This document shows positions 1 through 38,533 of a stretch of DNA of 38,533 bases, piece after piece. Both the position numbers and the translations under genes were made by a program. Position 1 is the stretch's first letter; every line of letters starts with the position of its first letter. A model generated the notes under the pieces. That model saw only the letters and a program-made list of their open reading frames with translations. It ran no database searches and was not told the DNA's origin. The stretch lies in the NCBI GenBank assembly GCA_027013095.1, contig JALUYI010000046.1:1-38533 (forward strand), written 5' to 3'. Source of the stretch: Paracoccaceae bacterium (lineage in GTDB: Bacteria > Pseudomonadota > Alphaproteobacteria > Rhodobacterales > Rhodobacteraceae).

Positions 1-20
1 GGCACCCGGAAACAAGCCCA

Positions 21-1127
21 CTACGCGCTCAGAACGTCAAAAATCGAGGTGCCCACAACGTCAAAGCCGATTTCCCTGAGGCGCCATGCCCCGCCAAGCG
101 GAGTCGGCACATCAAACAAATCAGCAAGAACATCTCCCGCCGGAGAGTTTGCGCTTCGCGTCCGCACCAGTTTGCGCCCACCGGAACTAGCATCCCACTC
201 CCACAACTCAGCCGTTGCCATCGTAAGCAACGCCGCCTCGATCTCCGGATCATGGGCATGTGTCATGGCAAAATCAGGCGCGGCCCGTTCAACTGCATCC
301 AGCGAATAGAGATGGCGCGCATCGGGTCCGGCAAAGAACCCCGGCTGATCCAGAAGGTGCTCTGCAAACATGTCAGCCATGTCGGCTGCCCGCGTGCGAC
401 TAATGCCGCCAAGGCGTAACATGCCTGCGTCCTTTTCATAGCGCAGAACAGCGTGCGTGACCGCGCGCATGCTGATCACCCGCTCGGCATTAGCCTCAAT
501 TACCGGCAGGCTTGAAACCACCGCGCCATAGGCAATCACGATATTGATGTCGCGCCCGTCCTCGTAACACGCCAGGCGACAATAGCGGCCCCGCATGTCA
601 GCCTCGAAAAATGCGGTGACCGCTTCGCGAAACCGCTCGATATCAGAAATGTCGGTCTTGGCCGCGACGCCATCTCTCAGACCGGCAAATTCAATCAGCG
701 AGGCTTTGGTCTTCAGCACCTGAAAATCATACGCCGCGTCAAACACCTCGCGGTGAAACAAAAATACTCGCAAGGCCACATGTTTGGGATCGTGCGCTTT
801 TGGGGCGTCGCCTTCGCTTGGCTCGGTGGGCGCAAGAATTTGCACCCCCAGTCGACGGGCGTGCGTGAGGATCAACTCCAACCCCGCCTTGCACCCGAGG
901 TCCGCAATCTGATGAAAATCGGCAATCAGCCCTTCTGGAAATTGCTCCGTTGCGCCCAAGAGATAGGCGTGCAGTCGCTCGCGGGCGTGCGCCTCATCCC
1001 CGTCTAGAGTCGCAAGATCAAACCCGTTCAAGGCTCCTTTATGGCGCTTCAGCAGTGTTTGTATCAATGCAAGATCAACGGTGCGGATAAACTTTGGGTT
1101 AACAAATTTCTTCAAGCTGGTTGACAC
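21..1127 (-). CDS. Unrecognised 368-residue protein, divergent from the recombinase operon
   Basis: I do not recognise this family. The ORF is long, has normal codon use and looks soluble: there is no signal peptide or hydrophobic segment. It begins at a GTG (complement of 1125-1127) preceded by AGGAG about 7 nt upstream; an overlapping ATG in another frame is not used. The N-terminus is basic (LKKFVNPKFIRTVD), followed by a probably helical region. The middle contains a segment with RYCRLACYEDGRDINIVIAYG, shortened here to its outline: an aromatic/basic strand, then hydrophobic strands. The gene is transcribed away from the recombinase operon and has its own promoter with a palindromic operator, so it is probably repressed under some conditions. 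Its stop lies 20 bp from the window edge, so further genes of the same island may continue outside. No function is proposed. Confidence 0.75.
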   Translation of the reverse strand: MSTSLKKFVNPKFIRTVDLALIQTLLKRHKGALNGFDLATLDGDEAHARERLHAYLLGATEQFPEGLIADFHQIADLGCKAGLELILTHARRLGVQILAPTEPSEGDAPKAHDPKHVALRVFLFHREVFDAAYDFQVLKTKASLIEFAGLRDGVAAKTDISDIERFREAVTAFFEADMRGRYCRLACYEDGRDINIVIAYGAVVSSLPVIEANAERVISMRAVTHAVLRYEKDAGMLRLGGISRTRAADMADMFAEHLLDQPGFFAGPDARHLYSLDAVERAAPDFAMTHAHDPEIEAALLTMATAELWEWDASSGGRKLVRTRSANSPAGDVLADLFDVPTPLGGAWRLREIGFDVVGTSIFDVLSA

Positions 1128-1159
1128 ATTGATTCTCCTGCAGGGTTATAAGGGTTCTT

Positions 1160-1188
1160 TGTATGTTCCGTTAATGGTTAACGGTCAA
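1160..1188 (-). promoter_or_regulatory. Promoter with embedded palindromic operator for the 21-1127 gene
   Basis: On the minus strand TTGACC (1183-1188) lies 17 bp from CATACA (1160-1165), which suits a sigma-70-type promoter with a good -35 and a weak -10. The spacer holds a perfect inverted repeat, CCGTTAA-TGG-TTAACGG (1168-1184). A repressor bound there would block polymerase. Transcription would start near 1153, leaving a short leader with the AGGAG ribosome site. The binding protein is unknown; the small helix-turn-helix-like protein at 3320-3709 is a natural candidate, by inference only. Confidence 0.55.
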
Positions 1189-1200
1189 TCGCAAAACCTG

Positions 1201-1239
1201 CTCGTATGAGACATTTTTCTAAACCCGTGAGTAGAGACC
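1201..1239 (+). repeat. Left copy of a motif flanking the recombinase operon
   Basis: CTCGTATGAGACAT (1201-1214) is followed by AGAGACC (1233-1239). The same two blocks occur after the operon at 3889-3919, with one inserted G and a spacing between blocks 9 bp shorter. The copy lies 32 bp before the first gene of the operon, so it could be a recombination site, an operator or part of the promoter (TATGAG resembles a -10). Confidence 0.45.
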
Positions 1240-1270
1240 TTATGACAGCCCTGATCATCAAAGGTTTTTC

Positions 1271-1489
1271 ATGCCACGCTCCCAGCCGCGACGAAACACT
1301 CTCCACCCCGACAAGATGTCGCCCGATGCGCGCATCGCTGAAATAGGCCGTATTCTGGCCGCCGGTCTGTTCCGGATGCGCAGGCCAAAGTCCAGCGTTT
1401 TATCTGCGAAACCCGGAGACAGTTCTCTCGACTTACCGGTGCGAGTGAGCGGTCATGCGGGTGACGAAAAACCGAGTTGGAGACCATGA
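1271..1489 (+). CDS. Small 72-residue protein, first gene of the recombinase operon
   Basis: The ORF starts at an ATG with AAAGG about 7 nt upstream. Its TGA stop (1487-1489) overlaps the ATG at 1486 of the DUF2924 gene, a junction typical of translational coupling. The segment ARIAEIGRILAAGLFRMR, followed by SSVLSA and a GDSSLDLPVRVSGH tail, resembles short uncharacterised proteins I have seen next to DUF2924/recombinase genes in alphaproteobacteria (recollection, not a search). The central helix is amphipathic with basic residues. An internal ATG at 1316 (MSPDAR) is an alternative start that would keep all of the conserved-looking part. No function is known. Confidence 0.6.
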   Translation: MPRSQPRRNTLHPDKMSPDARIAEIGRILAAGLFRMRRPKSSVLSAKPGDSSLDLPVRVSGHAGDEKPSWRP

Positions 1490-2001
1490 TGAAACAGTTG
1501 AAACGCAAACAAACGCAGGCCTGCCTGCCAAAGCCAGGCCACGACCCAGAAACCGATCAAACGGTTCTGGCGCGTCTTAATGCCCTTAAGAACATGGGCA
1601 TTCCGGAACTTAAAGCCGAATGGGCGCGCCTGTTTGATGCGCCCGCCCCCAACAACAGCGGTCCCTTTCTGCGCATGCGCCTCGGCCACCGGATCCAGGA
1701 GTTGACCTATGGTGGCCTCAGCAAACCCGCCAAGCGCATGCTCGATCTGCTGGTCGATGAGGTCGAGGGCGGAAAGGTGCGAAAATCGATGATTTCTGAC
1801 CCCCGCACGCCCGTTGTTGGCACGCGGCTAATCCGCGAATGGGACGGGGTTGAGCATACAATCACCGTGCTCAAACAGGGGTTTGAATGGCAGGGACGTC
1901 AGTACAAATCGCTCTCCGCCATTGCCCGCGCCATTACCGGTACCCGCTGGAACGGCTTTCGGTTTTTTGGTCTTAGCAACTCGAAACGGGGTGCAAAATG
2001 A
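1486..2001 (+). CDS. DUF2924 domain-containing protein
   Basis: The protein has about 171 residues. The C-terminal part carries the hallmark of DUF2924: TRLIREWDGVEHTITVL, then a GFEWQGRQYKSLSAIARAITG segment ending in TRWNG and FFGL. Proteins of this family usually sit beside a serine recombinase, often on phage- or plasmid-like DNA, and their biochemical role is not established. The start is either ATG 1486, overlapping the preceding stop, or ATG 1489, which is better spaced from the GGAG at 1479-1482; a TTG at 1477 is less likely. The 3' end overlaps the recombinase ATG by 4 bp, so the two are probably made together. The N-terminus is lysine-rich and could bind nucleic acid (inference). 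Confidence 0.9.
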   Translation: MMKQLKRKQTQACLPKPGHDPETDQTVLARLNALKNMGIPELKAEWARLFDAPAPNNSGPFLRMRLGHRIQELTYGGLSKPAKRMLDLLVDEVEGGKVRKSMISDPRTPVVGTRLIREWDGVEHTITVLKQGFEWQGRQYKSLSAIARAITGTRWNGFRFFGLSNSKRGAK

Positions 2002-3323
2002 GATCGAATGTATCAAAGCTCCCCGCACGCAAGCGTTGTGCGGTTTACACCCGCAAATCCTCCGAAGAAGGGCTTGATATGGCTTTCAATTCTCTGGATG
2101 CCCAACGCGAGGCCTGCGAAGCCTATATCCTCAGCCAGAAGGCCGAGGGCTGGGTTCTGGTCAAGGATCATTATGATGATGGCGGCATATCCGGCGGCAC
2201 CTTGAACCGGCCCGACTTACAGCGCCTACTTGGCGATATTGAGGCGGGTCTCATCGATGTGGTGGTGGTTTACAAGATCGACCGGCTGTCGCGCTCGTTG
2301 ATGGATTTTTCCCAACTGGTCGAAGTGTTCGAGCGCAATGACGTGACCTTCGTCTCAATCACGCAATCGTTCAACACCACAACCTCCATGGGACGACTGA
2401 CGCTGAACATCCTGCTGTCATTCGCGCAGTTTGAACGCGAAGTCACGGGTGAGCGCATCCGCGACAAGATCGCCGCCTCGCGCAAAAAAGGCATGTGGAT
2501 GGGCGGCACGGTTCCGCTTGGCTATGACGTCAAAGATCGGAAACTGGTGGTGAATGACGATGAGGCCGCCACGGTCCGCCATATCTTCACCCGTTTCGTT
2601 GATCTCGGGTCTGCTACTGTGCTGACGCGGGAACTGCGCCAAGGTGCCATTCGCAACAAACAGGGGCGCGTTATCGACAAGGGGTTTCTCTATCGCCTGC
2701 TCAACAATCGCGTTTACATCGGCAACGCGATTCACAAAGGCACGGCGTACCCCGGTGAGCATGATGCCATCATCAGCCAGGACCTCTGGGATCGGGTGCA
2801 TGCCATCATGGAAGAAAGCCCTCGCGCACGCGCCGCCAACACCCGAGCACAAACGCCAGCGCTGCTGAAGGGGCTGCTGTTCAGCGCGAGCGGGGCCGCT
2901 ATGACCCCGACCCATACCAAAAAGGGCAGCAGGCTTTACCGCTATTACGTCTCAATGGATGTTCTGCGCAACCGCGTCGGCGAAACCGATCCCGGTCCGC
3001 ACCGCTTGCCCGCGGGCATGGTTGAGGAGGCCGTAGTTGGTGAAATCCGCGCCCTTCTGCGCACGCCCGACATTGCCGCGCAAGCCTTGCAATCGCTCAA
3101 TCGCGAGAATGTTGAAATCGAGGAAGCCGAGGTTTTGGCCGCGATCACCGGCTTTGATGATCTCTGGCACGGGCTGTTTCCAGCCGAGCAAGCCCGCATC
3201 ATCCAGTTGCTGGTTAAGCGCGCCACCATCACCGAGGCCGGGCTGGTGGTTGATCTCAGAACCGACGGGATCACCGGCCTCATTCGTGAAATGCTAACCC
3301 CGAAACCCAAGGAAACCGCATGA
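1998..3323 (+). CDS. Serine recombinase (resolvase/invertase N-terminal domain plus recombinase domain)
   Basis: This 441-residue site-specific recombinase has the N-terminal catalytic motif YTRKS (residues 17-21) with Ser21 as the expected nucleophile. DDGGISGGTLNRPDLQRLL and KIDRLSRSLMDF (around 95) are conserved blocks of the resolvase fold. The recombinase domain follows (about 170-270: GYDV, RHIFTRFVDLGS, LLNNRVYIG). The region that is a zinc ribbon in many large serine integrases (MTPTHTKKGSRLYRYYV) has no cysteine pairs, so zinc is probably not bound. It is shorter than typical phage integrases because it lacks a long coiled coil. It overlaps DUF2924 upstream and the next gene downstream by 4 bp each. 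Its target sites are unknown; the flanking motifs at 1201 and 3889 are candidates. Confidence 0.93.
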   Translation: MRSNVSKLPARKRCAVYTRKSSEEGLDMAFNSLDAQREACEAYILSQKAEGWVLVKDHYDDGGISGGTLNRPDLQRLLGDIEAGLIDVVVVYKIDRLSRSLMDFSQLVEVFERNDVTFVSITQSFNTTTSMGRLTLNILLSFAQFEREVTGERIRDKIAASRKKGMWMGGTVPLGYDVKDRKLVVNDDEAATVRHIFTRFVDLGSATVLTRELRQGAIRNKQGRVIDKGFLYRLLNNRVYIGNAIHKGTAYPGEHDAIISQDLWDRVHAIMEESPRARAANTRAQTPALLKGLLFSASGAAMTPTHTKKGSRLYRYYVSMDVLRNRVGETDPGPHRLPAGMVEEAVVGEIRALLRTPDIAAQALQSLNRENVEIEEAEVLAAITGFDDLWHGLFPAEQARIIQLLVKRATITEAGLVVDLRTDGITGLIREMLTPKPKETA

Positions 3324-3709
3324 GAAAATCCCCTGAAACCCTGCGCGTCGTTATCCCGCTCAATATCCGCAAGAAGAACGGGCGACCGAAAATCCTGCCG
3401 CCAGACGGGCTGTCCCCGCAGCAAAACCGCGCCCAGGACCCCCATCTCTTGCGCGCCGTTGGCCGTTCCCTTGGCTGGCGGAAGCGTCTCGATGAGGGCC
3501 GCGCCGCCACCATACATGATATCGCGACCGCCGAGCATCTCAGCGATTCCTTCGCTGCGCGCTACCTACGCCTTGCGTATTTGTCGCCCGAAGTTCTGGA
3601 GGCCCTCATCCTTCAGCGCCGCCCCTCTGCCGTGCGAGTCGTCGATCTGGTCAAGATCGCCGCCCGACCGTGGGTCGAACAGGTGGATGCCGTGTTTGGT
3701 GAAGAGTGA
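3320..3709 (+). CDS. Small helix-turn-helix-like protein, last gene of the recombinase operon
   Basis: The 129-residue basic protein starts at an ATG overlapping the recombinase stop by 4 bp. The stretch GRSLGWRKRLDEGRAATIHDI followed by AEHLSDSFAARYLRLAYLSPEVLEAL (about residues 48-97) has the pattern of a helix-turn-helix of the ParB/KorB kind: helix, short turn, then a recognition-like helix ending in the invariant-looking YLRLAYLSP. Similar small proteins usually follow DUF2924/recombinase pairs in alphaproteobacteria (recollection). A DNA-binding or site-accessory role for the recombinase is inferred. It could also regulate the divergent 368-residue gene through the palindrome at 1168-1184. 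Confidence 0.75.
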   Translation: MRKSPETLRVVIPLNIRKKNGRPKILPPDGLSPQQNRAQDPHLLRAVGRSLGWRKRLDEGRAATIHDIATAEHLSDSFAARYLRLAYLSPEVLEALILQRRPSAVRVVDLVKIAARPWVEQVDAVFGEE

Positions 3710-4032
3710 GGGGTCGGAAATTACACTGCCCCCAAATCCAGAAAAACCCTTATAAATCAACACCTGTCGCGCCGGTTCGGAGTTTAGGTGCGGGGTGGGC
3801 GGAATCTCCAAAAGGTCACTCCCCCAAAAACGTCAAGCCATTGTAAACACGTCTTATTTTTAGAGTGACGTGGCTGAGCGTAGGTTCACTCGGTATGAGA
3901 CATATGCCCTTTAGAGACCAATTTCGGCCCCTCCGGCTGTCTCCGATGGTCACACCCCATGGCTAAACCCCTTTGAAACCAAAAGAAAAAAAGCTCCTCA
4001 GGGGGCGTGTTTCAGGATTCTATATAGGTGGG
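3710..4032. other. Non-coding stretch between the recombinase operon and tRNA-Ser
   Basis: I see no convincing gene here. The stretch holds an inverted repeat GTCACTC (3815-3821) / GAGTGAC (3863-3869) around an AT-richer segment, then the right copy of the flanking motif (3889-3919). An A-rich run lies at 3978-3991. If the cassette is mobile, its right boundary is most likely in this stretch. Confidence 0.5.
3889..3919 (+). repeat. Right copy of the motif flanking the recombinase operon
   Basis: CTCGGTATGAGACAT (3889-3903) plus AGAGACC (3913-3919) match the left copy (1201-1239) in both blocks and in orientation. There is no gene directly downstream on this strand, which argues against a purely promoter role for the shared motif. 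Confidence 0.45.
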
Positions 4033-4122
4033 TGGCGGAGGAGGTGGGATTCGAACCCACGGAAGACTTGCACCTTCGCTGGTTTTCAAGACCAGTGCAT
4101 TCGACCACTCTGCCACTCCTCC
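4033..4122 (-). tRNA. tRNA-Ser (UGA anticodon)
   Basis: The 90-nt gene folds as a class II tRNA: acceptor stem GGAGGAG/CTCCTCC, anticodon stem CTGGT/ACCAG with loop CTTGAAA and anticodon TGA (complement of 4086-4088), a long variable arm, a T arm containing GGTTCGAATCC, discriminator G and an encoded CCA (4033-4035). It reads UCA and related serine codons. It lies about 320 bp from the recombinase cassette. tRNA 3' ends are common island integration sites, but I found no second copy of this 3' end in the window. Confidence 0.97.
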
Positions 4123-4281
4123 GGCAGGTGCAAACAGATAACCGCCTTTGAGTGATTCTGAAACTCCTGTTTTGCGGGCGAGACCCCGGCCCGGTTTCGT
4201 CATATTGCGGGGTTTTGCAAGCGTGCTGTCGATGTTTGCGGCTCGGGGGGGTGATATGCTGCTCTGCAGGCGGATGTGGTA

Positions 4282-5592
4282 TCACAATAGGCGTGCGGCC
4301 AGCGCATCCTGGGTCTGGCGCAGGCGATAGCTGAGTTCCGCAACCCCCCGCCCCAGCAGGCCAAAGCTGCGTCTGGGCGGGATACGCATGAAAATGCCAG
4401 TGTCCTCGCGGGCACCCGTCAGGACGTCGCTCAGAACCTTGGCGGCCGCCGGGATGCTGTTCATCCCGTGGCCGCCAAATCCGGTCATGGCATAGCAATT
4501 CGCATCGATCTGGCGCACATAGGGCAGGAAATGCGCTGCATAGGCCATATGCCCGCCCCAGCCATAGTCGATGCCGGTCTCAGCCTCGGACATATCGCCG
4601 GCCAGTGCCGGGTAGATCGCTGCAATGTCGCGCGCGACCATGCGTTTGACCGTGGCCGGATCATGCGTGCCAAAGGCAGTAATCGCCATTCCCCACAGCA
4701 ATCTTCCGTCCGCAAGGCGGCGATAGTAATTGCCGGCGCGGCGGGTGTCGGCGATGGCCCAGTTGCGGGCGATGTGTCGATCCAGTAGCTCGGGCATGGG
4801 GGCGGTCACGCCGATATACGTGCGGATCGGCAAAAGATGCGCTTGCAAGAAGCGGTTTTCCGCGCCGCCATAGCCGCCCGTGGTCAGGACCAGCTTGCGC
4901 GCGCGCAGCTGTCGCGTCTGCGTTTGCAACAGCCAGCCCCGTGTGGCCTCGGGGCGGGCCGAGAGCAGTGCCGTGTGCTCGAGAATCGCGCCGCCCGCCG
5001 CCAGCGCCTCGCGTGCAAGCGCGCGCATGAAATTTAGCGGGTGAAAATGCAGCCCGACGCTGGAAAATACGCCAAAGCGATACCGTCGCGTGCTGAGGAT
5101 CTCGCCCAGCGCATCCGCCGACAGCAGCCTCTCGCCAGCGCCCAGCCCAAGGGGAGGGCGCCCGCTGAGAGAGACAGTCAGCGCGCCATCAACGGGGTGC
5201 GAACCGGCGTAATCCGGCTGCTGCATCCGGGCCTGCATCCAGTCTAGACCATAAGCCGCCAGATCGGCCATCTCGGCCACGGCTTCGGGCCCCATGACCC
5301 GGCGGATCTGGGCTTCATCAGCCGCCCAGCCAGGGGTGCAAAAACCGCCATTGCGCCCTGATGCCCCGGCGCCAATGCAGTCTCGTTCCAACAGAACCGC
5401 TGACAGACCGGCCTTTGAAAGACGCAGCAGCAGGCTCAGCCCGGCCAGCCCGGCGCCGATGATCGCAACGTCATACTGCTCGGCACAGGTCTCGGGCGCG
5501 GTGGTTTTGGGCGGTGTCAGCCCGGTGTCCTGATACCATGTGCGCACATTCACGGCGTTGACGGCTTGTGCGCTTTTGGGGCCTGACTTCAA
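4282..5592 (-). CDS. FAD-dependent amine/amino-acid oxidase of the DAO family
   Basis: The 436-residue flavoprotein has an N-terminal dinucleotide motif (DVAIIGAGLAGLS, residues 41-53), the GASGRNGGF loop (76-84) and a C-terminal FAD-contact region MTGFGGHGMN. This pattern fits DAO oxidoreductases such as gamma-glutamylputrescine oxidase, which oxidise an amine or amino acid to an aldehyde or keto acid, ammonia and hydrogen peroxide; the substrate cannot be read from sequence. The start is TTG (complement of 5590-5592) with GGAG about 9 nt upstream, overlapping the permease stop, and no ATG lies near. It is the last gene of a binding protein-permease-oxidase operon, suggesting that the imported compound is its substrate (inference). 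Confidence 0.88.
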   Translation of the reverse strand: MKSGPKSAQAVNAVNVRTWYQDTGLTPPKTTAPETCAEQYDVAIIGAGLAGLSLLLRLSKAGLSAVLLERDCIGAGASGRNGGFCTPGWAADEAQIRRVMGPEAVAEMADLAAYGLDWMQARMQQPDYAGSHPVDGALTVSLSGRPPLGLGAGERLLSADALGEILSTRRYRFGVFSSVGLHFHPLNFMRALAREALAAGGAILEHTALLSARPEATRGWLLQTQTRQLRARKLVLTTGGYGGAENRFLQAHLLPIRTYIGVTAPMPELLDRHIARNWAIADTRRAGNYYRRLADGRLLWGMAITAFGTHDPATVKRMVARDIAAIYPALAGDMSEAETGIDYGWGGHMAYAAHFLPYVRQIDANCYAMTGFGGHGMNSIPAAAKVLSDVLTGAREDTGIFMRIPPRRSFGLLGRGVAELSYRLRQTQDALAARLL

Positions 5593-7277
5593 TTGGCGCG
5601 GCTCCGGTTCACGATATTGTCCAGCGCCTTGATTCCCGATGCGGCCAGCAGGGTCAGTAGAACATAGATCAGGGCTGCCGAGTTGAACGGCTCGAACGCC
5701 AGAAAGCTCTGTGCCTGAAACTCACGCATCCGCTGTGTGAGGTCACGCACCGACAGGATCGATACCAGCGACGTGTCCTTCAGCATGGCGATGAATTCGT
5801 TGCCAAGGGCTGGCAGCACGATGGCCACTGCCTGTGGAATGATGATCAGCCGCGCAACCTGCAATTCGCGCAGGCCAAGGGTTCGGGCGGCCTCGATCTG
5901 GCCCTTGGGAATGGCTTCGATCCCGGCGCGAAAGATTTCGGCCATATAGGCGGAATAACCAATGGCGATGGCAATGACGCCGCGCGTCATCATCTGCAGG
6001 TCGATATAGCCGGCCGAGGCCGATTTCAGCGCCCCGGCCAGTGGCAGGCCGACGTAGAGGATGATGACCAGCATCGGAATGCCGCGAATCGTATCAACGA
6101 AGAAATCCGAGAATACCGCCAGCGGGTGGGCGTCGGTCAGGCGTCCAATTCCCACCAACAGCAGCAGCATCACGCCAATGGCCAGCGTAACAACAGCAAT
6201 GGCCTGCGTGGTTTTGGGCAAAAAGTTCGTCTCCCACAGGACCGGCAGCTTGCCCACCTGATCGCGCGGCAGCAATGCGGCGGTAATCCGGCCCTTGGCG
6301 ATGAAATCCAGCGCCTGAGCGGTGGTTGCAAGTGAGCGGATCTTGAACGGTTTTTTCGGCGGCACCTTTTGGAAATCACCATAGCGAATGGTGTCGGCCA
6401 GCGCCTGTGGGGTGCCAGCGATGATTCCGATCTTGCCCTTCAGGTTGCCGGCTAGGGCGACGTTCTGATGCGGCTGCATGAATTCAAAAATCGAGAACAG
6501 GATCAGCAGAGAGCCAAGGATTGAGAACACCACCGAGGCCCGTCGTGAGGGGGAAAAGCGGGTCAGCAAGGCCCAGACCAGCCCCAGAATCGACGCTCCG
6601 ATATAGGCAAAGAATGCCGCCCTCAGTGTCACCATCAGCCCCACCGCAAAGCCGGCGTGGGCGATCATGATGACGTAAAAGGCAAAGGTGAAATTCACCA
6701 GCGCAATCAGAACCCAGGCGATGCGCCCGGCAAGGCTGCGATGCACCCGGAGCGGCGCCAGCGCCCAAAGCAGGCTGGCCAGCGAGGCGGCAGCGAAAAC
6801 CATCAGGTATTTATGAGTCGCGGCAATCAGAAGCGTCTTGAATCCGGCCTCGAGAACAAAGCTGTTGTTGGCAACGATGATCCAGTCGACGCTGCGCGGG
6901 TCATACTCGTTCACCGCAACCGAGGTCACATAGATCTCGGTCCCTTTGGTGTAGATCAGGACCAGCGCCAGAAAGAATTGCGCGCCAAGCAGGATCAGGG
7001 CGCGCAGACGTTGGCGGCGAATCAGTTCGTCCGGTTCGTCCGGGCGCATCGAGCGCAGGATCGACAGTGCCGCCAGAAAGCCGGTGCTGCCAAGGGCGCC
7101 AAACAGGATAAAGATGCCAAGCAGCGTGAACGGGTGGTCCTCGATCCCCAGAACAGCGTGGATGGCCGGTCCGTAATTGCGTGAAACCGCGATCAGATAG
7201 ATCAGCACCGGCGCGACAAACATGAAAACCAGGTTACTTGCGCGTATGCCCCGCAGCCAGTTTATCAAGCCTGTCAT
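5589..7277 (-). CDS. Amino-acid ABC transporter permease (HisM type) with a large internal insert
   Basis: The 562-residue inner-membrane protein is about twice the usual permease length. Four or five hydrophobic segments occupy residues 1-205. A segment typical of the start of HisM-type permeases follows (GFAVGLMVTLRAAF..LGLVWALL, 209-238). The rest of the domain appears only after residue 385: DTIRGIPMLVIILYVGLPL, then the EAA loop EAARTLGLRELQVARLIIIPQ in outline (462-482) that contacts the ATPase. The insert (about 245-385) includes a soluble segment (GKIGIIAGTPQALADTI.., 281-350) reminiscent of a piece of a solute-binding protein, plus another membrane helix. It follows the binding-protein gene by 99 bp. 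No ATPase gene is present in the cluster, so one must be supplied from elsewhere. Confidence 0.88.
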   Translation of the reverse strand: MTGLINWLRGIRASNLVFMFVAPVLIYLIAVSRNYGPAIHAVLGIEDHPFTLLGIFILFGALGSTGFLAALSILRSMRPDEPDELIRRQRLRALILLGAQFFLALVLIYTKGTEIYVTSVAVNEYDPRSVDWIIVANNSFVLEAGFKTLLIAATHKYLMVFAAASLASLLWALAPLRVHRSLAGRIAWVLIALVNFTFAFYVIMIAHAGFAVGLMVTLRAAFFAYIGASILGLVWALLTRFSPSRRASVVFSILGSLLILFSIFEFMQPHQNVALAGNLKGKIGIIAGTPQALADTIRYGDFQKVPPKKPFKIRSLATTAQALDFIAKGRITAALLPRDQVGKLPVLWETNFLPKTTQAIAVVTLAIGVMLLLLVGIGRLTDAHPLAVFSDFFVDTIRGIPMLVIILYVGLPLAGALKSASAGYIDLQMMTRGVIAIAIGYSAYMAEIFRAGIEAIPKGQIEAARTLGLRELQVARLIIIPQAVAIVLPALGNEFIAMLKDTSLVSILSVRDLTQRMREFQAQSFLAFEPFNSAALIYVLLTLLAASGIKALDNIVNRSRAN

Positions 7278-7330
7278 GTGATCCGGTCTTTCAGAAGATA
7301 GGGAAGGGGAGGGACGTGGGAAAACAGAAC

Positions 7331-7359
7331 GTCCGGAGCAGCGACCTGCCGCCCCGGAC
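7331..7359 (-). other. Intercistronic stem-loop between binding protein and permease genes
   Basis: On the minus strand GTCCGG pairs with CCGGAC, with an inner GCAG/CTGC pairing. It lies just after the binding-protein stop and before the permease start. It has no U tract, so it is more likely an mRNA-stabilising or partial-termination hairpin that raises binding protein over permease, as is common in ABC operons (inference). Confidence 0.45.
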
Positions 7360-7376
7360 CATCATTCAGGAAATGA

Positions 7377-8114
7377 TTATTTCGGCCACCATTTCAGGAC
7401 CAGCTTTTGCAGGGTGCCGTCGGCCTTGATCTGTGCCAGACCGTCGTTGAACGCATCCTGAAGGGGCGAGCCTTTCTGGAACACCAGACCCAGCGGATCC
7501 GAGGACAGGCCTTTGATCGCAACGGTCAGTTCGCCGGCGAATTCCTGCTCATAGGCGGCCGCCGAGGTCGAATCGATGATCACCCCGTCCACGTCGCCGT
7601 TTTGCAGCGCAACCACCGCGTTGCTGAAGGCATCATACAGCTTCAGGTTGTCGCGGCCCACCAGCTTTTCACCCAGCGTCGCGTTTGTTGTGCCGGTTTG
7701 CGAGGCCAGACGCAACGAACCGTTCTTGAAATCGTCGATGGTCTTGCCCTGATCCTTGACCCGCATCAGGATGCCTTGCTGCACGATGATGTAGGGGTCG
7801 GAGAAATCGACGATCTTTTCGCGCTCTTTGGTGATGGTCACACCAGAGACGACCATGTCGAACTGGCCATTGGCGAGGGCTCCGAAAATACCGTCCCAAG
7901 CGGTGGTGATCCAATGCGGTTTGCAGTTGATGCGCTTGCAGATCGCCGCCACCACATCGACGTCAAAGCCCTTGACCTGACCGTCCTGAATGAACTCGTG
8001 CGGCGGATAGGTCGTGTCGGACCCGATATTCAGCACGCGACCGCCCAGATCGGCAGCAACCGCCGGAAAGGCGAGAGTAACGGCCAGCACAGCGCCGGCA
8101 AGTTTCTTGAACAT
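7377..8114 (-). CDS. Amino-acid ABC transporter periplasmic substrate-binding protein (family 3)
   Basis: The start at ATG 8114 gives a 245-residue protein beginning with a clear signal peptide (MFKKLAGAVLAVTLAFPAVAA) and preceded by AGGGAG; the ORF extends 14 codons upstream without support. The mature part has the SBP_bac_3 pattern: TYPPHEFIQDGQVKGFDVDV near the N-terminus, FDMVVSGVTITKEREKIVDFSDPY (in outline) in lobe one, and a VDGVIIDSTSA crossover. It captures a polar amino acid or similar ligand in the periplasm and delivers it to the permease encoded next. The downstream oxidase suggests an amine or amino acid, but specificity is not readable. Confidence 0.92.
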   Translation of the reverse strand: MFKKLAGAVLAVTLAFPAVAADLGGRVLNIGSDTTYPPHEFIQDGQVKGFDVDVVAAICKRINCKPHWITTAWDGIFGALANGQFDMVVSGVTITKEREKIVDFSDPYIIVQQGILMRVKDQGKTIDDFKNGSLRLASQTGTTNATLGEKLVGRDNLKLYDAFSNAVVALQNGDVDGVIIDSTSAAAYEQEFAGELTVAIKGLSSDPLGLVFQKGSPLQDAFNDGLAQIKADGTLQKLVLKWWPK

Positions 8115-8140
8115 GGAATGTCTCCCTTTGGAATATGCCC

Positions 8141-8155
8141 TGACGTTTATCGTCA
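8141..8155. promoter_or_regulatory. Operator-like inverted repeat upstream of the transport operon
   Basis: TGACG-TTTAT-CGTCA is a perfect 5+5+5 palindrome 27 bp upstream of the binding-protein start. Its position in the leader or promoter region fits a repressor site. No regulator gene is adjacent, so this is only a candidate. Confidence 0.3.
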
Positions 8156-8369
8156 CGGGTCAATCAATTCTGTGTGCGCAGTTTTAGAAACTATTGGCCG
8201 CGGGTCAAGACGTCGCACCCCGATTCGGCGCGGTTGGGGCGATTTTGCGGTGCCGGTGATGCGCGCTCACCCAAGGTCGGGGTGTACTTTGGCCGAGGGT
8301 CCCGCCTTTTTTCCGGCGCCATGGGCTGTCCGGCCCCGGTCCAGCGCGCTGATTTTGTCTTTGGCCCGA

Positions 8370-9080
8370 TTAGCCAAACAGCGCCAGCGAGGTCTGGTAA
8401 AGCTTGAACACGCCGACGCTGATGGTAATGGACCCGATCAAAAGCTGTAGCCCGGTGTTGACCCGGCTCAACGCCTTGGCCGTATAGCTGAGGGGCAGGG
8501 CGATCACCAGCGACATGATCGCCATCCCGAGGATCGAGCCAACCCCGAACAGCAGGATATAGGCCAGCCCGGCCAGCGGCGAGGACATGGCCGCCGCCGC
8601 CACCAGAACCAGCGAGGCCGAGCCGGCCATCCCGTGCATCATCCCCACCGCCAGGGTCCGCCAGGCCGAGCGGTCGGGATGGTCGTGGCTGTGATGCGCA
8701 GCATCATGCGGGGCGCTGTCGGTGGCGTGGCTGTGTAAGTGCAGATGCGCCTTGCCGCCGTCGTGGACATGCATGTGAAAATGCACCCGATCCCGACGCA
8801 GGCGGTAAAACACATGTCCGCCCAACCCCAGCAACATCAGGCCGACGATGAATTCCAGACTGTTCTCGAAATTCGGCCCCACCACGCTGCCGCTGAGCAA
8901 GACTGCGCCACCGACAAAAAACAACGTGATCGTGTGGCCCATGCCCCAGATGGCCCCGTGCCGGATCATGGTGGGGATGCGTGTGCGCCCCGAAACCAGA
9001 GAGGACACGGCGGCGACGTGGTCGGCCTCAAAGGCGTGGGAAATGCCGATCAGAAAACCGAGGGAGAGGAGGGCAAGCAT
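8370..9080 (-). CDS. Nickel/cobalt-type transporter, UreH/NiCoT-like membrane protein
   Basis: The 236-residue protein has about six hydrophobic segments. The first carries HAFEADH (residues 15-21), the H-X4-D-H signature that binds metal in NiCoT permeases. A histidine-rich cytoplasmic loop (about 100-138: HFHMHVHDGG, HLHLHSH, HHSHDH) separates the two halves. The second half contains HGMAGSASLVLV and a G/A-rich helix pair. The family moves Ni2+ or Co2+; UreH-like members are linked to urease or to metal efflux, but no urease, hydrogenase or cobalamin gene is nearby. The gene stands alone on the minus strand. GGAG lies about 12 nt before the ATG, and I saw no cobalamin riboswitch in the leader. 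Confidence 0.8.
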   Translation of the reverse strand: MLALLSLGFLIGISHAFEADHVAAVSSLVSGRTRIPTMIRHGAIWGMGHTITLFFVGGAVLLSGSVVGPNFENSLEFIVGLMLLGLGGHVFYRLRRDRVHFHMHVHDGGKAHLHLHSHATDSAPHDAAHHSHDHPDRSAWRTLAVGMMHGMAGSASLVLVAAAAMSSPLAGLAYILLFGVGSILGMAIMSLVIALPLSYTAKALSRVNTGLQLLIGSITISVGVFKLYQTSLALFG

Positions 9081-9219
9081 GGCAGAGAACTCCGGCGTGG
9101 GATGTTGGATATGGAAAAATTCCCCATCCGTTTAGGCAGGCCGGCGGTGCTTGGCAAGGACACATTGGCGGCTCGGTGGGGGCGGGCGCGGGGATTTCCC
9201 GCAACCTGCCGTATGCTCC

Positions 9220-9250
9220 AAAAACGCCCGCCAAAAAGGCGGGGCGTTTG
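9220..9250 (-). terminator. Rho-independent terminator after the 9340-9879 gene
   Basis: On the minus strand a GC stem (complement of CGCCCGCC 9225-9232 with GGCGGGGCG 9238-9246, one bulge) with a five-base loop is followed by a run of five T. It lies 90 bp beyond the stop of the secreted-protein gene and before the metal transporter gene, separating the two units. Confidence 0.7.
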
Positions 9251-9339
9251 AGGGCTGGGATCGAATTCTGACGACACTCGTGTATTCTGCCGGGATTGTG
9301 TGGCATCTGTGACCGGTGGCAAGTGTCGCGTTCACTCTG

Positions 9340-9879
9340 TCAGCGCCATGTCGTGTAACCAATATGGAGGGTCTTGAAAATGCCGCCGCTGATCGCGTTC
9401 ATGCGGAACTGGCTGATTCGACCGCGGTTTGTTTTCACGCAGACATAGGTTCCTACCGGAACATGCGACAGGCGCACCCTGTGGCTGGAATAATGGGCAA
9501 CAGAGCACCCGGCATATCCGCGGCTCAGGCCGCTTCCGACCGAGATGCGCGCGCCGTTGATCGGTTGCAGATAGCGGCGCGTCGGGCTGACGGCGCGAAA
9601 CCACAGGTCTCCGCTCGAACTGTTCAGAACGCCGTGGTCCAGATCGGCCGAGAACGACTGCGGGATGGCCAGCCCGCCGGTCGAGTAGGTATGAGGCACG
9701 ACCGGAACCGGCGGCGTCGGCGTCGGCGTGCTGTGGCTGCTGAGAATGGCGTAGGTGACCGCGCCGGTCAGCAGCAGAAAAAAGCGTTCCTGATCGGTCA
9801 GGGCGTTGGCGGGGGCGGCGCTGACTCCGGCAAGGGCGATTGCGGCGGCGGTGACGGTGGCTGTGATTTGCGGTTTCAT
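9340..9879 (-). CDS. Small secreted protein of unknown function
   Basis: With the start at ATG 9879 (AAAGGA upstream; the ORF runs 36 codons further without support) the protein has 179 residues and a clear signal peptide ending PANA. A hydrophobic stretch (RFFLLLTGAVTYAILSS) is followed by a threonine/proline linker encoded by repeated GGCGTC units (TPTPTPPVP), then a domain of about 120 residues with two cysteines (GYAGCSVAHY and GTYVCVKTN) that could form a disulfide. The SVAHYSSHRVRLSHVPVGTYVC segment suggests a small beta-rich domain. I do not recognise the family. It is expressed as a single gene with its own terminator and probable promoter at 10008-10037. Confidence 0.7.
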   Translation of the reverse strand: MKPQITATVTAAAIALAGVSAAPANALTDQERFFLLLTGAVTYAILSSHSTPTPTPPVPVVPHTYSTGGLAIPQSFSADLDHGVLNSSSGDLWFRAVSPTRRYLQPINGARISVGSGLSRGYAGCSVAHYSSHRVRLSHVPVGTYVCVKTNRGRISQFRMNAISGGIFKTLHIGYTTWR

Positions 9880-10192
9880 GGCTTTTCCTTTCGGGTTCAA
9901 TCTTGGCTGTTTTGTCCTGTTGGACGGTTCTGGCGGTGTTGGTCCCGCCGATGAGCCAACCCTGCCGAGTGGGCCTGTGATAGGCAATTTCAGCCCGCTG
10001 ATATGGGATAACAGGATATAAAATTAATAAATATCAATAAGGTATAGAATTACCGGAAATTTTCCTCGACCCTGCCGAGCCAAGAGGGCGGAGGGGTAAG
10101 CGGGAAATAATAAGGTGTTTTTCGCCCCGACTCCCTTGCAAGATCGCCGCCGGGCGACAAGACTGCCCCAAGTTCGTGAAAATGAGGTGACG
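9880..10192. other. Intergenic region between divergent units
   Basis: This 313-bp stretch has no gene. An AT-rich block (about 10008-10050) stands out from the GC-rich surroundings and holds a candidate minus-strand promoter. The phrase ACCCTGCCGAG occurs twice (about 9959 and 10069). I saw no clear promoter for the plus-strand racemase gene. Confidence 0.5.
10008..10037 (-). promoter_or_regulatory. Candidate promoter of the secreted-protein gene
   Basis: On the minus strand TTGATA (10032-10037) lies 18 bp from TGTTAT (10008-10013). Both fit sigma-70 boxes reasonably and sit in an AT-rich island upstream of the start at 9879. Confidence 0.35.
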
Positions 10193-11290
10193 ATGGCGGC
10201 CGGGCCACTTGACGGAATCAGGATTATCGAGATGGCGGGGCTGGGACCGACGCCGTTTGCCGCGATGATTCTGGCGGATATGGGTGCCGAGGTGTTGCGT
10301 ATCGAGCGCAAGGGCGCGCGTCATATCCTGGGGCTTGAGCACGACATTCTTGACCGGGGGCGAAATTGGCTGGAGCTGGACCTGAAGACGCCACAGGATC
10401 TGGACCGGGCGCGGCAGTTGATCGGGGCCGCCGACGGGTTGATCGAGGGAATGCGCCCCGGCGTCATGGAGCGTCTGGGTCTTGGCCCCGAAGAGGTTCT
10501 CGGGCGGACTCCCCGGCTGGTTTACGGGCGGATGACGGGCTGGGGGCAGAGTGGCCCGCTGGCCTTGGCGGCCGGGCATGACATCAATTACATTTCACTG
10601 TCGGGCGCGCTTCACGCCATCGGCCCGGCGCGGCATCCGGTACCGCCTTTGAACCTGTTGGGAGATTTCGGTGGCGGAGGCATGTATCTGGCCTTTGGCA
10701 TGGTCTGCGCGCTGTTTGAGGCGGCCCGCTCGGGGCTGGGGCAGGTGGTGGATGCGGCAATTGTCGATGGCACCGCCCATTTGATGGCAATGATCTATTC
10801 CATGCAGCAGGCCGGCTATTGGCAGGACCGGCGCGCGGCCAATATTCTGGACGGCGGCGCCCATTTTTACGGGGTTTATCGCTGCAAATGCGGCGGCTTC
10901 ATATCCATCGGGGCGATCGAGCCCAAATTTTACCAGCAACTTCTGAGCAAAACCGGGGTCAGCCCCGAGCTTTTTTCCGCCCAGATGGACCCCGATGGCT
11001 GGCCGCGCCTGCGGGCAGCCCTGAGCGATGCGTTCCTGCAAAAGAGCCGGGATAAATGGTGCGCCCTTCTGGAGGGCAGCGACGTTTGCTTTGCCCCGGT
11101 TCTGACGATAGCCGAGGCCCCCGAGCACCCCCATAATCGGGCGCGCGGCATCTTTGTTGAACAGGACGGCGTGACCCAACCCGCCCCAGCCCCCCGACTA
11201 AGCCGCACGCCGGGGGCGATTCAGCCGTCCCGCAGGCTGGAGGCCGACCAGATCCTCACGCAATGGACTGCCCACAGGAGCAAAGCATGA
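10193..11290 (+). CDS. CaiB/BaiF-family protein, alpha-methylacyl-CoA racemase type
   Basis: The ATG at 10193 (GAGGTGA just upstream) gives 365 residues; the ORF extends 26 codons upstream without support. The protein opens with [35 protein letters not shown], quoted here only as the family's typical start. It continues with [26 protein letters not shown] and [14 protein letters not shown], whose His-Asp pair corresponds to catalytic residues of the racemase. The family either epimerises 2-methylacyl-CoA thioesters or transfers CoA; length and motifs favour the racemase, which allows beta-oxidation of branched chains. Its stop overlaps the hydrolase start by 4 bp, suggesting a shared lipid-degradation role. 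Confidence 0.88.
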
Positions 11291-12219
11291 CCAAGGAGTT
11301 TATCGAAACTTCGCTGGAATCCCCCAGCGGCGCGACCCTGCACCTCTATTCTCGCCTGCCCGAGGGGCCTGTCCGTGCAGCCGTCCAGATCAATCACGGG
11401 ATGGCCGAACACGCGGCACGCTACGGGCGTTTTGCCCGCGCCCTGAGCGCTGAGGGCTTTGCCGTTTTTGCCCATGATCACCGCGGTCACGGCCTGACCA
11501 CCGCCCCGGATTCTCCGCGCGGTGTTTTTGCCGCTGGGCGCGGGTTTGACAAGGTGATCGAGGATGTTTTGACGATCAACCGGCACATCCGGGCGCGCAA
11601 TGTCGATCTGCCGGTGATCTGTTTCGGGCACTCCATGGGGTCGATCATCGCGCTGAATTTTGCCATGCGCCACCCCGAGCGCGTCGATGGGCTGGCCTGC
11701 TGGAACGCCGGCGTCGAGACCGGCGCACTGGCCCGTATCTCGCGTCTGATCCTGAGCGTGGAAAAGTCGCTGAAGGGCCGGAACGGGGTCAGCAATCTGG
11801 CGCGCAAGTTGACGTTCGAGGCGTGGAACAAGGCCTTTCGACCCAATCGCACGGCGTTTGATTGGCTGTCGCGAGATGCCGAAGAGGTAGACAAATATGT
11901 TGCCGATCCCGCCTGCGGATTTGACGTGTCTGTCGGCCTTTGGCTGGATCTTCTCGACGGTGTTTTTTACGGCGGCGATGACCGCAACCTTGGCCGTCTG
12001 GGGCGGGGGATGCCGGTTCATATTCAGGGCGGCGGGGTGGATCCCTGCTCGAACAAGGGGCAAGACATGCGCCACCTCGCGGCGCGGCTGAAAAAGGCTG
12101 GATTGCGCGATGTTACGCTGAATATTCTGGACGAAACGCGCCATGAATCGCTGAACGAGATCAACCGCGCCGCAACGACCGACAGCTTTATCTCGTGGCT
12201 GAACCAGCGGTTTTCCTAA
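11287..12219 (+). CDS. Alpha/beta hydrolase, monoacylglycerol lipase/lysophospholipase-like
   Basis: ATG 11287 overlaps the racemase stop and has AGGAG about 7 nt upstream, giving 310 residues. The fold is recognisable from [19 protein letters not shown] (oxyanion region), DHRGHG and the nucleophile elbow GHSMGS, whose serine is the expected nucleophile. The acid and histidine are probably in GGVDPCSN and ETRHESLNE near the C-terminus. This is the Hydrolase_4 family that cleaves monoacylglycerols or lysophospholipids. No signal peptide is present, so it is probably cytoplasmic. Coupling with the racemase suggests that both act in acyl lipid breakdown. Confidence 0.88.
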
Positions 12220-12276
12220 GGGCCGGAGACGCCTCTGCCCCCCTGCGACATCCTTTCCCCCCGCGCCCTGCCAATC

Positions 12277-12294
12277 CTGTCATATTTCTCTTAC
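12277..12294 (+). promoter_or_regulatory. Pho box upstream of pstS
   Basis: CTGTCAT-ATTT-CTCTTAC matches the PhoB target of two 7-bp direct repeats separated by 4 bp; the first half is perfect and the second is degenerate. It lies about 130 bp before the pstS ATG. A further TTGTCAT half-site occurs at 12351-12357. PhoB activation of pstSCAB under phosphate limitation is expected. Confidence 0.75.
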
Positions 12295-12424
12295 AAAGCA
12301 CCGCTATCGCTGCCCCAAGGTCTGGGTGCAGCCCCGAATCACTGAGTGGATTGTCATTCGAGCGGATTGCTGCCTCCTGCCGGAACCAATGAACCAGTGC
12401 ATCACGCAAAAGGAAAATGTGAAC

Positions 12425-13492
12425 ATGCTGAACCACTTCAAACGGGCCGTGCTTGGAGCTGCCCTGACACTTGCCATGACGGGCGCGGCCAGTGCCGGTG
12501 TGTCAACCATCAATGGCGCCGGCGCCACCTTTCCCTTTCCGGTCTATGCTAAATGGGCCGAGGCCTATTATAAGGCAACCGGGGTCAAGCTGAACTATCA
12601 GTCGATCGGTTCGGGTGGAGGCATCAAGCAGATCAAGGCCAAAACCGTTGATTTCGGCGCCTCCGACGCGCCCCTGAAACCCGCTGAATTGGACAAGTTC
12701 GGCCTGATCCAGTGGCCTCAGATCATGGGCGGCGTGGTCCCGGTCGTAAATTTGCCGGGCATCAAGTCGGGGCAACTGAAGCTGAGCCAAAAGGCCCTTG
12801 CCGACATCTATCTTGGCAAGATCACCAAATGGAACGATGCGGCGCTGCAGGCGTTGAACCCGGGCGTCAAGCTGCCCGACAGCGACATCACCGTGGTTCA
12901 CCGCTCGGACGGATCGGGCACGACCTATATCTTCACCAACTACCTGAACAAGATCAGCGCCGACTGGAAGGCCAAGGTTGGTTTTGGCAAGGCGGTCAGC
13001 TGGCCGGCCGGTGTGGGCGGCAAGGGCAACGAAGGAGTCGCCTCTTACGTTAGTCGCATTCCCGGCGGGATCGGCTATGTCGAATATGCCTATGCGCTGC
13101 AAAATCACCTGACCTCGACGCTGCTGGAAAACCGCGAGGGCAACTATGTCGCACCGACCGCCGCAAATTTTCAGGCCGCTGCAGCCGGTGCCGACTGGGC
13201 CAAGGCCAAGGGCTATTATCTGCTTCTGACCAACCAGCCGGGGACGAAAAGTTGGCCGATCTCGGGCGCGTCCTTCATTCTGGTCTACAAGGCTGCGGCA
13301 AACCCGGAAAAGACCGCCGCCGTCCTCAAGTTTTATGACTGGTCCTATCATCACGGTGCCAAGATGGCCAATGACCTTCTCTATGTGCCGATGCCCGAAA
13401 AAGTCATCAAGATGGTTGAAAATACATGGAAGGCCAGCATAAAAGCCAATGACGGCGCGGCAGTCTGGACCGATGACATGGTGCAAAAGTAA
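12425..13492 (+). CDS. pstS: Phosphate ABC transporter substrate-binding protein PstS
   Basis: ATG 12425 (AAGGAAAA upstream) gives 355 residues with a signal peptide ending AASA. The mature protein starts with the PstS signature INGAGATFPFPVYAKWAEAY, and continues with SIGSGGGIKQI, DFGASDAPL, LGKITKWND and HRSDGSGTTYIFTNYL, the last containing the Ser/Gly/Thr residues that bind phosphate. It captures inorganic phosphate in the periplasm for PstCAB. The in-frame upstream extension of 33 codons overlaps the leader and lacks a ribosome site. Pho box control is likely. Confidence 0.97.
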   Translation: MLNHFKRAVLGAALTLAMTGAASAGVSTINGAGATFPFPVYAKWAEAYYKATGVKLNYQSIGSGGGIKQIKAKTVDFGASDAPLKPAELDKFGLIQWPQIMGGVVPVVNLPGIKSGQLKLSQKALADIYLGKITKWNDAALQALNPGVKLPDSDITVVHRSDGSGTTYIFTNYLNKISADWKAKVGFGKAVSWPAGVGGKGNEGVASYVSRIPGGIGYVEYAYALQNHLTSTLLENREGNYVAPTAANFQAAAAGADWAKAKGYYLLLTNQPGTKSWPISGASFILVYKAAANPEKTAAVLKFYDWSYHHGAKMANDLLYVPMPEKVIKMVENTWKASIKANDGAAVWTDDMVQK

Positions 13493-13615
13493 CCGCGCCA
13501 ACCAAAACCGGCATGCGGGCTGCACCTGTGGCGCAGCGCATGTCGGGATCGGGTCCGCCAGAGAAATTTGGCGGACCGTTTGTGTAACGCACGGACCATG
13601 GCCAGCGGGGGGCAA

Positions 13616-14623
13616 ATGGACCAGAAACTGAAACAGAGGGCAGCGGATCTGCCGCACCGCACCGTTGGGTCGCCCCATGGCAGGCGCCCCTCCCACGGGG
13701 CGGACCGGCTGTTTTCGGGGCTGGCGTTTCTGGCGGCGGCGGCAATTCTGGCGGTGCTGGGGGCGATCATCCTGATGCTGGCCTATGGGGCTTGGCCCGC
13801 CTTTGCCAAATTCGGGTTTTTCGGCTTTGTCACCACCGAGGCCTGGGACCCGGTGCGCGAGATCTTTGGCGCCCTCTCGCCAATCGTCGGCACGCTGGTC
13901 ACATCGGCGATTGCGCTGGCGCTGGGGCTGCCGGTCAGCTTTGGCATCGCGCTGTTCATCACCGAGCTGTCTCCGGCGTGGCTCAAACGCCCGGTTGGCA
14001 CCGCGATCGAGCTGCTGGCGGCGATTCCCAGCATCATCTATGGCATGTGGGGGCTGTTCGTCTTTGCGCCGTTCTTCAGCATGAATATCCAGCCACTGCT
14101 GACCCATACGTTGGGCCGGATTCCGGGGATCGGGTTGTTGTTCAAGGGCCTGCCCCTTGGCATCAGCGTCATGGTCGCGGGGATCATTCTGGCCATCATG
14201 ATCGTGCCGTTCATCGCCTCGGTCATGCGCGACGTGTTTGAAACGGTGCCGCGCGAGATGCGCGAATCGGCCTTTGGTCTGGGCTGCACCCGGTGGGAGG
14301 TGATGTGGCGCGTGATCCTGCCCTTTACCCGCGTCGGCGTCGTTGGCAGCATCATGCTGGGGCTGGGGCGCGCGCTGGGCGAGACCATGGCGGTGACCTT
14401 TGTCATCGGCAATGCCCATAAGCTGAGCGTGGGGCTGTTCAATCCCGGCAATTCCATCGCCTCGACCATTGCCAACGAGTTCACCGAGGCCGACGGCCGC
14501 CTTTATACCTCGTCCCTGATCGCGCTGGGGCTGTTGCTGTTCGTGATCACCTTTGTCGTGCTGGTGGCCTCCAAGCTGATGTTGCTGCGTCTTGCCCGGA
14601 CACAGGGAGGGAACCGGCCATGA
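13616..14623 (+). CDS. pstC: Phosphate ABC transporter permease PstC
   Basis: About 335 residues with six hydrophobic segments. The pattern of PstC is clear: GALSPIVGTLVTSAIAL, LPVSFGIALFITELSP, AIELLAAIPSIIYGMWGLF and the ATPase-contact loop VPREMRESAFGLGCTRWEV. The start is uncertain: ATG 13616 has a G-rich tract just upstream, ATG 13598 is possible, and the TTG at 13568 is unlikely. The N-terminal 30 residues are polar and basic and would lie in the cytoplasm. The stop overlaps pstA by 4 bp. Confidence 0.95.
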   Translation: MDQKLKQRAADLPHRTVGSPHGRRPSHGADRLFSGLAFLAAAAILAVLGAIILMLAYGAWPAFAKFGFFGFVTTEAWDPVREIFGALSPIVGTLVTSAIALALGLPVSFGIALFITELSPAWLKRPVGTAIELLAAIPSIIYGMWGLFVFAPFFSMNIQPLLTHTLGRIPGIGLLFKGLPLGISVMVAGIILAIMIVPFIASVMRDVFETVPREMRESAFGLGCTRWEVMWRVILPFTRVGVVGSIMLGLGRALGETMAVTFVIGNAHKLSVGLFNPGNSIASTIANEFTEADGRLYTSSLIALGLLLFVITFVVLVASKLMLLRLARTQGGNRP

Positions 14624-15495
14624 CAATTCAACCCACCCGTCACCGCGGGGCAAACATCTATCGCCGTCGCCGCGTCATCAATGCGATCAACCTGACGGCC
14701 TCGGTTCTGACCACCCTGCTTGGGCTGTTCTTTCTGGGTTGGCTGTTGGTGACGTTGTTTGCACAAGGGTTTGCCCATCTCGACCTGGCCCTGTTCTTGC
14801 AGGACATGCCGGGGCCGGGCTCGGACGGCGGCGGGCTGCGCAATGCCATTGTTGGCAGTTTGATGCTGACCGGGGCGGCGGTTCTGATCGGCGCGCCGCT
14901 GGGGGTGATGGCGGGCATCCACCTGTCGGAATACGGACGCCACACGCTGTTTGCCAGTGTCGTGCGCTTTGTCAACGACATCCTGTTGAGCGCCCCCTCG
15001 ATCGTGATCGGGGTGTTCGTGTTCGAGCTGGTGGTGATCTCGACCGGTGGTTTTTCCGGCTGGGCGGGGGCGGTGGCGTTATCGATCATCCTTGTTCCCG
15101 TGGTCGTGCGCACCACCGAGGACATGATGCGCCTTGTGCCGGACACCATGCGCGAGGCGGCTGCGGCCCTTGGCGCGCCGCGCTGGAAGGTAATCAGCGC
15201 CGTGGTTCTGCGCGCCGCCCTCAGCGGGGTGATGACCGGCGTCCTTTTGGGGGTTGCGCGGATTGCGGGCGAGACCGCGCCGCTGCTGTTCACGGCGCTC
15301 AACAATCAGTTTTTCAGCACCGATATGGGCGGCCCGATGGCCAACCTGCCGGTCACCATCTTCAACTTTGCCATGGGTCCTTATGACAACTGGCACGATC
15401 TGGCCTGGGCGGGCTCGCTGCTGATCACGGTGGCTGTGCTTGCCCTGAACGTCGTGACACGTCTGGTTCTGCGCCCGGGCAAAAAGCAACGATAG
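14620..15495 (+). CDS. pstA: Phosphate ABC transporter permease PstA
   Basis: The 291-residue membrane protein shows the PstA pattern: [24 protein letters not shown], then [31 protein letters not shown] and the EAA-type loop [20 protein letters not shown] followed by [17 protein letters not shown]. It pairs with PstC to form the phosphate channel. The ATG overlaps the pstC stop (ATGA), and pstB follows after 8 bp. Confidence 0.96.
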
Positions 15496-15503
15496 GCAAC
15501 GAC

Positions 15504-16292
15504 ATGGCCCTTTCGCCGACCACTCCTGCGCCCGAGGACGCCGCCAAGATCGAGGTGCGGGATCTGAATTTCTTCTACGGGTCCAGTCAGGCGCTGTTTG
15601 ACATCAACCTTGCCATCCCCGAGCGTCAGGTGACCAGTTTTATCGGCCCGTCAGGCTGTGGCAAGTCAACGCTGTTGCGCTGTTTCAACCGGATTTACAA
15701 CCTCTACCCGCGGCAACGCGCAACCGGGCAGGTTCTGCTGGACGGGCGCAATATCCTGAGTCGGGGCGAAGACCTGAACCTGTTGCGCAAGACCTGCGGG
15801 ATGGTGTTTCAAAAACCCACCCCCTTTCCCATGAGCATCTATGAGAATATCGCCTTTGGCGTGCGCCTTTACGAAAAACTGTCGCGTGCCGAGATGGATG
15901 CGCGGGTGGAATTTGCCCTGACTCAGGCGGCGCTGTGGGATGAGGTCAAGGATGTTCTCAACCGTTCCGGCACGGCGCTGTCGGGCGGGCAGCAACAGCG
16001 CCTCTGCATCGCCCGCGGCATTGCCGTCAAACCCGAAGTCCTGCTCTTGGATGAGCCGGCCTCGGCCCTTGATCCGCTGTCAACGGCCAAGATCGAAGAG
16101 CTGATCACCGAGTTGCGCCGCGATTACACCATCGTCATCGTGACCCACAACATGCAGCAGGCGGCGCGGATTTCACAGCGCACGGCGTTCATGTATCTGG
16201 GAAAAATCGTCGAGGAAGGGCCGACCGAGCAGATTTTTGTCAACCCGCAGAACAGCCAGACGCAGGACTATATCACCGGGCGCTTTGGCTAA
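15504..16292 (+). CDS. pstB: Phosphate ABC transporter ATP-binding protein PstB
   Basis: The 262-residue ATPase has Walker [10 protein letters not shown] (48-56), the Q loop [22 protein letters not shown] (outlined), the signature [13 protein letters not shown], Walker [13 protein letters not shown] and the H loop [17 protein letters not shown] and FNRIYNLYP are typical of PstB. It closes the pst operon. In many alphaproteobacteria phoU and phoB come next; here the next gene is convergent, so PhoU must be encoded elsewhere or be absent. Confidence 0.97.
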
Positions 16293-16361
16293 GGCCCGGG
16301 GCCAGGTCAGAGGGCGGCGGGCCGAGAGGAGCAGGCCGTCGCCCATCGGCGCCGGCGCGGA

Positions 16362-17990
16362 TCAAATTCCGCCATCGCGCGCGGCAAAGCTGTCGGCAAA
16401 GGCGCGTTCCCAGCGGCTGTAATATTCCATTTCATCCGGGGTGCAATCGTCACGCCGTTTCAACAGGAAACCGGGGGGCGGGCAGGGATGCGCCTCATCC
16501 CCGGTGATCATTGCGCCATTGTTCTGTCGGGTCAGGAAATGACGCGGGCCGAATTCCTGCGGGTGTTCAAGGCCGGCCGCGCCGGTCATTTCCGCCAGAG
16601 CCTTCATGGTGTTGGTGTGGAATCGGGCAACGCGTTGGGATTTGTCGGCGATATCGACCGCGCGCTGGCGTGTCGGGTCCTGCGTAGCGATCCCCACCGG
16701 GCAGCGATTTGTGTGGCAGGCCTGCGCCTGAATACACCCCAGCGAAAACATGTAACCGCGCGCCGAATTCACCCAATCCGCCCCCAGTGCCATGGTGCGG
16801 GCAATGTCAAAGGCGGTGATCAGCTTGCCCGAGGCGCCAATGCGGATTCTGTCGCGCAAGTCCACGCCGCGCAACGTGTTGTGAGCAAAGGTCAACCCTT
16901 CGACCAGAGGCATGCCGATATGGTTGGCAAATTCCAGCGGCGCGGCACCAGTGCCGCCCTCTTTGCCGTCAACGACGATAAAGTCCGGGAGGATCATGGT
17001 TTCCATCATCGCCTTGACAATGCACATGAATTCCCGCCTGTGGCCGACGCACAGCTTGAAGCCTACCGGCTTGCCGCCGGATAGTTCGCGCAGGCGTTGG
17101 ATGAATTCCAACAGTTCGATCGGGGTGGAAAAGGCGCTGTGACTGGCGGGCGATGCACAATCCTTTCCCATGGGGATCCCGCGCGCCTCGGCGATCTCCG
17201 GCGAGATCTTGGCCGCCGGCAGCATCCCGCCGTGACCCGGTTTTGCCCCCTGGCTCAGTTTGATCTCGACCATCTTGACCTGATCGAGGGTTGCCTGGGT
17301 GGCAAATTTTTCCGGATCGAACTGCCCGTCCGGCGTGCGGCAGCCGAAATAGCCCGAGCCGATTTCATAGATCAGGTCGCCTCCCTGCCGGTGATAGCGG
17401 CTAATCCCGCCTTCGCCGGTGTCATGGGCAAACCCGCCGGTTTTTGCCCCGATGTTCAGCGCGGTGATCGCATTGGCTGACAGCGCCCCAAAGCTCATCG
17501 CCGAGATGTTGTAGATCGAGGCGTCATAGGGCTGCGCGCAGGCCGGCCCCCCGATGCGGGTGCGAAAATCCCAGTCCTCGATATGTTTGGGCTGAACCGA
17601 ATGGGTCAGCCATGAATAGCCGGCGTCATAGACCCGCTGGCGCGTCCCAAAGGGTCGTTTGTCCTCGACCCCCTTGGCGCGCTGGTAAACGATCGAACGC
17701 GCATCGCGGCTGAAGGGCTCTTCGTCCTGATCGCTTTCGATAAGATATTGTCGGATTTCCGGGCGCATCCCCTCAAACAGGAACCGCATATGGCCAATCA
17801 CCGGATAATTCCGCAGGATCGAGTGATGGCGTTGCAGCAAGTCATAAACCCCAAGGGCGCTGAGCCAGCCGAAAAGAATGACCGGCAGTGCGAACCACTC
17901 GCTCCAGACCAGATTGACCGCTGCGGCTATTGTCAGGCCGAGGACCAGCAGAAACGGGACATAGCGGTTAAGGTCACGCAAATTTTTCAT
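16362..17990 (-). CDS. FMN-binding glutamate synthase family protein, membrane anchored
   Basis: The 542-residue protein starts with two hydrophobic helices (about 12-48), then a domain like the central and FMN regions of the large GOGAT subunit: SAMSFGALSANAI, TGEGGISRYH, VEIKLSQGAKPGHGGMLP, VVDGKEGGTGAAP, RIRIGASGKLITAFDIA. Near the end GCIQAQACHTNRCPVG holds three cysteines for a [3Fe-4S] cluster. It lacks the glutaminase and FAD subunit modules, so it is not a complete glutamate synthase. This family is widespread but its in vivo reaction is unclear; ammonia- or glutamate-linked amino transfer is possible. It is a single gene convergent with pstB. Confidence 0.9.
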   Translation of the reverse strand: MKNLRDLNRYVPFLLVLGLTIAAAVNLVWSEWFALPVILFGWLSALGVYDLLQRHHSILRNYPVIGHMRFLFEGMRPEIRQYLIESDQDEEPFSRDARSIVYQRAKGVEDKRPFGTRQRVYDAGYSWLTHSVQPKHIEDWDFRTRIGGPACAQPYDASIYNISAMSFGALSANAITALNIGAKTGGFAHDTGEGGISRYHRQGGDLIYEIGSGYFGCRTPDGQFDPEKFATQATLDQVKMVEIKLSQGAKPGHGGMLPAAKISPEIAEARGIPMGKDCASPASHSAFSTPIELLEFIQRLRELSGGKPVGFKLCVGHRREFMCIVKAMMETMILPDFIVVDGKEGGTGAAPLEFANHIGMPLVEGLTFAHNTLRGVDLRDRIRIGASGKLITAFDIARTMALGADWVNSARGYMFSLGCIQAQACHTNRCPVGIATQDPTRQRAVDIADKSQRVARFHTNTMKALAEMTGAAGLEHPQEFGPRHFLTRQNNGAMITGDEAHPCPPPGFLLKRRDDCTPDEMEYYSRWERAFADSFAARDGGI

Positions 17991-18118
17991 GATGTTTCCT
18001 GTGCTCTTGGCCTAATCTCTCGCCCCAATCGCTTGCCTGTCAGGTGCCGTTGTGCGGCCCGGCTGTTCCGCGTTTTGCCAAGGCCCCGGCGGCGGCGGGT
18101 CCGCCCGCCACCTTCTGC

Positions 18119-19414
18119 TCAGCGTTTTTCGACATCGACATAATCGCGACGCGGTTCTCCGACATAAAGCTGCCGTGGGCGACCGATCTTTTGGGTGGGG
18201 TCGCCGATCATCTCTTTCCACTGGGCGATCCAGCCTACGGTGCGGCTGAGAGCGAATATCGGGGTGAACATAGAGGTCGGAAAACCCATCGCATCCAGAA
18301 TGATGCCCGAGTAGAAATCGACATTGGGATAGAGCTTTTTGGAGACAAAGTAATCATCCTCAAGGGCGATTTTCTCTAGCGCCTTGGCCACCTGCAAGGT
18401 CGGGTTGTCGTGGATGCCCAGCAGGTCCAGAACCTCGTCGGCGCTCTGCTTCATCACCTTGGCGCGGGGGTCGAAATTTTTGTAAACCCGATGGCCAAAA
18501 CCCATCAGGCGGAATGGATCGCTGCGGTCCTTGGCCCGGGCAATATATTCGGGAATGCGATCGACAGTGCCGATTTCGCGCAGCATGTTCAAGGCCGCCT
18601 CGTTGGCGCCACCGTGGGCCGGCCCCCAGAGGCAGGCGATTCCCGCCGCGATACAGGCGAACGGGTTGGCGCCCGAACTGCCCGCCAGACGCACGGTCGA
18701 GGTCGAGGCGTTCTGCTCATGATCCGCGTGCAGGGTAAAGATCCGGTCCATGGCGCGGCTGAGAATCGGGTTGACCTCATACTCCTCGGCCGGGACGGAA
18801 AAGCACATGCGCAGGAAATTGCTGGCATAATCCAGATCGTTCAATGGATAGACAAACGGTTGGCCAATGGAATATTTGAACGCCATTGCGGCAATCGTCG
18901 GCATCTTGGCGATCAGGCGGATTGAGGCGATCTCGCGCTGCATGGGGTCGTTGACATCGGTTGAATCGTGGTAAAACGCCGACATCGCGCCGACCACCCC
19001 GACCATGGTTGCCATCGGATGTGCGTCGCGTCGGAAGCCACGAAAGAAATTGTGCATCTGTTCATGCACCATGGTGTGATTGGTGATGCGGCTTTCGAAA
19101 TCTTCCTGCTCTTCGGCCGAGGGCAATTCGCCATAGAGCAGCAGGTAGCAGACCTCTAGGAAATGCGATTTTTCGGCCAGCTGGTCGATAGGATAGCCGC
19201 GATAAAGCAGCTCACCCTTATCGCCATCGATGAAGGTGATGTCGCTTTCACAGGACGCCGTCGAGGTAAAGCCCGGATCATAGGTGAAAACATGGCCCTC
19301 GGCGTAGAGTTTGCGAATGTCGATGACATCGGGGCCGGCGGTCGGAGACAGCATCGGCAATTCCAGGGTTTTCCCCTCAAATTTCAGCGTCGCGGGTTGT
19401 TTGTTTTCAGCCAT
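18119..19414 (-). CDS. gltA: Citrate synthase GltA
   Basis: The 431-residue protein has the length and motifs of the hexameric type II citrate synthase: [19 protein letters not shown], the active-site histidine in [25 protein letters not shown] with the second histidine, and the C-terminal [15 protein letters not shown] and RPRQLYVG. It condenses acetyl-CoA and oxaloacetate at the entry to the TCA cycle. The ATG follows GAGGTAGGAAAAT. It is a single gene on the minus strand, preceded by a 387-bp intergenic region that must hold its promoter. Confidence 0.98.
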
Positions 19415-19801
19415 ATTTTCCTACCTCTCGTTCAATTGTCTTCGTGTCGTTTCTTTGCTGTCGACCGCAGTGATGATGCGGCGGTGACACAGGGTCCTCT
19501 TGCGGGCTTGTTCGACATGATTTGCATCATGGGCGAAACAAGTGAAAAATTCATGACGATCTCTGGCCCAAACGGGTAGAGACCGGCAACCGGCCCGGAT
19601 CCGGTAACGCGGACGGCGCGTGCCCAAGGTGCGCGTGCAGAAGGGTGCCACCCCGTCTGCCGGCATTGCCAGAGCCGCAGTTCGGGCGTGGCCGGGGCGC
19701 GGACCAAGAATGGCCCGGGCACGATGCGTCCCGGTCTGGGGCCTCCGGGCCTGTCCCACGCGTACTGCCCACATCTCGTCCGGGCATTTGCCGCGGGAGT
19801 G
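19415..19801. other. Intergenic region between gltX and gltA
   Basis: The 387 bp hold short open frames, but none has a credible start or protein-like composition. The part near gltA (19415-19560) is less GC-rich and probably contains its promoter, though I cannot fix the boxes. The part nearer gltX is GC-rich with no clear terminator. Confidence 0.5.
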
Positions 19802-21226
19802 TCAGACGGCTGCATCCTCGAGCCGGTGAATGGTCTCATCCCGCCCGATCAGTAGCATGACATCAAACACGCTCGGCGATGCCCCGCGCCCGGTCAGTGC
19901 CGCCCGGAGTGGCCCTGCGACTTTGCCCAGCTTCACATCCTCGGCCTTGGCAAAGTCCCGCAACAGCGTTTCCAGATCGTCGTGGGTCCAGCTAGCATTT
20001 CGCAGGCGCGGCGTCAAACGGTTCAGCATACCACGGGATACAGGATCAAGCTGTTGTGATGCTGCGGCATCCGGCTTGATCGGGCGCTTGGTCAGGATAA
20101 AATGCGCCTTATCAACAAGTTCCGGCAGTTTCTTTGCACGTTGCTTGAGGACCGGCATGGCGCGCAGAAGGGCATCCTCCTGACGCGAAGTCAAGGCATC
20201 CTGAGCGGTTGCGCGGCGAAACTCCCGGATTGCGTGCAGCAGACGCTGATCGTCCATGATGCGGATGTGCTGCGCCGAAAGATTGTCCAGCTTCTTGAAA
20301 TCGAACCGCGCCGGCGATTTTCCGATCGCGTCGAGGGAAAACCACTCAACGGCCTGTTCCGTCGTGAAAAATTCGTCATTGCCGTGGCTCCAACCCAGCC
20401 GCGCCAGATAATTTCGCATGGCCTCGGCGGGATATCCCATGTCGCGGTATTCCTCGACCCCCAAGGCCCCGTGCCGCTTGCTCAACTTTTTGCCGTCGGG
20501 CCCGTGAATCAGCGGAATATGGGCAAAGGTCGGGATATCCCAGCCCATCGCCTGATAGATAAAGCTCTGCCGGGCGGCGTTCGAGAGGTGGTCATCGCCG
20601 CGAATGATATGGCTGACCTCCATGTCGTGATCGTCCACGACCACCGCCAGCATATAGGTCGGAGAGCCATCGGCGCGCAGCAGCACCAGATCGTCCAGTG
20701 TTTCGCATTTCCACGAGACCTTGCCCTGCACTGCATCCTTGATGGTGATGACCCCGGTTCGGGGCGCCTTCAGACGCAGCACATAGGGCGCATCCGGGTG
20801 GGTTGCGGGGTCGGCCTCGCGCCATGGGCTCTGGAACAGGGTGGGGCGGCCTTCGGCGCGGGCGCTGGCGCGGGCGGTCTCGATTTGCTCCTTGGTGGCA
20901 AAGCATTTATAGGCGTGACCTGTGGCCAGCATCTGTTGTGCGACCGAGACGTGTCGCGCGGCCCGCGCCGCCTGGGACAGTGCTTCGCCATCCCAGTCGA
21001 GCCCCAGCCATTTCATCCCGGCAAAGATCGTTTCAGTCGCCTCGGGGGTCGAGCGGGCGCGGTCGGTATCCTCGATTCGCAGCAAAAAGCGGCCGTTATT
21101 GGCACGCGCAAACAGCCAGTTGAACAGCGCCGTGCGAGCCCCGCCAATGTGCAGATATCCGGTGGGCGAGGGGGCAAACCGGGTGACGACCGGTTTGGCG
21201 GCGGGCGTTTTGGGGGCTGGAGTCAT
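19802..21226 (-). CDS. gltX: Glutamyl-tRNA synthetase GltX
   Basis: The 474-residue class I synthetase has [19 protein letters not shown] (HIGH-type motif at about residue 26), [37 protein letters not shown] with RGDDHLSN, and the KLSKRHGA (KMSKS) motif at about 251. It charges tRNA-Glu, and possibly tRNA-Gln for later amidation, as is usual in alphaproteobacteria. The N-terminus has a short Ala/Pro/Lys leader. It is divergent from comEC with 56 bp between starts. Confidence 0.98.
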
Positions 21227-21282
21227 GATTTGTTAACCTTTCGGAAACTTCGCACTGGCAGACTGCGTTTGCTCTTTAGGCA

Positions 21283-23367
21283 ATGGATGGGACAAGAACA
21301 AGGGTGCGCATTCTGGCTTATCTGGCGGCGATCAGCGAGGCGCAGCGCGGGACGCTGGTCTTGTGGATGCCGCTTGGTCTCGGGGCCGGGATCGGTCTTT
21401 ATTTCCTGTTGCGCTTTGAGCCGGGGCTGACCTTGTATATGCTGGTCGGGGGGCTCTCGGTGGCGGCGCTGGTCATGCGCGGGTTTTGCGGGGGCCATCT
21501 GCGCCGGGCTCTGGTGGCGCTGGCCCTGATCGGCGGCGGCTTTTGCCTTGCCGGAGCCTCGGCCCATCTGAACGCCGCGCCGGTTCTTTCGGGGCACTAC
21601 AGCGGGCCGCTTGAGGGGCGAGTTATTGCGCTGGACCGGTCGCGGAGCAACGATCTGCGGATCACGCTGGATCACCTCTGGCTGGCCCGAAGAACCAAAT
21701 CAGGAACACCACGCAAGGTACGGATAACACTGCATTATCCCAAGCTGTTTTTCCCTATAGCAGCGGGCCAGAGGGTAATGCTGACAGCCCGTCTTTCACC
21801 CCCTGCCGGGCCGGTCGAGCCGGGGGGCTTTAATTTTCGTCGCTACGCGTGGTTTCGCGGGCTTGGTGCCGTCGGCTATACGAAAACGCCGCTTTTGCGA
21901 CCTGGCACGAACGAAAAAGCTGACCTTTCGCTGCGCCTCATTCAGGCGCGGATGCGCATGGCCGCCGCCATTCGCGCCCGCCTTCACGGGCCGCGTGGCG
22001 CCTTTGCAGCGGCGATCCTGACCGGGGATCGCTCGGCCATCGCGCCCGATATGATGACCCTGCTGCGCAACGCCAATCTGGCCCATTTGCTGGCCATTTC
22101 CGGGCTGCACATGGGTCTGCTGACGGGGTTTGTCTTTGCCCTGTTCAGATACGGTCTGGCCCTGATCCCGCCGCTTGCGTTGCGCCTGCCGGTCAAAAAG
22201 GTTGCCGCGGTTGCCGCATTTCTGGCGGCAATCCTGTATCTGCTGCTGTCGGGCGCCAATATTGCCACGCAGCGCGCCTTTGTCATGGTGGCGGTGGCGT
22301 TGGTTGCGGTCTTGCTGGACCGCCGGGCCCTGACCCTTAGGGCGGTGGCGCTGGCGGCGGTGATCGTTTTGCTTATTCGCCCGGTCAGTTTGATCGAGGC
22401 GGGCTTTCAGATGTCCTTTGCGGCAACGACGGCGCTGGTCGCTACATTTTCAGCCTTGCGTGGCATTTCGGACCTCGTCGAGCCGAGCTTTCGAGGGGCG
22501 GCCATCCTGCGTTGGGGCCTTGCTCTGATCCTCAGCTCATTGGTTGCCGGGCTGGCGACCGCACCGATTTCCGCCTTTTACTTCAACCGGATCGCCGAAT
22601 ACGGCCTGATCGCCAATCTCGCCAGTGTCCCGGTCATGGGATTTGTCGTGATGCCAGCGGCGGTGTGTGCCGTCCTGCTTGCGCCCTTTGGCCTGGATGG
22701 GCCGTTCTGGCAGGTGTCCGGGGCGGGCATCGACTGGATTCTATGGGTTGCCGGGCAGGTTTCGGCCTGGCCGGGGGCGGTGCTGCCGGTTCAGGGGGCG
22801 CCATGGCAGGATCTGGTGCTGATTCTCGGTGGTGCGCTGGGGGTCATCCTGCTGCGCGGCCCAATCCGCTTGCTGGGAATCGCGCCGGTTCTGGCGGGTT
22901 TTCTGCTGTGGCATGTGGCCGAACGCCCGGTGATCTTGCTGTCTGACAACGGGCGTCTGCTGGGCGTTCTGCAGGTTCACGGGCGCTGGTTGAACAAGGC
23001 CCGGGGCGAAGGCTTTGCCGCGCAAAGCTGGTTGGAAAAAGACGGTGACACAGCCTCGCAGAAGATCGCTGCAGCGCGTCAGATCAAGCGGGCGAGCCGT
23101 GATCACAAAATCGAAATCGGTACGGTATCAATTCGATACAGCGCCAGAAAATCTAATATTGGCAACAGGTTATGCCAAGGTGTTAACCTGCTTATTCTGC
23201 CTCGCCAGCACGTCTCATCAGCCGGTTGCAAGGTTCTGGATGCCAGCGACTTTCGTCGAAACGGGGCAATTTCCGCCCAGATCTCCAACGGGAAAATCGT
23301 CCTGACCAACGCTCGCGAGGTCAGCGGTCGCCGGCTGTGGACACCTGAGATCAGGCGCGCTCAGTAG
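21283..23367 (+). CDS. comEC: ComEC/Rec2-family competence membrane protein
   Basis: The 694-residue protein has an N-terminal pair of helices and a DUF4131-like soluble domain (about 100-205: [39 protein letters not shown]). The Competence membrane core follows (about 235-500: [49 protein letters not shown]). The core forms the DNA channel in transformable bacteria. The C-terminal 190 residues have no HxHxDH motif, so the metallo-hydrolase domain found in many homologues is absent or degenerate; shortened forms like this are usual in alphaproteobacteria. Its last 7 bp overlap the 3' end of convergent lexA. Confidence 0.92.
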
Positions 23368-24056
23368 GTGCGGATCAGGCCAACGAGTCGCCCTTGAACC
23401 TTGACCTGATCGTCCCGATACACACGGGTCTCATAGGCCGGGTTTGCTGCCTCAAGGGCAATGGCATTGCCGCGCTTTCGCAATCGTTTCAGGGTGGCCT
23501 CGTGGCCTTCGATCAGAGCCACCACGATGTCACCGTTCTCGGCATGAGTCTGCTCGCGGATCACCACAATGTCGCCATTGTTGATGCCCGCGTCGATCAT
23601 GGAATCGCCCTTGACCTCCAGCGCGTAATGCAACCCTTTGGAGCGCATCATGCTGCCAGGCACTGCGACACTGGCGGTTTTCTGGCTGATCGCCTCGATC
23701 GGCGTGCCCGCTGCGATGCGTCCCATGATCGGCACCTCCAGCGCGTTCAGGCGTTCCACCGGCAGGGCCTCTGGCGGGCGCGAGGTCGCGCTGCCATCGA
23801 TCACCTGCGGCCGGAACCCGCCGCTTTCGCGGTGTTCCAGAACCTCTGGCAGTTTCAGGATTTCAATGGCGCGTGCGCGGTGGGCGAGGCGGTGGATAAA
23901 GCCGCGTTCCTCCAGAGCGGTGATCAAACGGTGGATCCCGGATTTCGAGCGCAGGTTCAGCGCATCCTTCATCTCGTCAAACGAAGGGGGAACACCGTCC
24001 CGTATTGTTCTCTTATTGATAAAATCAAGTAAATCCAGTTGCTTGCGTGTCAACAT
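23361..24056 (-). CDS. lexA: LexA repressor, SOS regulator and self-cleaving protease
   Basis: The 231-residue protein has the winged-helix DNA-binding domain (1-70: [43 protein letters not shown] in outline). The cleavage site is Ala116-Gly117 in RIAAGTP. The catalytic dyad is Ser152 in KGDSMIDAG and Lys190 in HEATLKRL. The recognition helix variant [11 protein letters not shown] fits the alphaproteobacterial LexA type that reads GTTC-N7-GTTC, and such sites are present in its own promoter. On DNA damage RecA triggers self-cleavage and derepression. The gene is convergent with and overlaps comEC. Confidence 0.97.
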
Positions 24057-24152
24057 TCATCCATCCTCGGCTCGAATTTTCGAGATATGCCCGTTATATG
24101 CCCGTTTGCGCCACCGTTCAGGGCCGCGCGGGGGGCCAGCGGTCCTCCCGTT

Positions 24153-24192
24153 GTTCAGCCTAAGTTCTACAAGTGTTCCTGTTTTGTGTCAA
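24153..24192 (-). promoter_or_regulatory. lexA promoter with overlapping LexA (SOS) boxes
   Basis: On the minus strand a perfect TTGACA (24187-24192) lies 17 bp from TAGAAC (24164-24169). On the plus strand GTTC occurs at 24153, 24164 and 24175, exactly 11 bp apart. This makes two overlapping GTTC-N7-GTTC boxes (24153-24167 and 24164-24178) covering the -10 and spacer. Autorepression by LexA is therefore expected. The leader is about 100 nt. Confidence 0.85.
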
Positions 24193-24201
24193 CAACTTGT
24201 G

Positions 24202-25389
24202 TTAGAGGCGAATGATATCCACAAGATCGCCGCTTGTTGCCGGCGCGGCGTCGGGTTCGCGCACCAAAAGGGCGTTGGCTTGGGCCAGAACCGACAGCAG
24301 GGCGCTGTCCTGACGCGGCTCGGGACGCACGCTCAGCGCGCCGTTGGCGGTGGAAATCCGCGCGCGCATATAATGTTCACGTCCGCCGTTGCGGGCCAGC
24401 GTGCCGTCCAGAACAGCCGGCTCGCGCGCCAAAGGAGCCGCCTTGAACCCCAGCATCACGTTCAGCGCGGGCCGTAGAAAGATATGCCCGCAAACCATTG
24501 AAGACACCGGGTTTCCCGGAAGGCCAACCATCGGGATGTCGCGCAGTTTTCCAGCCATAAGAGGTTTTCCGGGACGCATGGCAACCTTGTAAAAGGCGGT
24601 TTTCAACCCTTGATCCGAGGCCACCTGATGGACGATGTCGTGATCTCCGACCGAAGCGCCGCCGAGGGTGACGATCAGATCCGCCCCGTCGCAAAGGCCA
24701 AGGGCCTGGGTCAGCGATGCCACCGTGTCGCGGGCGATCGGCAGCAGGCGGGTTTTGGCCCCGTGGGTGGAAAGAAGGGCTGCGAGGCCAAAGTTGTTCG
24801 AGGTGATGATCTGGTCCATCCCCGGCTGTTCCCCCGGCATAACCAGTTCATCGCCGGTGGCCAAAAGCGCGACCACGGGCTGGCGCCGGACCGGGACCGT
24901 GGCGGCGTTCATGGCAGCGAGCAGGGCAATATCATGTGCGCTCAGTCGCCGCGGCGCGCGCAGGGTAAAATCGGCCGCAAAATCATTCCCTTTGGGGCGA
25001 ACATAGGTGGCGTTGTCAAAGTCCGTGGAAATTGTGATCACATTTTCATAGCGGGTCACATCCTCTTGAATGATGACCCGGTCGGCACCCTCGGGCATAG
25101 GGGCTCCGGTAAAGATACGCACCGTTTCGCCGGGGTCGACCCGGCCGGTGTATCGTGCCCCCGCCGCCGATTCGCCGATCACGGTAAAGCAGCGTCCCGC
25201 CGCGACCTCGGCGTTTTTCAGGGCGTAACCGTCCATCGCCGAGGCGGCGAACGGGGGCTGGTCGCGCCCGGCCCGGACGTCTTCGGCCAGAACACGCCCG
25301 GCGGCCTCGATCAGGGGAACATGCTCGACCCCGGTGGTTGAAACCAGCCCCGTGACCTGGCTGAGAGCTTGGCTGACGCTGATCATCAT
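24202..25389 (-). CDS. moeA: Molybdopterin molybdenumtransferase MoeA
   Basis: The 395-residue protein inserts molybdate into adenylylated molybdopterin in the last step of cofactor synthesis. Motifs are [13 protein letters not shown] near residue 50, [55 protein letters not shown] and [12 protein letters not shown] followed by [11 protein letters not shown]. The ATG overlaps the moaC stop by 4 bp, so moaC and moeA are coupled. The end of the gene overlaps the region just upstream of the lexA promoter. Confidence 0.97.
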
Positions 25390-25862
25390 TTTGCCTCGTA
25401 TCGTCCTGATTTTCCGCCGTCTTTCAGGGTGACCCGGATATCCGAAATGACCATGGCCCGGTCCACGGCTTTGAGCATGTCATAGACCGTCAGCCCGGCG
25501 ATGCTGACCGCGGTCAGGGCCTCCATTTCCACTCCGGTCTGCCCCGAGGTTTTCACCGTTGCTGTGATCACAACGCGGGAATTGGCCTCGTCGGGTACAA
25601 GTTCAAGTGCGACGCGGGTGATCGGCAGGGGGTGGCAGAGCGGTATCAGGGTCGAGGTCTGCTTGCATCCCATGATTCCGGCCAGCCGGGCAACACCCAG
25701 AACATCGCCTTTTTTCGCGCCCCCTTTGACAATTATTTCAAGGGTTTCAGGGGCCATCTTCACGTAGCCCGAAGCGGTGGCGATCCGGTCTGTTACGGGT
25801 TTATCAGAGACATCGACCATATGGGCGTCGCCTTTCTGGTCGAAATGGGTCAGGTCTGCCAT
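25386..25862 (-). CDS. moaC: Cyclic pyranopterin monophosphate synthase MoaC
   Basis: The start at ATG 25862, 1 bp after the trpC stop, gives 158 residues; the longer frame through trpC is not supported. The family pattern is clear: [38 protein letters not shown] with the conserved histidine, [11 protein letters not shown] and [11 protein letters not shown] with the catalytic Lys and Asp. It converts the MoaA product to cPMP. Coupling to trpC upstream and moeA downstream places molybdenum cofactor genes in the trp transcription unit. Confidence 0.97.
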
Positions 25863-25863
25863 G

Positions 25864-26706
25864 TCATGTGCCTTGTTTTGCCGGTGATTTTTTGGGGGCC
25901 GTGGTCGGTCGGGCCGGATTGGCCAGCAGAGCGCGCGTGGCGGTGGCAACATCGCTTTGGCGCATCAGGCTTTCGCCGATCAAAAAGCAGCGCGCCCCGA
26001 TAGCGGCCATATCGGCCAGGTCCTGCGGAGTGGAAAGGCCGGACTCCGAGACGATGATTCGGGCATCGGGCACCTGCGGGGCCAGTTGCCGGGTGGTCTC
26101 AAGTGACGTCTCAAAGGTCTTTAGGTTCCGGTTGTTGATGCCGATCAGTGGCGATTTGAGGGCGAGGGCGCGGCGCAGCTCGTCGGCGTCATGGACTTCA
26201 AGCAGCGCATCCATGCCCCAGTCGCGGGCGGCATCCTCGATCTCGGCGGCGGCGGCATCGCTGAGCGTGGCCAGAATGATCAGGATGCAATCGGCCCCCA
26301 GCGCCCGCGCTTCGGCAACCTGATAGGGGTCATAGATGAAATCCTTGCGCAGGATCGGCAATGAGACCGCAGCGTGGGCGGCGCTGAGGAACGCGTCCGC
26401 CCCCTGAAAAGAAGGCGTGTCGGTCAGAACGCTGAGGCAGGTTGCGCCACCGTCCCGATAGGCGCGCGCCAGAGAGGGCGGGTCGAAATCAGCGCGAATC
26501 AGACCTTTTGAGGGGCTCGCCTTCTTGATCTCGGCAATCAGGCCATAGCCGTTTTCCTGCGCTTGACCCAGCGCACGGGCAAAGCCGCGGGGGGGCGGGG
26601 CGTCCTGTGCTCGGGCGCGCAGCTCGGCCAGGGGCAGGCGCGCCTTGCGGGCAGCGATTTCCTCGATCTTGTAGGCCTTGATGCGCTCAAGAATACTGGC
26701 CATCAT
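25864..26706 (-). CDS. trpC: Indole-3-glycerol phosphate synthase TrpC
   Basis: The 280-residue TIM-barrel enzyme closes the indole ring of CdRP in tryptophan synthesis. Key blocks are [15 protein letters not shown] with the catalytic lysine, [33 protein letters not shown] and [12 protein letters not shown]. The start overlaps the trpD stop (ATG 26706; ATG 26703 is a close alternative). A short basic tail ([10 protein letters not shown]) extends beyond the barrel. There is no fused TrpF, as is usual in this group. Confidence 0.97.
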
Positions 26707-27719
26707 GCGCCCCGGGTCAGTTGGGCAAGGGCCTCGACCTTGGCCTTGGCTGTGCCGCTGTCGATGCTTTCGCGCGCCATTTCAACGCCTTCGGGCAAGG
26801 TTGCCGCCTTGTCAGCCACCACCAGCGCCGCTGCCGCATTCAGCAGAACCGCATCGCGATAGGCGCTTTCCGTGCCGTCCAGAAGGGCACGAAAGGCCGC
26901 GGCGTTGTCAGCCGGGCTGCCACCGAGGATCTCGGCAAAGGGGTGGAGAGGCAGGCCGGCATCCTCGGGTGAGATTTCCTGCTCGGTGATGCGCCCATCG
27001 GCGAGGGTGGCAATCCAGCTGGGGCCCGCGATTGAGAGCTCGTCGGTGCCGTCGCGGCCATGAACCAGCCATGCCTTTTCGGTCCCCAGCGCCGCCAGCG
27101 TCTCGGCCATGGGGCGGATCACGTCGCGGGAAAAGGCACCGGTCAATTGCCGTTTGACCCCGGCGGGGTTGGTTAGCGGCCCGAGAATGTTAAAGATCGT
27201 GCGGGTGCCCAGTTCCTGACGCGAAGGCATGACGTGGCGCACCGCCGGATGGTGCATGGGCGCCATCATAAAGCCGATGCCAACCTCATTGAGGGCGCGT
27301 TCGACCACATCGGGGCCAACCATGACATTTACCCCCATCTCGGTCAGCGCGTCCGCGGCGCCGGATTTTGAACTGAGGTTGCGGTTACCGTGCTTGGCCA
27401 CGACCACCCCCGCTCCGGCCACGACAAAGGCGGTGGCGGTCGAGATGTTCAGTGTTCCCTTGCCGTCGCCCCCGGTGCCGACGATGTCCATCGCGCCCTC
27501 CGGGGCCGCAACGGCGTTGCATTTTGCGCGCATGACGGCGGCGGCGGCGGCGTATTCCTCGACCGTTTCCCCGCGCGTGCGCAGGGCCATCAAAAAGCCG
27601 CCGATCTGGCTGGGTGTGGCCTCGCCCGCCATGATTGCGCCAAAGGCAGTTTCCGCCTCGTTGCGGGTCAGGGGGCGCTCGGCAGCAAGGCCGATCAGGG
27701 GTTTCAGAAGGTCGCTCAT
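26703..27719 (-). CDS. trpD: Anthranilate phosphoribosyltransferase TrpD
   Basis: ATG 27719, overlapping the trpG stop by 4 bp, gives 338 residues; the 47 codons upstream lie within trpG and are a reading-frame accident. Motifs: [59 protein letters not shown] and [11 protein letters not shown]. It transfers the phosphoribosyl group from PRPP to anthranilate. Confidence 0.97.
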
Positions 27720-28297
27720 GCCGGGTCTTTTACCTCGTCCAGAAAGTTTTTCAGCAGCGCGTGTCCGTGTTCCGAGGCAATGCTCTCGGGGTGGAACTGG
27801 ACGCCGTGAATGGGCAGCTCGCGATGCGAAAGCCCCATGATGGTTCCATCTTCTACCCATGCGGTCACCTTCAGGCAGTCGGGCAGATTGTCCCGCCCCA
27901 CCACCAGCGAATGATAGCGCGTCGCAGAGAACGGGCTGGGCAGGCCGGAAAAAACGCCGCTGGCGTCATGGTGGATGCGGTCTGTCTTGCCGTGCTTGAT
28001 TTCGGCCGCGCGCTCGATCCGGCCGCCAAAGGCCTGGCCGATGGTCTGATGGCCAAGGCAGACGCCGATCAGCGGCAGGCGGGCGGCGGCCGCAGCGCGG
28101 GTTAGATCAAGGCAAATTCCCGCCTGCGCTGGATCGCAGGGACCGGGGGACAAAAGGATTGCCTCTGGCGCCATCTCCAGCACCTCTGCGACAGTCGCCT
28201 CGTCGTTGCGCAGGACCTTGGTTTCGGCGCCCAGTTCACCGAGGTAATGCACCAGATTCCAGGTGAAACTGTCGTAATTGTCGATCAGCAAAAGCAT
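27716..28297 (-). CDS. trpG: Anthranilate synthase glutaminase subunit TrpG
   Basis: ATG 28297 gives 193 residues, the usual length; the open frame continues upstream across the divergent gene's start and should be ignored. The class I glutamine amidotransferase triad is Cys80 ([11 protein letters not shown]), His169 and Glu171 (FHPESI). [14 protein letters not shown] and HGKTDRIHH are typical of TrpG. It supplies ammonia to TrpE, which is encoded about 1.5 kb away beyond a gene on the other strand. The ribosome site is weak. It begins the trpG-trpD-trpC-moaC-moeA run. Confidence 0.96.
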
Positions 28298-28423
28298 GGT
28301 GGCAGGCAACTTTCCGGGCAGCGCCGGTTTTTGGGTGAACCTCCGGCAAATACGCGCTATAAATGCCCAGAGCCACAACAGATGGTCAAGGGCTGACGGG
28401 CGGAATATTTGCGGGGACAGGGC

Positions 28424-29719
28424 ATGAGCGGTGGGTTTGGTGCCGGATTTTTCAGGGGTCTGCTGGTTTCGGCCCTGGCGGCGGGGGCTCTGTCTCTGGC
28501 CAGCCCGCTGACGCCGCCGGATCCGGGGAAAACCAGCCAGGTTGATCTGACTACGCCCGCGGGGTCGGGATTTAACGCGGCCAGACGCGACACCAATCCG
28601 GTCTTGCCGAAAACCGATCAAACTGTCGCCAAGGACAATATCCCCGCCCCCGAGATTCAGCCCGACAGCCCGCGGGCGCCCATCGCTGACACGGCCCCGA
28701 CCAAACAGCCCAGCGCGCAAGGGAACATCGCTCCCTTGCCAAAGGCACCTGCGGCCCGGCCCGAGCGTCTCGCCCTGAGCACCCCGTCTGGGGATAGCGC
28801 CCCGCGCCGCACGGGTGGTGGCGCCCCGGCGGCGCTGGGGGTGCCGATGCCAAAGATCGATAATCCGGTGGGGCGGGTCCCCTCCGAGCCGGTCCGCACC
28901 CTCGATCAGGCGCCGACAACCAAGGTCACCGCGCCACCAACTCTGGCCCGGGACGGCAGTTCCAGTGGCCAGACGCAAGCGGGGCCGAATGCCGCTCCGG
29001 CTGCCGCACCTGGCAACGCCTCAAACCCGGCCGCTAACGCCGCGGGTATCCGTCAGAACGCGGTTCCTTTTCACAACCCCAAGGCCAAGCCGCTGTTCTC
29101 GATCATCCTGATCGACGCGGGCAAGGCGGGGCTTGATGACGAGGTTCTGCGCACCTTCACGATCCCGATCACGTTCGCGCTGGATGCCGCTGACCCGGCC
29201 ACAACGGCGCGCGCCAAACGCTTTCACGCTGCGGGGTTCGAGGTTCTGACCCTTGCCCCAAAGGCACTGACCGCCTCAACGGCCACAGCCGAGACGATTG
29301 ACAAGACCCTGACCGGCGCCCTTGTGCGCCTGCCCGAAACTGTTGGCTTGCTGGACCGACCGGGCGCGCAGCTCCGGCAAAAGGCGACGCTTGAGGATCA
29401 GGTGATCGCGCGGCTGAAAACTGCAGGTCTGGGGCTTTTGACCTATGATATCGGGGTGAACGGAACCGATCAGAAGGCCCGCCATGCGGGGTTGGCCTCG
29501 GGCACCGTCTATCGCATCCTTGACAGCCAGCGCGAGAGCGGTCCGGTCATCAAACGCTATCTCAACCGCGCCGTTCTGGAGGCGGAACAGACCGGCCACG
29601 TAGTGGTTGTCGGCCACACCTACCCCGAGACGGTGACAGCGTTGTTTAGCTGGGCGGTTGGCTCACGATCCAGCGATGTCGCGCTGGCCCCGGTCTCGGC
29701 GGTGCTGCTGGCCCGCTAA
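28424..29719 (+). CDS. yibQ: Divergent polysaccharide deacetylase family protein (YibQ-like)
   Basis: ATG 28424 (GGGGA upstream) gives 431 residues. An N-terminal hydrophobic segment (GFFRGLLVSALAAGALSLAS) serves as membrane anchor or signal. A long Pro/Ala/Thr-rich linker (about 30-215) spans the periplasm. The C-terminal domain (about 220-431: SIILIDAGKAGLDDEVL, IPITFALDA, HAAGFEVLTLAPKAL, ALVRLPETVG) is the DUF610/PF04748 fold related to carbohydrate deacetylases but without the usual metal triad. Its function is unknown, perhaps linked to the cell envelope. It lies between trpE and trpG on the opposite strand; I recall the same trpE-yibQ-trpGDC order from Rhodobacter sphaeroides. Confidence 0.85.
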   Translation: MSGGFGAGFFRGLLVSALAAGALSLASPLTPPDPGKTSQVDLTTPAGSGFNAARRDTNPVLPKTDQTVAKDNIPAPEIQPDSPRAPIADTAPTKQPSAQGNIAPLPKAPAARPERLALSTPSGDSAPRRTGGGAPAALGVPMPKIDNPVGRVPSEPVRTLDQAPTTKVTAPPTLARDGSSSGQTQAGPNAAPAAAPGNASNPAANAAGIRQNAVPFHNPKAKPLFSIILIDAGKAGLDDEVLRTFTIPITFALDAADPATTARAKRFHAAGFEVLTLAPKALTASTATAETIDKTLTGALVRLPETVGLLDRPGAQLRQKATLEDQVIARLKTAGLGLLTYDIGVNGTDQKARHAGLASGTVYRILDSQRESGPVIKRYLNRAVLEAEQTGHVVVVGHTYPETVTALFSWAVGSRSSDVALAPVSAVLLAR

Positions 29720-29720
29720 C

Positions 29721-29743
29721 GGGGCAGGGGGCCTGTCTTTTTT
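29721..29743 (+). terminator. Rho-independent terminator after the yibQ-like gene
   Basis: GGCAGG-GGG-CCTGTC forms a short stem with one G-U pair, followed by six T, directly after the stop codon. It ends the plus-strand unit before the convergent trpE. Confidence 0.6.
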
Positions 29744-29839
29744 GCCAAAATACTCAAAAAAACCGCCAGCAAACATGGCCCGCAACGCCGGATTTTTTCT
29801 CGCGGCCCGGTTCGGTCCCGATCCGGAGGCGCCGGGTAT

Positions 29840-31351
29840 TTACTGTGTGCGGAATTTCACGAACAGCCCGGCGTCTTTGGCCGCTTGGCGTAATGCCTTG
29901 GATTTGTTGACGGTTTCTTCAAATTCGGCGGCAGGATCGCTGTCATGGACGATTCCGCCCCCGGCCTGAATATAGAGCGTGTCATTCCGCGTGACAGCAG
30001 TTCTAAGGGCGATACAGATGTCCATGTCACCGCCGGCCGAGAAATAACCGACGCCGCCGCCGTAAACGCCACGCTTTTCGCCTTCCAGCTCGTCGATGAT
30101 CTCCATGGCGCGGACCTTTGGCGCCCCCGAGACGGTGCCGGCTGGCAGGCCGGCGATCAGGGCGGACAGTGCGTCCTGATCCGGGCGTAGCTTGCCGATG
30201 ACGTTCGAGACGATGTGCATGACATGGCTGTAACGCTCGATGGTAAAGCGCTCGTTCGGGATCACACTGCCGATTTCGGCGACGCGCCCGACATCGTTGC
30301 GCCCCAGATCCAGCAACATCAGATGTTCGGCCATTTCCTTGGGGTCGGCCAGCAGATCGGCCTCAAGCTCCTTGTCCGCCGCGGGCGTGTCGCCACGCGG
30401 GCGGGTGCCGGCGATCGGGCGGATGGTGACTTCGCCGGCTTTCACCCGGACCAGAATTTCCGGGCTGGCACCGATCACCTGAAAGCTGCCAAAATTGAAA
30501 TAGAACATGTAGGGCGAGGGGTTCGTGCGCCGCAACGCGCGATAGAGGGCAAAGGGCGGCAGGGTAAAGGGCTGGCTCCAGCGCTGGCTGGGCACCACCT
30601 GAAAGATATCCCCGGCGCGGATATAGGATTTTGCCTTTTCGACTATCTCGAAATAGCGCGCCTTGGTGGTGTTCGAGACCGGCTGGGCCAACGAACTGAC
30701 CTCGCCCAGATCGCGAGTTTCCTGCGGGGCCGGGCGGTCCAGATCGTTGACCGCATCCATCACCCGTTCGGCCGCCTGCGCATAGGCAGCCCGCGCCGAA
30801 AGGCCCCCCGCGCACCAGACCGGCGAGACCACGGTGACCTCACCCTTGACCCCGTCGAGCACCACCACGACCGAGGGGCGCAGCATGACCGCATCCGGCA
30901 GGCCCAGAGGATCGGGGTTGATGTCGGGCAGGCGCTCGACCAGACGGATCATGTCATAGCCGAGATAGCCAAACAGGCCGGCTGAAATCGGCGGCAGGCC
31001 TGCTGGCAGCTCGATCCGGCTTTCGGTGATCAGGCTGCGCAGGGCGCTGAGGGGGTCAGTCGCGTCGTCACTGAACGCTTCGGGGTCGTAGCGCGCGGCG
31101 CGGTTGGTCCGGCTACTGGTGCCGTGGCATTGCCAGATCAGGTCGGGCTTCATGCCGATCACCGAATAGCGCCCGCGGACCTCGCCGCCGGTGACGCTTT
31201 CCAGCATGAAACTGTCGACCCGCGCCTGCGCCAGTTTCAGCATCAGCGACACCGGCGTGTCCAGATCCGCCGCCAGACGGGTAAAGACCACCTGATTTTT
31301 TCCCGCCCCATAGCCGCGGGCAAAACTGTCAAAGGAAGGTTCGATCGTCAT
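29840..31351 (-). CDS. trpE: Anthranilate synthase component I TrpE
   Basis: The 503-residue chorismate-utilising enzyme has the LES motif (SFMLESVTGGEVRGRYS, about 50) of the tryptophan feedback site. The C-terminal catalytic domain shows RAGDIFQVVPSQRWSQPF, NPSPYMFYFNFG, SPEILVRV, RPIAGTRPRG, LLDLGRNDVGRV and AGTVSGAPKVRAMEIIDELE (outlined). It makes anthranilate with TrpG. The ATG lies 1 bp after the stop of the upstream ppiD-like gene, so translation is probably coupled and tryptophan synthesis may follow chaperone gene expression. Confidence 0.97.
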   Translation of the reverse strand: MTIEPSFDSFARGYGAGKNQVVFTRLAADLDTPVSLMLKLAQARVDSFMLESVTGGEVRGRYSVIGMKPDLIWQCHGTSSRTNRAARYDPEAFSDDATDPLSALRSLITESRIELPAGLPPISAGLFGYLGYDMIRLVERLPDINPDPLGLPDAVMLRPSVVVVLDGVKGEVTVVSPVWCAGGLSARAAYAQAAERVMDAVNDLDRPAPQETRDLGEVSSLAQPVSNTTKARYFEIVEKAKSYIRAGDIFQVVPSQRWSQPFTLPPFALYRALRRTNPSPYMFYFNFGSFQVIGASPEILVRVKAGEVTIRPIAGTRPRGDTPAADKELEADLLADPKEMAEHLMLLDLGRNDVGRVAEIGSVIPNERFTIERYSHVMHIVSNVIGKLRPDQDALSALIAGLPAGTVSGAPKVRAMEIIDELEGEKRGVYGGGVGYFSAGGDMDICIALRTAVTRNDTLYIQAGGGIVHDSDPAAEFEETVNKSKALRQAAKDAGLFVKFRTQ

Positions 31352-31352
31352 T

Positions 31353-33218
31353 TCAGGGAATCTGGGCCTGCACGGCGTTGATCAGCGCCTGATTGATCGT
31401 GACTCCGGCCTTGTCCTCCAGTGCGCGGGCGTATTCATCAAACAGATCGCTGCCGATGTCCTGTGCGTAGCGGGCGTTGACGTTCTTGATCAGCGTTTTG
31501 TTTGCCGCTGTCGTCGGGTCGAATGGGTGGATCGCCTTCAGCCGGGCGACGGCCACGGAATCGGACCCCTCGACCACAGTCACGCCGCCTTTTTCCGGCA
31601 GGGCAAAGACAGCCCCTACAAGGGCGCGCGGGGCATTCTTGACCCCGACATCGCGACGCAGACCGGTTTCGGAGACCGGGCTCAATCCCAGCTCGGCAAA
31701 GCTTTTGCCCGCGGCAAGGGCGGCCTTTTTGGCGTTCGCCAGCGCCACCACCCGTTTGCGGGTTTCGGCACGGGTCCAGTCCTTGATCACCCGCTCACGG
31801 ACCTTTGCTAGCGGGATCAAGGCCGGCGGCACGATCTTTTCAAGGCGCAGCGCAAAGATGCTGCCATCGGCGGCGGTGGTAATCTCGGGGAAATCGCCGG
31901 GCTTGGCGGCTTCGGCGGCCTTGGTGAATTCGGGGGTGGCCAACAGGCCGGTTTCGGCGCCCTTGACATAATCGACATGGGCCAACTTCATCGCCGTCTG
32001 ATCGGCCACCTCTTCCAGCGTTGCGCCACCGGCCAGAAGGTCGTCGATTTTGCCGATGCTGTCGTCGATCACGCCGCGGGCCTTATCGGCGGTCAGCTGT
32101 TTCACAAGCTCCGGGCGCGCCGCCTCAAAGGAGGTGTCCTTGCCGGCGATGATCGCATTGATGCGGTAAATGGCTGGGCCCAGATTCGAGGCTGCCGGTC
32201 CGACGACGCCCGGCTCTTTCAGGCCGAACACCAGCTTGGCGGCCGCATCCGTAAGGTTGTCGGCCGAGACCCGCCCCAGCGAGACATCCTTGATCGCCAG
32301 CCCGCGTGCCTTGACTACATCGGCAAAGGTTTTGGCCCCGGATTTAATCGAGTCAATGGCGGCCTGCGCCTCGGCCTCGGTGGGAAAGACCAGACGGTCC
32401 ACGTCGCGGCGGGCGGGGATGTGGTATTTCTCTGACAGGCTGTCATAGAGGTCGTGCAGCGCCTTTTCATCCGGTTTGATCGTTGCCATTACCATGTCCG
32501 GGGTCAGGCTGATATAGGTGATCTTGCGGGTTTCCGGGCTGGTGTAGGCCTTGGGGTTGTCCTTGTATTGCTTGGCAATTTCGCCGTCGGTGGGCGCCCT
32601 TGTCGGGCTGGGCAACATGTCGGAGGTGACCGGAGCCCAGTCAAAATCACGGGTTTCGGCGGCATATTTCAGCAGGATCAACGCATAGGTGTCCGCCGGT
32701 TTGATCCCACCGACAATGCCGGTCTGCAGCAACGTGCGCGCCGATTCCTTGCGCAGGATGGCGTCATATTGGGCCGGTTTCAGATTGGCGCGCTTCAGCG
32801 CCTCCTTATAGGTGGTTTCGTCGAATTTTCCGGTCAACCCCTGAAAGGCCCGGTTGGCCAGCAGCTTGTCGCGCACCTGCGCGTCTCCGATCGACAGGCC
32901 GATATGGGTGGTTTCACCGTCCAGTGCCGCGGCGGCCACCACTTGCGACAGAACCTGCCGGTCCAGACCAAAGCTGCGCGCCTGAGCCAGGGTGATATTC
33001 TGCCCAACCCGACGCGACAGCGCCGCCAGTTGCGAACGCAGCGCCTGCGCGTAAATATCGACAGTCACCTTTTCCGTGCCCACCGTCGCCACCGGCTGGG
33101 TGCCGCCATGCCCGATTGAGCGCACCCCAAAGCCGGTCAGACTGAGGGCCAGCAACGCCAGAACTCCGTAAACGATCATTTTGCTGGTGCTTCGTTTGGT
33201 GCGCAGCGGAGCGGTCAT
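31353..33218 (-). CDS. ppiD: PpiD-like membrane-anchored periplasmic peptidyl-prolyl isomerase/chaperone
   Basis: The 621-residue protein matches PpiD in length. It has a short cytoplasmic basic start, one membrane helix (about 14-32) and a SurA/PpiD-type N-terminal domain (about 40-170: VGTEKVTVDIYAQALRSQLA, LLANRAFQG). A PPIC-type rotamase region (about 245-355: PARRDVDRLVFPTEAEAQAAIDSI, SADNLTDAAAKLVFGLKEPGVV) and a C-terminal helical part follow. It would help fold outer-membrane and secreted proteins. trpE follows immediately. Confidence is good for the family and lower for a working isomerase site. Confidence 0.88.
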   Translation of the reverse strand: MTAPLRTKRSTSKMIVYGVLALLALSLTGFGVRSIGHGGTQPVATVGTEKVTVDIYAQALRSQLAALSRRVGQNITLAQARSFGLDRQVLSQVVAAAALDGETTHIGLSIGDAQVRDKLLANRAFQGLTGKFDETTYKEALKRANLKPAQYDAILRKESARTLLQTGIVGGIKPADTYALILLKYAAETRDFDWAPVTSDMLPSPTRAPTDGEIAKQYKDNPKAYTSPETRKITYISLTPDMVMATIKPDEKALHDLYDSLSEKYHIPARRDVDRLVFPTEAEAQAAIDSIKSGAKTFADVVKARGLAIKDVSLGRVSADNLTDAAAKLVFGLKEPGVVGPAASNLGPAIYRINAIIAGKDTSFEAARPELVKQLTADKARGVIDDSIGKIDDLLAGGATLEEVADQTAMKLAHVDYVKGAETGLLATPEFTKAAEAAKPGDFPEITTAADGSIFALRLEKIVPPALIPLAKVRERVIKDWTRAETRKRVVALANAKKAALAAGKSFAELGLSPVSETGLRRDVGVKNAPRALVGAVFALPEKGGVTVVEGSDSVAVARLKAIHPFDPTTAANKTLIKNVNARYAQDIGSDLFDEYARALEDKAGVTINQALINAVQAQIP

Positions 33219-33289
33219 GTCATATCTTTCCCATGGGTCAGGTTCGGGCCAAAGTATTAGGGGCAGTTGCGGCGGGTTACAAGCGCGCC

Positions 33290-34495
33290 TCAGCCGGAAA
33301 ATGCCGCCAGACGGGCAAACATTTGCTCCAGCCCGGCGCTGTCGGCGTTGGCAAAGGCAATCCGCAGCTGTTTTTCGGCATCCCCCGTGCCACCCGCGTC
33401 AAGGGTCGGGGCAAACATCGTCCCCGGCAGCAGCAGGATTCCGGCCTGTTTGACCAGATTTCGGGCCAGATTGTCCGAGCTGACCTTGAAGGGATGCTGC
33501 AGATAGGCAAAATAGGCGCCCGCCCCCAGCAGCTGCCAGCCCTCCAGCGCGGGCATTCCGCGCCGGATCGTCGCCTTGCGGGCCAGAATCTCGGCGCGCT
33601 CGCCCGCCAGCCATGGCCCCAGCGTCTGCAGCCCGAACAGCGCCGCCCGCTGGCCCAGCTGGTTTGGGCAGATGGTCACGGTATCGAGAAACTTTTCGAC
33701 CTCATTCAGTCGCTTGCGTGCGCCAATCAGCGCCCCGACCCGATGGCCGGTCAGTCGGTAGGCCTTGGAAAACGAGTAGAGGTGGATCACTGTGCGCGCC
33801 CAGTCGGGATCCTGAAACAGATCGTGTGGTGCGCCGGTGCGGCTGTCAAAATCGCGATAGGTCTCGTCCAGAACAAGGGCGATGCCGCGTGATTTGGCCA
33901 GATCGTAAAACGCCCGTACGAGGTTGGCGGGGTATTCCGCCCCGGTCGGATTGTTCGGCGTCACCAGAAGGATCGCGCGCACCCGTGAATCCAGCAGCGC
34001 CGCGGCGCGCTCGGGGTCCGGCAGCATGTCGCCTTCACAGGGCAGGACGCGGGTTTCAACCCCGGTCATGTCCAGCCACATCTTGTGATTGAAATACCAC
34101 GGGGACGGGATCATCACGCTGTCCCCCGCCTCGGCCAGAGTGGCGATCGCGGCACAGAACGCCTGATTGCAGCCGCTGGTGATTGCCACCTGATCCGGGT
34201 GGATTGTGCCACCATAGGCGCGCGACCAGTTTGCGGCGACAGCCTCGCGCAGCGCCGGCAGGCCCAGAACAGGGCCGTAAAGATGCGCGTCGTCATCATG
34301 CAGTGCGGCCTCGGCAATGGCCTGACGCAAGGCCTCGGGGGGCGGCGCCACAGGCGCGGCCTGACTGACGTTGATAAGCGGACGCTCGGGGGGGAACTCG
34401 ACTCCCTGTAGCCAGCGGCGCGCTGCCATGACGGGGGGCGAAAAGGTCGCGGCTATCTTGGGATTGAGCGGGGCCGGGTTGCGCTGGGTGCTCAT
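33290..34495 (-). CDS. PLP-dependent class I aminotransferase
   Basis: The 401-residue fold type I enzyme has Lys244 in SFSKAYRLTGHRVG as the Schiff-base lysine, Asp210 in LVLDETY contacting the pyridine nitrogen, and PNNPTG for the substrate carboxylate. LYGPVLGLPALREAVA and the C-terminal FGLQTLGPWLAG are consistent with aspartate/aromatic-type aminotransferases. The substrate cannot be fixed from sequence. It lies 71 bp upstream of ppiD on the same strand and follows xdhC-like by about 80 bp. The ATG has GGAG about 10 nt upstream. Confidence 0.9.
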   Translation of the reverse strand: MSTQRNPAPLNPKIAATFSPPVMAARRWLQGVEFPPERPLINVSQAAPVAPPPEALRQAIAEAALHDDDAHLYGPVLGLPALREAVAANWSRAYGGTIHPDQVAITSGCNQAFCAAIATLAEAGDSVMIPSPWYFNHKMWLDMTGVETRVLPCEGDMLPDPERAAALLDSRVRAILLVTPNNPTGAEYPANLVRAFYDLAKSRGIALVLDETYRDFDSRTGAPHDLFQDPDWARTVIHLYSFSKAYRLTGHRVGALIGARKRLNEVEKFLDTVTICPNQLGQRAALFGLQTLGPWLAGERAEILARKATIRRGMPALEGWQLLGAGAYFAYLQHPFKVSSDNLARNLVKQAGILLLPGTMFAPTLDAGGTGDAEKQLRIAFANADSAGLEQMFARLAAFSG

Positions 34496-34576
34496 GGGGG
34501 GTCTCCGTGTCGTCAGTGTGTCGTCTGTGTGGTTTTTTCGCCAGAGTCCGAATGGCTGGGTCTTAATGGCGGGCGC

Positions 34577-35611
<1,035 letters not shown>

Positions 35612-35684
35612 GTGATCGCCCTCTTGACGCCTGTTTGCGTCCCGCGGCGCAGTCTGTCAACGCCACTGGCGAAATGGCGCGCAC

Positions 35685-35722
35685 AAAAAAACGGCGTCCG
35701 GACCCGGGGTCCGTCGCCGTTT
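35685..35722 (-). terminator. Strong rho-independent terminator after the cold-shock gene
   Basis: On the minus strand a long GC stem (complement of ACGGCGTCCGGACCC 35691-35705 with GGGTCCGTCGCCGT 35708-35721, one bulge) is followed by seven T (A run 35685-35691). It lies about 30 bp past the csp stop and isolates it from the xdhC-like gene. Confidence 0.92.
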
Positions 35723-35750
35723 CAAATCTTATGAACCGTTATCGGTGCTC

Positions 35751-35957
35751 TCAGAGAGCCCGAAGTTCGGTCGCGTTTTCCTTGCCGTTCCGGCCGGTTT
35801 CCAGCTCGAATTCAACCTTCTGGTTGTCGGCCAGCCCAGTCAGACCGGCGCGCTCGACAGCCGAGATGTGCACAAACACGTCCTTGCCGCCATTGTCCGG
35901 CTGGATGAAACCATAGCCTTTTGTTGAATTGAACCATTTTACGGTGCCCGTAGCCAT
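35751..35957 (-). CDS. cspA: Cold-shock domain protein (CspA family)
   Basis: The 68-residue single cold-shock domain has [18 protein letters not shown] with the RNP1 motif (KGYGFI) and RNP2 (VFVHIS), and ends ENATEL. It binds single-stranded RNA or DNA as an RNA chaperone. The start is strongly supported by AAGGAG 8 nt upstream. The leader upstream contains a stable hairpin and an anti-Shine-Dalgarno-like CACCTCCT, suggesting post-transcriptional control, and a strong terminator follows. Which Csp paralogue this is, and whether cold induces it, cannot be told. Confidence 0.96.
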
Positions 35958-36368
35958 CCGTCTTCTCCTTAGTACGTACCGCCCGCAACATGCGGCGGCC
36001 CTGGTGTCGTCTGGTCTTGATCTTGAACCGACTTTAGCAGGACGTGCTTCAGGAGGTGCAGTGAAAGACTTACTTCACGGGCCAGATATGGGGCAGTCAA
36101 AAACAAATTGCAAGGGCCGAGATGAAATCAGACACAACAAAATTCCGTCCCCGAAGTTGCCTTCAGAGCCGAGCCTTCTGGAATCAAGCATCTCTCGGTC
36201 GAAATTCAGACCCTCAAAGGCGTGCAAGAAAGGGACGCAGCGCCCGTGATGGCGCTATAAATGCAAATCTGCCGGGCTTTGTCAAATTAGAGGCCAAAAT
36301 CGTCGCGGTCTTGCACGTATCCGGGCGGCTTCTTACATAGCGCACAGCGAATCACTTGGAGAGGCATC
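35958..36368. other. Cold-shock gene leader and upstream region
   Basis: This 411-bp stretch holds the leader of the minus-strand csp gene and the promoter region of the plus-strand 36369 gene. A possible csp promoter lies near 36080-36115 on the minus strand (TTGCAA or TTGACT as -35), but its -10 is poor. A plus-strand frame beginning GTG 36061 behind AGGAGGTG is discussed among the rejected items. I see no other gene. Confidence 0.45.
35965..36058 (-). promoter_or_regulatory. Structured csp leader: hairpin and anti-SD-like sequence
   Basis: In the csp transcript CACCUCCU (complement of 36051-36058) equals the anti-Shine-Dalgarno core and can pair with the AGGAG of the csp ribosome site (35965-35970). 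A hairpin (35979-35998: CCGCCGCA / UGCGGGCGG with one bulge) sits directly before that ribosome site. The arrangement could form a temperature-sensitive switch, by analogy with E. coli cspA; this is inference. Confidence 0.35.
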
Positions 36369-36725
36369 ATGCGCAACGCGGCACTTGTTCTGGGAATCAT
36401 CGGCGGGATCATCGGCATGATCGTCGGTTTTTTCAGCTACGGTTATACCGAGGCGATCAATGCCTTTGGTGAAATCCCCAATGTCGCCGAGCAGGTCAGC
36501 AACCCCGAACGCATTCGCGCGATCTCGTTGTTGGCGCCGGTTCTGGCCATTGCCGGGGGCGCCATGGCCCGTGCGCAGGCGCTGGCCGGAGGCGTCCTGA
36601 TGTTGCTGTCGGCGGCGGGCATGTACTGGGGCTTTGGCTTTAACGCCTTCACCATGTTTCCCGTGACAATGGCGGGGCTGGCCGGTTTGCTGGCCTTGGC
36701 GGCGCGACAGCCGGACGCGCATTAG
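36369..36725 (+). CDS. Small membrane protein of unknown function
   Basis: The 118-residue protein starts at an ATG behind GGAGAGGC. It has three to four hydrophobic segments: LVLGIIGGIIGMIVGFFSYGY at the N-terminus, ISLLAPVLAIAGGAMA, then LAGGVLMLLSAAGMYWGFGF and a last helix near the end. The first segment with its glycine zipper, plus the four-helix layout, resembles small DUF4064-type membrane proteins. I do not know its role. It stands alone between the csp leader and a convergent DedA gene. Confidence 0.7.
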   Translation: MRNAALVLGIIGGIIGMIVGFFSYGYTEAINAFGEIPNVAEQVSNPERIRAISLLAPVLAIAGGAMARAQALAGGVLMLLSAAGMYWGFGFNAFTMFPVTMAGLAGLLALAARQPDAH

Positions 36726-36730
36726 GGGCC

Positions 36731-36866
36731 TGATCCCAGGGCCTGTTGACGTTTACCGTATCGCACCGGCGTTAGGGAAAAGTGCGTCCAGCGTAATGAA
36801 TTCGATCGCAGCGAACGCCGGATCGGACGGGAAATTCGCGCCACGGGGGCAATGTTCAAAACCGCC
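36731..36866. mobile_element. Possible end fragment of an insertion sequence
   Basis: The non-coding stretch between convergent genes starts with GGGCCTGTTGACGTTTACCG (about 36739), which resembles the terminal repeats of some IS5-group elements in alphaproteobacteria as I recall them. On the minus strand it translates to a short transposase-tail-like piece. No second end was found, so this is a weak call. Confidence 0.25.
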
Positions 36867-37472
36867 TCACGACCCTCTTGTCTGAGCCGCCCTTGCAGTT
36901 TTGAAAACCTGATACCCCAGAAGCACAGTGGCGCCGATAGCAATAATGGTCCAGCTGGCGTTGCCCAGCAAATCAGCAAGTGCCTTGATATTGCCCCGGA
37001 ACGCGTAGCCAAGCCCCAGATAAATCGTCACCCAAACCGTTTCGCCAGCGAGGTCCCAAATGGAAAAGCGGAGCCAGCGCATATCGCTTGCGCCGGTCAC
37101 GATATTAATGGTTGGGCCGACCGGGGCGACAAGCCAGCGCGATAGAAATACGCTTGCGCCACCCCATCGGCGTATCAGCTGTTTGCTGCGCGCCAATTGC
37201 GCGGCGCCAGATGGCCTGCGCGACAAGAGGGTTTCAATGCTGTTCCCGAACCAATAGCCAATATAGTATCCAATCTGATCGCCGGCCACCGCTGCCGCCA
37301 GCGCTGTCAGAAACGACGCCACGGGGTTGAGGTCCCCGGTGGCAACAAATGTCCCTACGGCCATTAACGTCAATGTGCTGGGCAACGGGACGCCGATCGC
37401 GGCCAAGAGGCCAACCCCGAACAACAGCCACAAACCGTATTCCGGCACAAGAGCAAGAATAGCAGCGCTCAT
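36867..37472 (-). CDS. DedA/SNARE-associated (VTT) family membrane protein
   Basis: The 201-residue integral membrane protein has the VTT domain pattern: GVPLPSTLTLMAVGTFVA near the N-terminus, AAAVAGDQIGYYIGYWFG (G-D-x-x-G-Y-x-x-G), then RWGGASVFLSRWLVAPVGPTINIVTGAS with the conserved F-x-x-R-x-x-P-x-x-R-like region. DedA proteins are undecaprenyl-phosphate or lipid transporters needed for envelope integrity. The start overlaps the stop of the preceding small membrane protein gene (ATGA), so the two are probably co-translated. Confidence 0.9.
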   Translation of the reverse strand: MSAAILALVPEYGLWLLFGVGLLAAIGVPLPSTLTLMAVGTFVATGDLNPVASFLTALAAAVAGDQIGYYIGYWFGNSIETLLSRRPSGAAQLARSKQLIRRWGGASVFLSRWLVAPVGPTINIVTGASDMRWLRFSIWDLAGETVWVTIYLGLGYAFRGNIKALADLLGNASWTIIAIGATVLLGYQVFKTARAAQTRGS

Positions 37473-37813
37473 TGTTTTGACCGTTCGGCTTTTATGGCGG
37501 CCAGAATATCCCGTTCCACATCGGCCAGTGGTCGGCCCTGCATCGCCGCAATTTTATCCAATGAGGTGCGCATGGGCGCGCTTGCCGGCAAGCCGACGGC
37601 CTTTGCCAGAATGTCCGTGTCAACATTATAAGAATGCGAAATATAGCCAAGCGGCATCCAGCCAAGCAGTTCTGCGTCACGGTTGTGCGAGAAATACACG
37701 ATCAGGACAGTCAAACGTAGCAGCATCAGGGCAGCAAAGAGCGCAGACACGATAAAGGCCAGCAACAACACCCGATGCTGTCGCCACATAAGTTTGAAGG
37801 TCTTTTTCATCAT
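37469..37813 (-). CDS. Small single-pass membrane protein coupled to the DedA gene
   Basis: The 114-residue protein has a basic start (MMKKTFKLMWRQHR), one long hydrophobic segment (VLLLAFIVSALFAALMLLRLTVLIVYF) and a polar C-terminal part of about 70 residues. I do not recognise a family. Starts at 37813 or 37810 are both possible. The 4-bp overlap with the DedA gene suggests a functional link. It borders the IS-rich end of the window. Confidence 0.6.
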   Translation of the reverse strand: MMKKTFKLMWRQHRVLLLAFIVSALFAALMLLRLTVLIVYFSHNRDAELLGWMPLGYISHSYNVDTDILAKAVGLPASAPMRTSLDKIAAMQGRPLADVERDILAAIKAERSKQ

Positions 37814-37886
37814 CCCAACGCTTTCACGGTTTTTCGAACCCTTTGCATGTTATTTGACACATGCGGCTTTTGACAGTTTGAAAAAC

Positions 37887-38308
37887 TGTAAACGGCGGTG
37901 CAATACTCGGCCACGGTAGCGGTTGCAATGTGCGGTCGCGGGTGGTGTAAAAATCGGCCACTTTTGCCTTTTTGGCATTCAGGAGGGCTTGGGGATTTAC
38001 ACCGTGTGGAGATCAGCATGCAAAATTGACCCCCCAAGTGGGGAAATTGGAGCAATGCCCGAAAGTTGGTGATGGAGAGATTGGGTTACTTACCGTTTGC
38101 AGATGCCGGCGGCAGATTGCTGTTCCATCTCATAAGCCGCCTTTGTGAACGGACATCAATACTGGTCACAACAAATCTGACCTTCACAGAATCGCCCACC
38201 GTTTTTACAGATGCGAAAATGACGACCGTATTGCTCGATAGGCTCCCTCATCATTGCGATATCGTCGAGACGGGAAATGATAGCTGGCGATTAAAACATC
38301 GCCACTGA
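37887..38308 (+). mobile_element. Internally deleted IS21-family element remnant
   Basis: The left end begins TGTAAACGGCGGTGCAATA (37887) and contains GTGTAAAAATCGGCCACTTTTG, aligning closely with the left end starting at 38409. About 180 bp later comes the last part of istB (38072-38308) in the same orientation. istA and most of istB are missing, so the element can only have been moved by a relative. Confidence 0.7.
38072..38308 (+). pseudogene. istB: IstB C-terminal fragment (IS21-family transposition helper ATPase)
   Basis: The frame reads [23 protein letters not shown], then [41 protein letters not shown] and a stop, which is the recognisable C-terminal third of IstB (outlined). The AAA+ Walker A and N-terminus are absent, and the usual IDELGY at the Walker B end has become MERLGY. 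No working start or ribosome site is present, so it is a decayed remnant. IstB normally binds target DNA and activates the IstA transposase. Confidence 0.88.
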
Positions 38309-38317
38309 ACCCAAACC

Positions 38318-38372
38318 AGAAGGGACACAAAGCGCTCCGATAATTGAGGTCTCCGCGGGTTGTGTCCCTTCT
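38318..38372. repeat. Perfect 13-bp inverted repeat between the IS21 pieces
   Basis: AGAAGGGACACAA (38318-38330) and TTGTGTCCCTTCT (38360-38372) are exact reverse complements around a 29-bp spacer. They lie just after the istB stop. They could be the termini of a tiny inserted element or a transcription barrier. Confidence 0.7.
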
Positions 38373-38408
38373 TACCCATATGTACAAACATTCAACTCAA
38401 GCGGGAAT

Positions 38409-38533
38409 TGTAAATCGGGGAGCAATATTGGACCACAGAAACGGTCGGATTTTCTGATCGTCGCGGAGTAAAAATCCGCCACTTTGACGCCCAACGTTAC
38501 TAAGCGAGGGGCGGGGAGATGTATGCTGTGGGA
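38409..38533 (+). mobile_element. Left end of a second IS21-family element, cut by the window edge
   Basis: The end starts TGTAAATCGGGGAGCAATA and carries GAGTAAAAATCCGCCACTTTG (38466-38486), matching the left end of the neighbouring remnant block by block. A GGGGAG and an ATG at 38519 follow, reading MYAVG, the usual beginning of IstA transposases of this IS21 subgroup. The rest lies beyond the window. Confidence 0.7.
38519..38533 (+). CDS. istA: Start of istA transposase (partial)
   Basis: Only five codons (MYAVG) are in the window. The ATG follows GGGGAG and the IS21 left end. Identification rests on position and on the remembered MYAV start of this IstA subgroup, so it is tentative. Confidence 0.45.

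Follow-up and report, generated by a model that had tools for sequence, protein, structure and literature searches.

Large serine integrases such as those of TP901-1, A118 and phiC31 are single-chain enzymes that use short att sites, and their targets are mostly protein genes. tRNA genes are not known as targets of serine integrases in the available portions of published accounts. Closest to the locus described here are the modules of two phages. The genome of the Acidithiobacillus phage AcaML1 is inserted in ssrA with 10-bp repeats (according to the available part of PMC3826726), and the sr1WO attachment site of Wolbachia phage WO is a magnesium chelatase gene or intergenic DNA (as given in the accessible sections of PMC9203015). 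A description of the function of such a module was not found among the titles and abstracts listed from the open-licence PMC literature.

The present locus lies on contig JALUYI010000046.1 (assembly GCA_027013095.1) of a Paracoccaceae bacterium, 38,533 bp long, hereafter the window. Four genes on the forward strand are joined by 4-bp overlaps (ATGA at all three junctions, 1271–3709), as the initial annotation had described: an open reading frame for a small accessory protein of 72 aa, first in the module (1271–1489), a gene for a DUF2924 protein of 171 aa counted from the ATG at 1486 (1486–2001; PF11149, 9.1e-48), a gene for the 441-aa catalytic subunit of a predicted large serine integrase (1998–3323; PF00239 and PF07508), and a gene for a 129-aa C-terminal ParB-like helix-turn-helix (HTH) subunit, apparently split off (3320–3709; phrog_14161 and fused relatives). 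A divergent gene of 368 aa on the reverse strand (21–1127), for which a Pfam search gave no match, is a frequent partner, neighbouring the module at 13 of the best 80 named loci and in several further relatives.

The Pfam matches of the recombinase (Resolvase PF00239, 1.9e-39; Recombinase PF07508, 1.7e-14, above cut-off) and of the DUF2924 protein agree with the identities first proposed for both. The recombinase also matches a PHROG integrase family (3.1e-106) and the PDB sequences 3bvp (1.2e-31), 4kis (4.8e-20) and 9ibl (2.4e-08), and its S21, R19, R96 and R99 are invariant in 11 aligned sequences; on these matches it is a large serine integrase. It had been called cysteine-less, yet cysteines occur at two positions, C14 and C40, and those absent are the zinc-ribbon cysteines, the corresponding stretch having none and the zinc-ribbon model PF13408 reaching 17.8 bits with a cut-off of 25.3. 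The zinc ribbon varies in some serine recombinases, and the protein is filed here as a putative variant large serine integrase that lacks the zinc-ribbon ligands. By score, the best NCBIfam model is that of the SCC recombinase CcrB, with which the serine-recombinase core is shared. Identity as a Ccr protein was rejected, since the models of CcrB, CcrA and CcrC, whose cut-offs are 900, 700 and 900 bits, scored 143, 89.7 and 80.2; the Ccr recombinases of SCC have different partners and a different target.

The HTH protein matches phrog_14161, annotated as "recombinase" (3.8e-22), and a Foldseek search with its predicted structure returned Noc (probability 0.99, E 0.31). Because the HTH region is fused in frame to the recombinase in phage WO and other relatives, the protein is best read as the ParB-like DNA-binding C-terminal domain of the integrase, split off onto a gene of its own, and not as the independent factor first supposed. 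In a tree, the split and fused architectures need two changes without the relative L246 and three with it, and still two minus seven length-labelled rows; L246 was tagged as fused though its HTH was not found, and the seven other long rows were tagged by length alone. Fused relatives also occur beyond tRNA-Ser.

Scans gave at least 579 and at least 592 relatives, so the family may be large; the best 80 of each scan were examined. Among the best 80 named relatives, the DUF2924 stop and the recombinase start overlap by 4 bp in 74 of 79 loci measured, and the recombinase stop and the HTH start by 4 bp in 70 of 78, with 1 bp in 4 more; a homologue of the small gene is recognisable upstream of the recombinase in 55 of the 80 loci, and of these 55 homologues 30 share 4 bp with DUF2924 and 7 share 1 bp, a start codon at -4 or -1 being taken in all these counts wherever present, so that starts are assigned rather than proven. 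Since they are retained across relatives, the overlaps are more than chance. The small protein itself is 85% identical to its homologue at the related locus L035. Furthermore, among the matches listed for 101 related genomes, 62 of 67 DUF2924 places lie within 1 kb of a recombinase match, and the recombinase gene adjoins DUF2924 in all eight phage records with DUF2924. The conserved overlaps and this co-occurrence uphold the view of the four genes as one module whose partners move with the recombinase, the HTH and small proteins having been looked for at recombinase loci, and its genomic position, which if identical in all relatives would speak against mobility, varies among them. The cassette very probably serves a family of mobile elements as their integration module.

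Its purpose, which the initial annotation had left open, becomes apparent from its surroundings, as the module marks elements at the 3′ ends of serine-tRNA genes. In the window, ARAGORN finds a tRNA-Ser(TGA) gene on the reverse strand (4033–4122) with its 3′ end toward the cassette. Of the best 80 named relatives, 34 have a tRNA of any kind in reach, and in 33 of these tRNA-Ser is present, always downstream, on the opposite strand and with its 3′ end toward the cassette, with four isoacceptors represented; the scan of the 80 loci covered 574,515 bp on the upstream side of the recombinase and 652,030 bp on its downstream side, and none of the tRNA-Ser genes lay upstream. Where a full 10 kb downstream was available (53 of these loci), 41 were positive, 28 with tRNA-Ser and 13 with the element arm described below alone. 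Both tRNA-Ser and arm are absent in 28 of the 80 loci, 12 of which have the full 10 kb downstream; one of those without either, L107, has a tRNA-Gly. On viral contigs (best 80 loci, 3 kb flanks), all five tRNAs found are tRNA-Ser in the same arrangement. Identical integrases are found at tRNA-Ser(GGA) and tRNA-Ser(TGA) within one genome, and near-identical ones at GCT, TGA and GGA tRNA-Ser genes.

Next to the tRNA 3′ end lies an element arm (P′ arm) of about 175 bp (3858–4032, reverse strand), defined by its likeness across loci. Of 42 tRNA-Ser loci observed directly, 40 have DNA following the CCA that is similar to the DNA at another locus, and the best partner belongs to a different isoacceptor in 25 of those 40; at L115 and L157 the arm showed no likeness to any other. 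The window segment 3742–4127, which takes in the tRNA, has 89% identity to its counterpart in L035. In arms of type B, conservation drops to background level past about 180 bp; in type A, to which the window belongs, the drop is less sharp. The 7-bp core TCCGCCA at the tRNA 3′ end (4033–4039, reverse strand), common to tRNA-side and far-end junctions, is the putative crossover region. It was found at all 23 readable junctions of tRNA-less arms in relatives, a count independent of the P-end matrix described next, and at both junctions of element 1 in genome G012. The P-end matrix was trained on 15 ends that are included in the scanned loci, which makes the matches there circular; outside the training set it matched at L068, L076, L077 (twice) and L158, and scored low at the tRNAs of L086 and L116. 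A short direct-repeat core, as expected of a mobile element, is thus present in relatives, while the window contig holds only the integrase end of its element, the left end lying off the contig.

The arm of several relatives contains a terminator-like hairpin, accompanied in type A by inverted GAGAC/GTCTC repeats. A terminator-like site was not found at 3975–4035 of the window, and the z value of its hairpin fold was +0.90 (not significant), compared with -1.94, -1.60 and -3.31 for L035, L051 and L086, the three relatives folded; given this weak hairpin, the window element may be a remnant. Autoregulation through a shared operator, with GTCTC both upstream of the operon and in the arm, was also considered and dropped as a general feature, since of 34 loci put to a shuffle test only two, the window and L084, reached a p of 0.01 or less.

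Comparison of congeners bears on insertion. Behind the same 5′ flank (82% identity), one congener has a 3′ segment at a distance of 458 bp from the tRNA, and in another 78.9 kb separate the two. The comparison of strains with and without the cassette that had been suggested at the outset yielded a near-empty site with an arm-like start (G105), but no base-exact, clean empty site among the congeners compared. The native flank of element 2 in G012 was found in one of eight congeners, namely G012 itself; for the tRNA-Ser(TGA) flank of G003, the window genome gave a match of just 94 bp, and at a different position; and G108 has, by eye, no arm at the locus of G059, its downstream sequence not matching the stretch compared. 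Tandem arrays of elements are seen in sequence.

Taken together, the module is very probably a split large serine integrase with two helpers that inserts elements at the 3′ ends of tRNA-Ser genes. The catalytic subunit and the separate ParB-like HTH subunit would act with the DUF2924 protein and the small protein, and recombination inside TCCGCCA would insert the element; because the crossover would fall within this core at the very 3′ end, the tRNA should stay intact. All four tRNA-Ser isoacceptor genes would be accepted, presumably through their common T-arm and acceptor end, with GGTTCGAATCCC-N7-CCGCCA as the candidate recognition sequence in serine-tRNA genes. The element would supply the arm of about 175 bp, to which the HTH and DUF2924 proteins may bind, building or directing the synapse, and the window element would be one such case, sitting at tRNA-Ser(TGA). 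The sequences themselves show the conserved module, its split and fused forms, the target, the arm, the core in relatives and the tandem arrays; we infer both that the module's proteins catalyse the insertion and what each helper does.

The roles of the helpers can be read in other ways. The DUF2924 or the small protein could be a recombination directionality factor made in fixed ratio to the integrase, with the overlaps balancing excision and integration. In favour of this, both genes directly precede that of the integrase and share overlaps with it or with one another; the idea is a possible one, though doubtful, for constantly co-expressing a directionality factor is unusual and would favour excision, and the close company of DUF2924 and recombinase among the matches listed fits an obligatory subunit as well. 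RAMA domains are linked to modified bases, and the RAMA model PF18755 matches 23 of 45 aligned DUF2924 members (E up to 10, best 1.2e-4), so that the C-terminal half of DUF2924 appears RAMA-like in some members. DUF2924 might accordingly gate recombination by sensing how the tRNA or att DNA is modified, or the state of the host there; this is improbable, as the window's own DUF2924 protein has no RAMA match and its structure model, of low confidence (pTM 0.42), found no match in a PDB search. As to DUF2924 being the cause of tRNA targeting, this was rejected, since 5 of 13 DUF2924-less serine recombinases examined as controls also overlap a tRNA at the gene end (four Met and one Arg, with L262 ambiguous). 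Finally, the available parts of published accounts assign tRNA targets to tyrosine integrases and report tyrosine-integrase phages in tRNA-Ser of Paracoccus and Acetobacter, which would suit a cassette that is mere cargo on islands inserted at tRNA-Ser by a tyrosine integrase, there resolving dimers, inverting a segment or the like, but this is very improbable, because no tyrosine recombinase (PF00589, E up to 0.001) was found on eight element stretches of six genomes (the window contig, the element contigs of G007, G020, G032 (two) and G059, and both G012 elements), the two G012 elements have little in common beyond arm, cassette and one further segment, tRNA-Ser, where present, is always toward the downstream end of the cassette, and in 11 of 18 loci of long-form relatives a tRNA is found 200–641 bp from their end.

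The split integrase proposed here has practical consequences. Island finders that admit only tyrosine integrases at tRNA genes, as described in the portions of the literature available, would miss such elements. The cargo of the sampled islands is defence-like and metabolic, which makes them relevant to the exchange of genes among alphaproteobacteria. Should the split enzyme work in the way proposed, it would offer an integration tool whose target is multi-copy in each genome and tolerant of insertion, and would make serine recombination with helper proteins tractable for study.

Compared with known systems, the module is most like that of AcaML1, where gp5-gp4-gp3-gp2 follow a similar order of small gene, DUF2924, recombinase and HTH with overlaps of 1, 1 and 4 bp, and the recombinase and HTH proteins are annotated as "large subunit" and "small subunit"; tight coupling is therefore less unusual for a phage integrase than had been thought. 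The AcaML1 recombinase is 51.6% identical to that of the window and gp2 is similar to its HTH protein (4e-11), whereas the DUF2924 proteins are just 34% identical, gp5 has no detectable similarity to the small gene and corresponds to it by place only, and gp1, a second HTH relative (9e-15), has no counterpart in the window module. The ends of the AcaML1 record display a T-arm-like terminus bearing CCGCCACCATTTA as well as an arm with a hairpin. Gene order with overlaps and a tRNA or tmRNA gene entered at its 3′ CCA are traits that the window family has too, although AcaML1 is a phage genome and its target is the tmRNA gene instead of tRNA-Ser. Since published accounts, in the parts available, know no tRNA target for serine integrases and AcaML1 sits in a tmRNA gene, a serine-integrase family using tRNA genes appears unusual, though precedented. 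In phage WO, DUF2924 is likewise directly upstream of a large serine recombinase (38–43% identical to the window's), the HTH region is present but fused, and a match to the small gene was not found. With the integrases of TP901-1, A118 and phiC31, the window recombinase has the catalytic and recombinase domains in common, but the module differs from them in its separate C-terminal DNA-binding protein, two co-encoded helpers, arm of about 175 bp and tRNA-Ser target. A broader reading, which we slightly favour, is that a large branch of serine integrases has come in evolution to use the 3′ ends of tRNA and tmRNA genes as safe harbours, and that its split form treats the whole tRNA-Ser set as one target by means of helper proteins assembled on an extended arm of attP; the left end of attP would mimic the tRNA T-arm and acceptor and the arm would provide a new terminator, so that the host would bear no cost and elements could stack in tandem, in an architecture that resembles phiC31 less than it does lambda Int and the arm sites of the latter.

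The cassette is an integration module whose enzyme class is known and whose form and target are both unusual. It consists of four open reading frames on the + strand of the window, namely a small-protein gene (1271–1489), a DUF2924 gene (PF11149; 1486–2001), a recombinase gene with Resolvase and Recombinase domains (1998–3323) and a helix-turn-helix (HTH) gene (3320–3709), with ATGA at every junction. The 4-bp overlaps at all three junctions described in the initial annotation are thus borne out, and overlaps are frequent in relatives. A scan of named species gave at least 579 encoding stretches, from which the top 80 were taken. Their titles mark them as alphaproteobacterial with two exceptions, a contig assigned to Betaproteobacteria and another assigned no further than Pseudomonadota. 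In these 80 best named loci, counted by a script that preferred start codons at −4 or −1, a 4-bp overlap joins DUF2924 to the recombinase in 74 of 79 and the recombinase to the HTH gene in 70 of 78, and the small gene overlaps DUF2924 by 4 bp in 30 of 55 and by 1 bp in 7. The partnership also holds on co-occurrence: the complete set of four was found in 54 of the 80 best named loci, and of 67 places with DUF2924 in 101 related genomes, 62 have a listed recombinase match no more than 1 kb away. Of the five exceptions, two are close to contig ends, one scores below the family cut-off and two have no listed partner. Recombinase matches (E up to 0.001) occur in 69 of the 101 genomes, the window's own included, many being the catalytic core only. 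In Sphingopyxis plasmid pRW412b (9609–10405), DUF2924 adjoins DUF3489 with no recombinase annotated or matched alongside; DUF2924 may have a role outside integrases.

The zinc ribbon of the recombinase falls under the Pfam cut-off and lacks the cysteines. PHROGs labels this protein “integrase” and the fourth protein “recombinase.” RAMA matches were obtained for 23 of 45 DUF2924 members (best 1.2e-4), the window's own member giving none. The predicted DUF2924 model is helical in its N-terminal half and rich in strands in its small C-terminal half; most of each half is predicted well, but pTM is low and there is no structural match in the PDB. The small protein and a divergent 368-aa gene (21–1127, − strand) gave no match in family profile searches, Pfam and PHROGs included. 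The latter gene stands beside the module in 13 of the 80 best named loci and may regulate the element; its last residues are unlike those of its homologue in G007, a close relative of the window, and DNA similarity ends at window base 79.

Judged from sequence comparison, the fourth protein is best read as the tail of the integrase carried on a separate gene. The initial annotation had considered it as a partner of the recombinase; it does travel with the module, but as an independent factor it gives way to an integrase tail, by in-frame fusion in relatives. Wolbachia phage WO (two records) and several bacterial relatives have the recombinase and an HTH match in a single open frame, the HTH match on the C-terminal side. 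Changes between split and fused forms number three on a quick tree of 116 recombinases, or two once one mislabelled row is omitted, while shuffles average 18.8. Pfam HTH_ParB matches 13 of 42 aligned HTH proteins (best 0.0011), and top structural matches of the predicted HTH model (mean pLDDT 83.8) are the DNA-binding domains of Noc and ParB, with match probabilities of 0.99 and 0.96, yet E of 0.31 and above. A second, different copy within the window's genome (L054 on contig G000:C58, 4581–5365) lies at a contig end and comprises an HTH gene and the C-terminal part of a recombinase, the latter 47% identical.

Downstream of the cassette, a tRNA-Ser(TGA) gene lies at 4033–4122 on the − strand, with its 3′ end facing the cassette. 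ARAGORN detected a tRNA in 34 of the 80 best named loci, 33 tRNA-Ser and one tRNA-Gly, every tRNA-Ser being downstream on the opposite strand, and none upstream in any of the 80. Nine more loci, the window and eight fetched relatives, all have tRNA-Ser, and isoacceptors over these 42 loci are GGA (16), GCT (11), TGA (10), and CGA (5). The eight relatives come from 21 scanned sources; in the other 13, several of them short and one being the Acidithiobacillus phage AcaML1, no tRNA was found. Among the best 80 of at least 592 viral contigs, each examined over 3 kb on either side, five carry a tRNA, which is always tRNA-Ser and arranged as in the named loci. DNA following the CCA, hereafter the arm, resembles that of at least one other locus in 40 of the 42 tRNA-Ser loci (31 of the 33 named ones), L115 and L157 resembling no other of the 42, and 25 of the 40 find their closest match at a different isoacceptor. 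Mean pairwise identity in type B arms is 0.82–0.87 up to 80 bp and close to 0.35 past 180 bp; in the more diverse type A, to which the window's arm with its weak hairpin belongs, identity drops less sharply, from 0.48–0.70 to about 0.35–0.63. An arm without a complete tRNA lies downstream in a further 19 of the 80 best named loci, and none lies upstream; neither tRNA-Ser nor arm was found in 28 of the 80, 12 of these with the full 10 kb read. Arms occur in 10 of the 80 best viral contigs, always downstream. A complete module with tRNA-Ser(GCT) was found in Shinella sp. PSBB067 NZ_CP069303 (L059/L082); this replicon is recorded as a plasmid, although it measures 4.6 Mb, and just two features are annotated on it. 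A type A arm-like sequence follows a tRNA-Ser CGA (1501–1590) in genome G004 (L179), despite no recombinase match there in the search of 101 genomes (E up to 0.001); it is possibly a scar, or an element minus its integrase.

Both ends can be read in genome G012, where element 1 extends from its tRNA to a second arm starting 24.8 kb away. The far junction reads ...GTGTCCTCCGCCA and the tRNA junction ...CTGTCTGTCCGCCA, each followed by the arm, and TCCGCCA is common to both. Across the loci analysed, 25 arms have no recognised tRNA-Ser before them; two of these junctions are at contig ends, and TCCGCCA is present at all 23 readable ones. Fifteen of the 23 share the end consensus AGAGAAGGTTGGACTCCAGGCCCATCCCCTCCGCCA, which by eye resembles the T-arm and acceptor end of tRNA-Ser, and the other eight have a different end or look like tRNA remnants. 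We read most tRNA-less arms as probable tandem elements. For G012 element 2, a weaker candidate left end lies 66.6 kb from its tRNA.

The two G012 elements have identical recombinase rows in the tree and stand at tRNA-Ser(GGA) and tRNA-Ser(TGA), and the almost identical recombinases L038, L086, L087, and L089 are at GCT, TGA, TGA, and GGA genes, respectively. Five sites in G012 fit GGTTCGAATCCC-N7-CCGCCA exactly, and ARAGORN calls four of them tRNA-Ser genes (GGA, TGA, two CGA). A comparison within the G012 genus took in eight genomes that each match a query of tRNA and 5′ flank; it yielded seven readings because the tRNA of G106 is outside its fetched locus. By eye, tRNA-Ser(TGA) is followed by an arm in G012 and G107 and by the other-type arm in G102; G105 shows a start that resembles an arm, and G101, G103, and G104 have no arm. 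A stretch 458 bp from the tRNA in G105 matches one 78.9 kb from the tRNA in G012 (85% over 578 bp). In the window's genus, tRNA-Ser(TGA) carries type A arms in the window and G007, type B in G006 and G001, and, by eye, none in G003 and at the second such gene of G007. An identical genomic position in all relatives, which the initial annotation gave as a refuting observation, is not seen; modules stand at four isoacceptors, and some tRNA-Ser(TGA) sites are armless by eye.

Among ten proteins encoded between cassette and tRNA, from ten loci, one strongly matches a PADLOC candidate (435 bits to PDC-S36), and others are a helicase similar to UvrD/GajB, a polymerase of the UmuC type, and a chromate transporter; three have no Pfam match (E up to 0.01), one being a 452-aa gene of G007. 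The window lacks 1.3 kb found in G007 between HTH gene and arm, and, because it is a whole contig, nothing left of base 1 is readable. Matches among ten larger ORFs scanned in G012 element 1 include arginase, decarboxylase, aldehyde dehydrogenase, RepB, HipA, and an SNF2 helicase near DrmD, with no structural phage proteins.

Each of the six genomes searched encodes tyrosine recombinases (PF00589), but the window contig, the contigs G007:C223, G020:C11, G032:C11, G032:C17, and G059:C24, and both G012 elements have none. Among 18 loci of long-form DUF2924-linked recombinases (L246 excluded; HTH seen by BLAST in 11), 11 end at a distance of 200–641 bp from a tRNA in the opposite orientation (seven Ser, two Gln, one Met, one Arg). 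In a control of 13 recombinases without DUF2924, five overlap a tRNA (Met 4, Arg 1) and one more is ambiguous; tRNA targeting by serine recombinases is therefore wider than this family, and DUF2924 as its sole cause is ruled out. In L252, L254, L259, and L260, the frame of a DUF2924-less serine recombinase extends some 40 bp into a tRNA-Met gene of opposite orientation, and these apparently form a separate tRNA-targeting serine group.

A general statement that serine integrases avoid tRNA genes appears in passages of PMC4383910 and PMC9262239. In PMC6536676, the serine-recombinase phage Pami6 of Paracoccus is predicted to lie in tRNA-Met, and among the serine-recombinase phages of that study it alone has a predicted site. 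PMC3826726 gives ssrA (spelled “srrA” there) as the site of AcaML1, with 10-bp repeats. The ends of the AcaML1 record read ...GGGTTCGGTTCCGTGTTCCGCCACCATTTA, and CCACCATTTACCC followed by a hairpin, an end plan as in this family but with a tmRNA-like end. Its small gene has no similarity to that of the window, and it carries two tandem HTH relatives of the fourth protein, gp2 and gp1 (L055, 10374–11227), of which only gp2 is annotated as a recombinase subunit. The annotators of AcaML1 named the recombinase/HTH pair the “large” and “small” subunit.
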